This document shows positions 1 through 64,000 of a DNA stretch of 64,000 nt, in pieces. A program made the position numbers and the translations under genes. A model generated the notes under the pieces. It saw nothing but the letters and a program-made list of their open reading frames with translations. It was not told the origin of the DNA and searched no databases. The DNA comes from Natronocalculus amylovorans. Lineage in GTDB: Archaea > Halobacteriota > Halobacteria > Halobacteriales > Haloferacaceae. Location: contig NZ_JAKRVX010000002.1 of the NCBI RefSeq assembly GCF_023638035.1, positions 310,001 to 374,000 on the forward strand, read 5' to 3'. Each line of letters starts with the position of its first letter. The stretch's first letter is position 1.

Positions 1-257
1 ACGGAGAAGGCAGGTTTGAGATTACCGAAAAGCGGTACGATCAGCTCGAAGCGAACAATCAAGTGCTATTTCGCTACTGTGACAAAGACGGAAATAGTAC
101 CGATGACGCAAACCCCAATGGTTCAACCGGAAACGTCGCGGGAATTCTTGGAACATCAGAGACGGTTGCTGTGTTGATGCCGCATCCAGAACGCGCAACA
201 CTGCCTGACATTGGTGGCACAGATGGCGAAGGTATTCTTCACGGATTCGCCGAATAA
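1..257 (+). CDS. purQ: Phosphoribosylformylglycinamidine synthase subunit PurQ, 3' end only
   Basis: C-terminal part of the glutaminase subunit of FGAM synthase (purine biosynthesis, step 4), which releases ammonia from glutamine for PurL. The reading frame is open from base 3 and ends at TAA 255-257; the 5' end lies outside the window. The visible protein starts with GEGRF, as in the IAHGEGRF stretch of PurQ, and holds NPNGS, a GNVAGI-like stretch and MPHPERA, whose His and Glu complete the class I glutamine amidotransferase triad. The nucleophilic Cys would lie upstream. It converges on the KaiC-like gene with only 6 bases between the stops. Confidence 0.93.
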   Translation, partial: GEGRFEITEKRYDQLEANNQVLFRYCDKDGNSTDDANPNGSTGNVAGILGTSETVAVLMPHPERATLPDIGGTDGEGILHGFAE

Positions 258-263
258 TCCTCG

Positions 264-1811
264 CTACTCGGCTTGTGAGACGGTTGATTGAACCTGAATG
301 CCTGGTTCGCCATCATCCCGTTTTACGAGTCGGGTCACCCCTGTTTTTCCGTGCGCACCCTTGTCTAATCGGATGTATTGGAGATCGCTTTGGTCCTCTA
401 CCCATGTCTCAAATACCTGCTGGGCATCGAACACGTAGAACTCTGCAAGTCGTTCATCCATCGTTCGTGGATTCTGCACGAAAATGATTGTATCGTCATC
501 GGTAAGCAGATTCGCTTGGATCCACCCATGCTGAAAGCGAAGGTCTTTCGCAGAGAGCTCTTGCAGTGCAGTTTCAGAGTAGACGATCGGAACCGCGTCG
601 CGTGATCCGCGTCGCTCGTCGATCGATCGATAGATACGGAAGATACGTTGCATGACGTAGAATCGGTTGTGGGTCAACATACCGGTGAGCCCACGCTTGT
701 GAACACGGTAGATGTTTGGATGATCGTAATCCCAGTCCGCATACCAGTCGATAATGAACAGCCGGTTTTCATCAAGAAGCTGTCCGAGTGACGAGATCCG
801 ACTTGCAATTTTTGTCTCAACCCACTCACGACCAAGGGTTCCCGGAACAAAGATTGGCACTGCAGCGCCAGCAAGCAACGACTCGACAGCAACCTCTGCG
901 ACGATATCACTGACTCGTGCACGGCCATCGTGTGACAGCACAACGGATTGCCCCTTTGAGAGCCCACCGCCACCCAGTTCATCTAATCCAGGAACGCCGG
1001 TTTTCCAGACGCGGCCAACCGGCTGTGTTGGGGACCACCGCGAGACGACGGTTGGTCCATTTCGCGTGATTTCAAACTCATGCATCCGGGTATCGTGATC
1101 GACACCGCGAAGCTTCTCAACACGGAGATATCGGTGGTAATCACCACGGATTGGTTCATGAGAGAGACTAATAACACCGTGTGCCGCAAATCGGAGCAGT
1201 TCAGGTGCAGCAGAGCCGGTTACAGCTCCACTATCCGGCTCTTCTGCGATGAGAAGCGTTGTTGCATCAAACCGATCGGCAAAGAGTCGGATCAGCTCCA
1301 AAATATCCCGCCGGAGAAGATCGGGATTGTCAGCCATCGGGGCAATGCCTGAAAGGCTGTCAACGACAATTCGATCGACCGGCAGATACTCTGTTAGATG
1401 CTCTTCTAAATATTCCGTCGTAAACGGGGCGTAGAAATCATGTGGTCGGTCCTCATCTCGCTGGAGTTCGCTCAACATAAGCCCATCTACACCATCAATT
1501 CGTTGCCCAGGTCGTGCATGAACCGATGCGATCGAAAGGTTTGGATCGTCTAACTCAAACGAAAATGGGGCAAACGAGTCGCACAACTCTTCGCGTGTCT
1601 GTTCAGTTGTTACATAGAGTGCCCGATCGCCATCATCGAGTCCTGCTTGGAGGAACTGCATGGCGAAGGTACTCTTTCCGGTACCCGGTCCCCCCGAAAG
1701 GAGGATCGCCCGGTTCGCGGGGAACCCACCATCAAGCAGGCGATCAAGCCCAGCGTCGCCTGACGGCACTTGTGTAAGTTCGTATTCAGTCTCACCGTAT
1801 ACATCAGCCAT
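264..1811 (-). CDS. Two-domain KaiC-like RecA-superfamily ATPase
   Basis: A 515-residue protein with two KaiC/RecA-type domains. Domain 1 has Walker A GGPGTGKST (about residues 40-48), the tandem acidic residues after VTTEQ typical of KaiC, and a Walker B-like RIVVDSLSG near 150. Domain 2 starts near 272 with GVPGLDELGGGG, but its P-loop position reads SHDGRARV, without the Lys-Thr/Ser pair, so it probably does not hydrolyse ATP. Proteins of this kind are common in haloarchaea, often called HTR-like or KaiC domain proteins, and are thought to act in signalling; the partner is unknown. A TATA-like box sits about 31 bases upstream. No KaiA or KaiB gene is nearby. Confidence 0.85.
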   Translation of the reverse strand: MADVYGETEYELTQVPSGDAGLDRLLDGGFPANRAILLSGGPGTGKSTFAMQFLQAGLDDGDRALYVTTEQTREELCDSFAPFSFELDDPNLSIASVHARPGQRIDGVDGLMLSELQRDEDRPHDFYAPFTTEYLEEHLTEYLPVDRIVVDSLSGIAPMADNPDLLRRDILELIRLFADRFDATTLLIAEEPDSGAVTGSAAPELLRFAAHGVISLSHEPIRGDYHRYLRVEKLRGVDHDTRMHEFEITRNGPTVVSRWSPTQPVGRVWKTGVPGLDELGGGGLSKGQSVVLSHDGRARVSDIVAEVAVESLLAGAAVPIFVPGTLGREWVETKIASRISSLGQLLDENRLFIIDWYADWDYDHPNIYRVHKRGLTGMLTHNRFYVMQRIFRIYRSIDERRGSRDAVPIVYSETALQELSAKDLRFQHGWIQANLLTDDDTIIFVQNPRTMDERLAEFYVFDAQQVFETWVEDQSDLQYIRLDKGAHGKTGVTRLVKRDDGEPGIQVQSTVSQAE

Positions 1812-1841
1812 TGTGACGTTGTAGGTACTGGGAAGGCAAGC

Positions 1842-1850
1842 AGTATAAAC
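1842..1850 (-). promoter_or_regulatory. TATA-like promoter of the KaiC-like gene
   Basis: On the minus strand this reads GTTTATACT, centred about 35 bases upstream of the ATG at 1811, a normal distance for a haloarchaeal promoter with a very short leader. Inferred from motif and spacing only. Confidence 0.45.
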
Positions 1851-1881
1851 CCCAGCGACGGTGAATTGACAGGCTTTGTGG

Positions 1882-2958
1882 CTATCGGACGAGCGGCATA
1901 TTGTAGCTCGTCTCCGCTTCGATCACGAGCTCCCACGTTGTTTCACACTCACAGGAGACTTGCTCGAACACCGTCTCGTCTTGGCGGAGGTTGAAATCCT
2001 TGATCGCTTTTTGTACCAAATCGTCACACTCCCCACAGTTATGCGCGCCGCGATCGCTGCCATGTCCGACCGGGTCGGAGACGACGATCGCATCCGAATC
2101 AGCAGTTTCTTTGAGGGCGTGTGCAACTGACCAGAGCCACGGTGGTCGGTAGCCGCCACGGAAGAACAGCTCATCAACCATCGTGTAGCGCTGCACATTA
2201 CACGGGTTCATCGACACGGTATGGCAACCTGAGACGTCAGCACAGCGTTTAATCGAGGAGATCATATCTTCGAGTGCTTCCGGCTCCGACAGGAACGGTG
2301 GCTTCATGAGCAGATACGCTTTGACACCAGCCCCCGCAGCATCCGCTTCAGCACAAGCGGCCTCGAAATCGGAGAAGTCAAAATACTTGTTGACACAGTC
2401 GTGTCTGACACGATCGGTCGCGGTTTCTAATCCAACTGCAACATCAGTGTCGATATCATGCTGGGTGAAATCCGCCAGTTTCGCTTCGGAGACGAAATCA
2501 GGGAGTGATTCAACAACCATTCGCTCCCTATCTGAGAACGTCTCTGCGATCGCAGCGCGGGTTTCTGCGGGGACCTCACGCTCATCAAGGAATGAGCCGG
2601 AGGTGTAGATCTTGATGAGTCCACACTCTTCATCGGTGTTTTCGGCTTCGTGCTCGAGACAGACGTCAATCTGGTCCATAAGCGCGTCATGTGCGACAGT
2701 ACCGCCTTCGACTGATTCTGCAACATACCCACACATTGTGCAGCCGCCGGCACGGGCCCATCGGCAGCCACCAGTATTGAGAATAATCGTCAGGCTTTGG
2801 TAGACGCCGTTTGGGGTGTTATCCTCGTCAATCCAGACACGGGTGGGTTGGTGTGGATCGTAGTGTTTCTGTTTCTCCGAACGGATGTCGCGCATCACCG
2901 AATTGTGTGCGTCCATGCCGCGCCCGGTTTCGTACACTTCAGGGCTCGGTTTACTCAT
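1882..2958 (-). CDS. Archaeosine synthase radical SAM subunit RaSEA
   Basis: Radical SAM enzyme that works with ArcS to turn the lysine adduct of preQ0 at tRNA position 15 into archaeosine. The 358-residue protein has the unusual cluster motif CX7CX2C (Cys65, Cys73, Cys76 in GCRWARAGGCTMCGY), followed by the core with YTSGSFLDE and GLETATDRVR, and a Cys-containing C-terminal segment (NCGECDD, SCECE) that may bind a second metal. These are the marks of the RaSEA family rather than of other B12- or MiaB-type radical SAM proteins. ArcS and TgtA, the other two pathway enzymes, lie 8-12 kb downstream on the same strand. A weak TATA-like GTTTTACG lies about 30 bases before the ATG. Confidence 0.9.
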   Translation of the reverse strand: MSKPSPEVYETGRGMDAHNSVMRDIRSEKQKHYDPHQPTRVWIDEDNTPNGVYQSLTIILNTGGCRWARAGGCTMCGYVAESVEGGTVAHDALMDQIDVCLEHEAENTDEECGLIKIYTSGSFLDEREVPAETRAAIAETFSDRERMVVESLPDFVSEAKLADFTQHDIDTDVAVGLETATDRVRHDCVNKYFDFSDFEAACAEADAAGAGVKAYLLMKPPFLSEPEALEDMISSIKRCADVSGCHTVSMNPCNVQRYTMVDELFFRGGYRPPWLWSVAHALKETADSDAIVVSDPVGHGSDRGAHNCGECDDLVQKAIKDFNLRQDETVFEQVSCECETTWELVIEAETSYNMPLVR

Positions 2959-3008
2959 TACCTGTGGTATCCAACCGAGGCGTAAAACCTCACCGACACG
3001 ACTGGCAG

Positions 3009-3353
3009 CTACGTCCGTCTCGACGCGACCACAGCACCAATCGTTGCCCCAATCGCATTCAAAACGATATCAAACACTGAGAACGATCGCCACGGAATCG
3101 GTGCTTGGACGACCTCAATGAACGCACCATAACCAGTTGCAACAAGAATAGGGCCGCCGATCGCGATCGGCCATGAAAATCCAGACCACACGAGCAATCC
3201 GGCCAGTATTGCATATCCAAAGAGATGGAACACCGCAGTAGGTCCGAACATGCCGGTCGTTCCAGCATTGCTAGATACTGATGGGAGTGGAATTACAGAG
3301 GCGATAAAGAGCAAGAACATAAACCCAGATACGATCGCCCGTTCGGATGTCAT
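3009..3353 (-). CDS. VanZ-like integral membrane protein
   Basis: A 114-residue membrane protein with three to four hydrophobic segments. It carries the VanZ-like pattern: an early FHLFGYAILAGLL segment, then YGAFIEVVQAPIPWRSFSVFD in the loop (Glu and Gln before PxR, then an Asp) and a last helix DIVLNAIGATIGAVVA. The family is widespread and named after a teicoplanin-resistance gene, but in archaea there is no peptidoglycan and the function is unknown. It is divergent from the oxidoreductase gene, with a 236-base regulatory gap between them; GAATATTA at about 3382-3389 on the minus strand is a possible TATA box. Confidence 0.8.
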   Translation of the reverse strand: MTSERAIVSGFMFLLFIASVIPLPSVSSNAGTTGMFGPTAVFHLFGYAILAGLLVWSGFSWPIAIGGPILVATGYGAFIEVVQAPIPWRSFSVFDIVLNAIGATIGAVVASRRT

Positions 3354-3589
3354 TGTTCAATCAAAAGCACCAAATTGACCTAATATTCACGCTTTATTGA
3401 CAACACGATACGTAACGTTGTATGGTCACAACACGGCCGACTTTTGCTGAGTGTAATCGATTGGTTTTCTGGGCAAAACGCCGTGCATGGCTACGTAGGT
3501 AGTGTTACAACCGACGTAACCAGATGTAATTACCGCACGATGAGAACACCTAACAGGATACGGGACGAACATAACTATTGTAAATTACA
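3354..3589. promoter_or_regulatory. Divergent control region between VanZ-like gene and aor, with inverted repeats
   Basis: No gene seen in these 236 bases. TTGTAAATTACAA (3578-3590) is a perfect 6-1-6 inverted repeat whose last base is the A of the aor ATG, so a bound protein would block transcription start or translation. A second dyad, GTTAC-N7-GTAAC (3504-3520), is followed at 3525-3533 by TGTAATTAC, which repeats part of the first. Repeated GTAA/TTAC half-sites suggest an operator for one regulator. No experiment supports this here. Confidence 0.5.
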
Positions 3590-5518
3590 ATGACTGAACT
3601 AGGTGGATTTCAAGACAGAATCGGAGAAGTGGACCTCTCCTCGGGAGCAGTGAACTATCGCGGTATTGATGACGAAGACGCGAAAAAATACATCGGCGGT
3701 CGTGGGCTTGGCGTGAAATACATGTTCGAGCGCGATCCGGACATCGATCCGATGAGCGATGAGAATCGGCTGTGCTTCATGAACGGCCCGCTCACCGGAA
3801 CACAAGTTACCATGAGTGGCCGAATCGCAGTTGTGACAAAATCCCCACTCACGGGGACTGTAACTGACTCACACCACGGTGGCTGGTCCGGTGCACGATT
3901 GAAATGGTCCGGATTTGATGGTCTCATTTTCGACGGCAAAGCAGACAAGCCAGTGTATGCGGTCGTCGAAGATGGCGATGTTGAGCTTCGAGATGCGTCC
4001 CATCTGTGGGGCAAAGGTGTCCACGAAACACGTGATACGCTCGAAGAGGAGGTTGATGGTTCCTACGGAAAAAACCTCAGCCTCATGGCGATCGGCCCTG
4101 GCGGCGAAAACGGCGTCAAATACGCCTGTATCGTTAACGAAGACGATCGTGCTTCAGGCCGTGGCGGAACCGGCTGTGTGATGGGATCGAAGAATCTCAA
4201 AGCGATCGTCATTAAATCCGGTACAAAGATGCCGAAGCCAGCTGACCCAGAGACGTTTAAAAAGGGCTATCAGCAAGCGATGACGGTTATTCGTGAGTCC
4301 GATGTCACTGCACCAAACGAGGGTGGACTCTCGATGTACGGGACAAACGTGCTCATGAACGTGACCGAAGAGATGGATGGGCTTCCAACCAAGAACGGGA
4401 AGTACACCTCGACAAAATCTTATAACGAGACAGAAGGCATCGACATCGATGCAGAGCGCGTCTCCGGAGAGAACGTTCGTGAAAATATCCTTGTTGACGA
4501 ACCGACCTGTCACTCCTGTCCGGTTGCGTGCAAAAAGGAAGTTGAAGTAACGACGATGCACAAGGGTGAGGAGATGAACGTTCGGATGGAGTCCTACGAG
4601 TATGAGTCAGCATTCGCACTTGGACCGAACTCCGGGCACACCGAGCGTGACGACATTGCACTCATGATCGATCGCTGTAACGACATGGGTATCGACACGA
4701 TCGAGGTCGGAAACATGATGGCGATGGCGATGGAGATGACCGAAGAAGGCAAACTCGATGATGTTGGCGGTCTCGACTGGGGAGACTCAGAGACGATGGT
4801 CGATATGATCGAGATGGTCTCCAAACGTGAAGGTGACCTTGCAGACCTCCTTGCAGAAGGTCCACGGCGTGTGGCTGAAAAGCGAGATGCACATGGTAAT
4901 TCGCTTGCGGTCAAAGGTCAGACGATCCCAGCATATGATCCACGCTGTATGAAAGGGATGGGTATCGCGTATGCAACCTCGAACCGTGGTGCATGTCACC
5001 TTCGTGGCTACACACCTGCGGCAGAGATTCTCGGTATCCCAGAGAAAGTTGATCCATATGCATGGGAAGGAAAAGGCGAACTTACCGCTGTGTTCCAAGA
5101 TATGCACTCGATCAGTGACTCCTTCGATATCTGCAAATTCAACGCATTCGCAGAGGGTGTCGAAGAGTACGTCCTGCAGTACAACGGGATGACGGGTCTC
5201 GAGGTCACCGAAGAAGAGCTGTGGACTACTGGTGAGCGGATCTACAATCTTGAGCGCTACTACAACAACCTTGCAGGCTTTGATGGCTCCGATGACTCGC
5301 TGCCAGAGCGATTCCTTGAGGGTGAAAACGGTATTGCAGGCCAAGGCGCATCCGAAGGCGAGTTCTGTGAACTCGATGAAATGAAAGAAGAGTACTACGC
5401 GCACCGTGGCTGGGTTGACGGCGTGGTACCGGACGAGAAACTCGACGAACTTGGCATCGATATTGGGCCTGGTACCGGTGTCTCCGCGGGAGATTCCGCT
5501 GCTCCAGCAGACGACTGA
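3590..5518 (+). CDS. aor: Tungsten-containing aldehyde ferredoxin oxidoreductase
   Basis: Oxidises aldehydes to acids with ferredoxin as acceptor, using a tungstopterin and a [4Fe-4S] cluster. The 642-residue length fits the AOR family. The N-terminal domain has YIGGRGLGVKYMF and NGPLTGT, the pterin-binding start; the cluster ligands are Cys307, Cys310 and Cys314 in CHSCPVAC plus a Cys near 515 in SFDICKFNAFA. The C-terminus is acidic, with a run of Asp/Glu and Gly typical of halophiles. The true substrate of haloarchaeal AORs is mostly undefined. MobA, SAMP and a YqeC-like protein nearby support a Mo/W cofactor neighbourhood. An inverted repeat overlaps the start codon. Confidence 0.93.
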   Translation: MTELGGFQDRIGEVDLSSGAVNYRGIDDEDAKKYIGGRGLGVKYMFERDPDIDPMSDENRLCFMNGPLTGTQVTMSGRIAVVTKSPLTGTVTDSHHGGWSGARLKWSGFDGLIFDGKADKPVYAVVEDGDVELRDASHLWGKGVHETRDTLEEEVDGSYGKNLSLMAIGPGGENGVKYACIVNEDDRASGRGGTGCVMGSKNLKAIVIKSGTKMPKPADPETFKKGYQQAMTVIRESDVTAPNEGGLSMYGTNVLMNVTEEMDGLPTKNGKYTSTKSYNETEGIDIDAERVSGENVRENILVDEPTCHSCPVACKKEVEVTTMHKGEEMNVRMESYEYESAFALGPNSGHTERDDIALMIDRCNDMGIDTIEVGNMMAMAMEMTEEGKLDDVGGLDWGDSETMVDMIEMVSKREGDLADLLAEGPRRVAEKRDAHGNSLAVKGQTIPAYDPRCMKGMGIAYATSNRGACHLRGYTPAAEILGIPEKVDPYAWEGKGELTAVFQDMHSISDSFDICKFNAFAEGVEEYVLQYNGMTGLEVTEEELWTTGERIYNLERYYNNLAGFDGSDDSLPERFLEGENGIAGQGASEGEFCELDEMKEEYYAHRGWVDGVVPDEKLDELGIDIGPGTGVSAGDSAAPADD

Positions 5519-5540
5519 TCGTGCTCGCACACCAACGCTA

Positions 5541-5546
5541 TTTTTT
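5541..5546 (+). terminator. T-run after aor
   Basis: Six T residues, 22 bases after the aor stop codon. Short T-runs commonly mark transcript ends in haloarchaea; there is no clear stem before it. Confidence 0.3.
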
Positions 5547-5614
5547 GCGCGACTATGCGGCAAGCCGAGCGGCTGATCGGCAAGGATTTGTGAGCACCCA
5601 CAAAACGAACAACC

Positions 5615-6535
5615 GTGTCTGTAACTCGGAACGTCTCAATGTTTCTCTCCTTAGCGGTGCTTTGGGGGCTCTCGTTTCCAGCGATCGCCGTTGGACTTGA
5701 GTACCTGCCACCGTTGTTGTTTGCAGCGTTTCGGTATGACGTTGCAGCCGTGTTATTGCTGGTGTATGCTGTGGCCCGAACTGACGGGTGGATTCCACAT
5801 GGCCGACACAACATCCAAGCCATCGTCGGTGGGGGGCTCTTTCTTGTTGCGGGTAACGGACTGTTATTTATCGGGCAACAGACGGTCCCAAGTGGAGTGG
5901 CCTCAATCATGACGGCATTGGTTCCGATTATTACCGCACTGTGGGCGTTTTTGCTCCTTGGTGAACGAGTGTCTGCGATCGGTGCAGTTGGTGTTGCAGT
6001 TGGCTTTGTTGGGTTAGGGCTCGTGATTCAGCCCGACCCATCAAATCTTCTTGGTGGTGGTACGTTCGGCCGACTGCTGATTGTTGGGCAGGTGCTTAGC
6101 GTCTCACTTGGTGGTGTCCTCGTCCAGCGTGCTGGGCCAACAATCGATCGCGTGCCACTGACAGGCTGGTCGATGCTTGTTGGTGCGCTTACGTTGCACG
6201 TGATGAGCGGTGTTGCTGGAGAGTACCCAACAACAGCCGCACTCGGTACCGTGCCACTGTCGATGATTGTCTATCTTGGCGTCTTTTCAACCGCAGTCGC
6301 GTTCTTGATCTACTTTACAATCTTAGAGGAGCAAGGCGCGTTTGAGGCAGCCCTTGTTGGCTATTTGGTCCCCGTTGTTGCGACGATTGTCGGTGTATTC
6401 GTACTCAATGAGTCAATTAGTTGGCTCACCTTTGTCGGCTTTGGCCTCGTTGCGATCGGATTCGCTTTACTAAAACGAGAGGCCATTGTGGAGTTGCTTA
6501 GTGTCAGTCTGTCGGTTGGGTTCGGCCGTCCGTAG
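5615..6535 (+). CDS. DMT-superfamily transporter (EamA family)
   Basis: A 306-residue integral membrane protein with about ten hydrophobic segments in two repeated EamA halves. The first half has the LWGLSFPAIAVGLEYLPPLLFAAFRY opening typical of drug/metabolite transporters, and both halves end with the family pattern of a long loop and a GERVSAIGAVGVAVGF or NESISWLTFVGFGLV segment. It probably exports a metabolite or amino acid; the substrate cannot be read from sequence. GTG at 5615 gives the longest form; ATG at 5639 is an equally good start. It converges on azlD with one base between the stops. Confidence 0.85.
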   Translation: MSVTRNVSMFLSLAVLWGLSFPAIAVGLEYLPPLLFAAFRYDVAAVLLLVYAVARTDGWIPHGRHNIQAIVGGGLFLVAGNGLLFIGQQTVPSGVASIMTALVPIITALWAFLLLGERVSAIGAVGVAVGFVGLGLVIQPDPSNLLGGGTFGRLLIVGQVLSVSLGGVLVQRAGPTIDRVPLTGWSMLVGALTLHVMSGVAGEYPTTAALGTVPLSMIVYLGVFSTAVAFLIYFTILEEQGAFEAALVGYLVPVVATIVGVFVLNESISWLTFVGFGLVAIGFALLKREAIVELLSVSLSVGFGRP

Positions 6536-6536
6536 C

Positions 6537-6887
6537 TCAGATTCCAACAAGCCCGGGGCCAAATCGAATTGCCCACAAGGCACCCATTCCGATTCCAATC
6601 GTCCAGAACACATCCTCGGTTTTCCACGCAACGATCGCCGCAATGGTCGCCGCAATGACGCGGTCGTCGAGAACGGTTTCCGAAACCGTTGGTTCGATCG
6701 TCACAACTGCAGGAACGACGAGCGCAGCCAGCACTGCTGCGGGAACGTATCGAAGGACGTGTTGAACACGTTCTGGGACCTCATCGATCCGACCAAAAAA
6801 GTAGATGAACGAAAGTCGAATCGAATAGGTTGCAACACCAATGAGGATAATTGCAAGCCAAATCTGGGTGCTCGACCACGCGGTCAT
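6537..6887 (-). CDS. azlD: AzlD-family branched-chain amino acid transport subunit
   Basis: A 116-residue membrane protein with four hydrophobic helices and the pattern ATYSIRLSFIYFFGRIDEVPERVQ near the N-terminus, which is typical of AzlD. It is the small partner of AzlC in exporters of branched-chain amino acids and their analogues in the LIV-E family. The start codon overlaps the end of azlC by 4 bases, so the two are translated together. Substrate is inferred from the family only. Confidence 0.85.
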   Translation of the reverse strand: MTAWSSTQIWLAIILIGVATYSIRLSFIYFFGRIDEVPERVQHVLRYVPAAVLAALVVPAVVTIEPTVSETVLDDRVIAATIAAIVAWKTEDVFWTIGIGMGALWAIRFGPGLVGI

Positions 6888-7591
6888 CGGACCCCTCCTG
6901 CGGTTGCATCAACCACAACACCTGCAAGGATTCCGGTGACGGCAGCGATCGGCAGGTCAAGGTTCAGCGGAACACCAACAGCAACAACAATGAGCGCAAC
7001 CGCACCACCGACAACGCCTGCGGTTGTCGTTCCACGATCTTTCATGGCCGGGACCAACAGTGCAAGAAACACGAGCGGGAGGGCGAAATCCAACGCCAGC
7101 GAATCAGGAACACCTGCGCCAGCGACTGCACCAGCGATCGTTCCCAGTTGCCAGACTACCCACAGCGTGAATCCAATGCCGAAGTAGTACCACAGCCGGC
7201 TTCGTGACTCGTTTTGTGTATATTCTGCGATCGACATCGCATACGCTTGGTCGGTAAGGACATACGCAAGCACGGAGCGAACACGAACCGAAAATGCCTG
7301 AAAATACGGGGCGATCGAAGCCGAGTACATCAGCATTCGAACGTTGATCACAACTGCAGTTCCAACAACAACTGCGAGTGGGGCGTTCGAACCGATGAGA
7401 TCAATCGCTGCGAGCTGTGAGGCACCTGCAAAGACAATAATTGACATCCCAACTGCCTCACCGATCGTCATCCCAGCACCGACAGCCGTAATTCCAGCAA
7501 CAAGCGCAAAAGGAAGAATACCAAGAACGAGCGGCCCTGCTGCTTTGATGCCTGCAAGTAGATCCGGATGCAGTCGCTCACGAATCGACAT
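6884..7591 (-). CDS. azlC: AzlC-family branched-chain amino acid exporter, large subunit
   Basis: A 235-residue integral membrane protein. It has GIKAAGPLVLGILPFALVAG at the N-terminus and FAGASQLAAIDLIG, the best-conserved AzlC segment, followed by NVRMLMYSASIAPYF and LTDQAYAMS. With AzlD it forms a two-subunit exporter; in Bacillus the pair confers azaleucine resistance and moves branched-chain amino acids. The overlap of 4 bases with azlD shows a two-gene operon. No regulator such as AzlB/Lrp is next to it. Confidence 0.9.
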   Translation of the reverse strand: MSIRERLHPDLLAGIKAAGPLVLGILPFALVAGITAVGAGMTIGEAVGMSIIVFAGASQLAAIDLIGSNAPLAVVVGTAVVINVRMLMYSASIAPYFQAFSVRVRSVLAYVLTDQAYAMSIAEYTQNESRSRLWYYFGIGFTLWVVWQLGTIAGAVAGAGVPDSLALDFALPLVFLALLVPAMKDRGTTTAGVVGGAVALIVVAVGVPLNLDLPIAAVTGILAGVVVDATAGGVR

Positions 7592-7649
7592 TATCCACCA
7601 TCTTTTTCGCGGCTATGAAACCGTACCGGTCGCTGCATCGATCGCCGCG

Positions 7650-8039
7650 TTATTCATCTTCATCAGTCGTTGCGATTCCAATGACAACGACCGTTCGTAT
7701 TTCAAGTGTTGTCTCGAACTCATCGCGGCGATCGGTTGCAGTTCCAGATCGTTTGAACTGCTCAACATGCGCTCGTCGCATTGCATCGCTCGCTCGTCTG
7801 TTAACATTGAGTTTATCCCCGATGGCTTCCCAGTGATCAGATGGGACCACGAATATTTCGCGCTCGTCATCGGCGTGAATGCACTCATACTGCCGGCGGT
7901 ATGTGTCTCGTTGTGTGCTGAGATACTGCTGTGCATCTGCAAGGAGCTCCGGTAGCATACTGAGTGAGAGACTAGCTTTTGCGCCTGCCAACATGAGTGG
8001 CTGTCCGTCGATCGGGAACGGCCCGACGTCCCGTGACAC
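7650..8039 (-). CDS. Hypothetical haloarchaeal protein, third gene of the SAMP operon
   Basis: A 129-residue protein I do not recognise. It is probably soluble, with a mostly helical middle (ELLADAQQYLSTQRDTYRRQYECI), an FVVPSDHWEAIGDKL segment and a hydrophobic end (EIRTVVVIGIATTDEDE) that looks like a beta strand. The GTG start lies 2 bases after the stop of the gene before it; ATG at 7994 (MLAGAKASLS) is an alternative start. Placement directly after SAMP and the GG-ending protein suggests co-transcription, but no Mo/W or conjugation role can be read from its sequence. Confidence 0.6.
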   Translation of the reverse strand: MSRDVGPFPIDGQPLMLAGAKASLSLSMLPELLADAQQYLSTQRDTYRRQYECIHADDEREIFVVPSDHWEAIGDKLNVNRRASDAMRRAHVEQFKRSGTATDRRDEFETTLEIRTVVVIGIATTDEDE

Positions 8040-8041
8040 TA

Positions 8042-8365
8042 TTATCCACCTGCGCGCATCGCCTTTCGAGAGAACTTTTCCACAAGCTCTGAGAGTATCT
8101 GTGGCTCACCAGTGAAAATAACGGAGACCTCAGTGAGCATGATTGAGCCTGCAGGGTTTACTTTCCGATTTGAGAGTTCGGCTGTCCACCCCTCACCGAC
8201 GACCGTATCTACACCTTCGCTCTCAACGTCTGAATCCGGATCCTGTGGCTCCCCATCCACAACTGGATGCCCGCCAAGGTTGCGAAGGTAGTGCACTGCA
8301 AGGCGCTGCGAGATGCCACGGAACGATTTTTCGATCCGATCGCCACTGGTTGTGTCTCCAACCAT
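8042..8365 (-). CDS. Small protein with C-terminal Gly-Gly, co-translated with SAMP
   Basis: A 107-residue acidic protein whose start codon shares one base with the stop codon of the SAMP gene. It contains RLAVHYLRNLGGHPVVDGE, an acidic linker and an alpha/beta C-terminal part (WTAELSNRKVNPAGSIMLTEVSVIF) and ends in MRAGG. The Gly-Gly terminus is the same feature that ubiquitin-like modifiers need for activation, but no beta-grasp pattern is evident. It might be a partner domain like those attached to some bacterial MoaD proteins; I could not verify that. Function is unknown. Confidence 0.7.
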   Translation of the reverse strand: MVGDTTSGDRIEKSFRGISQRLAVHYLRNLGGHPVVDGEPQDPDSDVESEGVDTVVGEGWTAELSNRKVNPAGSIMLTEVSVIFTGEPQILSELVEKFSRKAMRAGG

Positions 8366-8643
8366 TATCCACCTGCCACTGGGGGAAAGAGCGAAATTGT
8401 GTCACCATCTTCGAGTTGTGTGTCAATTCCTTGCATATGCAACACCTCTCTGCCGTTTTTGAGGACATTAATTTGTGGCTTGATATCACCGTCAATCAAG
8501 AGTTCCTCTTGCATCTCCGGATACTCCGCTTCTAATGCGGTAAGAAGGCCACCGATCGTCAAATCGTCATCGTACGTTTTTTCAACAACTTTCTGCCCAG
8601 CAATCTCTCGAAAGGTAGCAAAAAAACGAAGCGTCAGATCCAT
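8365..8643 (-). CDS. Ubiquitin-like small archaeal modifier protein (SAMP/MoaD type)
   Basis: A 92-residue beta-grasp protein ending in VAGG. The opening MDLTLRFFATFREIAGQK and the end DGDTISLFPPVAGG are typical of MoaD and haloarchaeal SAMP1. After adenylation by the E1-like UbaA, such proteins either carry sulfur for molybdopterin synthase or become joined to lysines of target proteins. In Haloferax volcanii SAMP1 does both and modifies MoaE. The MoaE partner here would be the gene at 43701. It is first in a tight operon with two unknown genes. Which SAMP paralogue this is cannot be settled from sequence alone, though SAMP1 fits the length and ending best. Confidence 0.9.
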   Translation of the reverse strand: MDLTLRFFATFREIAGQKVVEKTYDDDLTIGGLLTALEAEYPEMQEELLIDGDIKPQINVLKNGREVLHMQGIDTQLEDGDTISLFPPVAGG

Positions 8644-8700
8644 ACCTAAGAGAGTATGTCAATCAGTAAAAAGCTGCGTACCGCGGCGAGCGAACAATAA

Positions 8701-9096
8701 CTAGTCTCGTTTCCCAAACCGAATGCCGTCTTCGACAAGGCGGTAGTTTCGCTCCGTATCAATCGACTCGCTCAGCCACTCGATTTCATGAAGTTGCATC
8801 ACAAGGTCTGCATGCAGGTTGCGCCATGCGATTGCATAGATTGGTGACTGACCCCATGCACGAAGCTCCGGCACAAACTCATCATACGTCTCAATCTGAT
8901 TCTCCATGTACTCGATCGCATCAACTGCAATGCGTACGGCTTCGGCATCATCGTTTGCGTTTTCGATCGCCCGGTTGAGTCGGCTCTCCATTCCTTCAAC
9001 CGCACGCTGCATATCGAGCGCTGCAGCACCCTCATCGTCCGGCAGTGATTCGAGAATCTGTCGCGGAACACCAAGCGAGATCGGTGTGGTTTCCAT
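8701..9096 (-). CDS. Conserved-looking acidic hypothetical protein
   Basis: A 131-residue acidic, helix-rich protein. I do not recognise the family. The start was set at ATG 9096 (METTPISLG) because upstream sequence reads as basic, non-halophilic residues that mirror the opposite-strand mobA gene. Notable segments are a coiled stretch MESRLNRAIENANDDAEAVRIAVDAIEYMENQIETY (written in parts: helix with Asn/Asp and Ala) and a Trp-rich end (AWGQ, IAWRN, EIEWLSES). No membrane segment or signal peptide. It lies 57 bases upstream of the SAMP gene on the same strand and diverges from mobA. Confidence 0.7.
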   Translation of the reverse strand: METTPISLGVPRQILESLPDDEGAAALDMQRAVEGMESRLNRAIENANDDAEAVRIAVDAIEYMENQIETYDEFVPELRAWGQSPIYAIAWRNLHADLVMQLHEIEWLSESIDTERNYRLVEDGIRFGKRD

Positions 9097-9196
9097 AACT
9101 ACATAATCATTGACGAGCGGATAAAAAGAAACCGTACCATTCGGCGATGTATGTTGGCGCGCAACACTGAAAACCAACCAGCGCGAGTCTGTTGGT

Positions 9197-9832
9197 ATGC
9201 GCGCTGGCGTGATCCTTGCTGGTGGCCGATCGACACGGTTTGGCGAGGCTGACAAAGCAGTTGCGGACCTTGCTGGTACACCGATGATTCGCCGCGTTGC
9301 CGATCGGCTCCTAACCGTAGTCGACGAGATTGTTGTCAATTGTCGTGCCGATCAACGTGATGCGATCGAAGCCGCCATGAGCGAGTATCCACTCACCGTT
9401 TCGATTGCAGAGGACACCAACCCGGATGCCGGCCCGATGGCTGGAATATACGCTGGATTGGATCAACTGACAACGCATTCGGATGCGACGTATGCGTTCG
9501 TTGTGGCCTGCGATATGCCGTTCGTTGATCCAGGATTAGTATCATATCTCTTTTCGATTGCAGAAACAGAAGACACGGAGGCAGTGGTGCCAAAGCTTGC
9601 GGATGAGTGGTTTCAGACAACGCACGCAGTGTATCAGATTGATCGGATGGAGAGGGCATGTGAACGCGCACTCTCGGAGGGCGACCGAAAGATTCTCCCA
9701 GCGCTGTTTGAGCTGTCATATCAGGTTGTTTCAGATGCAGCGATTCGTACACATGGAACCACAGAAAGCTTCAGGAACTGCAACACGATCGAGGAGTTCC
9801 GTGACGCAGAAAGACAGTTTCTCGACAGCTAA
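9197..9832 (+). CDS. mobA: Molybdenum cofactor guanylyltransferase MobA
   Basis: Transfers GMP from GTP to molybdopterin to form the MGD (bis-MGD) cofactor. The 211-residue protein opens with the nucleotidyltransferase signature LAGGRSTRFGEADKAVADLAG and has the metal-binding Asp in VACDMPFVDP near residue 98. It ends with NCNTIEEFRDAERQF, like the NxNTPED end of MobA. It stands alone on the plus strand, diverging from a hypothetical gene and overlapping the end of the YqeC-like gene by 4 bases tail to tail. Together with AOR and SAMP it marks a Mo/W cofactor block. Confidence 0.9.
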   Translation: MRAGVILAGGRSTRFGEADKAVADLAGTPMIRRVADRLLTVVDEIVVNCRADQRDAIEAAMSEYPLTVSIAEDTNPDAGPMAGIYAGLDQLTTHSDATYAFVVACDMPFVDPGLVSYLFSIAETEDTEAVVPKLADEWFQTTHAVYQIDRMERACERALSEGDRKILPALFELSYQVVSDAAIRTHGTTESFRNCNTIEEFRDAERQFLDS

Positions 9833-10761
9833 GCGAGCCGAACAGCCACAACACGCTCTTTCGAAAGCTGACTGAGTACAACACGCCGAATATCCGGCCC
9901 GAACGGATTGTCTGCAACCTGTGTGAAAATCTTGTCGGCAATTTCGTTTGCGATCGCTTCGTCATCGGGGGTATCGACCTTGTTGAGAAGCGGTATCACA
10001 TGCGCGTCGTGTGGCACATTTTTGAGTCCACCATCAGGATGTGAAATGACTGTCGCAATATCCTGTGGTCTGATCTCATCACCGATCCTAAGTGAGGTGA
10101 GCTCAGCCACCCGATCAGGTCGGTGCACAACCGCTTCCGTGAGCGGTTCACCAACTGCGTGAACGCTTGCGATCGGGACGACGGTCCGTGTACTGGATGG
10201 TATCTGGGGCTCACTATCGTCTGGGGCTTTGAACTCACGTGTTCGAGCACCATCGGCTTTTACCAGTACTGGTCCATGATGAAGCGCTGCGATCGAATTA
10301 ATGACGTCCGGATGGAATCCCCGATAGCGGTCTGCTTCTTTCTCCGCAACGATTCCGATAGGGAACGCGGTCTCTGTGAGTGGAAACGCATCGAGTGCCT
10401 CATCATTTACATATACGTTATTCACATGCGTATCAAAGAGTGGGATGCGGACCGTTGCGGTGATGATTGCGGTGTCGAGCGCGTTTGCGAGCGTGTAGAT
10501 CGTTGTCTTTTTTCCACCAGCACCGACCACACAGGTGACGCCACGATCAGCTCCAAGTGCAGTAACGAGCGGGTGTCTCTCTGTTGGCATTGGGATTGAA
10601 ATTGCACCATCGATGTACGATCGGAGGCCAGGACCACACACCTCACATAACAGGATATTGAGATCCCCATCTCCATCAAGCACATCAACAGCAGAAAAGA
10701 CATCTCCGGGATCGATCGTCTCTCCACACCGAACACAGTCGTGCGATTGTTGGAGCGTCAT
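9829..10761 (-). CDS. YqeC-like putative molybdenum-hydroxylase accessory protein with N-terminal zinc ribbon
   Basis: A 310-residue protein matching the YqeC family, named as a putative selenium-dependent hydroxylase accessory protein in bacteria. After residue 70 it has VTCVVGAGGKKTTIYTLANAL, a modified P-loop, then GPVLVKADGARTREFKAPDDSEP and TRTVVPIASVHAVG, both hallmarks of the family, and LLNKVDTP near the end. The first 45 residues add CVRCGETI and CEVCG, a likely zinc ribbon that bacterial members do not have as far as I know. A role in Mo/W enzyme maturation fits the neighbours; selenium use is not supported by anything seen here. Confidence 0.82.
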   Translation of the reverse strand: MTLQQSHDCVRCGETIDPGDVFSAVDVLDGDGDLNILLCEVCGPGLRSYIDGAISIPMPTERHPLVTALGADRGVTCVVGAGGKKTTIYTLANALDTAIITATVRIPLFDTHVNNVYVNDEALDAFPLTETAFPIGIVAEKEADRYRGFHPDVINSIAALHHGPVLVKADGARTREFKAPDDSEPQIPSSTRTVVPIASVHAVGEPLTEAVVHRPDRVAELTSLRIGDEIRPQDIATVISHPDGGLKNVPHDAHVIPLLNKVDTPDDEAIANEIADKIFTQVADNPFGPDIRRVVLSQLSKERVVAVRLA

Positions 10762-10851
10762 CAGAGATTGTCTACGCCTCCCATTTCCAGTCTATGCATA
10801 CTCAACAGACGCAGGCGAGTGTCAAAAGTGTACACGGCTACACGCTGTGGG

Positions 10852-11076
10852 CTACTCTCCGAGTCGTTTCGTTTTTTGACCGAGGCTGTACCAACTGTTC
10901 GGCTGGATCAAGAACGAAACAACACTGCCGATCACAAGCCACGCGACCGCAATGAGCAGGAATACACCCGTCCCAAATGTAATGAGTGTCAGCGTGACTG
11001 CGATCGCAACAATAAGCGTTGTGAGTGCAATGATGCCATCAAGTCGCCGTTGGAGGGCAGCGTCCATACCACCCAT
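10852..11076 (-). CDS. Small two-helix membrane protein
   Basis: A 74-residue protein, unrecognised. It has a short N-terminal basic part (ALQRRLDGI), two hydrophobic helices and a cytoplasm-like tail (WYSLGQKTKRLGE). ATG at 11067 (MDAALQ) is an alternative start. It follows arcS with 26 bases between them and may be co-transcribed. Confidence 0.65.
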   Translation of the reverse strand: MGGMDAALQRRLDGIIALTTLIVAIAVTLTLITFGTGVFLLIAVAWLVIGSVVSFLIQPNSWYSLGQKTKRLGE

Positions 11077-11102
11077 TTCGTCAGTGACTCACTAAATATT
11101 GT

Positions 11103-12860
11103 CTACCGTTCTTCAACGTGACGGACTTCAACGCCAATGCCACGGGTTGAGCGCTCCATTTCGCTGCCAAACATCTCCGCACGGCCAATACCGAATGCCT
11201 TCGGACCGTCGATAATCACTTCATCACCGGGACGGATCGTCTCATCCGCACTAACGATACCAGGAGCAAGTACCGAACCGTGTGGAACGAAGCCATCAAT
11301 CTCTACCCGTTTTGTCTCAACATCGCTTTCGTCCCATCGTTTTGCGCCTGCAAGCGTGAATGCAAGGAGTCCATACTGGGGCACCATCGTTGCAAGTTGG
11401 GTATTTTCCGCGTTCCTCACCTGGAGCTTTGGGTGTCGCCCGGTTGTCCGGATATTGGCCGCAGCAAACAGGTCATCACCTGCGCCGTCTCCGAGCTGGT
11501 AGTCCGCGATCGCTTTTACAGTATTATGCTCACGCTCTCGTTTGGAGAACTTTCCAAAGCCGTGAAGCGCATCAGAGAGGTTCGCAAGCGATTCATCAGT
11601 GGTTGGGTGGTCGGCCACTGTGTATGTGAACGTAAGATCAAGTGCCTCCTCTACACGCTGACAGATATCACGGTAGCCGTGCTCTGGAACGTGAGCAATG
11701 ATTTTTGGGTACTCGTTGCGCTCAAGATATCGTTCAAGAACTGCTGCAACGAACTGTTTTTCATCCTCAGACCAGCGCCCAGTGACCGCAGTATCGTAAT
11801 GTTGTGCTGGATACGTGAGTTCAAGCTCCGTCGGGACCACACCGATCGGCGATGTCATTGAGGCAACATGCCCGCGGAAGTTGATTGCACGCAAGAACTG
11901 CTTGTGACTCTGTGATTCGCTGTATGGCTTCTTTGCTGAGCACGGAACAAGCACAAGCGGGTTCTCAAATCGGTTCCGGTAGCGGCTCGTGACCCGATCG
12001 GCAAAGCGTTGGATCTCAACACGGCGAATGGTATCTTCTGTGGTTGCGGTTAGTTCGGTATTTCGAAGCACTGGGGTCCGCTCTTCGAGATAGCTGTACT
12101 CTTGGTCAAACTCTCTGAACGCTGCAGTGAGCCACTGTTCATGCCGTGATTGGGCTTCGATATAATCACGAAGCCGCCCAGCACGGATTCGCTCTCGAAC
12201 GCGAGTCAACTCAGCTTGGAGTGCAGAGACGTTGTGTTCGATACAGTCCGTTCGGGTGAACTCCGATCGTGGTTTCTGACACGCGTGACAGGCACATGGA
12301 AGTTCCCGTAGATCCTCCAAAAATACTTCACCATCCGTTGTCAGATACTTTCCCTGTGCGCCCTTTGTTTTTGCTCGGGTGGTATCAAAGCCATCGACAC
12401 CAGCGTATGCAAGCGTTGCAACGTTCCCCGGTGTTGCGATTCCGGAGACAATAAGTGCCGTGTCCGCAGGGACCGCGGATTTTGTCGTAAGTATGGCCTC
12501 ACGGAGGGCAGCTGCGTGTCCGTCAAACGATCGAACATCCGAGAGGATGTACGCATCAGCATCACGATCGGCGGCGGTATCAGCGGTGACGACTGCTGCA
12601 CTCGGGAAATCAACAGACGGCGTTTCGACTGCAAATGCGTCCTTGATCTCATCACGTGTGCCTGCCGGAAGCGATCGGTGCGGGAGAACGGTTATGTGAT
12701 CGTCGCTTCCATCGGGCATCGATCGTTCCTGGGCCCATAAACTCCCGGCATCGACAAGAATATCATCAACAAGCGCCGGCGTTATCTGCGGCGTTGTGAG
12801 TCGAAACTCGCCGAGACGGGCAGGGCCGTCACGGTCGAGCACTTCGAAATACTGCGTCAT
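11103..12860 (-). CDS. arcS: Archaeosine synthase alpha subunit ArcS
   Basis: Adds lysine to preQ0 at position 15 of tRNA; RaSEA then cleaves the adduct to give archaeosine. The 585-residue protein has a TGT-like N-terminal half with GVDGFDTTRAKTKGAQG and a zinc site LPCACHACQ, then the ArcS signature VPCSAKKPYSESQSHKQF, and a C-terminal PUA domain (FVPHGSVLAPGIVSAD). Start set at ATG 12860 (MTQYFEVLD), because 17 extra upstream residues overlap the divergent gene. TgtA, which installs preQ0, lies just beyond one gene at 13420. Both derive from the same enzyme family, but ArcS lacks the DSGSFQL catalytic segment of TgtA. Confidence 0.93.
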   Translation of the reverse strand: MTQYFEVLDRDGPARLGEFRLTTPQITPALVDDILVDAGSLWAQERSMPDGSDDHITVLPHRSLPAGTRDEIKDAFAVETPSVDFPSAAVVTADTAADRDADAYILSDVRSFDGHAAALREAILTTKSAVPADTALIVSGIATPGNVATLAYAGVDGFDTTRAKTKGAQGKYLTTDGEVFLEDLRELPCACHACQKPRSEFTRTDCIEHNVSALQAELTRVRERIRAGRLRDYIEAQSRHEQWLTAAFREFDQEYSYLEERTPVLRNTELTATTEDTIRRVEIQRFADRVTSRYRNRFENPLVLVPCSAKKPYSESQSHKQFLRAINFRGHVASMTSPIGVVPTELELTYPAQHYDTAVTGRWSEDEKQFVAAVLERYLERNEYPKIIAHVPEHGYRDICQRVEEALDLTFTYTVADHPTTDESLANLSDALHGFGKFSKREREHNTVKAIADYQLGDGAGDDLFAAANIRTTGRHPKLQVRNAENTQLATMVPQYGLLAFTLAGAKRWDESDVETKRVEIDGFVPHGSVLAPGIVSADETIRPGDEVIIDGPKAFGIGRAEMFGSEMERSTRGIGVEVRHVEER

Positions 12861-12950
12861 AACCCACACTCTGCGGTCGAGCGTGTAGTCTCTTGCGTTT
12901 ATCGGATGCACGTCCCTTGTAGTTTTTACACTGCCGCTCCTATGCTAACC

Positions 12951-13412
12951 ATGGAGTCACCATCTGGTGCGTGGGACGAAGTCGAAACGAAGACATTTTT
13001 GACAGAGACAACCGTCCCGATCCGACTCTCATGTCACACACCAGATGGACAGCTCTGGATGCTCTCATTATGGTATGCGCTCCGCAATGGAACGCTTCAC
13101 TGTGCAACAAGCAAACACGCAGATGTTGTACGATATCTCCAAGCGGACAACCGAGTTGCGTTCGAGATTTCAACGAATGAGCCACCGTACATGGGTGTTC
13201 GTGGAAACGGCCGGGCAACGATCGAACCGGATGAGAATAAAACACAGCTCAGATCGTTGATTGAACGCTATCTTGGGGACACCGACTCCGCACTTGCAGA
13301 TCGGCTACTTAACCCAGAGCGTGAGGAGGTTGCGATTACCATCACGCCACATCGGCTCTATACGTGGGATTTCAGCGATCGGATGGCAGATGTGGCTGCA
13401 CAACAACGGTAA
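12951..13412 (+). CDS. Pyridoxamine 5'-phosphate oxidase-like FMN split-barrel protein
   Basis: A 153-residue protein of the FMN-binding split-barrel superfamily. It shows the family order: FLTETTVPIRLSCHTPDGQ, then LWYALRNGTLHCATSKHADVVRYL, then VRGNGRATIEPD and a C-terminal PHRLYTWDF. Such proteins bind flavin or F420 and reduce diverse substrates, or act in heme or pyridoxal metabolism; the substrate is unknown. Start taken at ATG 12951, since a TATA-like GTTTTTACA at 12922-12930 lies about 26 bases before it, fitting a leaderless transcript. Earlier ATGs at 12906 and 12942 are possible. It runs divergently from arcS. Confidence 0.8.
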   Translation: MESPSGAWDEVETKTFLTETTVPIRLSCHTPDGQLWMLSLWYALRNGTLHCATSKHADVVRYLQADNRVAFEISTNEPPYMGVRGNGRATIEPDENKTQLRSLIERYLGDTDSALADRLLNPEREEVAITITPHRLYTWDFSDRMADVAAQQR

Positions 13413-13419
13413 CGGGTTA

Positions 13420-14907
13420 TTACCGATCGGCTTGGACAGCCTGTAGCGACTCACGCGTGACTGTCTCCGGAACGGCATCGAGTGCGTCGGGTGTCCATCC
13501 GTTGTGTGCAAGCGTGAACGCCGTTTCTGGATTCAGTTCTACGAGCCGTTTGATACCCGCTGCTGCTGCAACCTGCGCCGATCGGTCCGGTCGTTCCGGT
13601 ACTTCCGCCGTCAGTGGATACGAATCGGATAGCTCCTTTGGGTACGGGCCAAACGGTGGTTTGACTGCCCACACAGCATCATACTCGGTTTCCGAAGGTG
13701 TTCCGCCCTCTGTGAGCAACACACGGGCAGGAACTGAGAGTCGATCGAGTCGTTCATGATGTCGGGTAACCTCCGGCCGACGTGCAGCGTCCGATGATGT
13801 ATAGAAGAACGTCCCTTTTGAAACCGGATCTTCACGTTCAAGCTGTTCTGTATGGTCAAGTAACGCTTTGTATCCATCCCACATTGCAGGGTGCGATCGA
13901 GCGCGCCGTTCGACCAACTCAAGCAGATTCCCCTGTCTGATTGCGGATTTGATGCGATCGATTTCCTCAAATGTGACGTGGAGGTTGTGTTCCGCAAGCA
14001 GCTGTTCTTGCTTCGTGTCACCCACTGATTGTAGCTCAGAGACACTGTGTTCGGAACAGATCGGGCAGGAACACGGAAGATACTCCAACGTATCAATGTG
14101 CTCGGTTCCATCAACAGTAAGGTAGCGGCCATCACGGGCGTAGAGGGCGTATGCAGCGGAATCAAACAGATCACAGCCAAGTGCGACCGCAAGTGCAAGC
14201 ATCATCGGATGTCCTGCACCGAATAAGTGAACTGGACAGTCAACAGCAAGCCCTCGCTTTGCAGCTGCAACAGCATCTACCATCTCTGCGTATCGGTAGC
14301 TGTTCATTAGTGGGACGACAGCACCGACGGGGAACACATCAAGATCGGTCGCTGCAGCGAACCCACCTGCCTCTTCTCGAAGATCCGGATATGTTGATCC
14401 CTGCACGGGGGCGTTAATAAGCATCTCACCAACATCCATCGCCTCAGCATCCCTGAGTGCCTGTTTCGTCACTGCAAGCTCATCTTCTGCCTGTCCGCGA
14501 GCAACATCCGGTGGTGTTGGGATGTCGACTGGGGTTCCGATATCGGAGCCGATCGATCGCTGGAACTCAATAATCTCCTCGGTTGTAACGTTAATATCAC
14601 CGTACTCTGCAAGCTGGAACGACCCTGAATCGGTCATAATCGCACCGTTGAATCCCAGCAGTTCATGAAGCCCTACATCAAGCGCTTGCTCTTTGACATC
14701 CTCGGTATTTCGGATGATGTAGGAGTTTGTGATAAGGATTTCAGCGCCGAACTCCGATTCAAGCCGGCGTGGTTCGATCGTAATGACGTTCGGATTAATC
14801 ACCGGAAGCAGTGCAGGTGTTTCAACGGTGACGCCTGCTCTGGGGACAGAGAGCGAGCCAATACGCCCGGCTGCATCAGCATCCCGAATCTCAAAATGGT
14901 CGCGCAT
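13420..14907 (-). CDS. tgtA: tRNA-guanine(15) transglycosylase (archaeosine, TgtA)
   Basis: Exchanges guanine 15 in the D-loop of archaeal tRNA for preQ0, the first committed step of archaeosine formation. The 495-residue protein has the catalytic [14 protein letters not shown] near residue 90, [25 protein letters not shown] (written here in two parts: the HLFGAGHP turn and the catalytic-region GCDLFDSA), and the zinc site [11 protein letters not shown]. Start set at ATG 14907 (MRDHFEIRD); the 29 residues upstream lack halophilic character. There is no obvious PUA domain at its C-terminus. It lies 40 bases after the CPBP gene and 8 bases from the converging split-barrel gene. Confidence 0.95.
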
Positions 14908-14947
14908 ACCCCACGTAGTCCGAGGGGGTCGGTAAGCGTTGCGTTCG

Positions 14948-15790
14948 TCAGGCAAAATAAAAGAGCAACATCGCAGCATCAGGGATCTCGTCAAGTTGTG
15001 TTATTGCGTATAGCCCTGCAAACTGTGTTGCATTAAATAGACCGTGGACCAAAGATGGGACCACAATGTTCTCCGAAAGTTCATACAGAACACCAAATAC
15101 AATGCTCGGAACAAACAGGACCGCAACGGTTGCCAACCGAGCAACTGCATCACCGTCAACGCCAAAGTAGTGAATACCCGCGAATATCGCGCTGGCAAGG
15201 AGAATCGCACCAACTGCACCGAACGATTCTCGCATTCGTCCTTGAACAACCCCTCGATACAGAAGCTCTTCTCCAGGGCCAACGAGCAGAATAGAGAGCG
15301 GAATAAGAAGCAAAATAAGTTCAGGGTTTGCAATGCCAATTTCAGTTATTTGTTGTTGACCACGTTCGACACCCGTTGCAGCAAGCGCAAGTGACGCAAC
15401 AATCAACGCAATAAATGTGCCAATATAGCCACCGCCGATGAGCAATAGATCACGGACAGATGGAACGGAAACCGGAATCGATAATGAAGACTGAGCCAGC
15501 CACCACCGGTGGCCAACCTTCGACTGGAGAGACGTAACCACGGCGTCACGGTATTGAACGTACAGGAGTGCAACGGCACCAAAACCGATACCCTGCGTAA
15601 ACACCAGAGAGACAATAATGACGCTCGTGATTGTTAACCCAACCCCAGCAACTCCGAGCAGCAAGAGAACGGCGATTGAGAGGACAGTACCAAAGACAAA
15701 TCCAAAGATACCGATTACCGTCGCCTCAAGAACGCTTGCAGGTTTATATTTGGAAGAGGGACTATTCGATTGTTCGAGGGAGGCAGCCAT
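14948..15790 (-). CDS. CPBP-family intramembrane metalloprotease
   Basis: A 280-residue integral membrane protein with about eight hydrophobic helices. It has the CPBP (CAAX protease and bacteriocin-processing) motifs in order: [16 protein letters not shown] with Glu-Glu and Arg, [11 protein letters not shown] with the conserved His, and [13 protein letters not shown] with the last His and Asn. These form the metal site in the Rce1-like family. Target peptides are unknown; archaeal members may process prenylated or membrane peptides. Start set at ATG 15790 (MAASLEQS); 13 earlier residues are possible. tgtA follows on the same strand after 40 bases. Confidence 0.88.
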
Positions 15791-15854
15791 ACCACACCTA
15801 TGGATGCAATAAATAAAAACAGCAGGCAATCAGCTCACAGGGCACGATGTGATG

Positions 15855-16406
15855 TTATTTTTTAGTGAGTTCATAATGCATAACCGCCGTTGCTGCCCGC
15901 CCATCTCGAATCTGACCATCGACAACGTCCGAAAGGAAATCAATGTATGACTCGACTTCAACGTCGATCGTTTCATTGAAATCCAGTGATTGATCGCTTG
16001 CCGGTGTACAACCGTAAGCAACAAAGTGGTGATGAACCGAATTTGCAATCCCATTCGTTGGCTCAACAGTCAAGAGATGTTCCAATGAGCCGGCTTCATA
16101 CCCAGTCTCTTCGCGAAGTTCCCGTCTGGCCGCCGCAAAGATATCTTCATCCGCTTCGATAGATCCAGCGGGGAGTCCTCTATTTGTTCGCCCAACGGCT
16201 TGTCGCCACTCACGGATTGTAACAATCTCTGTATCAGAAATGAACGGTAGAATAACCACCGCAGGTGACTCATCGACATAATGATAGTCAGTCTCAGTCC
16301 CATCTGGGAGGGCGACATCGTCTGCACGCACGTCAAATCCGGGACATTGATAGTCGATCGCACTTGCTGTTGTTTCCCATGCCTGCTCGGCAGAACGGTT
16401 TGTCAT
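15855..16406 (-). CDS. Nudix hydrolase, ADP-ribose pyrophosphatase type
   Basis: A 183-residue Nudix protein. The box AGSIEADEDIFAAARRELREETGY follows the pattern GX5EX7REXXEEXGX and supplies the magnesium ligands. Preceding residues VVILPFISDTEIVTIREWRQAVGRTNRGLP resemble the ADP-ribose/ADP-sugar pyrophosphatase subgroup, which hydrolyses ADP-ribose to AMP and ribose 5-phosphate. A second, different Nudix enzyme sits at 25333. It lies in a run of minus-strand genes after the CHY zinc-finger gene, with 43 bases between them. Exact substrate not determinable. Confidence 0.88.
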   Translation of the reverse strand: MTNRSAEQAWETTASAIDYQCPGFDVRADDVALPDGTETDYHYVDESPAVVILPFISDTEIVTIREWRQAVGRTNRGLPAGSIEADEDIFAAARRELREETGYEAGSLEHLLTVEPTNGIANSVHHHFVAYGCTPASDQSLDFNETIDVEVESYIDFLSDVVDGQIRDGRAATAVMHYELTKK

Positions 16407-16449
16407 GAGAGTACAGTCACAACCAAGCTAAAAAACACGTATGGTTGGA

Positions 16450-16848
16450 TTACTCATGACGCTCAAAGTATCGTGAGCGATGCGAGTAACAGCCCGGATT
16501 GAACGCCGAATCACAGTGTGGACACTGATGCGCTGCGTCGAAGTACTCGGTCACGGTAAGTTCCGTCCGACAGGAGCCACACAGGACCGCTGGCTCGGCA
16601 CATCGATCGCGCGGCCATTGTGTGGGTTCGTGATCTGCAATCGCTTCATGACACTGAAAACACGGATAGTAGGTCTCACAACACGCAAATTTAATCGCAA
16701 TAACGTCTTTGGCTGTCTGATAATGGTGACACCGGGTTTCGGTGTCGACACCGACTCCGCGGAGTGGAACTGCAAACCGACCATCACACTCTTTTTTATT
16801 CAGCGAGTCTGTGTTTCGATCGCTCACATCCGCACGAACACAGACCAT
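16450..16848 (-). CDS. CHY zinc-finger protein
   Basis: A 132-residue protein with the CHY zinc-finger pattern: RCHHYQTAKDVIAIKFACC, then YYPCFQCHEAIADHEPTQWP, CAEPAVLCGSCRTELTVTEY and CPHCDSAFNPGC. The many paired Cys and His residues would bind about three zinc ions. In eukaryotes the CHY finger occurs in RING ubiquitin ligases; stand-alone archaeal and bacterial versions have no settled function. It starts 12 bases after the end of the histidine kinase gene, so the two probably share a transcript. The first 30 residues are less conserved in appearance and the start could be later. Confidence 0.87.
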   Translation of the reverse strand: MVCVRADVSDRNTDSLNKKECDGRFAVPLRGVGVDTETRCHHYQTAKDVIAIKFACCETYYPCFQCHEAIADHEPTQWPRDRCAEPAVLCGSCRTELTVTEYFDAAHQCPHCDSAFNPGCYSHRSRYFERHE

Positions 16849-16860
16849 ACGTGTAAATCG

Positions 16861-17901
16861 TTAGGCTTTCGAGAGAACGATCGTTACGCAGCTGCCGCCG
16901 TCAGAGAGTTCATCAAACTCGATCTCACCACCGTACACATCAATTGTTGCGGCAACAAGCCACAGACCAAGCCCACTCCCGTGCGTAAGTGGAGTAATTG
17001 GTTGTGATCCGGTGATAACAGACTGTTCATGTGCAGGAATTCCAGGGCCGTTGTCTAACACACTAATTTCAACCATTTCTTGTTGTTCGGAAAGAACAAT
17101 GCCAGCCCATTGGTCACCAGCTGGACTGTATCTGAGCGCATTATCAACTAACGCATCCAACGCTACCTCAAGATTACTTCCTCCGCGGACTGTGACATCT
17201 GCTGGGACATCAATATCCAGTGTTGCATCGGGGAATCGATCGAGACACATCTCTGCAACATCGGTGACGATCGGCTGTATTTCGACAACGCTCGGGTGAT
17301 GATCGGTGTCCAGAACCCGCTCGAAATCACGTGCTTTGTCGCTCAGTTCTGTGAGGTCTCTTGCAGTCTCAGTGATCGTTTGCGCTTGGTTGAGAATCTC
17401 CCGGTCGTCAGTGCGACGGGCGATCGTTTCCGCATAGCCTAAGATCACGTTGAGATCATTCCGAAGATTGTGTCTGATAATTCGGTGCAGCACCGCTAAC
17501 TGCCGATCGCGTCGGATCTCATCGGTAATATCCGAATAGATCGCAATACCACGATTGCCATTAGCATACGGAACGCTCCGATACAAAAAGCGCCGAACTT
17601 CGTGTTTGGCCCGACGGTACACAATCGCATAGTTGGCCTTTCCATCCGCAGTTCGAGTATCAAATGCAGTTGCTTCATGGCTCAAATCATCTGGAACGAT
17701 ATGGTCATTAAGTGGAGTCCCAATGACCGCGTCTGCATCACAGGCGAACGTCTCTTCGAATGCAGGGTTTACCGATCGAATAATTGGGACCTGCGAAACG
17801 ATTTCAAACTCCACAACCGCATCCTGTAGATGCGTCATCAACTGCTCAAAACGATTCCACTGCATTGGCTCAGATGACTTGGTTGTGGACCGCTGCTTCA
17901 T
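16861..17901 (-). CDS. PAS-domain sensor histidine kinase
   Basis: A soluble 346-residue kinase. It has one PAS domain (about residues 15-140, with NPAFEETFACDADAVIG and a KANYAIVYRRAKHEVRRFLYR stretch), a haloarchaeal H-box LHRIIRHNLRNDLNVILGYAE with the phosphorylated His, and a complete HATPase domain with N-box LDALVDNALRYSP, G1 LDNGPGIP and G2 GSGLGLWLV. No membrane segment is present, so it senses something inside the cell. No response-regulator gene is adjacent; it is followed by the CHY gene. ATG at 17865 is an alternative start. The upstream region carries three related half-sites. Confidence 0.92.
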   Translation of the reverse strand: MKQRSTTKSSEPMQWNRFEQLMTHLQDAVVEFEIVSQVPIIRSVNPAFEETFACDADAVIGTPLNDHIVPDDLSHEATAFDTRTADGKANYAIVYRRAKHEVRRFLYRSVPYANGNRGIAIYSDITDEIRRDRQLAVLHRIIRHNLRNDLNVILGYAETIARRTDDREILNQAQTITETARDLTELSDKARDFERVLDTDHHPSVVEIQPIVTDVAEMCLDRFPDATLDIDVPADVTVRGGSNLEVALDALVDNALRYSPAGDQWAGIVLSEQQEMVEISVLDNGPGIPAHEQSVITGSQPITPLTHGSGLGLWLVAATIDVYGGEIEFDELSDGGSCVTIVLSKA

Positions 17902-18078
17902 GACTGTCTCCGGGGAGAGTTACTATTGATATCCGGTGATATATTAGACAATAACCTGGTCAAATGAATATAAATATACAGTATTGACCAGGTATTCATA
18001 ACTACATACTGATCTGGTGAATTATATGTAAAATAGCTTTCTATCAGTTCAATATTGGCTGCTGATGATAATCGACCC
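17902..18078. promoter_or_regulatory. AT-rich region with a 10-bp inverted repeat and a third half-site
   Basis: No gene in these 177 bases. ACCTGGTCAA (17954-17963) and its exact reverse complement TTGACCAGGT (17984-17993) flank a 20-base AT-rich spacer holding TATAAATATA. A related copy, ATCTGGTGAA (18012-18021), is in the first orientation with two mismatches. Starts are spaced 30 and 28 bases apart, about three helical turns. Read as DNA sites they look like an operator array upstream of the histidine kinase; read as RNA the pair could form a hairpin after the thiolase gene. Confidence 0.5.
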
Positions 18079-19221
18079 TTACCGACTAAACTCGATTGCA
18101 GCGCCTTGTCCAAATCCAACACAGAGCGTTGCTAATCCACGGGTTGCATTTTGTTTTTGCATTTCGTGAATAAGCGTCACTGGAAGCCGTGCACCTGATG
18201 CGCCGAGTGGGTGGCCGATCGCGATTGCACCACCGTTGACATTGTACTGTTCTGGGCCAATTCCAAGCTCATCACGAGCGTAGACACACTGGCTTGCGAA
18301 CGCCTCATTGAGTTCAACGAGGTCGTAGTCCTCGATCGATCGACCAGCGCGTTCAAGCAGCGATCGTGTTGCTGGAACCGGACCAATGCCCATCACGGTC
18401 GGGTCGACGCCTGCAACAGCGTTGGTTCCAACCTCTGCAAGGATGTCGAGGCCGTGGTCTTCGGCAAATGTTTTACTTGTGACGAGCGTTGCAGCCGCGC
18501 CGTCAGATATCTGCGAGGAGTTACCAGCGGTAACGGTTCCATCGCCGGTGAATGCGGGTGAAAGTCCAGAGAGCACCTCAAGTGTAGTATCCGGGCGGAT
18601 CCCTTCGTCGCGATCGACGACGCCGTCATCTGTCTCAACAGGTACGATCTCATCGTCAAACCGGCCTGACTCGGTTGCTTCTGCGGCTTGCATTTGGCTC
18701 TCATAGGCATACTGGTCCTGTTTCTCCCGAGAAACCTCGTACTCTGAGGCAACCTTCTCTGCGGTCATGCCCATCTGCAGTTGGAAGATGTTATACTGAT
18801 TTGAAAGTTCAGGATGGAGATGTTGATAAGAGTCTCCATCCATCGGCACGCGAGACATATTTTCTACACCGCCAGCAATAATTACCTCGCGATTACCTGC
18901 TGCGATCGAATCGCTTGCAGAAATAATTGATTGCATCGAAGAGGCACACCAGCGATTGATCGTTGTTGCAGGGACGCTTTCACCAAGGTCTGAAAGCAGC
19001 GCAATCACACGTGCCATGTTGTTATCTTGCTCAGTTCGTTGCTGGGCGTTACCCCACATAAGGTCATCAACGTGCTCACCAGTTAGCCCAGTTTCTGCAA
19101 GAATATGATCAATGAGTGTAATTGAGAGATCTTCGCTGCGGACGTCTGCGAATGCACCACCACCTTTCCCTTGGGGTGTTCGGTATGCTGCAGCAATTAC
19201 TGGAGTTGTGTCGTCGCTCAT
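18079..19221 (-). CDS. Acetyl-CoA C-acyltransferase (thiolase)
   Basis: Condenses or cleaves acyl-CoA with acetyl-CoA. The 380-residue length and residues are those of a degradative-type thiolase: nucleophilic Cys92 in [11 protein letters not shown], the His337 loop [17 protein letters not shown], and the second catalytic Cys367 in [11 protein letters not shown]. It could serve fatty-acid beta-oxidation or the acetoacetyl-CoA step of the mevalonate or polyhydroxyalkanoate routes; no companion gene next to it decides this. A good TATA box precedes it. It diverges from the AAA+ ATPase gene. Confidence 0.93.
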
Positions 19222-19242
19222 ACCGAGCGGTTGTTCTTCATG

Positions 19243-19251
19243 ATTATAAAT
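19243..19251 (-). promoter_or_regulatory. TATA box of the thiolase gene
   Basis: On the minus strand this reads TTTATAATC, 22-30 bases before the ATG at 19221, consistent with a leaderless or near-leaderless transcript. Confidence 0.5.
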
Positions 19252-19355
19252 CGGGGTGGAACAAAAGTAAATCTCTCAACAGTTTATTGTTTATACACAG
19301 CGACACCGCTACGCCTTCGACGCTCTTAAGCAGATCCGACGAGAACCGTTGTAGG

Positions 19356-20774
19356 ATGAGTGACCCGGCCTTGGACGTGGTCGAATTCGTGCTTACCGCA
19401 CATTTGTATACCGAGCAGCGATCGCTCGATGAGAATGATCTGCCCCCACGTTTCCGACAAGTGTTCTGGACAGAGAGTGATGAAGAAGGTGACCCAGGTG
19501 GCGTTCAACGACCACTCAAAGTTACTGACACGATCGCCCGAACCGCAACAGGGGTTGAACAGCCATGGAAAGCAGTCTCTGAGCTGCTTTTTACACAGCA
19601 GACTGATTTTACCGGTGAGATCTCGCTTACACAGCCGGAGATGGCTCTCGAGTGGTATCTCAACCATGCAGAAGACGAACGGCTCCGAAGCAATCCAACG
19701 ATTGCGGCCTATGTTGAAGATCACGAGGAGTACGACTCCGACGTGAGTTACGAAGATGCCTTGGAGAATACGCGCCCGATTCATGCCGATCGCGTCTGGA
19801 TTGATGCGCTTCTCGAAGAGTACTTTGACGAGGAAGAGGATGCAGAGATGCTCGACCTTGTGAACGTTCGTGCGCCAGAGGAGATCGAGATGACGCTCAA
19901 GGATCTTGTGCTCACACAGGATCAAGAAGACGAAATCCGGAAGATCGTCAAAGCAATCGAACATCGCGATTATCTCGCGGCGATCGGCCTTCGAGAGATC
20001 GGAAAACTGCTCTTTGTTGGCCCACCCGGAACAGGAAAGACAACGATCTCACGCGCAATTGCACATGACTTGGGACTGCCGTTCGTTGAGGTGAAGCTCT
20101 CGATGATTACGAGCCAGTATCTTGGAGAGACTGCAAAGAATGTCGAGAAGTCCTTCGAGGTGGCAAAGCGACTCTCTCCATGTATTCTCTTTATTGACGA
20201 ATTTGACTCGGTTGCAAAGACGCGACGGAGTGACGAGCACGCAGCACTGAAGCGTGCAGTCAATACGCTGTTGAAATCGATCGACGATATTTCGTTGATC
20301 CGAGATGACGTACTGTTGATTGCGGCGACAAACCATCCTGATCAGTTGGATGCTGCAGCGTGGCGGCGGTTCGATGAGATCGTTAACTTCCCGAAACCGG
20401 ATCAGGGAATGCGAGCAGATATTCTCCAGGTAATCACCAAACAGATGCGGATCGACGAGTTCGATCCCATGGAGATTGCAGAGCTAACCAGTGGACTCAC
20501 TGGCAGCGATCTTCGTCTCGTCCTCAGAGAGGCAGTGCTTGAAGCACTCACAGAAGAACGGATGGAACTTACCCAAGCCGATCTACTGGCGGCGGTCTCT
20601 GACTTCGAAGAGCGGGATAATCTGAAGAATATGGATATGATTGACGGCGATGGTGCAACCGCAACAGGAACAACGGGGAACGGTCATAGCCACGATCATG
20701 ACCATGACCATGACCACGATAGTAGCCACGAGGGTGACGCAGCCGAAGATACGCCACACGATCACGCACACTGA
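19356..20774 (+). CDS. AAA+ ATPase with His/Asp-rich C-terminal tail
   Basis: A 472-residue ATPase with one AAA module. Walker A GPPGTGKTT is near residue 222 and Walker B CILFIDEFD near 278, followed by a sensor-1 ATNHPDQLD and Arg-finger region AAWRRFDEIVNFPKPD. The N-terminal 190 residues are acidic and not recognised. The last 35 residues contain alternating His and Asp (GHSHDHDHDHDHDSS), a metal-binding type tail unusual for AAA proteins. The stop is 5 bases from the start of a metallo-beta-lactamase gene, so the pair is an operon. Start set at ATG 19356 (MSDPALDVV), with a possible TTAAG box 27 bases before. Confidence 0.85.
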   Translation: MSDPALDVVEFVLTAHLYTEQRSLDENDLPPRFRQVFWTESDEEGDPGGVQRPLKVTDTIARTATGVEQPWKAVSELLFTQQTDFTGEISLTQPEMALEWYLNHAEDERLRSNPTIAAYVEDHEEYDSDVSYEDALENTRPIHADRVWIDALLEEYFDEEEDAEMLDLVNVRAPEEIEMTLKDLVLTQDQEDEIRKIVKAIEHRDYLAAIGLREIGKLLFVGPPGTGKTTISRAIAHDLGLPFVEVKLSMITSQYLGETAKNVEKSFEVAKRLSPCILFIDEFDSVAKTRRSDEHAALKRAVNTLLKSIDDISLIRDDVLLIAATNHPDQLDAAAWRRFDEIVNFPKPDQGMRADILQVITKQMRIDEFDPMEIAELTSGLTGSDLRLVLREAVLEALTEERMELTQADLLAAVSDFEERDNLKNMDMIDGDGATATGTTGNGHSHDHDHDHDHDSSHEGDAAEDTPHDHAH

Positions 20775-20779
20775 TCGCA

Positions 20780-21631
20780 ATGGATGTTACACTGCTTGGA
20801 ACCGGTGATACGACGGGAACACCCACTGTAGGGTGTGATTGTGAGACGTGCGAACAGGCGCGTGATCGTGGAATTCAGCGAAGCCGATTTTCGGTTCATG
20901 TCCGAAATCCACGGACAGATAAATCACTACTGATTGATCTCAGTCCCGACTTTCGACAGCAGTTTCTCACGACAGATGTTCCACTTCCCGACGAGGCAGT
21001 TATTACGCATATTCATTTTGACCATCTTGATGGGTTGGGAAACGCATACCGTGTGTTCGATGAGCTTCCGGTCCATGCAGCAGATACAACGGATCCGATA
21101 ACAGAGGAGTCCGTTGCAGAGACAATCCGCCGCAAATATGACTATCTCGATCGCGTCAGCGTCAGTGCACAAACACCGTTTGAGCCGTTCGAAGCCTGTG
21201 GCCTCAAGATTACGCTGGTCCCGGTTGATCACCCACCGCTGATCTGTTTTGGACTCACCGTTGAGGACCCACAGACGGGAGCGAAACTGTCATTATCCGG
21301 TGATTCGAGCTACGACATTCCGAAAGCATCTCGAGATGTACTCCGAGATCCAGACCTATTTCTTGTCGATGCAATCGTTCCAGCATCGCTCTGTGAGTAT
21401 CATCCGATCGGCGGGAAAGACCCTGACAATAATGGGATACCCCGGACATTTGGCACAAAACATATGACTCGAGAAGGGGCGCTCTCGCTCGCCGAAGAGC
21501 TTACTGCGTCCAAGACTCGACTTGTTCACACCGCCCATTTCTATCCAGTCGAAGAAGCCTTCCAAGAGCCGCTTGCGATTGATGGCGAGCAGTATCGTCT
21601 CGACGGCACAGGCATCGAGCGCCTCCAGTAG
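20780..21631 (+). CDS. Metallo-beta-lactamase-fold hydrolase (PhnP-like)
   Basis: A 283-residue hydrolase of the metallo-beta-lactamase fold. It starts MDVTLLGTGDTTGTPTVGC and carries CDCETC, as in PhnP/PqqB-like members that bind an extra zinc, then the metal motif THIHFDHLDG near residue 75, VDHPP, LSLSGDSSYD and HTAHFYPVEE, which supply further ligands. PhnP is a cyclic phosphodiesterase; other members cleave RNA or phosphonates, so the substrate is open. It is co-transcribed with the His-tailed AAA+ ATPase, which may help its metallation or remodel its substrate; this is inference only. Confidence 0.87.
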   Translation: MDVTLLGTGDTTGTPTVGCDCETCEQARDRGIQRSRFSVHVRNPRTDKSLLIDLSPDFRQQFLTTDVPLPDEAVITHIHFDHLDGLGNAYRVFDELPVHAADTTDPITEESVAETIRRKYDYLDRVSVSAQTPFEPFEACGLKITLVPVDHPPLICFGLTVEDPQTGAKLSLSGDSSYDIPKASRDVLRDPDLFLVDAIVPASLCEYHPIGGKDPDNNGIPRTFGTKHMTREGALSLAEELTASKTRLVHTAHFYPVEEAFQEPLAIDGEQYRLDGTGIERLQ

Positions 21632-21635
21632 TCTA

Positions 21636-22592
21636 TTAAAAAAACCGATCGAGCCCACTTTGGGTTCGTACAATACCGTCAGGCTGGTGAACCCACGGAC
21701 TTCGATCATCTCGGATCGCTGCAGTGTCAACGGCGGGTGGATCTGCACTAGCGAATTCGGGACAGCCAACGCCGCAGTCAGTAGATGCATCCACGAGACA
21801 GCCGTAGTGTGTACAATACGGAAGGGCACCATCCTCTGCCGCTCCGTGCACACACGCCGGAAAGTCGTACGTCCGCCAGCCCTTTCCATATGATCGCTCT
21901 GCAAGCTGGGTTCGCTTGCGCTGTTTTTGTTCTGCAGTAATGAGTGCAATATCCGTTTTAAGTGAGTGATTTTCAAGGAGTTCAACACCCGTCTCTGTGG
22001 TTGGAAGCTGCTGTGGTTCTCGGATAACGGTCCGATCGCCATTCTGCGGATCAAACCGCCAGACACCAACCTCATCAGGAATCCGATTGAGATGTGCACG
22101 TGTGACATAGCTCTCCGTTGCAAGAACAACCTCGTCAAAAATGCCCAGTGACACGTCAAGCCGGAGTTGCTGTTCAAGATTTCCGGGGCGGCTAAGATCG
22201 GGTTTATTCTCAATCCCGATTAGTCGATCATACCATTGTGGGTATCGTGCTACTTGCCGGATATATCGGCGGCCTCCGTTTCGTTCAACTTCAAAAAACC
22301 CGATCTCGATCGCGTGATCAGTCACAGAACGAGCACGCTCTGGGTGACAATCAAACGCGTCTCGCCAGTAGACCGCATCACCGGGACCAACTGCGCTGTC
22401 GATCGCAGCAGTAGGAATTGAACGAGCGGTGATTTGTGTACGGGTATCTATTGATTGGTTCGGAATTACACAGCAGATGTCGATAATTCGGTTTCCTGGC
22501 TCAGCGACAGCAGCTCCAAGTTGTCGTGCAAGAATCCAATCCGTTGTCGCTTCAAGGTACGAACAGAGCGAAACCTCAAAGCCAAACTCCAT
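21636..22592 (-). CDS. Haloarchaeal DUF5787-like protein, possible PD-(D/E)XK nuclease with Cys cluster
   Basis: A 318-residue protein; it resembles the haloarchaeal DUF5787 family by memory of its layout. Visible features are an N-terminal MEFGFEVSLCSYLE with Cys10, NRIIDIC with an Asp, WYDRLIGIENKPDL with a Glu-X-Lys pair, LRLDVSLGIFDEVVLATES, and a C-terminal block with five Cys (ACVHG, YCTHYGC, DCGVGCPEF). An acidic residue followed by ExK is the core of PD-(D/E)XK nucleases, and one N-terminal plus several C-terminal Cys recall the iron-sulfur nucleases Cas4 and AddB. This is inference; the domain order needs structural comparison. It ends 4 bases from the converging MBL gene. Confidence 0.6.
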   Translation of the reverse strand: MEFGFEVSLCSYLEATTDWILARQLGAAVAEPGNRIIDICCVIPNQSIDTRTQITARSIPTAAIDSAVGPGDAVYWRDAFDCHPERARSVTDHAIEIGFFEVERNGGRRYIRQVARYPQWYDRLIGIENKPDLSRPGNLEQQLRLDVSLGIFDEVVLATESYVTRAHLNRIPDEVGVWRFDPQNGDRTVIREPQQLPTTETGVELLENHSLKTDIALITAEQKQRKRTQLAERSYGKGWRTYDFPACVHGAAEDGALPYCTHYGCLVDASTDCGVGCPEFASADPPAVDTAAIRDDRSPWVHQPDGIVRTQSGLDRFF

Positions 22593-22708
22593 ACCCTAAC
22601 CCAGGGCGCAATTTTCATAAACCGATCGACAAGCAGTTGGTATCACAAACGTGCTACTTAGTAAACAGATGCCAACAAATACTTACCACTCAGCTTCAGA
22701 CAACGATC

Positions 22709-23473
22709 ATGGACAGACGGACGTTTGTTTCGGCTGCAGGGGGATTAGGGCTTCTTAGTACGTCGGGGTGTATCGCGAGTGCAACACCACGACCACCACA
22801 GATTTTGGATGAACTGCTCGAGGGAGGGTGGGAGCTCATCGAACAGGAACAAGACGAGGTGGTCAACCACTCAGTTGCGGGACAGGAAATCGTCGCAACC
22901 GCGACGACTGAGGTGTATCACGAAGCTGAGCTTGCAGCCGCACTTCGTGAAAAGACGCTTGCGCAGATCGATGGACAGATTGCCATCTTTTTTGCGAGCA
23001 GAGTAACAATTGAGCCAGATCTGACAAATCTTCCAGCGGGTGTTGGCCGGGATCGTATTCTTGATGAAGTGGAGACAAATGCGAAACAGCAGTTTGAGTC
23101 AGAACTCGAGTCAGCAGGAATTGTAGATATCGAGGAAGCCGGTGAAGAGACAGTCACGGTTGATACCGGTGAAGAGGCTTCGCTTCAGCATTATCATGGT
23201 TTGTTTCCGTTTGACTCGTTTAGCTTTGCTATCCGCGAGGATAACGAGGTTACTATTGAGAGCGATTCGCTCTCTGTTTCGGGGCATCTTGCCGTGTGGC
23301 ATCATGATGACTCAGTGCTCATCGCTGGCGGCGCATATCCAAGTGAAAACTTCGAGGAGACGATCGACGAAGAGCTTTCGTCCGCGATCTCCGTAACTGT
23401 CGAGATCGATCTCGGATTAGATCCGACACAGTATGAAGACGATCTATTCGAGCTTATACGAGCCGTCGAATAG
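22709..23473 (+). CDS. Tat-exported lipoprotein (DUF6517-like)
   Basis: A 254-residue cell-surface lipoprotein. The start MDRRTFVSAAGGLGLLSTSG followed by Cys gives a twin-arginine RRTF motif and a lipobox, the usual halophile export route; the Cys is lipidated and holds it on the outside of the membrane. Mature domain is acidic, with YHEAELAAALREKTLAQIDG and repeated ETVTVDTGEEA-type strands; I think it belongs to DUF6517, a haloarchaeal family of unknown function. Start at ATG 22709 is fixed by the signal peptide. It converges on geranylgeranyl reductase with 8 bases between. Confidence 0.8.
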   Translation: MDRRTFVSAAGGLGLLSTSGCIASATPRPPQILDELLEGGWELIEQEQDEVVNHSVAGQEIVATATTEVYHEAELAAALREKTLAQIDGQIAIFFASRVTIEPDLTNLPAGVGRDRILDEVETNAKQQFESELESAGIVDIEEAGEETVTVDTGEEASLQHYHGLFPFDSFSFAIREDNEVTIESDSLSVSGHLAVWHHDDSVLIAGGAYPSENFEETIDEELSSAISVTVEIDLGLDPTQYEDDLFELIRAVE

Positions 23474-23481
23474 CGAGTTGG

Positions 23482-24852
23482 CTAGTACTTCTTTTCAGCG
23501 CCGGTCGTATCATATACGCGATCCATAATCCGATCGCGTTCTCGTTGCCACGTTCGGAATCCGTCGGGATCAGTTGGGTAACGATCGTAGTGTGCGAGCA
23601 GCTCATCTGCAACCTGTTTTGTCTCATACAGTTTCTTTAATAGTCCAAAGTGGTCCCGGCTTTCGTATAAGATCGAGAGCTTCAGTTTGAGGCTCAGGTT
23701 TGTTGAGCCGGAGTAGAGCGATTCCGAAAGCGCCTCCGGGGGAACGACAGAGAGCAATTCAAGTAGTGCATTGAGATCGTGTGCAGTGGCAAAAATATTG
23801 TAGACGTCAAGCGCAGCAAACCGACCGCCGAAATGATCCATCACGCGGACGTTGTAGTTCCAGAGGAACTCCTCGGAGTAGTCCGCTGCCTCGATCGCTC
23901 GAATCGCCTGTTCGCCTGCGTACTGTCCACTGTAGGCTGCGCCCGCAATGCCGCCACCACTGATTGGGTTGACATATGCAGCCGCATCGCCGATCGCCAT
24001 GTAGCCATCTGCGACCGCAGAGTCGTATGGTCGCCGGGTGGGGAGCGCAGCGCCCAGTTTATCTTTGACAACTGCGTTCTCAAACTCCGGCTGTTGGCTG
24101 ATATCCTCACGAAGTGCTTCAACGAGCTGCATTGGCTCTTCATCCATCTGGAAGCCAAGCCCAACATTGATTTCAGTGCTCGTGCGTGGGAAATACCACA
24201 GATATCCGGCCGATCGTTTGGTTGGCTTCAAAACCAGTGCATCGTCCCACTCGACGGGTTCTTCGACCGTAAGCACCTCTCGGTAAGCCGACGAGAACTG
24301 TGAGTAGCGGACGTTTGTATCAAACCTCGATCCTGAAAAGTCAGTTTTGTCCTGCAGTAACGAGAGCGCACCAGCCCCGTCAAGGACAAGATCGCTTTCG
24401 TACTCGTACCGTTCGCCATCGTGAGTTGCAGAGACACCACAAACGGTACCGTCTGTAGTTTGGCTCACGTCTTGGACGACCGTATCATAATGGAACGTCG
24501 TACCGGCGTCCGCAGCGGCACCCAACAGCAGTCTCCCATATTCAAGCCGATCGATCACCGCAAGCTCACCGGGAACAGGAATATTGACTTCAATATCCGT
24601 GTCAGGAATGATAAACAATCCACGGTCAACGTCCGTATTGGTAAACGAGGATTCAATCTCTTTTTTCGGGATCGCTTCAGGGAACGTGTTTGCACCTTTC
24701 AGCGCATCCCCACAGGCAATATGTCCGGCTTCCGATTCGGGTTTTCGCTCAAGCACGACGACGTCATAGCCTTTGTTAGCGATGGTCGCGGCCGCATAAC
24801 AGCCAGCAGTCCCAGCGCCAACGATGACCACATCGTATCTACCCCCAGTCAT
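23482..24852 (-). CDS. Geranylgeranyl reductase family FAD-dependent oxidoreductase
   Basis: Saturates the geranylgeranyl chains of archaeal ether lipids, or a related isoprenoid. The 456-residue protein has the FAD Rossmann motif VVIVGAGTAGCYAA at residues 8-21, LERKPESEAGHIACGDA, a second FAD motif YMAIGDAAAYVNPISGGGI, and a C-terminal helical region. The motif GGGIAGAAYSGQYAGEQAI is typical of GGR and digeranylgeranylglycerophospholipid reductase. Start set at ATG 24852 (MTGGRYDVV). Haloarchaea carry several paralogues, so the precise substrate is not certain. Confidence 0.88.
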   Translation of the reverse strand: MTGGRYDVVIVGAGTAGCYAAATIANKGYDVVVLERKPESEAGHIACGDALKGANTFPEAIPKKEIESSFTNTDVDRGLFIIPDTDIEVNIPVPGELAVIDRLEYGRLLLGAAADAGTTFHYDTVVQDVSQTTDGTVCGVSATHDGERYEYESDLVLDGAGALSLLQDKTDFSGSRFDTNVRYSQFSSAYREVLTVEEPVEWDDALVLKPTKRSAGYLWYFPRTSTEINVGLGFQMDEEPMQLVEALREDISQQPEFENAVVKDKLGAALPTRRPYDSAVADGYMAIGDAAAYVNPISGGGIAGAAYSGQYAGEQAIRAIEAADYSEEFLWNYNVRVMDHFGGRFAALDVYNIFATAHDLNALLELLSVVPPEALSESLYSGSTNLSLKLKLSILYESRDHFGLLKKLYETKQVADELLAHYDRYPTDPDGFRTWQRERDRIMDRVYDTTGAEKKY

Positions 24853-24938
24853 ACTACATCTTCTGTGTGCCCCGCTCAAAGGTCTTCCCAACCGCATCCT
24901 TCCGAAACCGGTATCCGATGATATCCCATATATACGAT

Positions 24939-25331
24939 ATGCGTCGGGTCACCCGCAATGCACTGGTTGTCATTGGCATTGTTATTGTCGGCTTGCTTGC
25001 GCTGGGGTCGCTTCCAGGATATCTTGGCTCCGGCCCAAGCTACTATCTTGAAGTAGCTGAGACCGACGATGACGGACCGGCGGTTGATGCCTCAGAGATC
25101 ACTGACCGCCGCTATCCATACCTTGTCAGTGCGCTTGAGTCGGACGATGGCCAATCAGATGGCTATCAGAAAGCCTTCGGTGATTTCAAAGACTGGTTCA
25201 CACACACGCCATTCGATGAGTATAGCTCTTTGACCCAGCAGAATAGCGAGGCAGCACGGGATGGCGGCGATCGCGTGATAGTTGAGTACAATGGTCAACG
25301 ATACAGTGTCGAGCAAACACAGGAGCAATAA
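24939..25331 (+). CDS. Hypothetical protein with one N-terminal membrane helix
   Basis: A 130-residue protein, not recognised. The start MRRVTRNALVVIGIVIVGLL has two Arg and then a membrane helix, followed by an acidic domain (DDDGPAVDASEITDRRYPYL) that faces outside if the helix is a signal anchor. There is no Cys, so it is not a lipoprotein. The domain ends with VIVEYNGQRYSVEQ, a beta-hairpin-like stretch. ATG of the Nudix gene follows the stop after one base, so the two are co-transcribed, but no shared role can be read from the sequence. Confidence 0.7.
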   Translation: MRRVTRNALVVIGIVIVGLLALGSLPGYLGSGPSYYLEVAETDDDGPAVDASEITDRRYPYLVSALESDDGQSDGYQKAFGDFKDWFTHTPFDEYSSLTQQNSEAARDGGDRVIVEYNGQRYSVEQTQEQ

Positions 25332-25332
25332 C

Positions 25333-25902
25333 ATGACAGAAGAGTCAGAGAGACACCCACTGCAGACGATCGGAGAGCCTGAATGGACCGTTCTCGAATC
25401 GGTTACAGAGTATGAAACCGGGTGGTTCACTGGTGGCTACGATCTTGTTGAACAGCCGGATGGGACAGAGAAGCGGTACTACTGGGCAGCACTCGCTCCT
25501 GCAGTCGTTATTGTTGCTGTGACTGATGGACAACTGCTCTTTGTTGAGCAGTATCGACCAACAATCCGTGAAACACAGTATGAGCTCCCTGCAGGGATTG
25601 TCGAACCCGGAGAATCGTTCACTACTGCAGGCGCACGCGAACTTGAAGAGGAGACCGGGTTCAGACCAGAGAGCGTCTCGCTCCTGCAAACATGTTGGTG
25701 TTCTACCGGGGTTCTCAGACACAAACGTGGCTACGTATTTGCGGAGGGTCTCACGCCAGGTGATCGTGCTCTTGATACAAACGAATTTCTCACACCGAAA
25801 ACGGTAGACGTTACGGACGCAATTGAGGTCGCACGGGAACAGCCAACAAACGATGCAACCATCGAAGGGCTATTGCTCGCAGATGCAGATGGCCTTCTGT
25901 AA
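25333..25902 (+). CDS. Nudix hydrolase, probable ADP-ribose pyrophosphatase
   Basis: A 189-residue Nudix enzyme. YELPAGIVEPGESFTTAGARELEEETGF is a complete Nudix box with the four Glu metal ligands, and the preceding VAVTDGQLLFVEQYRPTIRE and following LLQTCWCSTGVLRHKRGYVFAEGL match ADP-ribose or ADP-sugar pyrophosphatases. It would clear ADP-ribose, returning AMP. It is the second such enzyme in this window, and its residues outside the box differ from the one at 15855. Start at ATG 25333 follows the upstream stop by one base. Confidence 0.88.
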   Translation: MTEESERHPLQTIGEPEWTVLESVTEYETGWFTGGYDLVEQPDGTEKRYYWAALAPAVVIVAVTDGQLLFVEQYRPTIRETQYELPAGIVEPGESFTTAGARELEEETGFRPESVSLLQTCWCSTGVLRHKRGYVFAEGLTPGDRALDTNEFLTPKTVDVTDAIEVAREQPTNDATIEGLLLADADGLL

Positions 25903-25946
25903 GGCCGCGGCAGCGGGCTTTTTACTACGGGGTGATATGGGATGGT

Positions 25947-26303
25947 ATGGACGGCGAAATTGACCCCGAAGATGTGCAAGCGCTTCTTGAGACGCCACAG
26001 CCGCCGCGGATTGTTGACATCCGATCGAAGGCCGCATTTACCCGTGAACATATTCCGGGAAGCGATAACATCCCCTTCGCCACCCTTCCACAACAGATCG
26101 AACAGCTGCGCGATGCCGATCGAATCGTAACCGTGTGCCCACACGGGAAAGCGAGCATACAAGCAGCGCGGTTGATCAAATCATATGAAGGGACCACAAA
26201 TGCCCGCGTTGAAAGTATGCGTGGTGGATTATCAGCGTGGCCGGGAGAGCTTGAGCCCACAGTTGAGCAGGCGGTTGAAGATGGACCAGAGTCACCGTTT
26301 TAG
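25947..26303 (+). CDS. Single-domain rhodanese-like sulfurtransferase
   Basis: A 118-residue rhodanese. It has the standard VDIRSKAAFTREHIPGSDNIPF and the catalytic loop VCPHGKASIQAARLI, where Cys carries the persulfide. Such proteins hand sulfur to acceptors in tRNA thiolation, Fe-S assembly or sulfur detoxification; here the acceptor is unknown. ATG 25947 (MDGEIDPED) was chosen over ATG 25932; TTTTTACTA at 25919-25927 lies about 24 bases before it as a TATA box. The stop overlaps the end of the gluzincin gene by 4 bases. Confidence 0.88.
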   Translation: MDGEIDPEDVQALLETPQPPRIVDIRSKAAFTREHIPGSDNIPFATLPQQIEQLRDADRIVTVCPHGKASIQAARLIKSYEGTTNARVESMRGGLSAWPGELEPTVEQAVEDGPESPF

Positions 26304-28396
26304 TACCGCATCGATCGCGATCGGAACAAAATCATCGTAAACAGAACCGCAAGCGCAACCACAACGGGAGTAAACCCAAACCCAGGTATGAGGCTCTCTG
26401 TCTCAGTCTCCGGATCTAAAACGGTAAGTGTGAGTTCACCCGAGCCTATCTGGACGGTGTACGTCCCTGATTCTGTGAAGGTTTCTGTCAGTTCGACCGT
26501 TGTCTCCGCACCAGCATCGAGATGAACTATTTTAGTGTCGCGCGCCTCGCCATTGATTCTAATTGGGAACTCACCCCGACCAGGAACCGCTTCGGTATTT
26601 TGAATGGTCGCAGTAATTGTTACGCTCTCACCGGTTTCTATTGTCTGTGAATCTGCCGAGATGTCCGAGACCGAAAGTTGTGCAGGCTCCTGAACGACGA
26701 CCGTCACTTGCGTATCATCAATGCGGATATCATACCGGCCCGGATCGTCAAATGCTCGAGTCACTATTTCAGAGACCCGCTCATCGGGTTCAATAGTCCC
26801 ATTGAGTGTTGATTCGGCGGTCCCATCAACATAGACTGGGATTTCGTATGATCCAGCAGTGCCACCGTAGTTTTCAATTCCAACACTGATGTTGATCGTT
26901 TCACCCGTTGTCACCGAAATTGGGTCAGTCCCTCTGCGATCGAGCGTCACCTGTCGGTATGGTCCCGAAATATCGACAGTATCCGAAACGCTTGACTCAA
27001 TCTGTGCAGGGGCGGTCCCGAAAGCAGCCTCGTGGGCATCCCGATTCCACATAGTCGGTACCGCACTGGTGAAGACGTATCGGTCGTACGCATCGACTGC
27101 ACTGGAGCCACCCTCGCGTTCAATCGCTGCGCGGAACGCATCGTTTGTTACTGGGCCGTCCTGTGCGTTGAGTGCTGCAAACACCGTATCGAGCGCGGTT
27201 TGTCCATCGCTTTCGACTCGAATCTGTCGATCGAGTTCACCAGCAACAAGGGCACCTTTTCGGTACTCTGCGGCACCGGACCATGTTGTCGGATCAGAGA
27301 GGGTCGAATCTGCTTGGGGTGATCGCTCCCCGCGTGCAAGTTCACGTTGGAACGATCGGAAATCAGTATCTTCGCGTTCAAGTGTAAGCCGTGCAGCGTA
27401 GTATGTTGCTCCACCCTCAAGGAACCATTCGGTCTCATCGGTAACGGCGAATCCCTGCCGGGTGTGAACATACTCGTGAAGCCACACGTTACTTGGGTCC
27501 GAAAGTGGTTCTTCAGCGTTTACCCACATATCCGCGGCACCAGTTTGTAATCCACGAACACCCCATGGAGTGCCATCTTCCGGAGCTGCAACGACAAACA
27601 CCTCCGAATCCCGATCGCCCACGCGTAATGCGTCGGACGCAAACTCCAATGCATCAAGAATATCTTCTGGTGTTTCTTCGAGTGTCGCCGCATCTGGGAC
27701 AATAAGCCTGAACGTCTGTCCGTGTGCTGTTCGTTGATATTCGGTGTGCGGTCCGAGGAATGCAATTACACCACCAGTGGCACCCTCTCCGGCAATCGTC
27801 CGTTCCCTGTCAACAGAGACACGAGCAGGGCCTCTCCAGCCCCACTCGAGACCGGGTTGATTCACGCCAATGAGTGCCCATTCGTCAGTCTCCGTAAAGA
27901 GGAAGCGACCGTCATCTCCGATCGGCCCTCGTGATTCTGTTGTCCGATCGGATGGAACCCGATAGGTGATTGTTGGGGTGTTGCGGTTCCCATCCCACGC
28001 AAACCGTCTGTCACCCGCATCCGAGAATCCAGACGTTTCAACATCCGTTGCTTGTGTTGGAAGCCGAACAGAAAGCCGTGTGACTTGGTCTGGGATTGTG
28101 TACTCAAGCGTGATTGTTATTTCACCAACCCGGTCAGAGGTTCGATCGATCTGAAGTGTCTGCTGGATATTGTTCGCACCCCCGACAGCAGCAACGTGTG
28201 GTTGCTGTTCGGAGAGTTCCGATTCAGTCTGTGTTTCACTATCGCTATCTACAGCTCCGCCAGCGATCGACGCATGCTGCTCTGGAGATGCTGTATTCTC
28301 GGTTGGAGAGATTCCTCCAGCCACACCCACAGCCAAAGCAAGAGCTAGAGTAAGACAGACAAATACAATGATACTGGCCCCATGTACCCGGCGCAT
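26300..28396 (-). CDS. Secreted gluzincin-type metalloprotease with PGF-CTERM anchor
   Basis: A 698-residue surface protein. A signal peptide (VFVCLTLALALAVGVAGG) leads to an acidic linker and an immunoglobulin-like region. The protease motif HEYVH is near residues 305-309, followed after 15 residues by Glu in FLEGGATYYAA, the HEXXH...E zinc site of gluzincins (M1 or M61-like). Two CARDB-type beta domains follow (ISVGIENYGGT and VTITATIQNTE), and the end PGFGFTPVVVALAVLF then FRSR is a PGF-CTERM signal cut by archaeosortase ArtA, which attaches the protein to the membrane lipid. Two Arg-rich residues close it. Function on substrate unknown. Confidence 0.83.
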   Translation of the reverse strand: MRRVHGASIIVFVCLTLALALAVGVAGGISPTENTASPEQHASIAGGAVDSDSETQTESELSEQQPHVAAVGGANNIQQTLQIDRTSDRVGEITITLEYTIPDQVTRLSVRLPTQATDVETSGFSDAGDRRFAWDGNRNTPTITYRVPSDRTTESRGPIGDDGRFLFTETDEWALIGVNQPGLEWGWRGPARVSVDRERTIAGEGATGGVIAFLGPHTEYQRTAHGQTFRLIVPDAATLEETPEDILDALEFASDALRVGDRDSEVFVVAAPEDGTPWGVRGLQTGAADMWVNAEEPLSDPSNVWLHEYVHTRQGFAVTDETEWFLEGGATYYAARLTLEREDTDFRSFQRELARGERSPQADSTLSDPTTWSGAAEYRKGALVAGELDRQIRVESDGQTALDTVFAALNAQDGPVTNDAFRAAIEREGGSSAVDAYDRYVFTSAVPTMWNRDAHEAAFGTAPAQIESSVSDTVDISGPYRQVTLDRRGTDPISVTTGETINISVGIENYGGTAGSYEIPVYVDGTAESTLNGTIEPDERVSEIVTRAFDDPGRYDIRIDDTQVTVVVQEPAQLSVSDISADSQTIETGESVTITATIQNTEAVPGRGEFPIRINGEARDTKIVHLDAGAETTVELTETFTESGTYTVQIGSGELTLTVLDPETETESLIPGFGFTPVVVALAVLFTMILFRSRSMRY

Positions 28397-28515
28397 ACAT
28401 CAACCACAGTAGCAAGAGATAAAACTACTCGGTGATGTGACACTCAGAAAATTTGAGCACTTACTTCGTTATCGATACAACAGATGTCACAACGCGGGCG
28501 ACGGTCAGGTGACGA

Positions 28516-28836
<321 letters not shown>

Positions 28837-28899
28837 TTAAACAGTGTCGGGAAGTACCATGCGGCGACCCGCTGTATCCAACAAAAGAGGCCATTTCGT

Positions 28900-31200
28900 T
28901 CAGTTTCTAAGGAGTGTTCGAATCGAAACTGTCTCTGTGATTACATCATTGGCAAGTGAGACTGCAGTGATCGCATCGTCACGGGTGACTTGCTCACCGT
29001 ATCGGGATTTCTCGTAGAGACTTCGAACCTGTTGGATCCGATCGTCGCCACGGCCGACAATCTGAAGATATGCTCTCGGCGTCTCCCCTCGACGACGCGG
29101 CCGGTACCGAGAAGCAAGCGCTGTTTCAACCCGATCGTATGCTCGTTCAATATCGGTGTGGGGGTCACGACTCCGCCACTGGAACCGCACCCACAGGGCA
29201 CGATAGCTCCGTGTTGTGTACCCAAATCGGTGGACGCCAATCGCTGCGCCGAGCAGTCCGATCACAGCCAACCCATACGTCTCAGTCGGAACTGTTGGAT
29301 CCGCTTCTGATTCGGCTGTGGCTTCGCTCTCGAAATCGTCCGTTGTTCCTCCAAGCTGTTCTAAGCTTGTTTGGTCGATATCACCACCAAGCGAGTCTCT
29401 GGTCTCATTTTCGGAGCGATCGCCCGTAGCGTTTGCATCCGAGTCGTCCGTATCGTTCTCAGTATCGGTGTCGTTTTCTGAGCCCGTATCAGGGAGTTCC
29501 GGCTCGTCTCGATCGTCAAAGTCAGGGCTTGGCGTTGTTTCGAACTCGCTTGTGTCGCTACCAGCGGTGTCAACGTTCTCCTCACCGGCTGCACGCGCGG
29601 TATCAAGTTGGCTTTCCCGAGCATCATCATATGCCGATCGAGGAGTTGGCTCAAATGCGACCCATCCCTGTTCAGGGAAGTAAACCTCAACCCATGCATG
29701 GGCGTTCTGTCCGCGAACGACCCACTGGTCATCATCGACCTGCTGTCCTGGTGTGTAGCCAGTGACAAACCGGGCGGGGATACCCTGCGTCCGTAACATC
29801 GTCACCATTGTGGTCGCATAGTATGTACAGTAGCCTGCTTCCATCTCGAATAAAAATGCATCAGCAATATCGCCATCCGGTCGGGTCACGGACAACGAGT
29901 ACTCCCGTTCCGTCCGCAGATACGTTTCAATGGTTCGAGCGACGTCATATGGTGTCTCGTCCTCGCCCGTTAGCTCGGCAGTAAACGCACCAACCCGATC
30001 AGGCGTTGATTCAGGGAGCTGTAGGTATGTCTGTTGAATATCATCAGGGTAGCCAACACCAGCCGATCGTAGCACATCCGAATCAGCATCGGGATGCTGG
30101 CTCACCACTGTGTAGGAGTCACCCTCTGTGAGCGGCTCAGTCGTTGCGAGGTCGCCATCATTCGTTACCTGCACTGCGGATAGATCCTGGTCTTGAACTG
30201 CGGTTGGCTGCCATGCTGCAGGTAGGACACGGAGATCACCCTCTGCTGTAACGGTCTGAGTGATTTCGCGTGTCTCACCTGGCTGTTGTTCGATCGACTC
30301 AGGGCCATCAAACGACCTTGAATCCGCAGTTCGGACCCAACCCTCACCCGTGTACCGATCATAGCTTGCTGTTCGCCAGTATGCTTGCTCTGGGCTTTCG
30401 ACGACAAAACGGACTTCTGGTGAGAGTTCAATGCTTCCTTCGATTGAGAGATCATCCCGTTCTGTAACGAGATTTGATTCCGAATCAACAGCAGTGCCAC
30501 CACTGAACAGTGGCTGTGTCGCACCGCCGGGGACGACACTAATCGTCGAGGAGAGAATGAGTGCCGCGATAACAACAATTGCAATTGTGTCCCAATGCGA
30601 TCGGAGTCCACCGGGGACAGAGACGGTGTCTAATGCAACGGCAGTAACTGCTGCCACGACGCCGATGGTTGTGACAAGGATACTTGCATCACCCGTCAAA
30701 ATAAAAAAGAGCAGTGTCCCGCCGCCAGCAGCCACTGCAAGCACATCATGGCCTCGAATAACAAGATACCATGTCAAAAACGTCGGAACTGGGGCGATTG
30801 AGAGCACCCATATTTGGGCTTCTGTTAGTCGAAGAATCGAATATCCAGTAACGAGTGTGAGAATATCTTGTGCACCCTGTTCCAGACTAAATAGGGCTCG
30901 CTGTGACTCTGGGATTGCAAGGAGATACACAGAGAGACCAGCAATGAGCAGTCCGATCGAAAGCGCAATGCCGACACGGAGTGGGACGTACCGACCGAGT
31001 ATCGTTGCAGCAATGAACGCACCCCCGACAACAAACACAAGCTGCTGTGTGCCACCAACTACTGTCGTCACGGTGTAGAATATGTACAAGAAGGTACTCA
31101 TGACGACGAGAATCGCAACCACTGGGAGCCGCCGAACTCCAGTTGCTTTTTGAGTTGTCTGGTGGTGTCTATCAGTTCGAGAGCCCGTGGATAAACTCAT
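28900..31200 (-). CDS. Membrane-anchored transglutaminase-like protease (DUF3488/DUF4129)
   Basis: A 766-residue protein. The first 200 residues hold about six membrane helices (DUF3488), then a long extracytoplasmic part with a transglutaminase core near residue 454: catalytic Cys in EAGYCTYYATTMVTMLRTQG, then GQNAHAWVEVYFPEQGWVAFEPTP with His and an Asp/Glu partner. A Ser/Asp-rich linker, one more helix and a DUF4129-like cytoplasmic domain end it. It starts inside the end of the DUF58 gene (4-base overlap), part of the moxR-DUF58-TGase set seen widely in prokaryotes. Role not established; likely extracellular peptide or cell-surface processing. Confidence 0.88.
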   Translation of the reverse strand: MSLSTGSRTDRHHQTTQKATGVRRLPVVAILVVMSTFLYIFYTVTTVVGGTQQLVFVVGGAFIAATILGRYVPLRVGIALSIGLLIAGLSVYLLAIPESQRALFSLEQGAQDILTLVTGYSILRLTEAQIWVLSIAPVPTFLTWYLVIRGHDVLAVAAGGGTLLFFILTGDASILVTTIGVVAAVTAVALDTVSVPGGLRSHWDTIAIVVIAALILSSTISVVPGGATQPLFSGGTAVDSESNLVTERDDLSIEGSIELSPEVRFVVESPEQAYWRTASYDRYTGEGWVRTADSRSFDGPESIEQQPGETREITQTVTAEGDLRVLPAAWQPTAVQDQDLSAVQVTNDGDLATTEPLTEGDSYTVVSQHPDADSDVLRSAGVGYPDDIQQTYLQLPESTPDRVGAFTAELTGEDETPYDVARTIETYLRTEREYSLSVTRPDGDIADAFLFEMEAGYCTYYATTMVTMLRTQGIPARFVTGYTPGQQVDDDQWVVRGQNAHAWVEVYFPEQGWVAFEPTPRSAYDDARESQLDTARAAGEENVDTAGSDTSEFETTPSPDFDDRDEPELPDTGSENDTDTENDTDDSDANATGDRSENETRDSLGGDIDQTSLEQLGGTTDDFESEATAESEADPTVPTETYGLAVIGLLGAAIGVHRFGYTTRSYRALWVRFQWRSRDPHTDIERAYDRVETALASRYRPRRRGETPRAYLQIVGRGDDRIQQVRSLYEKSRYGEQVTRDDAITAVSLANDVITETVSIRTLLRN

Positions 31201-32285
31201 GCATGATCACCAATTCCAGTGTGGCCAACAGGCCTCCTTCTCCGGCTCGTTTGTTGCCCTACCGCGGGGTTAGCATCGGCGTGTGTGGTTGCATCTGTTG
31301 AATCGCTTGGCTGGCGAAGAGCTGTAAACGTGGTTGATTGATCACCAACCCGGATCTGTGTGCGATCAGCGGTAGCGTCAATAACGATATCTGCATCTGG
31401 GTGTGGCACCGACCCGGGACCAACCGTTGCAAGTGCAGCAAGGAGTGGCCGTAGTGACTGGCGCTCTGCTGTTATGGTCACTGTTGTGTCCGGGAGTGAA
31501 ACAACCACTGGTACACCGAACTGTACGAGGTGAGGGCTGATCGAGGCAACTGCCTCTGCAAGTGCATCCGAAGTGCCAGCAACCGCACCGGCACTCAGTG
31601 ATAACTCGTGCTGTTGGGTATCTGATGCAAACGCTTTGACAACGAGCGTATCGCGTTTAGCAGTGGTTGCCCAATGAATGTCTCGAAGACTATCACCTCG
31701 ATCGTACTGTCGGAGGCGATCGAACTCATCTCGCTGTTGGCTCACTGCGGCGGCACCCTCTCCAGAGAGCTGTTTGGTGAACCACGAATCGATCGGATAC
31801 TGTTTCGGATATACCAAGCAGGAGTCCAACTCACGACAGACTCGTTGTGTGTGGACCACACCGAATACATCCTGAATATTGAGCGTCAGCGGTCCAAATG
31901 ACTGCTCACCTCGGGACTGATACTCAACAGTATATGTGTATGGTTGCGTACCAATTGAGGTCACATTTGGACTTGAAACGGTTGCAAGCCCGTCACTGAC
32001 ACGATCTTCGAGCGTACCAATGAGCGGTCTGGACAGATCGTCGCCAGTCTGTGAGTCCTGAAACGTCACCGTTACAGAATGGCTCTCGCCAACGTGTCCA
32101 TCAGGTGGAAGCGATCGTGTCAGCTGTGGCGTTGGGGCCGACCTGAGCTGTAGATAGCCCGCGAGTAATACAATAGCACCAGAGACTACAATTGCATTCA
32201 ATGTTCGAGCACCGAATAGCGCCCCAAAAAAAACGGATCCAACACAGAGTGCAGCAACAACTTGGCCGCGCCGTGTGAGTCTCAT
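31197..32285 (-). CDS. DUF58 family protein (MoxR-associated)
   Basis: A 362-residue protein. Two N-terminal helices (VVAALCVGSVFFGALFG, LNAIVVSGAIVLLAGYLQL) precede a soluble region with the DUF58 signature EFDRLRQYDRGDSLRDIHWATTAKRDTLVVK, split here as FDRLRQYDRGDSLRDIHW and ATTAKRDTLVVK. DUF58 proteins have a von Willebrand-like fold and pair with MoxR ATPases, perhaps as chaperone targets. Its start overlaps the moxR stop by 4 bases and its stop overlaps the transglutaminase start by 4, so all three are translated together. Biological function unknown. Confidence 0.9.
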   Translation of the reverse strand: MRLTRRGQVVAALCVGSVFFGALFGARTLNAIVVSGAIVLLAGYLQLRSAPTPQLTRSLPPDGHVGESHSVTVTFQDSQTGDDLSRPLIGTLEDRVSDGLATVSSPNVTSIGTQPYTYTVEYQSRGEQSFGPLTLNIQDVFGVVHTQRVCRELDSCLVYPKQYPIDSWFTKQLSGEGAAAVSQQRDEFDRLRQYDRGDSLRDIHWATTAKRDTLVVKAFASDTQQHELSLSAGAVAGTSDALAEAVASISPHLVQFGVPVVVSLPDTTVTITAERQSLRPLLAALATVGPGSVPHPDADIVIDATADRTQIRVGDQSTTFTALRQPSDSTDATTHADANPAVGQQTSRRRRPVGHTGIGDHA

Positions 32286-33247
32286 TCGACGGGTACCGCC
32301 TCCAAGGCACGCCGGATTAGTGATGTGTTTGTCTCTGTTCCGCTCTCGGTTCGGATCCGATGCGAAAGCACAGCAGGAGCTTCAGTTTGGATATCATCAG
32401 GAATGACATACGATCGCTCATCAAGCATTGCACGGGCCTGTGCCCCACGCATGAGCGAGATACTTCCACGTGGGCTGACTCCAAGCGTTGCATTCTGTCG
32501 CGTGTATTCGACAAGGTTTGAAATATACACTCGAATCGGCTCGGAGACACGAATCGTTTTAACAGTCTCTCGTGCTCGCAATAGCTCTTCAGCGGAGGCC
32601 ACAGATTGGACAGTTTCGATTGGATGTGCACCAGAAACACGCTCAAGCAATTGTGTTTCTTCTTTTGGCGTTGGATACCCAAGCCTGAGCTTTTTCATAA
32701 AACGGTCGATCTCAGCCAGCGGAAGCTCGTATGTTCGGCCCAGCTCAACGTCGTTCTGCGTTGCGATCACGGTAAATGGCTCAGGGAGCGGTCGTGTTGT
32801 GCCGTCAGTTGTAACTTGTCGCTCTTCCATTGCTTCAAGCAGTGCTGACTGCGTTTTTGGTGGCGCTCGGTTGATCTCATCGCCAAGCACAACGTTTGCG
32901 AATATCGGCCCTCGCTGAAAGTCGAACTCCCGTGTTTTCTGGTTGAATACGTTCACACCAGTGATATCGGAGGGAAGTAGGTCAGGGGTAAACTGCACAC
33001 GTTTGAATGAGCAGTCGATCGACGCCGCAAGTGCACGTGCGAGCATCGTTTTCCCAACGCCAGGGACGTCTTCTAACAGAATGTGTCCATCAGCAAACAG
33101 TGCAACAACGATATGCTCAATCTCGGCTCGGTTGCCGATAATGACCGTTTCAACGTTGTCAATTACGGCTTCAGTGGTGGCTGCAGCCTCTGCAATAGAG
33201 GGTGTCTCACTATGATCGACAGCGGTATTCGGCTGTGGATTTGTCAT
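32282..33247 (-). CDS. MoxR-family AAA+ ATPase
   Basis: A 321-residue AAA+ chaperone. Walker A is LEDVPGVGKTMLARALA (P-loop at residues 61-68), Walker B is LGDEINRAPPKTQSALLEAM near 122 with the MoxR pattern DEINR, and ATQNDVE is sensor 1; the C-terminal lid has GASPRGSISLMRGAQARAM-like residues (VSPRGSISLMRGAQA). MoxR proteins remodel or insert metal cofactors into partner proteins, most often those with VWA domains such as the DUF58 product next door. First gene in the operon; ATG 33247 (MTNPQPN) chosen. TGTGAA-CGA-TTCACA lies upstream. Confidence 0.93.
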   Translation of the reverse strand: MTNPQPNTAVDHSETPSIAEAAATTEAVIDNVETVIIGNRAEIEHIVVALFADGHILLEDVPGVGKTMLARALAASIDCSFKRVQFTPDLLPSDITGVNVFNQKTREFDFQRGPIFANVVLGDEINRAPPKTQSALLEAMEERQVTTDGTTRPLPEPFTVIATQNDVELGRTYELPLAEIDRFMKKLRLGYPTPKEETQLLERVSGAHPIETVQSVASAEELLRARETVKTIRVSEPIRVYISNLVEYTRQNATLGVSPRGSISLMRGAQARAMLDERSYVIPDDIQTEAPAVLSHRIRTESGTETNTSLIRRALEAVPVE

Positions 33248-33313
33248 TCGTATCCTGCACTCCACAAACAGTGTTTTTGTGCCAACCAATGCTCAACGCC
33301 CGATCGTGTTTGC

Positions 33314-33328
33314 TGTGAACGATTCACA
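33314..33328. promoter_or_regulatory. 15-base inverted repeat between moxR and mutS
   Basis: TGTGAA-CGA-TTCACA is a perfect palindrome with a 3-base centre. It is 67 bases upstream of the moxR ATG and about 155 bases upstream of mutS, so it could be an operator for either gene. No other sequence in this 236-base gap stands out. Confidence 0.4.
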
Positions 33329-33483
33329 CATTGTCATATGGTCTCGGTGATAGTAACTGTGCCGGGGATTATGGACAAAAATGCCCGTTTCAACCGATAA
33401 TCGTCATTTTTGACCTCTCAATAATCGTGAGATGAATGAGCGCAGTCGTATTGCTTATTGTGCTTGCTTTCACCCTATTGTGC

Positions 33484-36201
33484 ATGGCGGCACCGACGGG
33501 ACCCCCAACAACAATGCTGGAAAAACGGGCAGAACTCACGCCAATGCTACGACAGTATCTGCAGCTTTGTGAGGCACACACAGACGCTGTAGTGCTGTTT
33601 CAGGTTGGAGATTTTTATGAGGCATTCTGCGAGGCGGCGGAAGCTGTCGCGCGCGTTTGTGAAGTTACATTGACGAAGCGCGAGGATTCAACCGGGACGT
33701 ATCCGATGGCAGGCATCCCAATTGATAACGCAACATCATATTTAGAACGGCTGCTTGATGCGGGATACTGCGTTGCACTGGCAGACCAAGTTGAAGATGC
33801 CGCAGAGGCGAGCGGCCTTGTCGATCGAGCAGTCACACAGGTATTAACACCTGGAACAATCGTTGATGACGAACTCCTTGATGCAGGCTCGACAAACTAC
33901 CTTGTTGCAGTAACGGCGAGCGATGAAGACTCCTCAGTGCAGCGATATGCAGTCTCTGCACTTGATGTGTCGACGGGTGAGTGTTTTGTCACACCTGTCT
34001 CTTCCCTTTCAATGTTGGAGACGGAACTTGACCGAATTGCGCCTGTAGAAGTGCTTGTTGACCCTGCAATTCCAACCGATCTACCCATCTTTACAGAGGC
34101 GTCGTGGGAGATTGATCATGCAGAGTCCGCAGGGATTGACGAAGCCGCTGCAACCGAACGGCTGCAGCCGTATCTCTCGGCACCCGATCGCCGACTCCCA
34201 GATCCACTTGAACAGCGTGCATGTGCGGCAGTGTTGATTTACGCAGAATACACACAGGGAGATACCGGGGCGCTCTCATATGTATCACGGATTCGTCGAT
34301 ATGAACACCACGATCGGCTGCAGTTAGACGCTGCTGCCCTTCGGAGTTTAGAGCTATTTGACACGTATGGTGATGGATCAGGTCGAACGCTGTTTGAGAC
34401 GCTTGATCAGACGACGTGTGCGCTTGGCCGCAGATGTCTCAACCGCTGGCTCAGACGTCCACTCGTTGATAAAGCGCCAATTACCGACCGGCTGGATGCA
34501 GTTGACGCACTGACAGCTGCACCGCTTATTCGAGAACAGCTCCGCGAAGGGCTTGCAACCGCATACGATCTCGAACGGCTTGCCGGCCGAATTTCGAGAC
34601 AACGGGCAAACGCTCGTGATCTCCGGTCGCTACATACGACAATTGCGATCGTTCCCGAGCTGCAATCAGCAATATCTGAATTACCAGCAGACTGTGCTGC
34701 GATCGACTCGCTGGAAGCGCGTCTGGACCCACTCACAGACATTCGGTCGTTAATTGCTGATGCAATCCAACCGGATCCGCCCATGGAGATTACAGAGGGT
34801 GGGGTGATCCAGACCGAATTTAACGAAGAGCTTGATTCACTTCGTGAGACTGAGACCGCGGGCCGTAAATGGGTTGCAGAGCTAGAAGAGACAGAGCGTG
34901 AACGAACGGGGATCGGTTCGTTGTCGGTTGGGCATAACCAAGTTCACGGGTACTATATTGAGGTCACAAATCCGAATCTCGATCGGGTCCCAGAGAACTA
35001 CACGCGACGACAGACACTTAAAAATTCAGAGCGATTCTATACACCGGAGCTCAAAGAACGAGAAGATGAGATTCTGGGCGCAAAAGAACGAGCAGACAGC
35101 CTCGAATATACGCTGTTCCGATCGGTCAGAGCAGACCTTGCTGCAGAGACGGACCGTATTCAAGCCCTTGCGGAAGCAATTGCGGAGTTAGATGCACTCT
35201 GTTCGCTCGCAACGGTTGCGGTCGAACACGAGTACGTGCGTCCAACGTTCCAGACTGCTGATGACAAGAAGGGAATCGAGATAGAAGGCGGCAGACATCC
35301 AGTTGTCGAGACGACTGAATCGTCATTTGTTCCGAACGACACGGACCTCAAGGCAGGGCACGTCGCAATCATTACTGGGCCGAATATGAGTGGTAAGTCA
35401 ACCTACATGCGCCAAGTTGCACTCACCGTTCTCTGTGCCCAAATCGGAAGCTTTGTGCCCGCAGAGGCTGCACGTTTGCCGATCGTCGATCGGATATTCA
35501 CACGCGTTGGGGCAAGCGACGATATCACCGCTGGGCAATCAACATTTATGCGGGAGATGAGCGAGCTTACCGAAATTCTCCATGATGCAACCACAAACTC
35601 GCTTGTCCTGTTGGATGAGGTTGGTCGTGGGACAAGTACAGCGGATGGTAGAGCGATCGCAGAAGCCACGACAGCGTACATACACGATGAGTTAGAGGCA
35701 ATGACCCTGTTTGCCACACACTATCATGAGCTAACCACGCTTGCAGAGCAGTATGAACGTGTGTACAATCTCCACTTTGCAGCTACACGAGAGGGTGATG
35801 CTGTCACGTTCCTCCACCGCGTTGCCCGTGGAGGGTCGTCTGCATCGTACGGCATCGAAGTTGCCCGGATGGCAGGCGTCCCTGAAGCGGTTGTTGAACA
35901 CGCATATGAGCTGGTAACTGATGATCGGGCAGAAAGTCACACTGCTCAACAGACGGAGTCATCGTCACAACAGCATACACAGAGCGAACAGAGCGAGCAG
36001 TCTGAAGATTCGGTTGATTCTCGCTCATCATATCCGGAGGAGGAGTTCTTTGATGGGATTGCAGACCCTGCTGTTGATGCGCCGATCGATGAGGCGGCGA
36101 TGGTTGATGTGGCGATCGCGCTTCGATCGATCGACATTGCCAGCACGACCCCACTTGAGGCGTTGACACTGCTGAACGAGTTCCGATCGAAGCTCGAGTG
36201 A
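33484..36201 (+). CDS. mutS: DNA mismatch repair protein MutS
   Basis: Recognises mismatched bases and starts repair. The 905-residue protein has the MutS1 clamp motif VLFQVGDFYEAF (Phe-X-Glu mismatch reader), KREDSTGTYPMAGIP, the connector and lever regions, and the ATPase: Walker A ITGPNMSGKST near residue 631 and Walker B LVLLDEVGRGTS near 706, then FATHYHEL. Residues about 815-850 are a Gln/Ser/Glu-rich stretch (SHTAQQTESSSQQHTQSEQS) that looks like a flexible linker before a helical C-terminal domain. ATG 33484 chosen (MAAPTGPP); 16 earlier residues form a membrane-like stretch that MutS does not need. mutL is next but one. Confidence 0.95.
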   Translation: MAAPTGPPTTMLEKRAELTPMLRQYLQLCEAHTDAVVLFQVGDFYEAFCEAAEAVARVCEVTLTKREDSTGTYPMAGIPIDNATSYLERLLDAGYCVALADQVEDAAEASGLVDRAVTQVLTPGTIVDDELLDAGSTNYLVAVTASDEDSSVQRYAVSALDVSTGECFVTPVSSLSMLETELDRIAPVEVLVDPAIPTDLPIFTEASWEIDHAESAGIDEAAATERLQPYLSAPDRRLPDPLEQRACAAVLIYAEYTQGDTGALSYVSRIRRYEHHDRLQLDAAALRSLELFDTYGDGSGRTLFETLDQTTCALGRRCLNRWLRRPLVDKAPITDRLDAVDALTAAPLIREQLREGLATAYDLERLAGRISRQRANARDLRSLHTTIAIVPELQSAISELPADCAAIDSLEARLDPLTDIRSLIADAIQPDPPMEITEGGVIQTEFNEELDSLRETETAGRKWVAELEETERERTGIGSLSVGHNQVHGYYIEVTNPNLDRVPENYTRRQTLKNSERFYTPELKEREDEILGAKERADSLEYTLFRSVRADLAAETDRIQALAEAIAELDALCSLATVAVEHEYVRPTFQTADDKKGIEIEGGRHPVVETTESSFVPNDTDLKAGHVAIITGPNMSGKSTYMRQVALTVLCAQIGSFVPAEAARLPIVDRIFTRVGASDDITAGQSTFMREMSELTEILHDATTNSLVLLDEVGRGTSTADGRAIAEATTAYIHDELEAMTLFATHYHELTTLAEQYERVYNLHFAATREGDAVTFLHRVARGGSSASYGIEVARMAGVPEAVVEHAYELVTDDRAESHTAQQTESSSQQHTQSEQSEQSEDSVDSRSSYPEEEFFDGIADPAVDAPIDEAAMVDVAIALRSIDIASTTPLEALTLLNEFRSKLE

Positions 36202-36206
36202 GTAAG

Positions 36207-36851
36207 CTATCCAGTCAGTTGCTCGCCAATCAGCAGCTGAAGTCCAAAGCCGACCAGAACGGATCCCGTGAGCCATCTAATTCCTGCGGTAAGGCGAGGT
36301 GATTCCGACAGTATTTGGCGAGCACCATTTGCAGCAATTGCCACCCCGGTTAAATACAGCAGCGTAATCACCGCATAGATTCCACCCAACACAAACAGCT
36401 GGACGCTTGTCTGCCCGCCACCATCAACGAACTGCGGCAAAAATGCAAGAAAAAACAACGCAACCTGCGGATTGAGAATGTTTATCGTTGCACCATCTCG
36501 ATAGGCCATCATTGGATGCTGGCCAGCATCCCCGTCGGAGATTGCGAACGCTGCACGATTGCGGATCGTTTTGATACCGAGATAGCACAGATAGAACGCA
36601 CCTGCGTATTTAACAAGTGAGAATGCAACCGCAGAGGTTCGAAGCAGGACGGAGAGCCCAACAACTGCCGCAGCAGTGTGAACGAGGATTCCAGTGGTTG
36701 TTCCACAGGCGGCCGCAATACCAGTGTCTCGGCCGCTTCCAATTCCTTGTGTGAGGACGTACACTGTGTCAGGGCCTGGAGAGACAATAAGCGCGGTTGA
36801 CGCACCAATAAACACCACGAGAGTAGAGAGTTCAACGATCGAGAGTGGCAT
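36207..36851 (-). CDS. LysE/RhtB-family amino acid exporter
   Basis: A 214-residue membrane protein with six hydrophobic helices. It has the LysE signature IVSPGPDTVYVLTQGIGSGRDTGIAAACGTTTGI (written as SPGPDTVYVLTQGIGSGRDT and AACGTTTGI), and YAGAFYLCYLGIKTIR in the middle. Family members export basic or hydrophobic amino acids and homoserine; substrate is not determined. It is convergent with mutS, 5 bases away, and divergent from mutL. There is no regulatory gene next to it. Confidence 0.88.
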   Translation of the reverse strand: MPLSIVELSTLVVFIGASTALIVSPGPDTVYVLTQGIGSGRDTGIAAACGTTTGILVHTAAAVVGLSVLLRTSAVAFSLVKYAGAFYLCYLGIKTIRNRAAFAISDGDAGQHPMMAYRDGATINILNPQVALFFLAFLPQFVDGGGQTSVQLFVLGGIYAVITLLYLTGVAIAANGARQILSESPRLTAGIRWLTGSVLVGFGLQLLIGEQLTG

Positions 36852-36940
36852 TCAGTATCGAGTAAAATGCAATCACTGATGAAAAGTCCGTGGCCTCCGG
36901 CGAAGTATGATTGAGGAGGGGGATGCCTCTCGGAGGAAGG

Positions 36941-36948
36941 TATAAATT
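36941..36948 (+). promoter_or_regulatory. TATA box of mutL
   Basis: TATAAATT lies 28-35 bases before the mutL ATG at 36976, the spacing of a leaderless haloarchaeal promoter. The run GAGGAGGGGGATG just upstream (36913 on) could start a 39-codon open frame but it overlaps mutL out of frame and is not called. Confidence 0.5.
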
Positions 36949-36975
36949 AGCTCAGTGGTTCCACACCAATGAACG

Positions 36976-38673
36976 ATGTCCGACCGATCGATCCGTCGGC
37001 TCTCAGATGCGACTGTCAATCAGATTGCTGCAGGGGAGGTGATTACGCGCCCATCGCGAGTTGTTGAAGAACTCCTTGACAATGCGATCGATGCAGCTGC
37101 AAGCCGGATTACGATCGAGGTCGAAGGCGACGGAACCGATCGAATTACAGTCAGTGATACAGGACACGGAATTGCTCGCAAAGACGTTGTACGCGCTCTT
37201 GAGCGGCATACAACAAGTAAGATTCAACCAGAGAGTACCACGCTCATTGAATCCGTCCAAACGTTAGGATTTCGGGGTGAAGCGTTGGCAGCAATTGCTG
37301 ACTGTGCGACAGTGACGGTGGAAACAAATACTGGGGAACCCCGAGGGACAAAAATAACAACGGGTCCGGATGATGAGCCGGTTCGACACGATGTGGGCCA
37401 TGCACAAGGGACCACGGTCACAGCCTCAAATCTATTTGCGAACCGACCCGCACGAAACGCATCGCTCGCAAAACCGGAAACCGAGTTTCGACGGATTACG
37501 GAGGTTGTGAGCGCGTATGCGCTGCTGTATCCGCAGATTCGGTTTGTGTTGCGTCATAATGGTACTGAGACTCTTTCAACAACCGGAACCGGAATAACCG
37601 CATCTGTACTAGGTGTCTACGGCCGAAAAGCGGCACAGCATACACGATCGATCGACCATCGGCAAGCAGTCTCTATTGACCACGGAGGGACTCATGCCCC
37701 ACGCACAACTGAAACGCAGACAGTCCGCATCAGCGGGTTTTTGCTCGCCCCAACGATTGTCCGCCGATCGAACACCCACACGACAGTTGCAATCAACGGC
37801 CGCCCAGTCAGACAGAGTGCCATTAGGGATGCAGTCGTCTCGGGGTATGGATCGCGGCTAGGGTCCAAAGAGTATCCGATCGCAGCGATCTCAGTAACCG
37901 TTCCACACTCCCTTGTCGATCCGAATATCCATCCAGCCAAACAGCGAGTGGGGTTGGTTGGTGAGGATGAGATTGCGGCCGCAGTGTCAAAAGCGATCGA
38001 AACTGCACTCACGTCAGGTGATGAACGAATCGCAGCGCAAACACCAACCGACCTCACGACAGAGCTAGCCGACACAACACCTGATTCGCGCTTCGATCGG
38101 CTCACTGTAATCGGCACGTTTCGTGAGCTGTATATTCTCTGTGAAGCGGCTGATGAGTTACTCGTTATCGACCAGCACGCAGCACACGAGCGGGTGAACT
38201 ACGAACGCCTACAAGCAGCGTTTGCCACGGAACCGATCAGATCGGAGCCGATCGATCCGCCACAAACGGTATCGCTGTCAGCGACAGCACAAGCAGCAAT
38301 GGAGGAGTTTGCGGATGAACTCACCGCATGTGGGTATGAGTACGAGTTGTTCGGCGGCACAGTAGTTCGTGTGACAGCAGTACCGGCTCCGTTCGGACGG
38401 CCAGCGAATCCAGGCTCACTACAAGATGTACTGACCGCGCTTCAACAGGGTATAGAACGACCGCCCAGAGAGCAGTTCCTCGCTTCGCTTGCCTGTCATC
38501 CATCGCTCAAAGCAGGCGACTCACTCTCAGTGGATGATGCACAACTGCTCCTCGATCGGCTTGCAGAGTGTGAGTCACCATATCGATGTCCACATGGCCG
38601 CCCGGTGATGACAACGCTCTCGGAACGGTCAATTGCACAACAACTCGGCAGAAATGTATCTCGGTTCAGGTAG
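36976..38673 (+). CDS. mutL: DNA mismatch repair protein MutL
   Basis: Links MutS to strand removal. The 565-residue protein has the GHKL ATPase motifs NQIAAGEVITRPSRVVEELLDNAIDA, SDTGHGI and RHTTSKI, LGFRGEALAAI and PNIHPAKQRV (NVHPxK-like). The C-terminal domain keeps the endonuclease motif DQHAAHERVNYE (DQHAX2EX4E) and the zinc-site partners LACHPSLKAG and CPHGRPVM, so it should nick DNA itself, as in organisms without MutH. A TATA box stands 28 bases before the ATG. mutS lies 0.8 kb upstream with an unrelated exporter on the other strand. Confidence 0.95.
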   Translation: MSDRSIRRLSDATVNQIAAGEVITRPSRVVEELLDNAIDAAASRITIEVEGDGTDRITVSDTGHGIARKDVVRALERHTTSKIQPESTTLIESVQTLGFRGEALAAIADCATVTVETNTGEPRGTKITTGPDDEPVRHDVGHAQGTTVTASNLFANRPARNASLAKPETEFRRITEVVSAYALLYPQIRFVLRHNGTETLSTTGTGITASVLGVYGRKAAQHTRSIDHRQAVSIDHGGTHAPRTTETQTVRISGFLLAPTIVRRSNTHTTVAINGRPVRQSAIRDAVVSGYGSRLGSKEYPIAAISVTVPHSLVDPNIHPAKQRVGLVGEDEIAAAVSKAIETALTSGDERIAAQTPTDLTTELADTTPDSRFDRLTVIGTFRELYILCEAADELLVIDQHAAHERVNYERLQAAFATEPIRSEPIDPPQTVSLSATAQAAMEEFADELTACGYEYELFGGTVVRVTAVPAPFGRPANPGSLQDVLTALQQGIERPPREQFLASLACHPSLKAGDSLSVDDAQLLLDRLAECESPYRCPHGRPVMTTLSERSIAQQLGRNVSRFR

Positions 38674-38817
38674 CGTCTGCGTGTTTCACCGATTGAGATA
38701 ATTTTATACTACTAGCGTAAATAATAGAATTAAGCAAGAACGTGTACATCTTAGGTCCTCCTCGAATAAGATGAAACGCGTTCGGATACGTAATATGACG
38801 ACTGGTAGGCGAATTCA

Positions 38818-40904
38818 ATGGTAGTATTGTTTTGTATTGAGGATGAAAAATTAGTAGACTGCATTTATACAGATCTGGACGCGCAGTGTGAGCTTATCCG
38901 TGTTGATGACCTCTCGACCATAGAGCGTGACGCAGACGTGTCTTGTGTCATTGTCGATGATACGCTCGATCGAACGGCACTGATAACGCAGCTTGAGCGA
39001 ATCACAGCGGATGCAGAGATTCCATCGATCATTGTTTCATACAACGGGGATGATCAGCTTGCAGGGTGGGCAAGCCAGCACCCGCAGTGTTATTACACAA
39101 CAAAACAGCTGTTGCAGAGCGGTGAACACAACATTGATTCATTGGTTGATGAAGTTACAACCGTTTCTCAGAAGCTGCAGAGTCAAGACGCAATGGCAGC
39201 AATTGGTGCTGCCGATGAGGGGATTGCCATTCTGGACGGCGAAGGAATATACACGTATGTTAATCAGGCATATGCATCGTCGTACGATCAAACACAAGGG
39301 ACAGTAATCGGTACGCATTGGCAATCACGATATCCAACGGATGAGATTCAGCGGTTTCATACGAATATTTTAAGCGCCGTTGATGAAACAGGATCGTGGA
39401 ACGGAACGGTAACCGCACTGCGTGATGGTGGGAAAACGTTCCCAGAAGCGCTCTCAATCACCAACTTGGACGATGGTGGATACGTTTTCATATCGCGGGA
39501 TATGTCCAACCCCGTTCAACAGCAGACAGAGTTGCAGGTCAAAGACAAAGCGATGAATGAAGCGAACGTCGGGATGGTTCTCACAGATCCAAAACAGCCC
39601 GACAACCCGATTGCTACGCGAATACGGGGTTTTCCCGAATGACGGGATACGACACCGAAAATGTAATTGGGAGAAACTGCCGATTCCTCCAAGGTGAAAA
39701 AACGGATCAAAAAAGCGTTGCATCAATTCGGGATGCGGTGGCTGCTGGTGAGCCGATTGTCACCGAAATATATAATTATCGTGCTGATGGGACACCATTT
39801 TGGAATCGGATTCAAATTGACCCTATTTTCGGACCGGATGGATCGGTGACCCATTTTTTCGGGCTTCAACAAGACATTACGGAGGAAGTCGCCAGGCGCG
39901 AACAGTTAGGGCAGTACGAACAGACAGTCCAAGCTGCAGGAGATCCGATCATTGTTATCGACGATCGTCTTACCGTCTGTGCATGTAATGAGCAGTTCGA
40001 GGCCTTTCTTGACCGCACAAAATCAGAAATCATTGGCTCGGACCTATCGCAGTATATTGAATCCCCACAAAAAGATGAGTTATATATTACGAGCTCAGCA
40101 GGAACAACAAAAATAGAAGCGGTTTTTGAAACGAGAACAAAGCTTCATGCGTTGTGTGAGCTAACGTTTGCTCCACTCAGCGCGCGTGATTCACCTGGTG
40201 ACGCTGTTATTGTGCTCCGTGAAATAACAGCCCAGCGCCAGCGAGAGCAACGACTCGCGGTATTTGATCGAATCCTTCGACACAACATTCGGAATAAAAT
40301 CGGCATTATTCGTGGTCACCTAGAGATTGCAGAAGAAAATACCGAAGCGGACCGATCGGTGGATGCAATTCAAACAGCTCACGAAGGGTCCACAGAACTC
40401 CTCGAACTCGCAGAGAGCGCTCGTCTATTTGAAAAACTCCTGCAACAAGACCGTAATATCGATACGGTCGTGCTCCACTCAGTGTTACAATCCGTTTTCT
40501 CCGGGTCAGAGCGAGATGTATCGCACACAATATGTATCGAAGAAACGCTGTCGATTCAAACAGATAAAGAGCTGCTACAGCAGGTTTGCCAGCTTCTTAT
40601 CCAGCTTGCAATTGCTCACAGAATCGCAAAGCCAACGATATCGATACACATTGAAGAATCAAGCACGATCGATATTGTTGTGACAATGGAGCAGGTACAG
40701 CTTCCAGAGCACGAGTTAGCAGTGATTCAACAGGGTGAAGAAGCACCACTGATCCATAGTGATGGAATACAACTGTGGTTTCTCAAATGGGCGCTTATTG
40801 AGTTGGGTGGCGATATTGACGTTGTGCAACACTCGACCGCTACTGCGGAAGTTCAGCTCTCATTTCCAACAGCACTGTTTCAGAATACCACAGTCGGTCG
40901 ATAG
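38818..40904 (+). pseudogene. LOV/PAS sensor histidine kinase-like gene broken by a one-base frameshift
   Basis: Two open frames overlap by 4 bases: 38818-39642 and 39639-40904. Together they read as receiver-like domain, PAS, LOV-type PAS, PAS and kinase core. At about 39612-39614 the expected NPI-[V]-YANTGFSRMTGYD becomes out of frame: one base appears missing after ATT, giving the stop at 39640. The second frame goes on with ENVIGRNCRFLQ, where Cys at 39678-39680 is the flavin-binding Cys of blue-light LOV domains. The H-box FDRILRHNIRNKIGIIRGH is kept, but the ATPase region lacks Asn-rich N-box and Gly-rich G1 (QLLIQLAIAHR, SDGIQLWFLKWALI). Decay or sequencing error are both possible. Confidence 0.85.
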
Positions 40905-41186
40905 CTACCAGTCCTTACAGCTGGCGCAGACAAAGGAGCCATCATCGCGCCACTGTCGTTGTACAACGGCACCACACTGATCGCAGGCAACACCATCTGG
41001 AGACCATCTGTAGGTTGCAATCGCAGCCGTCGTTTCCGTAGGCGATGTGTTCACGTTCTGTTCGGTGTCCATATCAGTCGTAGCCGATGGAGAGTTGTCA
41101 ACAGCATCTGTATTTGAGGTTGCATTCACAGGAGATTCTTCTGGAGCAGCAAACTCATCGAGCGATCGGTTCTTTTCTGGTGACAT
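40905..41186 (-). CDS. Small acidic protein with C-terminal zinc ribbon
   Basis: A 93-residue protein. The first 60 residues are Thr/Ser/Asp-rich and disordered-looking; the end has CDQCGAVVQRQWRDDGSFVC followed by ASCKDW, a CXXC...CXXC zinc ribbon. I recall similar haloarchaeal proteins beside lysS (DUF7573-like), function unknown. Its stop lies against the stop of the converging kinase pseudogene, with no bases between. It follows lysS by 13 bases? No: on the minus strand it lies upstream of nothing and its start at 41186 is 14 bases after the lysS stop at 41200, so it may be co-transcribed with lysS. Confidence 0.7.
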   Translation of the reverse strand: MSPEKNRSLDEFAAPEESPVNATSNTDAVDNSPSATTDMDTEQNVNTSPTETTAAIATYRWSPDGVACDQCGAVVQRQWRDDGSFVCASCKDW

Positions 41187-41199
41187 GGTTTCGGTTTGG

Positions 41200-42867
41200 T
41201 TATGCTACTCGACGGAGCCGGTCAACGACGAAGGCTTGTTCGAGTTCTCCGAGGAACTCGCCAAGCCGTGGACCCTGTGTCTCATCGAAAAAGAGACGAT
41301 AGCCTGCTTCGAACAGTGCGCTCACTTCGATATCGTTTGCTCGTGCGGTGTCGTAGATCGCGCCTTGAATCTCCTCACCTGTATGGCCCTCAGAAACGAA
41401 GGCTGCAAGATCGTCTAGTGCTGCAGTAACATCTGACTCAAAGGAGACGTCCGGAAGCTCCGTCTGAAGCCGGTAGTTGTAGGCGTTATCCATTCGCTCG
41501 GCCCATTGTCGTGCCTTTTCAACGCGAGCCAGTGCACGGTCGATCGCTTCGTCACTTGCATCCGCAGGGATATGTCCTTCATCACGAGCAAGCTGTTCGC
41601 GGAATGTCGGATCATCAACCATTCCAAGCACTGCAGCGAACGTGTATGGAAGCCGGATTCGATCGGGGTCGATCGACGCAACAACAAACGGGTAGGCTCG
41701 TTCTGCAAACCGGGTAAGATCGTCGTCATCGACCTCACCAAAGTATGCTTGCTCGAAGCGGTCGAAGTTATCAACAAGCTGATCAAGCCGTGAGAGGTCA
41801 AGATCGCGTGCTTTCTTTGGATTTAATGCAAAGAAGTATCGGAGCACTTCGGGCTCAAGCAGTTCGAGAATCTCTGGAACAGTGACGATGTTTCCAGCGG
41901 ACGAGGAGAGCGCCTCACCATTGAGTGTGAACCACTCATACACCATTGGCACTGGTGGTTCGATACCAAGCACGTTGCGAGCGATATCCGCACCGGACGG
42001 CCATGACCCTTCCGCGTGGTCCTTTCCAAACGGCTCGAAATCAACACCGAGAACCTGCCACTGCCCCGGCCATTCGAATCGCCATGGGAGTTTTCCTTCA
42101 CGGAACGTCGCGGTCCCTTCATATCCACAGCCATCGATCGTATTGTCGCCAACGGTCATATCTGTACAGACGTACGAAACCGTCTCTGCATCAAGATCAA
42201 TCTCGGTGATCGTTTCGGTGATCTTCCCACAGGATTCACAGACCGGATTGAACGGAATATACTCCTCATCAACCTTTGACTGATACTGTGACAGCACGTT
42301 ACGGGCGTTCTCGATATCGGAGAGCACCGTGTGTGTAACCGGATCGAACACGCCATCTGCGTACAGTTCAGTGTTCGAAAGCATCTCAACTGGGACGCCA
42401 AGTCGATCTGCATCTGCTTTCAGCAGGCTTGCAAAGTGTGCTGCGTATGAGTCGCTCTCCCCAAATGGATCTGGGATCGCCGTGTATGGCTTTCCAAGGT
42501 TTCGGCCAAGTGCACCAGCATCAACCTCACCAAGGCCAACAATTTCACCCTCGCTGTTTGCAAGTTTGCGTGGAAGCTTTCGGAGCGGGTCTTTATCATC
42601 CGATGTAAACACTTGGCGTACCTCGTGCCCGCGTTCTCTGAGCACTTCTGCAACAAAGTACCCACGCATGATCTCATTGAAATTACCCAAATGAGCTACT
42701 CCTGACGGTGAAACACCGCCTTTGATCACGATCGGCTCATCCGGATTGCGGGCTTCGATCGCATCTGCAACCTCATCGGCCCAGAAGGCATGATGGACGA
42801 TTTCCTGATTATCTTCATCTTCTTCAGGCGCGGACAACGTGTGCGGGGATGTGTTTGTGTCACTCAT
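41200..42867 (-). CDS. lysS: Lysyl-tRNA synthetase, class I
   Basis: Charges tRNA-Lys with lysine. The archaeal class I enzyme: KGGVSPSGVAHLGNFNEIMRGYF carries the HIGH-like HLGN near residue 57 and ALSSSAGNIVTV the KMSKS-like loop. CESCGKITETITEIDLDAETVSYVCTD contains the zinc-binding Cys pairs, and the C-terminal part is helical. 555 residues. Its start shares one base with the stop of the uridylate kinase gene (ATG at 42865-42867, TAA at 42867-42869 on the minus strand), showing co-translation. Most archaea have either this class I enzyme or a class II LysRS. Confidence 0.96.
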   Translation of the reverse strand: MSDTNTSPHTLSAPEEDEDNQEIVHHAFWADEVADAIEARNPDEPIVIKGGVSPSGVAHLGNFNEIMRGYFVAEVLRERGHEVRQVFTSDDKDPLRKLPRKLANSEGEIVGLGEVDAGALGRNLGKPYTAIPDPFGESDSYAAHFASLLKADADRLGVPVEMLSNTELYADGVFDPVTHTVLSDIENARNVLSQYQSKVDEEYIPFNPVCESCGKITETITEIDLDAETVSYVCTDMTVGDNTIDGCGYEGTATFREGKLPWRFEWPGQWQVLGVDFEPFGKDHAEGSWPSGADIARNVLGIEPPVPMVYEWFTLNGEALSSSAGNIVTVPEILELLEPEVLRYFFALNPKKARDLDLSRLDQLVDNFDRFEQAYFGEVDDDDLTRFAERAYPFVVASIDPDRIRLPYTFAAVLGMVDDPTFREQLARDEGHIPADASDEAIDRALARVEKARQWAERMDNAYNYRLQTELPDVSFESDVTAALDDLAAFVSEGHTGEEIQGAIYDTARANDIEVSALFEAGYRLFFDETQGPRLGEFLGELEQAFVVDRLRRVA

Positions 42868-43586
42868 TATTCGCTCTGTGCCCAGTAGGTTGGCTCATCG
42901 CTTCCCGCAGGTACGATGTCTGTCCCAGTGTGCTCACCGTTAAGCACCGCAGATTTCACACGGTCTGGATCATTTCCATCAAGAACGATCGAACGCATAC
43001 CAGATCGTTCAATGAGTTTCGCAGCAAGGAGGTCAACCGGCGCAGATGCACCAGCACCACGGCTCATTGGGACAATGACATTAACGAGATCCTCCGGCGA
43101 CATCGTCTCAAACTGTTCTGCATCAGGATTCGTTGCTGGATCGCTATCGTAGACGCCATTGGCACCCGTTGCGTACACAAGGAGATCTGCATCAATATAC
43201 TCTGCAAAAGCTGCAGCAACAGCGTCGGTTGTTTGTCCGGGCATGACGCCCCCCATAACGGTGACATCGCCGCGCCGAAGCGACTCTCCAGCTTGATCAT
43301 AGTCCAGTGCAGGTGTTGGCCGCACACCGGAGCCAAGCGCAGAGATCAACAGCCGTGCATTAATTCGGGTCACATCGATACCGATCTGATCGAGCTGTAC
43401 TTCATTTGCACCCAGCTCGCGAGCAGCACCAATATAGTCACGGGCAACACCACCGCCACCGACGACGATTCCAAGTTCACAGCCCTCGTTGGCTAACGAT
43501 TCGATGACGGCAGCATGTGCATCAACCCGATCGGGATCGAGTTCGGGCGCAAGCACACTTCCGCCCAGCGAAATCACGACTCTCAT
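42867..43586 (-). CDS. pyrH: UMP kinase (archaeal uridylate kinase)
   Basis: Phosphorylates UMP to UDP. The 239-residue protein is an amino-acid-kinase-fold enzyme: MRVVISLGGSVLAPELDPDR, GIVVGGGGVARDYIGAARELGA, LDQIGIDVTRINARLLISALG and VYATGANGVYDSDP; these match archaeal UMP kinases. Start set at ATG 43586 (MRVVISLGG), because 86 further upstream residues are basic and do not look halophilic. It overlaps lysS by one base and is divergent from the MobB-MoaE gene. A typical two-gene set in haloarchaea, UMP kinase and LysRS. Confidence 0.93.
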   Translation of the reverse strand: MRVVISLGGSVLAPELDPDRVDAHAAVIESLANEGCELGIVVGGGGVARDYIGAARELGANEVQLDQIGIDVTRINARLLISALGSGVRPTPALDYDQAGESLRRGDVTVMGGVMPGQTTDAVAAAFAEYIDADLLVYATGANGVYDSDPATNPDAEQFETMSPEDLVNVIVPMSRGAGASAPVDLLAAKLIERSGMRSIVLDGNDPDRVKSAVLNGEHTGTDIVPAGSDEPTYWAQSE

Positions 43587-43700
43587 TGCAGCATCGTAGC
43601 TTTGATTTGGCCTTAAGAGTTGCCAACTGCTGGTTTCGCGTCCCTCCATGCCGTGGTGAACGTCGACACGCTCAAGCCGTTTCGTCTCGGGATGTGTGAT

Positions 43701-44489
43701 ATGCACACACTGAGTGTTATTGGTCCCGGATCGATCGACGTTATCGATGCAGTTGCGGACCGACTTGATGGACGTGTTGCCGTGATCGAGTGGAGCTCTG
43801 ACAGTGAAAACACAGCCGTCGAAGATACACGGTATCTGGTTCACGCAGATGGGACATGGAGTGGACAGGGAGAGAAAACAACGCTTGACCGTCTACTCGA
43901 TCAGCTCTCGACAACACATGAGTATGCATTATTATCGGGTACCACACGTGCACGCGTGCCGACGATTGTAATCGGAGATAAGACCGCTATAGAAAGTGGA
44001 ACCGTTATTGAGACTGTTCCTGATGCCGATTCGGTTGATAGCTCCGCAGTAGCAGAGTCGATCAAAGAGTATGAACCGTATATTACACTCGCAACACTCA
44101 TCGAACAGGTCAAAGCAACACCCGGTGCTGAGCGATCGGGTGCAATTGCAACCTTCACTGGGCGTGTTCGAGCCAAGGACAGCGACGATGACAGCCCAAC
44201 CGAGTCATTGACATTCGAAAAATACGATGGCGTTGCGGAAGCCCGGATGGAGAAGATCGAATCCGAACTTGCAGCACGAGAAGGTGTCTTTTCGGTTACA
44301 ATGCACCACCGTGTTGGGCGGATTGAGGACGGGGAAGATATCGTATTTGTTGTTGTCCTTGCCGGTCACCGGACGGAAGCCTTCCGAACTGTTGAGGATG
44401 GCATCAACCGGCTGAAGGATGAAGTGCCAATATTTAAAAAAGAAGTGACGACTGACGAGGAGTTTTGGGTTCACGATCGATCAAGCTAG
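43701..44489 (+). CDS. moaE: Molybdopterin synthase catalytic subunit MoaE with degenerate MobB-like N-terminal domain
   Basis: Builds the dithiolene of molybdopterin from precursor Z with sulfur from a MoaD-type protein. The 262-residue protein has two parts. Residues 1-110 resemble MobB (MHTLSVIGPGSIDVIDAVADRL, LSTTHEYALLSGTTRARVPTIV) but the P-loop Lys/Thr is missing. The MoaE part begins near GAIATFTGRVRAKDSDDD, with LTFEKYDGVAEARMEKIESEL, VTMHHRVGRIEDGEDIVFVVV, and KKEVTTDEEFWVHD at the end. In Haloferax the MoaE partner is modified by SAMP1. Start at ATG 43701 (MHTLSVIG); 27 further codons are open upstream. Confidence 0.92.
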   Translation: MHTLSVIGPGSIDVIDAVADRLDGRVAVIEWSSDSENTAVEDTRYLVHADGTWSGQGEKTTLDRLLDQLSTTHEYALLSGTTRARVPTIVIGDKTAIESGTVIETVPDADSVDSSAVAESIKEYEPYITLATLIEQVKATPGAERSGAIATFTGRVRAKDSDDDSPTESLTFEKYDGVAEARMEKIESELAAREGVFSVTMHHRVGRIEDGEDIVFVVVLAGHRTEAFRTVEDGINRLKDEVPIFKKEVTTDEEFWVHDRSS

Positions 44490-44784
44490 TCTCCCCAAAT
44501 ACACGCGCACCACCACTCACCCCAGACGAATAAGGCAATATTTGCTTGTTTTGTCAGACACAATTCGTATTGTTGATATATAAATTGCCATTATATATTA
44601 ATTATTATATCTCGAAACAAAGTCTGAGAGATCATTATAAAATTTGAAATTGGCTAATAAAACGTCTTCAGCGGTGCTTTTCAATCGGTTTTATTTACTT
44701 ATCGAAGTAAATCCGATCGAACTCTGTTCAACAGTCTGTCCTTTATATTACCCTCTCACGGTAAGGCGTGATTGAGGTATCACA
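44490..44784. promoter_or_regulatory. AT-rich intergenic region with an 18-base dyad and TATA box
   Basis: No gene seen in these 295 bases. The middle is very AT-rich (44575-44640). TTTACTT-ATCG-AAGTAAA (44694-44711) is a perfect 7-base inverted repeat around a 4-base centre. TTTATATTA at 44742-44750 lies 34 bases before the ATG of the next gene and is the likely TATA box, so the dyad about 32 bases further up may bind an activator. Confidence 0.5.
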
Positions 44785-45036
44785 ATGAGCGCAACAGCAA
44801 ACCCCTCCACGAACGCGAGCTCGAACCCGAAAGAAGAACGCCTGAAAGCATACCTGCTTGAAAAAGCACAAGATGGCGAAATGTATTTTAAGGGTAAATT
44901 TATCGCCGACGACGTTGACCTCTCACCAAAAGAGATTGGTGCGCTGATGGTCAAGCTTCGAGACTCTGCAACGGAGCTTACCGTCGAGAAATGGTCCTAT
45001 ACAGGTGCGACAACCTGGCGTATCGAAACTGCGTAA
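44785..45036 (+). CDS. Small haloarchaeal protein of DUF7123 type
   Basis: An 83-residue soluble protein. After a Ser/Asn/Thr-rich start, it has EERLKAYLLEKAQDGEMYFKGKFIADDVDLSPKEIGALMVKLRDSA (read as EERLKAYLLEKAQDGEMY, KGKFIADDVDLSPKEIGALM and KLRDSA), helix-turn-helix-like. It ends with a strand WSYTGATTWRIE. This is a widespread haloarchaeal family that I recall as DUF7123; function is unknown, but the shape suggests a small DNA-binding or regulatory protein. Strong TATA box upstream and an 18-base dyad suggest that it is actively regulated. Confidence 0.75.
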   Translation: MSATANPSTNASSNPKEERLKAYLLEKAQDGEMYFKGKFIADDVDLSPKEIGALMVKLRDSATELTVEKWSYTGATTWRIETA

Positions 45037-45123
45037 TTTCACTGCTTTTCCCCGCTCGTGGTGCAACCGTGTATGGCGGATAACTCACCACAGTTTATAC
45101 TCCCCCATCCCGTAGCCGCGGTG

Positions 45124-46281
45124 ATGGCAGCCGACGACACCGAACCGACAACCGCTCGTCAGTCTGTTCCACGACCACCAGAGCTTGAGTCGTGGTACCA
45201 CTTGACTGGAGTTCGTGTCGACGGCGATCGGATTATCTACTACGGTGAGTCGCTTGTGCCACACAAACGACTGTTTGCAGAGCTTTGGGAGCCGTTCCAA
45301 GAGGCAGGCTATGAAATTAGTCTTGCACGAACTGACAGCGGACCCGTGCTCGTTGCAGAGCCGATTGAGACGGGGCCTACACAAAATGGATTCCCGTGGA
45401 CCAACGTCTTGCTCTTTATTACAACCATTATATCCACGCTTCTCGTCGGCGCGTACGGCTGGTACTACGTCCCGGCAAGTGAAATCGCGTCAAATCCGCT
45501 ATCAGTACTGCAAGCATGGCCGTTTACGGCCGCCGTACTTGGTGTGCTGATGGTCCATGAGCTTGGCCATTATGTCATGGGACGGTATCACGGTGTCAAT
45601 GTCTCCTTACCGTATGTGATTCCGTTTATTTTCCCATTTGGGACGCTCGGAGCGATTATTAAAATGCGCGGGCAGATGCCAAGCAGAAAAGCACTGTTTG
45701 ATATCGGTGTTGCTGGACCCATTGCAGGGCTTGTCGCGACAATTGTCGTGACGGCGATCGGTCTCTCACTCGGTCCAGTTGAGATACCTGCACACGTTGT
45801 TGAGCAAGCAGAGTCCGGGCAGGCAATTACCTTCAACAATCCACCGTTATTGGATCTCATCGCATGGGCGATCGGTGCACAAGCAACATATGCAGATCCA
45901 ACACTAAACCCGCATCCAGTGATTATTGGTGGCTGGGTTGGGATGTTCTTTACGCTCCTTAATCTGCTTCCAGTCGGGCAGCTCGATGGTGGTCACATGG
46001 TTCGTGCGATGATCGGAGAACGACAGGAAACCGTTGCCGCGTTTGTGCCTGGAGCGTTGTTCGGAATTGCAGCGTACCTGTACTATATTCGTAATCTCGG
46101 CCTTAACGAATCGGTTGGCCTGTGGGCATTTTGGGGTGTGTTCGCGCTGTTTATTGCATTCAATGGCCCCGCAAACCCGCTCGATGAGTCCGCAATCGGC
46201 TGGCCGCGAATTATTGTTGGGCTCCTCACGTTCGCAATGGGGCTGCTCTGTTTCATGCTCGTCCCCATTCAGGTAACGTAA
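45124..46281 (+). CDS. Site-2 protease family membrane metalloprotease (M50)
   Basis: Cuts membrane proteins inside the bilayer. The 385-residue protein has a soluble N-terminal domain (SWYHLTGVRVDGDRIIYYGESLVPHKRLFAELWEP, in parts) like those of haloarchaeal M50 proteins, then about seven helices. Zinc ligands are HELGHYVMGRYHGV near residue 142 and the Asp of NLLPVGQLDGGHMVRAM. ATG 45124 (MAADDTEP) chosen: the preceding 22 codons are less acidic. In bacteria S2P proteases activate regulators such as anti-sigma factors; the target here is unknown. It converges on thiL with 7 bases between. Confidence 0.9.
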   Translation: MAADDTEPTTARQSVPRPPELESWYHLTGVRVDGDRIIYYGESLVPHKRLFAELWEPFQEAGYEISLARTDSGPVLVAEPIETGPTQNGFPWTNVLLFITTIISTLLVGAYGWYYVPASEIASNPLSVLQAWPFTAAVLGVLMVHELGHYVMGRYHGVNVSLPYVIPFIFPFGTLGAIIKMRGQMPSRKALFDIGVAGPIAGLVATIVVTAIGLSLGPVEIPAHVVEQAESGQAITFNNPPLLDLIAWAIGAQATYADPTLNPHPVIIGGWVGMFFTLLNLLPVGQLDGGHMVRAMIGERQETVAAFVPGALFGIAAYLYYIRNLGLNESVGLWAFWGVFALFIAFNGPANPLDESAIGWPRIIVGLLTFAMGLLCFMLVPIQVT

Positions 46282-46288
46282 CTAGCAG

Positions 46289-47173
46289 CTAGCTGTGGGT
46301 ATACCCTTCGTCAGCCAGTGGTTCACCATTGACAGTGAGACCCTCCGTTTGCTCAGTAACGGTTCCGATGGCTGTGAATGGGGCATCAGTTTTCTCTTTT
46401 ATCTGTCCAATCGACGATTCAGGAACGGTACAAACAAGTTCAAAATCTTCGCCCACGGTGGTTGCGGCTTCCCAAGCGATCTCTGCATCTGTTGTGGTCT
46501 CATACACATGCGCATCGATCGGCACCGCATCTCGATCAATCCGGAAGCCGCAGTTGCTTGCTTCGCTCAGTTGGTGGAGCGATCGGGCAAGCCCATCACT
46601 TGAGTCCATCATTGCAGTTGCATGGCAGGCGAGTGCAGTTCCGGCGGCGACCCGAGGGGGAAATTGAAAGAGATCATTCGCTAGTTCACTCTCTCCGTCT
46701 TCGAAATACTGAAGCGCTGCGGCGGTCCGACCAAGCGTTCCAGTTACGCAGACGCGATCACCAACAGTCGCCCCTGAACGCAACACGGCCCCGTGCTCGG
46801 TTAGCTCGCCGATCGCCGTTGTTGCGACAGTGAACTCCGAATGTTGGTCAAGGTCTCCACCAACGTACGAGCCACCAACGGACTCACACACATCCGACGC
46901 ACCGCGAACAAATGAAAGGAGTTCCTCGTTTTTAAATTCGGTATCCGCATAAACGGCGACTGCTGCAGTTGCATCTGCACCCATTGCAGCCACATCAGAG
47001 AGCGATGCGCCAACGGCACGCCATCCAGCAGTATAGCGTGTGGTTCCGGATGGAAAATCCGTCGACTGGTGAAGCATATCTGTTGTGATCACTGTTGAGC
47101 CTACAACAGCTGCATCATCGCCTGCGTGAGAAAGCTCATCGGTAAGCAGTGAGAGTGCAGTTCGTTCATCCAT
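46289..47173 (-). CDS. thiL: Thiamine-monophosphate kinase
   Basis: Phosphorylates thiamine monophosphate to the active diphosphate. 294 residues. It shows the PurM/ThiL order: GDDAAVVGSTVITTDMLHQSTDF, where Asp residues bind magnesium, YTAGWRAVGASLSDVAAMGA, TGTLGRTAAALQYFE, MMDSSDGLARSLHQLS and TVGEDFELVCTVPESSIGQI. Start at ATG 47173 (MDERTALSLL); a 12-residue longer frame exists upstream. No other thiamine gene is nearby. Confidence 0.93.
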   Translation of the reverse strand: MDERTALSLLTDELSHAGDDAAVVGSTVITTDMLHQSTDFPSGTTRYTAGWRAVGASLSDVAAMGADATAAVAVYADTEFKNEELLSFVRGASDVCESVGGSYVGGDLDQHSEFTVATTAIGELTEHGAVLRSGATVGDRVCVTGTLGRTAAALQYFEDGESELANDLFQFPPRVAAGTALACHATAMMDSSDGLARSLHQLSEASNCGFRIDRDAVPIDAHVYETTTDAEIAWEAATTVGEDFELVCTVPESSIGQIKEKTDAPFTAIGTVTEQTEGLTVNGEPLADEGYTHS

Positions 47174-47311
47174 ACAGTATCCATCGAACTGTTTGTATAC
47201 GTAGTTCAAAAGCAGTCCGATCAGAAATAGCGATCCCTACGTGAACGGCACGCACACGCCCCGTTGGTGGATTACGATGGGTTTAAACGACCGAAGACTG
47301 AAGCAGTCTTT

Positions 47312-47767
47312 ATGGTAACTCTCTACGACGTCCCGGCCGACGAGCTCATCACTGAGCTTGCAAGCCGACTCGCAGATCAGCTCGAAACACCTGAGTGGAC
47401 AGAATTCACAAAATCCGGATCTGACCGCGAACTGCCACCACAGCAGGATGATTTCTGGGAGGTTCGTGCAGCGTCTCTCCTTCGAAAAGTCGCACTAAAT
47501 GGTCCGATCGGTATTGAGCGTCTTGCCACAGAATACGGTGGCCCACAAAAAGGTTCAACCCGATACCGCGTCTCACCATCCAGTCACAAAGGTGGCTCAA
47601 AAAAGATTATTCGCACTGCGCTTGCACAGCTTGAAGAGGCTGGCTACGTTGAAACCGCACAAGGGGAAGGCCGACGAATCACCGACGAGGGTCGTGCATT
47701 CCTTGATGAAGTCGCAGCAGATGTCTTCGAATCACTCGATCGCCCAGAGCTCGAACGCTACGCGTAA
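47312..47767 (+). CDS. rps19e: Small ribosomal subunit protein S19e
   Basis: An archaeal and eukaryotic ribosomal protein of the small subunit. 151 residues: MVTLYDVPADELITELASRL, DDFWEVRAASLLRKVALNGPIG, YGGPQKGSTRYRVSPSSHKGGSKKIIRTAL and DEGRAFLDEVA match eS19. ATG 47312 chosen because the upstream 16 codons (MVDYDGFKRPKTEAVF) do not belong to the family. It is the head of a three-gene plus-strand set with PDCD5 and a PP-loop protein, an order known in many archaea. Confidence 0.95.
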   Translation: MVTLYDVPADELITELASRLADQLETPEWTEFTKSGSDRELPPQQDDFWEVRAASLLRKVALNGPIGIERLATEYGGPQKGSTRYRVSPSSHKGGSKKIIRTALAQLEEAGYVETAQGEGRRITDEGRAFLDEVAADVFESLDRPELERYA

Positions 47768-47816
47768 TTTGTAACGGTCCGAAATCGTTTTCCTGCCAGC
47801 ACGAAAATACAATTGT

Positions 47817-48167
47817 ATGAGCGGCAGCCCTGACGACGAACGACTCGAAGAGCTTCGAGAAAAAAAGATGCAAGAGCTACAGGATCGTGCACAAAGCGAA
47901 GGTGCTGACGAAGCCCAAGAGGCGGCCCAGCAACGTGCAGACGCACAAAAAGAGGCAATGCTCAGGCAGTATCTGACCGATGGTGCACGCCAGCGGCTCA
48001 ATGCGGTGCAGATGTCGAAACCACAGTTTGCCCAGCAGGTCGAGCAACAAATTGTTGCCCTAGCGCAAAGCGGCCGACTGCAAGATCGTATCGATGAAGA
48101 CAAGATGCGATCGTTGCTCAAAGAGCTACAGCCAGAGTCCAAGAAATTCAACATTCGCCGACGATAA
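47817..48167 (+). CDS. PDCD5-related DNA-binding protein
   Basis: A 116-residue highly charged, helical protein of the PDCD5/TFAR19 family. It has [20 protein letters not shown], then [35 protein letters not shown] (in parts) and ends SKKFNIRRR. In archaea it binds DNA in vitro and its role is not settled; in eukaryotes it is linked with apoptosis. It follows S19e by 49 bases. The gene is unusually rich in Gln and Glu codons. Confidence 0.93.
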
Positions 48168-48188
48168 CATAACATAAATATAACATAG

Positions 48189-48782
48189 ATGGAGCTTGCA
48201 CTGCTGTACAGCGGCGGGAAAGATTCGTCCCTTGCTGCGTTGCTTTTGGACCAGTTCTATGATGTGACGCTTGTGACTGCAACATTTGAGATTACTGCGG
48301 ATTGGAAACATGCCGAATCAGCCGCAACTGCGCTTGGATTTCCCTTCGAAACGGTCCAGCTTGATCAAACCGTTGCAGACGCAGCGGCGGCCCAGATGCA
48401 TAACGATGGATTCCCACGGAATGGAATCCAACAGATCCATAATCATGCGTTAGAGACTGTTGCAGGGCTTGAGGTTTCTGCAATCGCAGATGGGACACGA
48501 AGAGACGATCGGGTTCCAACAGTTTCTCGAGCACAAGCGCAGAGTCTTGAAGATAGACACGGTGTAGACTACATTGCACCCCTGTCAGGATTTGGTCGGC
48601 ATGCAGTCGATCGGTTAGTCGCTGCAACATTTGATGTCGAAGCGGGGCCGAGCGAAGAGATCAACAAAGCCGATTATGAAGGTGAAATTAGGGCGCTACT
48701 GCGTGAAGAGTATGGTCCACCCGCGGTTGTGGATGTGTTCCCAGCACATGAACAAACATACGTCCATGGTCGTCTCGACTGA
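48189..48782 (+). CDS. PP-loop ATP pyrophosphatase family protein
   Basis: A 197-residue protein of the adenine nucleotide alpha-hydrolase fold. The P-loop is MELALLYSGGKDSSLAALLL (SGGKDS at residues 8-13), and RVPTVSRAQAQSLEDRHGVDYI and EEINKADYEGEIRALLREEYG are further conserved-looking parts. Related enzymes adenylate substrates for tRNA thiolation, diphthamide synthesis or NAD synthesis; it lacks the Cys pairs of TtuA/TtcA, so thiolation is not shown. It follows PDCD5 by 21 bases and is probably in the S19e operon, so a ribosome or translation link is plausible. Confidence 0.8.
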   Translation: MELALLYSGGKDSSLAALLLDQFYDVTLVTATFEITADWKHAESAATALGFPFETVQLDQTVADAAAAQMHNDGFPRNGIQQIHNHALETVAGLEVSAIADGTRRDDRVPTVSRAQAQSLEDRHGVDYIAPLSGFGRHAVDRLVAATFDVEAGPSEEINKADYEGEIRALLREEYGPPAVVDVFPAHEQTYVHGRLD

Positions 48783-48851
48783 GTACTATTGACATACACA
48801 GATACGTTCGGATCGAACCCCTCTTGAACCCGCTCGTCATCGGTGTAGGTA

Positions 48852-49724
48852 ATGGATTCCGGGCTTGGGTTTGCTCTTACTGCCGCTGTTGTATGGGGCG
48901 TCTATATTTTCATCCTCAAGCGATCGTTTGAGGGGTACCCTGCCGCGGCACTGACTGTCTTGGTCAACACGTTTGCCATTTTATGGTATCTGCCGATTAC
49001 TGCGACTCGGACTGATTTTTCGGATGGTGTCTTTGCTGGGTTTGGTACTGAGCAGGTTGGTATTATCCTGCTCACGGGCGTGATGACTGCGGCAGCGTTT
49101 GTGCTCTTTTTGCGAGCGATCGCCGATGGCGATGTATCCTATGTCACGCCGATTAACAAGATTGTGCCAGTGTTTGTCCTCCCGCTTGAGGTCGTCATTC
49201 TTGGGCAGTTTCTCACCCCGCTGCAGGTCACTGGTGTTGTGGTCGCAACGCTTGCAGTGTATGTCGCAAACTATGAACCGGGCGGCTTTTTTCAACCGTT
49301 TATTAAGGCTGCTAAGTCACGGCCCGCACAGTTGGCGCTGTTGAGTGCAATGTGTTATGCGGTCTCCGACCTTGGAAAGCGAGTTGGCCTCCAAGAGCTT
49401 GCGATTCAGGGTTCGCTTTGGGTTCCGCTGTTGTTATTCACTGCAGCACTTGTGCTACTGCCAAGCGCGATTCGTAATCCGCCAGCAGATCTGCGTGGTG
49501 ATCTACCAAAATTGGCCGGTGCAGGGGCGCTCGTCGCGCTTGGAGAACATGTGACAACACTCGCATTTGCACTGCTGCCTGCGAGTATTGCATCACCCGT
49601 AATCAATACACAGGCGATCGTTGCTGTTGTCCTTGGTGGTGTTTTGCTTGGCGAACGGTACTTCAGACTTCGATTGGTTGCAGCAGTACTCGCAGTCGTT
49701 GGAGTAACCCTGATTGCGATTTGA
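48852..49724 (+). CDS. DMT-superfamily transporter (EamA family)
   Basis: A 290-residue integral membrane protein with ten helices. It starts with MDSGLGFALTAAVVWGVYIF and has two EamA repeats, the second ending VINTQAIVAVVLGGVLLGERYFRLRLVAAVLAVVGV (in parts), the usual DMT terminal signature. It is the second such gene here; the two share little sequence apart from the family pattern. Substrate unknown. It is followed after 60 bases by the antiporter genes on the same strand. Confidence 0.85.
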   Translation: MDSGLGFALTAAVVWGVYIFILKRSFEGYPAAALTVLVNTFAILWYLPITATRTDFSDGVFAGFGTEQVGIILLTGVMTAAAFVLFLRAIADGDVSYVTPINKIVPVFVLPLEVVILGQFLTPLQVTGVVVATLAVYVANYEPGGFFQPFIKAAKSRPAQLALLSAMCYAVSDLGKRVGLQELAIQGSLWVPLLLFTAALVLLPSAIRNPPADLRGDLPKLAGAGALVALGEHVTTLAFALLPASIASPVINTQAIVAVVLGGVLLGERYFRLRLVAAVLAVVGVTLIAI

Positions 49725-49784
49725 AACGTCAATACCGATACCGGTACCCTAAATAACCAGATGGGCATACGACAAACACAATAA

Positions 49785-51521
49785 ATGGTTGATGCCGTCA
49801 CAATTGCTGCTGATTTTGCGCTGATTATTGTGACCGCGGTAACGCTGAGCTACATTGCACGGCTGACCGGCCAACCGGCGATCGTCGCATATATTTTCAC
49901 GGGCTTAGTCCTTGGCCCAGTCTTTCTTGATGTCGTTACAGAAGAAGGACTTATTGAGCTTATGGCCGAGCTTGGCCTTGGGTTCCTGCTCTTTTTATTA
50001 GGGTTGAAAATGCGGATCGACGATATCCGTGAAATCTTGCGGCCGATTATAAATATCGCGATCTGGCAGACAATTCTACAGACCGCATTGGCGTTTGCGA
50101 TTGCATATGTGCTTGGGTTTACACTGGTCCAAACAACGATAATTGCACTTGCAACGGTCTTTGGTGCAACCCCGATCATTGTCAAGTTGCTTGGTGATAA
50201 AGACGAACTGACATCGTTGCCAGGGAAGATAGACGTCGGTGTGCTTATTCTCCAAGATATCTATCTGGTTGTGCTGCTTGCCGTTCTTGGGGCAGAGTAG
50301 TTCGGTGATCCTAGTGCAATCGTCGTTGAAATTGGGACCATTTTTGCACTGATGGGTGCGATCGGGGTCTTTTCATATATTGCGGCTCGCTATCTGCTGC
50401 CATGGCTGTTCCGACAGGCAGCTGGTGATCGAGAGACGTTCTTTATTCTCGGAATTGCGTGGGCATTCCTCTTTATTTTCGCCTCCGAGGAGCTAAACCT
50501 CTCAATCGAGGTTGGTGCGTTTCTTGCGGGGTTAAGTCTCGCACAGGTACAGTACACAAGCGAACTCACAGAGCGCGTTCGCCCGATTACGGACCTCTTT
50601 ATGATGGTGTTCTTTTCCAGTATTGGGCTCCGGATCGCTGCAGATGAGCTCCTGTTGTACTGGCAGGAAGCAGTGATCGCATCAGCAGTGCTTATGATTG
50701 GGAACTTCGCAATCATGTTCTTCCTCATCAACTATGAGGACTTCACTCCGGAGACGTCGTTCCTTGGCAGCATCAACATGGTTCAGGTGAGCGAGTTCTC
50801 ACTTGTTGTTGGTGCGCTTGCAGTCAGCCAAGGCTTTGTTGGCGAACCAATTCTCGGCTATCTTAGCCTCATGGCAATCCTTACAATGAGTCTCTCGACG
50901 TACTTGATCAAGTATAACCACCAGATCTACGATCGAACGAAGCCAATCTGGGATCGGTTTGACAGTCCAGATAAAAAAGATGTTGAGCTTAAGATGTACG
51001 ACAATCACGCAGTGGTCATCGGCTTAGATGAAGTGACAAAGCCAGTATTGCCAGCGCTCAAAGACCGGGTTGGCGATGTCGTGATTGTCGATCGAAACCC
51101 ACAGACTGCAGACGAGTTTGCAGATAGCGAGTATGACGTTATCTACGGTGATTTCAAACACAGCGAACTTCGAAAAGAGGCAGGGTTGAAGCGTGCAGCA
51201 GTGGTGCTGTCGTCATCTGTTCAATCGGAGATCAACCAGATTGCAATTCGAGAAGCGAATGATGATGCAATCGTCATTGTTGAAGCGGGCACTGTTGATC
51301 AGGCGCTCGATCGGTATGAAGAAGGAGCCCACTACGTTACGATCCCAACTGTACTGACCGGGCTAAAGATTAGAGCATATCTTGAAGAGTACTTCACCGA
51401 TCGAGAGGGATTCTTTGAGACCGTGCGCGAAGATGTAAAACGGCTCCAAGCTGCGAATGAATCAGGTAGCTATCTTACAGATGGTGGCAAAGCAACTGAG
51501 GAGGTGAACACAGATGAGTGA
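49785..51521 (+). pseudogene. Kef-type cation/proton antiporter interrupted by an in-frame TAG
   Basis: The frame runs from ATG 49785 to TAG 50298-50300 and then stays open, in the same frame, to 51521. Read through, it would be a 578-residue CPA2 antiporter with about twelve helices (LTGQPAIVAYIFTGLVLGP, GLLLFLLGLKMRIDDIREIL region) and a C-terminal TrkA-N domain (HAVVIGLDEVTKPVLPALKD). The TAG falls in VLLAVLGAE-TAG-FGDPSAIVVEIG, where other family members have a residue. TAG ends many genes here, so readthrough is unlikely. A single base change or a sequencing error explains it. Its TrkA-N glycine motif is already degenerate (VIGLDEV). Its end overlaps the next antiporter. Confidence 0.9.
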
Positions 51522-53241
51522 ACTCATTGCCCCACTTGCATTCGTCTTTATTGGTTCTGCGATACTGCTGCTTCTAGTAAGCCGCATTGGACTCCCTGCA
51601 GTACCATTGTATATTGTCGTCGGGCTAGCAATTGGAGAGTTCATTCCACCTGGGCTGACGCTCGAGCTTGCACAGCTTGGGATTGCGTTTTTGGTATTCG
51701 TCTTTGGTGTAAATGTTGAGCCAGAGCGGTTCTTTTCAGTCGCCCGCGATAGCGAGTACGTTGCTGCGGCACAGCTGTTCATTGTTGGTGGCGCAACCTT
51801 TGCAGTCGGGTTCTTATTAGGCTTAGAGCCTGTTTCTGCCGCGTTTTTTGCGACAGCCGCCTCACTAAGCTCTTCGCTTGTCGGACGTAAACTTGCGAAA
51901 ACCGATATCAGAGAGAATCTGATTCATGGCAGACTCACTGAGTCGATTCATTTCGTTCAGGACCTGTTTGCGATTGGGATCATCCTCGTGTTGAGTTCAG
52001 CAGTCTTCATCCCAGAGGCTGCGACAACGGGAACTGTGCTTGACGGCGTTGCACTCCCGCTTGGCTATGGTGTGATGATTCTGGGAGTAGCGCTCGCAAT
52101 TCGCGTGTACCTGTTTGATTTCCTCGTTTCCCTCTCTGGAGACTCAGATGAGCTGATCATGCTCACGTCGATCGCGCTGTTGATCTCGTTCCTTGCGCTC
52201 TCGGAATTTGTGGGAGTCTCAATTGCAGTCGGTGCATTCGCGGCCGGGCTGGCAATCACTCGTGATTTCGATGCGAACCTGTCTCTCCAGTCGGCACTTG
52301 AATCAATTGAGACGTTCTTTACGGCAATTTTCTTTGTGACGCTTGGAAGTCTTGTTGCGATACCAAACGTGGATGTAGTTGCGCTTGCGATAGCCCTTGG
52401 CGTGTCGATCGTTATTCTCAAACCGGTAGTAACAATTGTGGTACTGATTCGAGAAGGATACGATGCTCGGACCGCTTGTTTAACAAGTTTCAGTTTGGAT
52501 CAGGTGAGTGAGTTCTCACTGATTTTAGCAATTAGTGGACTGCTTGCGGGACAGATCACACAGCAGCTATTTGAAGTGATCATTCTCGCATCAGCAGTAA
52601 CGATGATTACCTCGACAATTACGTACCAGTACGATGATCGTATCTATCGGGCATTCGCTCGAACCGGCGTGTTCGACCGTGTGAACACACCGAACATCGA
52701 ACATGGGATAGAGACAGCAAAGCCGCTTGAGGATCACGTGATTGTCATTGGGTATGGAAAACTCGGCAGCGGTGTTACCGCAGTCTGTCGTGATAACGAG
52801 ACAACAGTTGTGATCGTCGAGAGCGATCCGGACCGATATGAACTTGCTCGTGACTTCCATGACACGTGTGTGTTTGGAGATGCGATGAGCGAGCAGACCT
52901 GGGAACGACTGAATCCTTCGGCTGCAAAAGCAATTATTTCAACCTCATCTCAGCGTGGGCTCTCCTCGTATCTGCTCTCAAAAGAGACAGATGCAGACCT
53001 GATTCTTCGTGCCGATCGGATCCCGGAGGCGATCGAACTGCATAATCAAGGAGCAGCATATGTTACTGTTCCTGATTTCCTTGCCAGCGAGCAGTTTGGA
53101 GAAACCATCTCTCGACTTCTTGAGGCGGATGCAGAACCAACCGCACTTCGGGAAGAAAACAGGCGATTGCTTCGAGAGCAGGTCTCCGATGCACGCATTG
53201 TCGGGCAGTTCCCGGTGGATTATTTGGAGTATCATCGGTAG
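51514..53241 (+). CDS. Kef-type cation/proton antiporter with TrkA-N domain
   Basis: A 575-residue CPA2 transporter, intact. It has about twelve membrane helices in the first 380 residues, with RIGLPAVPLYIVVGLAIGEFIP, GIAFLVFVFGVNVEPERFF and a Gly/Asp-rich centre, and then a soluble TrkA-N/RCK domain with a good Rossmann motif VIVIGYGKLGSGVTAV and binding-site VVIVESDPDRY. Such proteins expel monovalent cations in exchange for protons and are gated by nucleotides, which suits osmotic or pH control in a halophile. It starts 8 bases inside the end of the broken sister gene, to which it is related, a likely tandem duplicate. Confidence 0.9.
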   Translation: MSELIAPLAFVFIGSAILLLLVSRIGLPAVPLYIVVGLAIGEFIPPGLTLELAQLGIAFLVFVFGVNVEPERFFSVARDSEYVAAAQLFIVGGATFAVGFLLGLEPVSAAFFATAASLSSSLVGRKLAKTDIRENLIHGRLTESIHFVQDLFAIGIILVLSSAVFIPEAATTGTVLDGVALPLGYGVMILGVALAIRVYLFDFLVSLSGDSDELIMLTSIALLISFLALSEFVGVSIAVGAFAAGLAITRDFDANLSLQSALESIETFFTAIFFVTLGSLVAIPNVDVVALAIALGVSIVILKPVVTIVVLIREGYDARTACLTSFSLDQVSEFSLILAISGLLAGQITQQLFEVIILASAVTMITSTITYQYDDRIYRAFARTGVFDRVNTPNIEHGIETAKPLEDHVIVIGYGKLGSGVTAVCRDNETTVVIVESDPDRYELARDFHDTCVFGDAMSEQTWERLNPSAAKAIISTSSQRGLSSYLLSKETDADLILRADRIPEAIELHNQGAAYVTVPDFLASEQFGETISRLLEADAEPTALREENRRLLREQVSDARIVGQFPVDYLEYHR

Positions 53242-53297
53242 CGGCGTCCGCATCGGCAACCGATAGCTTTCAAGGCCTCCGTCTCTCAACGTGAACT

Positions 53298-54596
53298 ATG
53301 TACGATCGACTCAAAGGATTCCGAGATTTCTATCCTACTGAGATGATACCTCGACGGGAGGTTATTGATACCGTTGAGGATGCTGCAGCCCGTTATGGCT
53401 TCCGTGAAGTCGGCACCCCTGCACTTGAGCGGACCCAGATGTATGTGGATAAATCCGGTGAAGGGATTGTCGATGAGCTGTACGCCTTCACTGATAAAGG
53501 CGGAAGAGACGTTGCGCTCACACCGGAACTCACACCGACGGTTGCACGGATGGTTGTCGCAAAGCAGCAGGCACTCTCAAAGCCGATAAAATGGTACTCC
53601 ACACGCCCGTTTTGGCGCTACGAACAGGTCCAACAGGGCCGGTTCCGCGAATTCTACCAGACAAATGTTGATATTTTTGGCTCCAGCGAACCGACCGCAG
53701 ATGCAGAAATTCTCGCATTTGCTGCGGATGCACTCACTGGGCTTGGACTGACTGCAGAGGACTTCACGTTCCGTATCTCACACCGAGATATTCTCGGTGG
53801 ATTGCTTGAAGCGTTTGACGCCGATGTGGACACAAAAGCCGCAATCCGTGCTGTTGATAAAAGCGCAAAGATCGAAACCGAAGAGTACCATGATTTGCTT
53901 GTGGAGGCCGGTCTAAGCGGTGCGCAAGCGGCCGAGTTTGACGAGCTGTTAGAGACTGATGAACTATCGGACCTCACGGCATTTGCGGGAACCGATCGAG
54001 TCGACGCAGCGGTGACAAATCTCCAGGCTGTCCTTGATACCGCCGAGGACTTTGGCGCAAGAGAGTATTGCACAATCTCGCTGGAAACCGCACGTGGTCT
54101 TGACTACTACACAGGGGTTGTGTTCGAGTGTTTCGATTCAACTGGCGAAATCGGTCGATCGGTGTTCGGTGGAGGGCGGTATGATGACCTCATTGAATCG
54201 TTCGGTGGACAACCAACCCCGGCGGTTGGTGTCGCACCGGGGCACGCACCGCTTTCGCTCCTTTTGCAGCGCGCAGGTGTATGGCCAGAGGATGTGGATA
54301 CAACAGACTACTATGTGCTAACTGTTGGTGATACCCAATCGGTTGCTGCAGAGATTGCACAGACTCTACGTGCCCGTGGAAACATCGTTGAAACTGATCT
54401 CTCGGACCGGAGTTTTGGTGCACAGATGGGATACGCGGATTCGATCGGTGCGGAAACGGTCGTGATTGTCGGCGAGCGTGATCTTGAAGATGGAAACGTG
54501 ACTGTGAAAGATATGGGTTCAGGCGACCAAACCGCAGTTGCACTGGATGCGTTCCCCGGAAGCTTCGATCGGCCGACCTACACCGATTTCGCCTGA
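53298..54596 (+). CDS. hisS: Histidyl-tRNA synthetase
   Basis: Charges tRNA-His. 432 residues with class II motifs: MYDRLKGFRDFYPTEMIPRR, motif 1 TPALERTQMYVDKSGEG, motif 2 RPFWRYEQVQQGRFREFYQ, and the histidine-specific RGLDYYTGVVFECF with motif 3 GGGRYDDLIESFGG; a C-terminal anticodon-binding domain follows (YYVLTVGDTQSVAAEIAQ). It is preceded by the antiporters and followed 49 bases later by truA, probably one transcript. Confidence 0.96.
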   Translation: MYDRLKGFRDFYPTEMIPRREVIDTVEDAAARYGFREVGTPALERTQMYVDKSGEGIVDELYAFTDKGGRDVALTPELTPTVARMVVAKQQALSKPIKWYSTRPFWRYEQVQQGRFREFYQTNVDIFGSSEPTADAEILAFAADALTGLGLTAEDFTFRISHRDILGGLLEAFDADVDTKAAIRAVDKSAKIETEEYHDLLVEAGLSGAQAAEFDELLETDELSDLTAFAGTDRVDAAVTNLQAVLDTAEDFGAREYCTISLETARGLDYYTGVVFECFDSTGEIGRSVFGGGRYDDLIESFGGQPTPAVGVAPGHAPLSLLLQRAGVWPEDVDTTDYYVLTVGDTQSVAAEIAQTLRARGNIVETDLSDRSFGAQMGYADSIGAETVVIVGERDLEDGNVTVKDMGSGDQTAVALDAFPGSFDRPTYTDFA

Positions 54597-54645
54597 AAAG
54601 CTGACAGCGGTACACACTTTGCTGGTCGCAGCCGTTCATTCTTGT

Positions 54646-55494
54646 ATGCGTGCATTTCGCCTTGCATACGATGGGCGGCCGTTCTATGGCTACCAGCGGC
54701 AACCAGATGTTCCAACTATTGAGGAGACGCTGTTTGATGCGCTCCGATCGCTGGGTGTTATGGAAGCCGTCGATGACAAGCCAGCGGGATATGCGGCGGC
54801 CGGGCGAACTGATCGCGGCGTCTCTGCGCTGTCACAGACGGTTGCGTTTGACGCGCCGACGTGGCTCACACCACGGGCACTCAACAGCGAACTCCCGAAA
54901 ACGATCCGTGCATGGGCAAGCGCTGAAGCCCCAAACGACTTCCATGCAACACATCATGCAGTACGGCGGACATATCAGTATTCGCTGTATGCCCCACATG
55001 AAGGCGATCGACGAACCGGTCACGACGCAGTTGTTGACGAACGTGCAAAGAACGCCCTCGAACGACTCTGTGGAAGTCACGATTTCCATAACCTGACACC
55101 GGATGCAACCGGAACGTGGCGCGGCCTTTCAGGGCGAATGCAACGTGAGGGATCATTTTTACAGCTCTGGTTTGCAGCAGGTGGATTCCCCCGTGAACTG
55201 GTTCGCAGACTCGTCACAGTCGTGCATTCGGTAGCAGATGGTTCGATGCCGATCGATCGGGTTGATCGGCTCCTGAGTGAGGAGTCAGTCGATGGGAGAT
55301 ATGGCGTCGCCCCAGCACCACCGGAGCCGCTTATCCTTACCGATGTGACATATCCACAGATCAGGTTTGCGTCGGATCCGGATGCGTGCACGAGCAGTGT
55401 TCGCGCATTTAGCGAGGCGTCGACCGACGCACAGATACGACATCGGACCGCAGAAACGATCGCAACACAGATTGAACACGGATGTGAATACTAG
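54646..55494 (+). CDS. truA: tRNA pseudouridine synthase A
   Basis: Makes pseudouridine at positions 38-40 of the tRNA anticodon stem. 282 residues: MRAFRLAYDGRPFYGYQRQ, the catalytic GRTDRGVSALSQTVAF with Asp near residue 57, and TGHDAVVDERAKNALERLCGSHDFHNL and GRMQREGSFLQLWFAAGGFPRELVR later. ATG 54646 chosen; the hisS stop is 49 bases upstream. Adds to the tRNA-modification theme of the window. Confidence 0.94.
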   Translation: MRAFRLAYDGRPFYGYQRQPDVPTIEETLFDALRSLGVMEAVDDKPAGYAAAGRTDRGVSALSQTVAFDAPTWLTPRALNSELPKTIRAWASAEAPNDFHATHHAVRRTYQYSLYAPHEGDRRTGHDAVVDERAKNALERLCGSHDFHNLTPDATGTWRGLSGRMQREGSFLQLWFAAGGFPRELVRRLVTVVHSVADGSMPIDRVDRLLSEESVDGRYGVAPAPPEPLILTDVTYPQIRFASDPDACTSSVRAFSEASTDAQIRHRTAETIATQIEHGCEY

Positions 55495-55567
55495 TCACAG
55501 TATAGCCACGGAGTGCTGTATCGCACTCATAGTAATGTTTTGATTGTTTCATCCAGTACACTGTTGT

Positions 55568-56218
55568 ATGTGTTATGATTCGATCGTCTTTGACAATGAT
55601 GGTGTACTAACCTATCCAACACCACAAGCCGTGCTACAGCAAGGTGTCAAGGGTGCCTTTTCGAGGTTTGATATCACGCCGGATGATGATCTTGTTACAA
55701 AAATGGTTGACGCGGATGTCACACAGATTCAGCAGGTAGCACGACGATACAACATTGCTCCCAGTGTACTCTGGGAGCAGCGTGAAAAATCAGTTGCAGC
55801 CGCCCAACGGCGAGCGCTCGAAGATGGAACGAAGACGCTATATGAAGATGTTTCAACGCTTGAATCGCTCCACGCACCGATGGGGATTGTCAGCAACAAT
55901 CAGCATGAGACGGTACTATCGATTGTTGAGCTCTTCGAACTACGGGAGCTGTTTCCGTATGCAACCGGACGCGAGCCAACACTCGATGGATTTCAGCGAC
56001 GAAAACCAAACCCCGATTACCTAACAGATGCGCTCGACTCGATCGGCGTCTCCTCGGGACTCTATGTCGGCGACAGCAATGTTGATATTCTCGCAGCCAA
56101 TCGTGCCGGGATGGATGTTGCGTTCATTCGACGACCACACAGAACAGCGTATGAGTTGGTCGCCGAGCCGACGTATGAAATTAATTCACTTGAGGAGCTT
56201 GCCTCGATCGCAGTGTAG
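55568..56218 (+). CDS. HAD-superfamily hydrolase
   Basis: A 216-residue phosphatase-like protein. It has the four HAD motifs: SIVFDNDGVLTYPTPQ (nucleophile Asp), GIVSNNQHETVL, RKPNPDYLTDALDSIG with Lys, and GLYVGDSNVDILAANRAGMD with acidic pair. The layout resembles phosphoglycolate phosphatase-type enzymes; substrate not known. ATG 55568 (MCYDSIVFDN) is preferred over the upstream ATG 55544. It ends 6 bases from the converging peptidase gene. Confidence 0.88.
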   Translation: MCYDSIVFDNDGVLTYPTPQAVLQQGVKGAFSRFDITPDDDLVTKMVDADVTQIQQVARRYNIAPSVLWEQREKSVAAAQRRALEDGTKTLYEDVSTLESLHAPMGIVSNNQHETVLSIVELFELRELFPYATGREPTLDGFQRRKPNPDYLTDALDSIGVSSGLYVGDSNVDILAANRAGMDVAFIRRPHRTAYELVAEPTYEINSLEELASIAV

Positions 56219-56224
56219 CTAGAA

Positions 56225-57580
56225 CTACTCCCACGCATCGGGCCACAGATTAGCTGCTTTCATTCCAGTCTCAAACTCCGCCTCACGGAAGGCGTCTGCG
56301 ACTACATCTCTGTCGAGCCGGGGAAGTTCCGTATCGGTGAGTTCGATCGCCAGTAGTGCAGTCAGAATGCCGTGTTCTCGAATATCTCGATCGTCTACCT
56401 TGTCTCGGGTGTCTGCGGTTGTGTGGCCCCACCCGCGGCCTCGGTCGTTGCTTTCGCTGTGAAGCTGCAGTGCTGGAATTCCATCACGGACGAATGGCCA
56501 CTGGTCACTGAACGGATGTGGTTCACTAACAATCGTAATTGGATGTCTCGTTTGCGTGGAAACAGCCTGTGCAACCTCTTCTGTTTCGGTGGAGGTGTGT
56601 GTCATTGCCACCAAATCGCGGAACCGGCCAGCGCCATCCACATTCAAGACACCATGAATGGAGTCGTGTGAAACGTGTTCTGCAAGCTGTTCGGAGCCAA
56701 GTAGTCCGATCTCTTCACACCCAACTGCGACGACTCGAACTCGTTTCGTTAGCTCATCTTCGATCGCAGCAAGAATTCGTGCCGCAGTGAGGACGGTTGC
56801 AATCCCACAGCCATTGTCTAATGCGCCTTCGGCAATATCATGCCCGTCGTAGTGTGCAAGGAGTAAGAGCTCCTCATCGGTGTCAGCCCCGACTGTACCA
56901 ACAACATTTCGGCTCTCACCAGCTGTCGTTTCCGCTTGCACAGTAAGGCCCATTTCTGCGTGTTCTCCCGGTGTATTGACCGCATATTCCGAAAGCCAGT
57001 CACCTGTTTCGAGACTCACGCCGACTGCGACTGCATCAGCTTCATGTCCAAATGTAAGCGATCCCGTTGGTGGCAGTTGCCCGGGGATATGGTTAACAAA
57101 AACAAACCCAACAGCACCAGATTCGATCGCGTAGCTAAACTTCTCCATCCGGTGAATGAACCGACCACCTTCGGGCGTTGTTGTGCTTGCGACAACAATC
57201 TTGTCCGTCACATCGAGGTCGTCGATCTCTGCTGGCGTTCCATAGCCTGCATCAACGAATTCAGCGGTGACAGTGTCTGCTGGAGAGTACGGAAGTGCGA
57301 TCGTGTCAAACGTTCGATCGGTTGGCCCTGCAAGTTGAAGTGTGCTTGAGCCACGCCGCCATTCGTGCATCTGGAACGGATTTTGAGTCACATTGTGTAG
57401 CCCTGCGGTCGTGAATGCGTCCGCGATGACGGCTGCGGCTTCATGTTCTCCCGGGCTCCCGCCCATTCGATTGCCGATCGCCGTTAAATCAGTAATAAAT
57501 TCCCACGGAACATCGTCCGTCCACGTTCGACCGATCGCGGCACTGAGCGCATCCGATCGGTCAGTCCCAGTAAAAGACAT
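56225..57580 (-). CDS. M28 family metallopeptidase (aminopeptidase)
   Basis: Removes amino acids from peptide ends. 451 residues. The zinc site is visible: LLLLAHYDGHDIAEGALDNGCGIAT with His and Asp, VAVGCEEIGLLGSEQLAEH with Glu pair, then Asp in LNVDGAGRFRD and HPFSDQWPF and GHTTADTRDKV with His. A PA domain-like part lies between (SGAVGFVFVNHIPG). No signal peptide with ATG 57580 (MSFTGTDRSD), so it may act inside the cell. It sits next to PepF and PAN, suggesting peptide turnover. Confidence 0.87.
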   Translation of the reverse strand: MSFTGTDRSDALSAAIGRTWTDDVPWEFITDLTAIGNRMGGSPGEHEAAAVIADAFTTAGLHNVTQNPFQMHEWRRGSSTLQLAGPTDRTFDTIALPYSPADTVTAEFVDAGYGTPAEIDDLDVTDKIVVASTTTPEGGRFIHRMEKFSYAIESGAVGFVFVNHIPGQLPPTGSLTFGHEADAVAVGVSLETGDWLSEYAVNTPGEHAEMGLTVQAETTAGESRNVVGTVGADTDEELLLLAHYDGHDIAEGALDNGCGIATVLTAARILAAIEDELTKRVRVVAVGCEEIGLLGSEQLAEHVSHDSIHGVLNVDGAGRFRDLVAMTHTSTETEEVAQAVSTQTRHPITIVSEPHPFSDQWPFVRDGIPALQLHSESNDRGRGWGHTTADTRDKVDDRDIREHGILTALLAIELTDTELPRLDRDVVADAFREAEFETGMKAANLWPDAWE

Positions 57581-57701
57581 AGTTGGCACATAACAGACCG
57601 ACCACAAAACAGTATGGCTCGCGGCGGGATGAGCAGAATACACGCCACGCATCATGTTGAGATTGGCAAGACTTACCACTGGAGATGACCTTCGAATCGA
57701 T

Positions 57702-59492
57702 ATGAGTTCGGTTCCTGAACGGAGCGATATTGAAGAGGAATATAAATGGGCTCTTGGGAGCATCTATGCATCTGATGAGGATTGGGAGCACGCTTTTGAA
57801 GCGGTATCTGAGCGGATTTCCGAGCTTCGAGCCTACGAAGGACAAGCGACAACAGATCCAGAGACTCTGCTTGAGCTACTCGACCTCCGAGAAGAGATCA
57901 TGCGTGATGTTGCACAAGTCAGTGTCTATGCAAGCCTTCGCAGCAGTGAAGATACACGTAACCAGGAGTATCAAGCACTCTCCGCGAAAGCACAATCGCT
58001 CTCTTCGCAGGCATCAAGTGCGATCTCATACCTAGAACCGGAGCTACAAACGCTCTCTGCCGAAGAGATTGACCACTTCATCGACGCAGAGCCTGCATTG
58101 GAAACCTATCGGCAGTACTTCGATGACGTCCTCCGTGGGAAAGAACACACCCGATCAGCGGAAGTTGAAGAGCTCCTTGCTGAGCTCGGCGAGGTCACAA
58201 GCGCACCAAGTGAGATCTACTCGATGCTTGCAAACGCAGATATGGAGTTCCCAACCGTCGAAGACCCTGATGGAGATGCAGTCGAAATCAGTCAAGGGAA
58301 CTTTACGAAGCTACAGAAGCACGAGGATCGATCGTTCCGGAAACGTGTCCACGAAGAGTTCTATGATGAATGGGAAGCGGTACGGAATACGGTTGGCACA
58401 TCACTAAAAAACCAAGTCCGAAAAGATGTGAAGATGGCGCGGGCACGAAACTACGACAGTGCCCGAGAAGCCGCACTTGATGGACCGAACGTCCCTGTTG
58501 AAGTGTATGATACGCTTGTGGATACCGTTCGAGAGAACCTCTCGTATCTCCATCGACACGCAGCGCTCAAACAGGACGCGCTCGGTGTTGAGACGCTTCA
58601 AATGTGGGATCTGTATATGTCGATAACTGGGGAGGAAGGTCCAGAAGTGAGCTACGAACAGGCGAAAGAGTGGGTTATTGAGGCAGTTGCGCCGCTTGGT
58701 GAGGAGTACCAAGAACGAATGGCAGAAGGTTTAGAAGATCGGTGGGTCGATGTGTACGAGAACCGTGGCAAACGTGCCGGCGCATTCTCCTCAGGAACCT
58801 ACGACACACAGCCGTTCATCATGATGAACTATCAGGATGACATTGCCTCAATGTTCACACTTGCACACGAGCTTGGACATTCAATGCACTCCGAATTAGC
58901 GCAAGAGAAACAGGCGTGGCACGATGCAGGGTATGAGATCTTTGTTGCAGAAGTTGCATCGACAGTCAATGAGACGCTTTTGACACACTATCTGCTTGAA
59001 AATCTCGACGATGACGAGCTCCGCATGCACGTCCTCGATGAGTACCTTGAGCGGTTCCGATCGACGCTGTTCCGCCAAACAATGTTTGCAGACTTTGAAC
59101 ACCAAATTCACGCACTTGCGGAGGATGACAAACCACTCACGCCAGACGTGTTTGATCAAGTATATGGCGATCTCAAAGCGGAGTTCTACGAACCAGCAGC
59201 AGTAGACGATCGGATTGCTCGTGAGTGGGAACGCATCCCACACTTCTACTACAATTTCTATGTGTACCAGTACGCAACTGGCATCTCTGCTGCAGTGGCA
59301 ATCGTTGAGAAGATCCGCGAAGAAGGCGACGATGCAGCCGCAGATTACCGAGCAATGCTCGCAGCTGGTGGGAGCGTCTATCCGATCGAAGCACTCGAAA
59401 TTGCAGGCATTGATATGACATCACCGGAACCGATCGAATCAGCACTTGCAGTGTATGGGGAGTACCTCGATCGCATGGCTGAGCTCCAGTAA
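57702..59492 (+). CDS. pepF: Oligoendopeptidase F (M3 family)
   Basis: Cuts oligopeptides in the cytoplasm. 596 residues; the start MSSVPERSDIEEEYKWALGSIYASD resembles the DWDLxDLYPS region of PepF (shown in part). The zinc motif FTLAHELGHSMHSEL is near residues 388-394, followed by AEVASTVNETLLTHYLL with Glu. The rest is helical, with the acidic residues typical of halophiles. ATG 57702 was chosen over upstream codons. It likely digests fragments from the PAN-proteasome system, whose ATPase is the next gene. Confidence 0.93.
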   Translation: MSSVPERSDIEEEYKWALGSIYASDEDWEHAFEAVSERISELRAYEGQATTDPETLLELLDLREEIMRDVAQVSVYASLRSSEDTRNQEYQALSAKAQSLSSQASSAISYLEPELQTLSAEEIDHFIDAEPALETYRQYFDDVLRGKEHTRSAEVEELLAELGEVTSAPSEIYSMLANADMEFPTVEDPDGDAVEISQGNFTKLQKHEDRSFRKRVHEEFYDEWEAVRNTVGTSLKNQVRKDVKMARARNYDSAREAALDGPNVPVEVYDTLVDTVRENLSYLHRHAALKQDALGVETLQMWDLYMSITGEEGPEVSYEQAKEWVIEAVAPLGEEYQERMAEGLEDRWVDVYENRGKRAGAFSSGTYDTQPFIMMNYQDDIASMFTLAHELGHSMHSELAQEKQAWHDAGYEIFVAEVASTVNETLLTHYLLENLDDDELRMHVLDEYLERFRSTLFRQTMFADFEHQIHALAEDDKPLTPDVFDQVYGDLKAEFYEPAAVDDRIAREWERIPHFYYNFYVYQYATGISAAVAIVEKIREEGDDAAADYRAMLAAGGSVYPIEALEIAGIDMTSPEPIESALAVYGEYLDRMAELQ

Positions 59493-59571
59493 CTCAGTAA
59501 ACACAAATGAAACGCGTGACGTTCATCGACCCAAAAGCACATTTACACGCAACCCAAAGAGCAGGTAGCGA

Positions 59572-60795
59572 ATGTCACGTAGCCCATCGCTGCCGGACCA
59601 ACCACGGCTTGATTTGGATCCCGATATGTCCGATACCGAGCGACTTGATGCGATACAAAAACACTTCAAACGTATCGTTTCAGTCAACGAAGAGCTCCAG
59701 CACCGGCTTTCGGATGCAACAGAACGCCGTCAAGACCTCCGTGAAGAAGTTCGACAGTTAAAACGTCGAAACGATGCACTCAAAACCTCCGCTCTCTACA
59801 TCGCCTCCGTTGAGGAGGTGTCTGACGACGGGGTCGTTATCAAACAACACGGCAACAACCAAGAGGTCCTGACAACAGTTTCTCCACAGGCTGCTGAGCA
59901 GCTTGAAGCAGGCGATCGGGTCGCAATCAATGAGTCATTTGCGATACAGCTTATTCTCGATGATGAGACAGACTCCAGAGCACAAGCGATGGAGATTTCC
60001 GAATCACCAGATGTACGATATGAGGACATTGGTGGGATTGATCAACAGATCCAAGAGGTCAAAGAAGCCGTTGAAGATCCGTTAACGAATCCAGAAATCT
60101 TCGATGCCGTCGGTGTTGAGCCACCGTCAGGTGTGCTTTTGTATGGTCCACCAGGGACCGGGAAAACAATGCTTGCAAAAGCAGTTGCAAACGAGACGGA
60201 TGCAACATTTATTAAAATGGCCGGATCCGAGCTTGTCCAGAAGTTCATCGGTGAAGGTGCTCGACTGGTTCGTGACCTGTTCAAACTGGCGTCCGAACGT
60301 GAGCCTGCAGTCGTCTTTATTGACGAGATTGATGCGGTTGCTTCACGACGGACTGACTCGAAAACGTCCGGTGATGCAGAAGTCCAACGGACGATGATGC
60401 AGTTGCTTTCGGAGATGGATGGCTTCGACGATCGAGGTGATATTCGAATCATTGCCGCGACAAATCGGTTTGACATGCTTGATGAAGCGATTTTGCGACC
60501 AGGTCGATTTGATCGACTCATTGAAGTACCGAAGCCTGGCGCTGAGGGGCGACGTCGTATTCTTGAAATACACACACAAGGAATGAACATTGCGGCCGAT
60601 GTTGATCTTGATTCGATCGCCGACGGACTTGGTGAGTACAGCGGTGCAGATATCGAGAGCCTCACAACAGAAGCAGGAATGTTTGCGATTCGTGACGACA
60701 GAACAGAAGTAAATCTTCAAGACTTCGAGAGTGCAAAAGAAAAGATTGAACGTTCGGATGATGACCCAGATGGCGTCATCAACTATCAGTACTAG
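59572..60795 (+). CDS. pan: Proteasome-activating nucleotidase PAN
   Basis: Hexameric ATPase that unfolds proteins and feeds them into the 20S proteasome. 407 residues: an N-terminal coiled coil (ELQHRLSDATERRQDLREEVRQLKRRNDALK, in parts), an OB domain, then the AAA module with GPPGTGKTMLAKAVANE near residue 192, VVFIDEIDAVASRRTD near 248 and ATNRFDMLDEAILRPGRFDRLIEV. The pore loop KMAGSELVQKFIG is present. The C-terminus is NYQY: Tyr occurs third-last and last, not second-last as in the HbYX docking motif. Confidence 0.94.
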   Translation: MSRSPSLPDQPRLDLDPDMSDTERLDAIQKHFKRIVSVNEELQHRLSDATERRQDLREEVRQLKRRNDALKTSALYIASVEEVSDDGVVIKQHGNNQEVLTTVSPQAAEQLEAGDRVAINESFAIQLILDDETDSRAQAMEISESPDVRYEDIGGIDQQIQEVKEAVEDPLTNPEIFDAVGVEPPSGVLLYGPPGTGKTMLAKAVANETDATFIKMAGSELVQKFIGEGARLVRDLFKLASEREPAVVFIDEIDAVASRRTDSKTSGDAEVQRTMMQLLSEMDGFDDRGDIRIIAATNRFDMLDEAILRPGRFDRLIEVPKPGAEGRRRILEIHTQGMNIAADVDLDSIADGLGEYSGADIESLTTEAGMFAIRDDRTEVNLQDFESAKEKIERSDDDPDGVINYQY

Positions 60796-60840
60796 CGACT
60801 ACTTGCTTTTGTTTTCGTAACGCATTACGCGCGTGACCAC

Positions 60841-61335
60841 GTGAGTCAGCTAATGAATACAACAATCCATGTCGCAAGCGGCGTGGGAACCGGGCCAACA
60901 GAACTGGCAGCGTATGATGCTGCGTTAGCGGATATTAATCTCCATAATTACAATCTGGTAGCGGTCTCTTCTGTTATTCCCAAAACAGCAACCGTTGTTC
61001 AGGCCGATCGAGCACCGGATCTCGGGGCAGCAGGAAACCGATTGTTTGTGGTGCAGTCGGAGATGGCATCACGACCAGGCACTGACGAACCGATCGTTGC
61101 GGGGCTTGGCTGGGTAACAGGTGATGGCCCAGGCTTGTTCTACGAAGCAAATGGGCATGACGAAACAGTTGTACAGCAGTTGCTCGAAGACGGTTTACAG
61201 GCGGGCGGAGAGCTTCGAGAATGGACATTTACCGACCAGTCGTTTGAGATTCGGTTAGTAGAACCTGAGACAGACGAGTACACTGTTGTCGTTTGTCTTG
61301 CTGCCTATGGTGACAGCGAGCCGATGTTCAAATAG
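60841..61335 (+). CDS. pdaD: Pyruvoyl-dependent arginine decarboxylase
   Basis: Decarboxylates arginine to agmatine. The 164-residue proenzyme self-cleaves between two Ser residues (Ser43-Ser44 in NLVAVSSVIPK), making a pyruvoyl cofactor from the second. It has the family residues VASGVGTGPTELAAYDAAL and LGWVTGDGPGLFYEANG. Archaea need agmatine for the agmatidine base of tRNA-Ile and, in some, for polyamines; haloarchaea have few polyamines, so the tRNA use is the likelier. Start GTG 60841, or ATG 60853 (MNTTIHVAS). It follows pan by 46 bases. Confidence 0.92.
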   Translation: MSQLMNTTIHVASGVGTGPTELAAYDAALADINLHNYNLVAVSSVIPKTATVVQADRAPDLGAAGNRLFVVQSEMASRPGTDEPIVAGLGWVTGDGPGLFYEANGHDETVVQQLLEDGLQAGGELREWTFTDQSFEIRLVEPETDEYTVVVCLAAYGDSEPMFK

Positions 61336-61362
61336 TGACACATAGTCACACATTTCCCGACG

Positions 61363-61370
61363 CTTTTATA
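61363..61370 (+). promoter_or_regulatory. TATA box of the DUF5811 gene
   Basis: CTTTTATA centred about 24 bases before the ATG at 61391, as for a leaderless transcript. Confidence 0.45.
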
Positions 61371-61390
61371 CAACTGTACACCCTACACAA

Positions 61391-61786
61391 ATGACAACGT
61401 ACATGAATGGAAACAACCCCTATGCAGGGGCCCCGGGCACGGTCCAGGCAGGCCAGCCAACACATGGTGTAGAGCTTTCAGGTGAAGAAAAAGAGATACT
61501 TCGCCGTGAGGTTGCCGCGATTGTCTCACAGACACAATCGTATCTTCCGGAAGGCTACCACGTTGGGTCAGAGCTCTCATTTGATGGGACGACGCCACTG
61601 GCGACAGTTGCAGTCGATCCACCAGCTGGGCACCCAGTAAGTGCAGGGTTCACGCCGGAAGTAGAGGACCTCAAGTCGGGACTCAACGAGAGCGACACTG
61701 CAGAGGTTGCACAAGGCCTTGCAGCAAGTGCTGCAATGCAAGTCATGAGTGCTGTTGGCGACAGTGTAACACCAACAGGTCGATAA
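61391..61786 (+). CDS. Small haloarchaeal protein, DUF5811-like
   Basis: A 131-residue soluble protein. After a Gly/Pro/Asn-rich start it has VELSGEEKEILRREVAAIVSQTQSYLPEGYHVGSELS (in parts: VELSGEEKEILRREVAAIVS and YLPEGYHVGSELS), then an alpha/beta tail ending ASAAMQVMSAVGDSVTP. I think it is the haloarchaeal DUF5811; function not known. It has a TATA box 24 bases before its ATG, so a strong own promoter. No Cys, no membrane segment. Confidence 0.72.
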   Translation: MTTYMNGNNPYAGAPGTVQAGQPTHGVELSGEEKEILRREVAAIVSQTQSYLPEGYHVGSELSFDGTTPLATVAVDPPAGHPVSAGFTPEVEDLKSGLNESDTAEVAQGLAASAAMQVMSAVGDSVTPTGR

Positions 61787-61806
61787 CGGCCGCAAGTGTC
61801 TATTTA

Positions 61807-62040
61807 TTAGCGTGATTGTCGACGCTGATTGATGGCAGCGACTCCGATTGCACCACAAATAATCCCAAGTGAGCAGAGACTTCCTACAGCAACCGCCAAC
61901 AGGAGTGAGAGCTGCGAAAGCCATCCGACACCCAAGCTAATCGCTAACACAGTCGGGATTAATACAATGATGAGATCGTACAACTGTTGCGTTTCGATCG
62001 AAATCTGAGAGATGTACTGCGCTGTGGAATTGACCATCAA
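61807..62040 (-). CDS. Small two-helix membrane protein
   Basis: A 77-residue protein with two hydrophobic helices (YDLIIVLIPTVLAISLGVGW and LLLAVAVGSLCSLGIICGAI) and a basic end (NQRRQSR). Unrecognised. It converges on the DUF5811 gene with 20 bases between. Confidence 0.6.
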   Translation of the reverse strand: MMVNSTAQYISQISIETQQLYDLIIVLIPTVLAISLGVGWLSQLSLLLAVAVGSLCSLGIICGAIGVAAINQRRQSR

Positions 62041-62106
62041 CAGTGACTCATCGATTGGTGATGGTCGATTGCCACTTAGGGGTTGTTGTGGTTGAAGATA
62101 CAGTCT

Positions 62107-62622
62107 CTATCTCTGATATCGGCTGAGCGGGTTCTGCTGTTGGTATCCAGTGGTGGTTTGTTTCAACAGACCAAGCAGAGCAAGCCACTCTACTAGTCGA
62201 GCATGGCCCTGCTCCCACGCAGATTCCCATTGTGGATCTCGTAGCTGTTCCCATGGTGGTGCAAGCGATTTTGTGACTTCCAACAGTGACTCCCCCGTTT
62301 GGGCTTTCTCATCATCAAAAGCGAGAGCAAGCACTTCCTGCGCGCCAAGCACAGCCGAAACGAATCGTATTCTGATTTCGTCGAGTGGAGGGCGATCGGC
62401 GATGCGAACGTATCCCTGTGTAGTGTTGGTTACAAGGGACAAGGCTCGAAGCAGTGTAATCCAATCATGTGCTGTCTGTGGGTCTGTGATGGTACAGCGC
62501 CGTTGGATCCGTCGTTTGCACTCGACTTCGGTCGCAGGAACAAGCGGAACTGCACGATGAACGTCCCATACTGTATCAACCGTTTCCGGAGCAGGAGGGA
62601 GCCGAGTGAGTTTAATTCGCAT
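62107..62622 (-). CDS. Hypothetical protein co-translated with mch
   Basis: A 171-residue protein, not recognised. Soluble, rather neutral for a halophile, with Arg and Trp: MRIKLTRLPPAPETVDTVWDVH, CKRRIQRRCTITDPQTAHDWITLLRAL, and helical parts EVLALAFDDEKAQTGESLL and WEQGHARLVEWLALLGLLKQ. The start codon shares one base with the stop of mch, so it is translated with that gene. It could assist in C1 metabolism, but nothing in its sequence shows that. Confidence 0.7.
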   Translation of the reverse strand: MRIKLTRLPPAPETVDTVWDVHRAVPLVPATEVECKRRIQRRCTITDPQTAHDWITLLRALSLVTNTTQGYVRIADRPPLDEIRIRFVSAVLGAQEVLALAFDDEKAQTGESLLEVTKSLAPPWEQLRDPQWESAWEQGHARLVEWLALLGLLKQTTTGYQQQNPLSRYQR

Positions 62623-63557
62623 TACTGGAGATCGAAAGACGCTGCAAGCAGTTCCTCATTTGTCTCTCCAACGACATGGGTTGGACCGTTAACCACGTCG
62701 ATCGTCACTGTCGCAGGGGCAAAAACAGACGGTGGAATCTCATAGAAGTCCCAGTCTGCATCTGCAAAGATCTCGACAAACGGTGTTCCATACTCCGCTG
62801 TTGCGGTTGAGGATACCGAATTAAACACCGAGTCATCCTCGGTCACTTGCAAATATACTTCACCACCATACGCCAGCGCATCATTTGTTCGGCCCATCGC
62901 AATGGATTCATCGTAGCTGACCGGTGCGATCGGTGCACGACACGATGCGGAGCGGATATTTTGTGGAGAGTAGTCAAGATCAGAGAGCCTCATAACCGCG
63001 AGCTCCGCAGCACGGGCAGCCATTGTGATGCTTCCAACCATTGATCCAGTTGCGTAAGTAGGCAAGAAGACACCGCTTGGTTCGATCTCAGCTAGTTCTG
63101 CGACATGCTTTGCGATCCGATCGTCTGGGAGTTCTGCAGATTCGATCGAAAGCACAGTGAGATCAAACTGATCATAGTAGTTCATTTTGTCAAAGTCCGA
63201 TTCCATTCGGGCGAGCGCACGCGCAGGACCGGATCCAAGACCATTGTATACATCGAAATCAAGCTCCCAGCCGGCTTTTTGTGAACATAAGAGTGCAATT
63301 CCGGGGTTGTCAGTAGACAGTTCGACATACGGACGTGGTGTGCCGTTTATTGAGCCCATACTTGTATGCACAGATGCTAAGCCTGCAGTCTGGATCTCAG
63401 TAAGAAAGAGTCCGGCCTCAAATCCACCATCCTCTTCAACGCCAAAATCGACAACCGTAGCCCCTGAATCCAATTCGTAGGCATCGATGTTTAGCTCCCC
63501 AGCAAACTCCAACGCCTCATCAAGTAGCTCGATCGCCGATCGATTGATGCTTTCCAT
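62622..63557 (-). CDS. mch: Methenyltetrahydromethanopterin cyclohydrolase
   Basis: Interconverts methenyl and N5-formyl groups on tetrahydromethanopterin (or a folate in haloarchaea). 311 residues: MESINRSAIELLDEALEFAGE, YELDSGATVVDFGVEEDGGFEAG, LSTDNPGIALLCSQKAGWEL, GSGPARALA and YGGEVYLQVTEDDS, all matching Mch. Start at ATG 63557, since 29 upstream residues are basic and Trp-rich. No methyl-coenzyme M reductase is present, so it is not a methanogen; Mch in haloarchaea is known but its substrate is not fully clear. It follows the SDR gene. Confidence 0.93.
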   Translation of the reverse strand: MESINRSAIELLDEALEFAGELNIDAYELDSGATVVDFGVEEDGGFEAGLFLTEIQTAGLASVHTSMGSINGTPRPYVELSTDNPGIALLCSQKAGWELDFDVYNGLGSGPARALARMESDFDKMNYYDQFDLTVLSIESAELPDDRIAKHVAELAEIEPSGVFLPTYATGSMVGSITMAARAAELAVMRLSDLDYSPQNIRSASCRAPIAPVSYDESIAMGRTNDALAYGGEVYLQVTEDDSVFNSVSSTATAEYGTPFVEIFADADWDFYEIPPSVFAPATVTIDVVNGPTHVVGETNEELLAASFDLQ

Positions 63558-63613
63558 ATGGCCACCTTGCGCGGCATCTGCTAAAGGGATTGTTGTCCAG
63601 CGGATGGCGGGGA

Positions 63614-64000
63614 CTATCGGAACTGCATCCCACCATTTACACACAGGATTTCCCCTTGTACGTATGGGTTCTCGAGCAGGTATCGCACAGAGTGTGCGAT
63701 TGCATCCGGGTTACATGCGTACTCGGGGAGGTGTGTACCAATTCCCTCATGCCCTTTGAAATTCACAGATTCTAGATACTTCACAATCACATCATTCATG
63801 TCCGTCTCTACTGGGCCGGGTGCGATCGCATTGACTTGAACGCCATCGTCTCCAAACTCTCTCGCAAGCGCGCGTGTCAACCCGTGGAGTCCAGCCTTGC
63901 TTGCAGCATACGACGCATCAACGGTTCCACCAGTACCCCCGATACTAGAGATCATCACCACATCACCGCTTGTCTCCCGTAGCGCAGATGCTGCAGCCTG
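63614..64000 (-). CDS. SDR-family 3-oxoacyl reductase-like protein, 3' part
   Basis: C-terminal part of a short-chain dehydrogenase/reductase, cut by the window end; the frame is open through 64000 (QAAASALRETSGDVVMISS). It has ISSIGGTGGTVDASYAASKAGL with the catalytic Ser-Tyr-Lys set (S in ISS, YAASK), then VNAIAPGPVETDMN, and ends VNGGMQF. Closest to FabG-type 3-oxoacyl reductases; substrate unknown. It is upstream of mch on the minus strand, 56 bases away, and may share its transcript. Confidence 0.88.
   Translation of the reverse strand, partial: QAAASALRETSGDVVMISSIGGTGGTVDASYAASKAGLHGLTRALAREFGDDGVQVNAIAPGPVETDMNDVIVKYLESVNFKGHEGIGTHLPEYACNPDAIAHSVRYLLENPYVQGEILCVNGGMQFR

Follow-up and report, generated by a model that had tools for sequence, protein, structure and literature searches.

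KaiC is the ATPase of the cyanobacterial clock. Makarova et al. are said to have described, in 2017, KaiC ATPases as signaling hubs in archaea, with genes that are linked to those of two-component proteins. For light entrainment in archaea, we know of no receptor. Archaeal LOV kinases have been described, for example the Lake Diamante LOV set and ALovD-1 of Halonotius (PMC12202551). Archaea also contain "HisKA, no HATPase" proteins, which are histidine kinase-like but nonenzymatic and which are known largely from Archaeoglobi and Methanomicrobia (Galperin et al. 2018, PMC5847659); the same article discusses KaiC as an archaeal signaling hub. Here we describe a haloarchaeal LOV gene that is broken by one missing base. 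By itself, a broken gene is ordinary; this one points to a family whose members often combine an intact LOV domain with a kinase domain that is missing its ATP-binding residues, beside KaiC. We consider it likely that the locus is one REC-like/PAS/LOV/PAS/kinase-like gene that was displaced from a KaiC context and is redundant, and that it encoded a LOV pseudokinase until it was recently cut by a one-base deletion.

The gene lies in a window of 64,000 nucleotides (the whole stretch of DNA that was analyzed) and is read from the forward strand in two frames. The N-terminal open reading frame (38818-39642, 274 amino acids, with TGA at 39640-39642) encodes a REC-like domain, a PAS domain, and the first strands of a LOV domain. 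The C-terminal one (39639-40904) encodes the remainder of the LOV domain, a second PAS domain, a HisKA-like domain, and a HATPase-like domain, and it starts with an ATG that shares two bases with the TGA of the N-terminal frame (ATGA). According to the list of open reading frames and the sequence, this +2 frame is open from 39561 to 40904 (447 codons), and the ATG at 39639 is the first one in it. The original prediction was that the two frames are a single gene, with the shift at 39612-39614. The homologs agree: the stretch that spans the break (xxPxxYxNxxFxxxTGY in the alignment) is unbroken in all 39 of them, as for example in DEATLGISITDPDRPNNPIVYVNDRFCQLTGYDREAALGRNCRFLQ. Therefore, a base is missing at 39613-39614, inside the LOV domain, between the codons ATT (39610-39612) and TAC (39615-39617); the predicted location stands, and the homologs narrow it. 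In translation, the N frame reads NEANVGMVLTDPKQPDNPI at the break, then ATRIRGFPE and a stop; the C frame is entered at YANTGFSRMTGYDTENVIGRNCRFLQ and reads YANTGFSRMTGYD...GRNCRFLQ. Codon usage, scored across 258 genes of the contig, changes frame at the same place. Among these genes, the two halves are ordinary though low-scoring (14th percentile for the N half and 10th for the C half).

With the frame corrected, the domain order is the predicted one (REC-PAS-LOV-PAS-kinase), as judged from Pfam and the alignment of homologs, with REC weak. The receiver-like domain (38818-39177) is degenerate: in an alignment with 16 homologs, the phospho-acceptor Asp is kept (VDD) and the conserved Lys of LQKGG is replaced (LQSGE), and Pfam found no match to Response_reg in the N half. 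Pfam places the first PAS domain at 39214-39510 (PF08448, PAS_4, 2e-9). The LOV domain (39559-39884; PF13426, PAS_9, 4e-23; delimited with the alignments) is divided between the two frames, so that neither one contains it whole. As predicted, frame correction restores its photoactive Cys in GRNCRFLQ, with the codon at 39678-39680 in the alignment, and 28 of 30 near-invariant LOV residues are kept. The second PAS domain (39912-40241, from Pfam) is followed by the H-box (RILRHNIRNK), in which the alignment shows that the phospho-acceptor His (40281-40283) is kept; the HisKA match in the C half has an E value of 0.056. The HATPase-like domain (40563-40868, from Pfam and the alignment) scores 17.7 bits (E = 0.005) against HATPase_c, where the curated cutoff is 26.4 bits. 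The best matches of the N half are REC-PAS-LOV proteins from the same family of genomes (31-37% identity), and those of the C half are RHNxRNK kinases from other families (33-36% identity), which suggests that the gene is a domain-shuffled mosaic. Over LOV-PAS-HisKA-HATPase (about 400 amino acids), the C half is homologous to a KaiC-linked family, at 29-36% identity.

The neighboring genes are mutL (36976-38673, forward strand), a DUF7573 zinc-ribbon gene (40905-41186, reverse strand), and lysS, which encodes a class I lysyl-tRNA synthetase (41200-42867, reverse strand). In four relatives (G001, G010, G011, and G013), mutL, which is the left end of this conserved cluster, adjoins the DUF7573 gene, and lysS is with them; there is no kinase gene, and in G001 the gap between mutL and the DUF7573 gene is just a dozen bases or so. 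Judging by this gene order, the broken LOV gene is a lineage-specific insert into the conserved cluster, since the relatives have the cluster without it. A comparison with the same locus in relatives had been suggested as a check on the break. In our set, which includes one genome of the genus, the locus could be found, but with the kinase gene absent from it, the comparison leaves the break unsettled.

It had also seemed surprising that a broken gene should lie next to intact ones. We do not share this view: the gene is a lineage-specific insert, and a second broken gene lies about 10 kb away. This is a Na+/H+ antiporter gene (PF00999 and TrkA_N; 49785-51521, forward strand) interrupted by one in-frame TAG (50298-50300) at a position that encodes Ser or Arg in intact orthologs (61-68% identical). 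Apart from this TAG, its frame is open, and after it comes an intact paralog (51514-53241). Both breaks are in genes that are missing from some relatives, as expected of real gene loss.

We also considered whether the missing base might be a sequencing or assembly error, so that the organism itself has an intact gene, which encodes a LOV pseudokinase. An error would fit a 2.1-kb gene that is open and coding-like except for one indel, and an assembly in 20 contigs that came from an isolate or a metagenome; the finding was also picked for being broken, which brings a look-elsewhere bias. However, there is no homopolymer at the deletion site. We estimated the background of frameshifts by comparing about 454 kb of contig with 1.6 Mb of one relative (G001), after antisense shadow frames and false starts were taken out; the antiporter gene has no close match in G001 and is outside this baseline. 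Across 321 conserved genes (185 kb), the only frameshift was the one in the broken LOV gene. When random one-base deletions were spiked in, the same method detected 50 of 80 (62%). This gives a sensitivity-corrected 95% upper bound of about one background frameshift per 38 kb, so an error in the LOV gene itself is unlikely, although the bound still permits one or two errors per 64-kb window and the window was picked for showing one. Weakened constraint is visible in other ways as well (a long branch, the losses in REC and the ATP site, and the redundant LOV kinases), which also argues against an error. Overall, we think that this explanation is unlikely. Two signs of further errors were rejected. 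Apparent stops in ribosomal genes, which might have indicated a high assembly error rate, were antisense shadow frames or stretches 5' of the true starts. At C12:281-283 kb, what looked like a shift reflects two separate ABC ATPase genes whose counterpart in G001 is fused.

Thus, the break in the LOV gene is probably real and recent, with assembly error as the alternative. We found no further stop or shift in either half of the 2.1-kb gene, which fits the predicted recent loss of a sensor gene, and the gene has the marks of a recent pseudogene: its disruption is absent from the homologs, and the rest of it is intact.

A split gene might still function, either because the C half is translated by reinitiation at the ATGA or because a -1 slip yields the full-length protein. 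In Haloferax volcanii, translation is tightly coupled at ATGA overlaps and reinitiation is efficient (PMC6728339), so the C half may be made in this way, but it would lack the first LOV strands. Also, the ATGA arises automatically, as the LOV Met precedes a codon that starts with A. For slippage, the N frame contains the heptamer G_GGT_TTT (39627-39633, forward strand), in the right register ahead of the stop, at which a -1 slip enters the C frame. However, such a heptamer is present after 6.4% of random deletions and is probably there by chance, and we found no RNA structure 3' of it (z = -0.09), so we rejected programmed -1 frameshifting; slippage would also replace YANT. None of the 39 homologs is split. 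A functional split gene therefore seems highly improbable.

The original prediction held that the ATP-binding part lacks the N-box and the G1 glycines. The alignment of homologs confirms this and adds damage to G2: the N-box Asn (40602-40604) is now Gln, the G1 box DxGxG (40686-40700) is now MEQVQ, and the G2 box GxG is now GIQ, with Gln in place of the second Gly (40770-40772). The six canonical ATP-site residues (N-box Asn; G1 Asp, Gly, and Gly; G2 Gly and Gly) are QMQQGQ in the broken gene. Five of the six are changed, whereas the LOV domain and the H-box are conserved.

These losses might postdate the frameshift and be ordinary pseudogene decay, and the prediction took them as a sign of the same decay. 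The HATPase domain of the broken gene is indeed the most divergent of 40. We disfavor this explanation and give it little credence: the frame contains neither a stop nor a second indel, the LOV and H-box residues are conserved, and intact-frame homologs under purifying selection show similar losses. In 10 of the 39 homologs, all with intact frames, neither the N-box Asn nor the G1 Asp remains (for example, RHGRGG, RTTNGE, HFGAGR, and SSGPGG at the six positions). The strongly degenerate state takes three changes on the tree, which, as reconstructed, requires that ATP-site loss arose more than once. In the HATPase domain, dN/dS is 0.18-0.42 for pairs of species with degenerate sites and 0.24-0.31 for pairs with mostly intact sites; by this measure, the degenerate domains of the homologs are maintained without the canonical motifs. 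We infer from the motifs that these domains probably do not bind ATP. The broken gene is outside the other degenerate groups on the tree, with uncertain placement (support 63/40), and its end branch is 1.87, versus a median of 0.23. The loss of the ATP site is part of a wider pattern in intact relatives, which is more interesting than the break itself.

The genes for these relatives are often found next to kaiC. A gene for a two-domain KaiC is directly upstream, on the same strand, at 27 or more of the 39 homologs (a minimum, as the flank was only 1.5 kb at most loci), and it is upstream of 12 of the 13 homologs without the N-box Asn. This arrangement suggests that the haloarchaeal LOV kinase family provides KaiC with a light input. 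The broken LOV gene has no KaiC gene upstream; mutL is there instead. At several loci (L236:1399-4751, from Halobacteriales QH_7_66_36, L238, L241:1527-4751, L247, and others without names), the KaiC gene (PF06745 twice) ends a few bases upstream of a PAS-LOV-(pseudo)kinase gene on the same strand, and this operon recurs across Halobacteria. In the KaiC-linked homolog at L241:2976-4751, the N-box is degenerate and the LOV motif has Pro rather than Cys (GRNPRYLQ). In the open-access literature (subscription papers were outside the search), we found no article that treats KaiC, haloarchaea, and LOV together, and no description of an operon of KaiC with a LOV (pseudo)kinase.

The same genome encodes two other Cys-bearing LOV kinases (GENCRFLQ at L029 and GQNCRFLQ at L030). 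Its KaiC ortholog (45% identity) is on contig C2 (C2:334276-335706). The gene for a 625-amino-acid kinase follows that of the KaiC ortholog (L316/L034 region; C2 near 332400-335706). In this kinase, the ATP site is intact (LLTNAVTHSD, DDGPGIP, and GLGLW), but the LOV motif is without the Cys (GENPRIFQ), with Pro instead, so it is the mirror image of the broken gene's protein. The two proteins could once have split sensing and catalysis between them, and it is an attractive guess that the broken gene's protein was a light input to the KaiC-linked kinase or to KaiC. We also noticed a LOV-like PAS domain with Ala for Cys (GKNARVLQ) in a 656-amino-acid open frame (L005/L033; C2 near 239600). Within the window, a protein of the KaiC superfamily (264-1811, reverse strand, 515 amino acids) belongs to a different subfamily from the LOV-linked KaiC (26% identity).

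In the history that we favor, a gene for a cytoplasmic protein would have entered the mutL-DUF7573-lysS cluster, or been rearranged into it, in this lineage. The C-terminal half belongs to the haloarchaeal family whose genes are mostly directly downstream of one for a two-domain KaiC. In members of that family, blue light would probably form a flavin-Cys adduct in the LOV domain, and a change in the HisKA dimer would then act on KaiC or on a partner kinase. With its ATP-binding motifs and the REC Lys lost and its LOV domain and H-box kept, the gene would have encoded a LOV pseudokinase without a KaiC neighbor before the break; light sensing, flavin binding, and the absence of ATP binding are predicted properties of this protein. 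A later one-base deletion would have split the LOV domain. At present, the gene would yield a REC-PAS fragment, with termination-reinitiation at the ATGA perhaps giving a C-terminal one as well. Neither would contain a complete LOV domain, so the protein should no longer sense light. As two or more further Cys-bearing LOV kinases are encoded in the genome, this loss would be tolerated. More tentatively, we propose a class of LOV histidine pseudokinases in haloarchaea, derived repeatedly from LOV kinases in KaiC operons, that may, with no autophosphorylation of their own, relay light signals to a partner kinase or to a KaiC ATPase; the broken gene would be a displaced member. If these pseudokinases work, they would allow a direct test of a light route to KaiC in archaea.

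Of the described systems, haloarchaeal LOV histidine kinases share the multi-PAS LOV architecture, with REC or PAS before and the kinase after, as well as GRNCRFLQ and the FWN strand; unlike them, the broken gene has a frame break and a lost ATP site, and the available part of their description (PMC12202551) mentions neither pseudokinases nor KaiC. The "HisKA, no HATPase" proteins (PMC5847659) also keep the phospho-acceptor His and are not expected to have kinase activity, but they have no recognizable HATPase domain, whereas the broken gene has the domain and its motifs are gone. The pseudokinase RocA, which partners CovS (PMC7380576), is a histidine kinase homolog that has no kinase activity and whose target could be a partner kinase, as we suggest here; however, it is a bacterial membrane protein, with no LOV domain and no KaiC.
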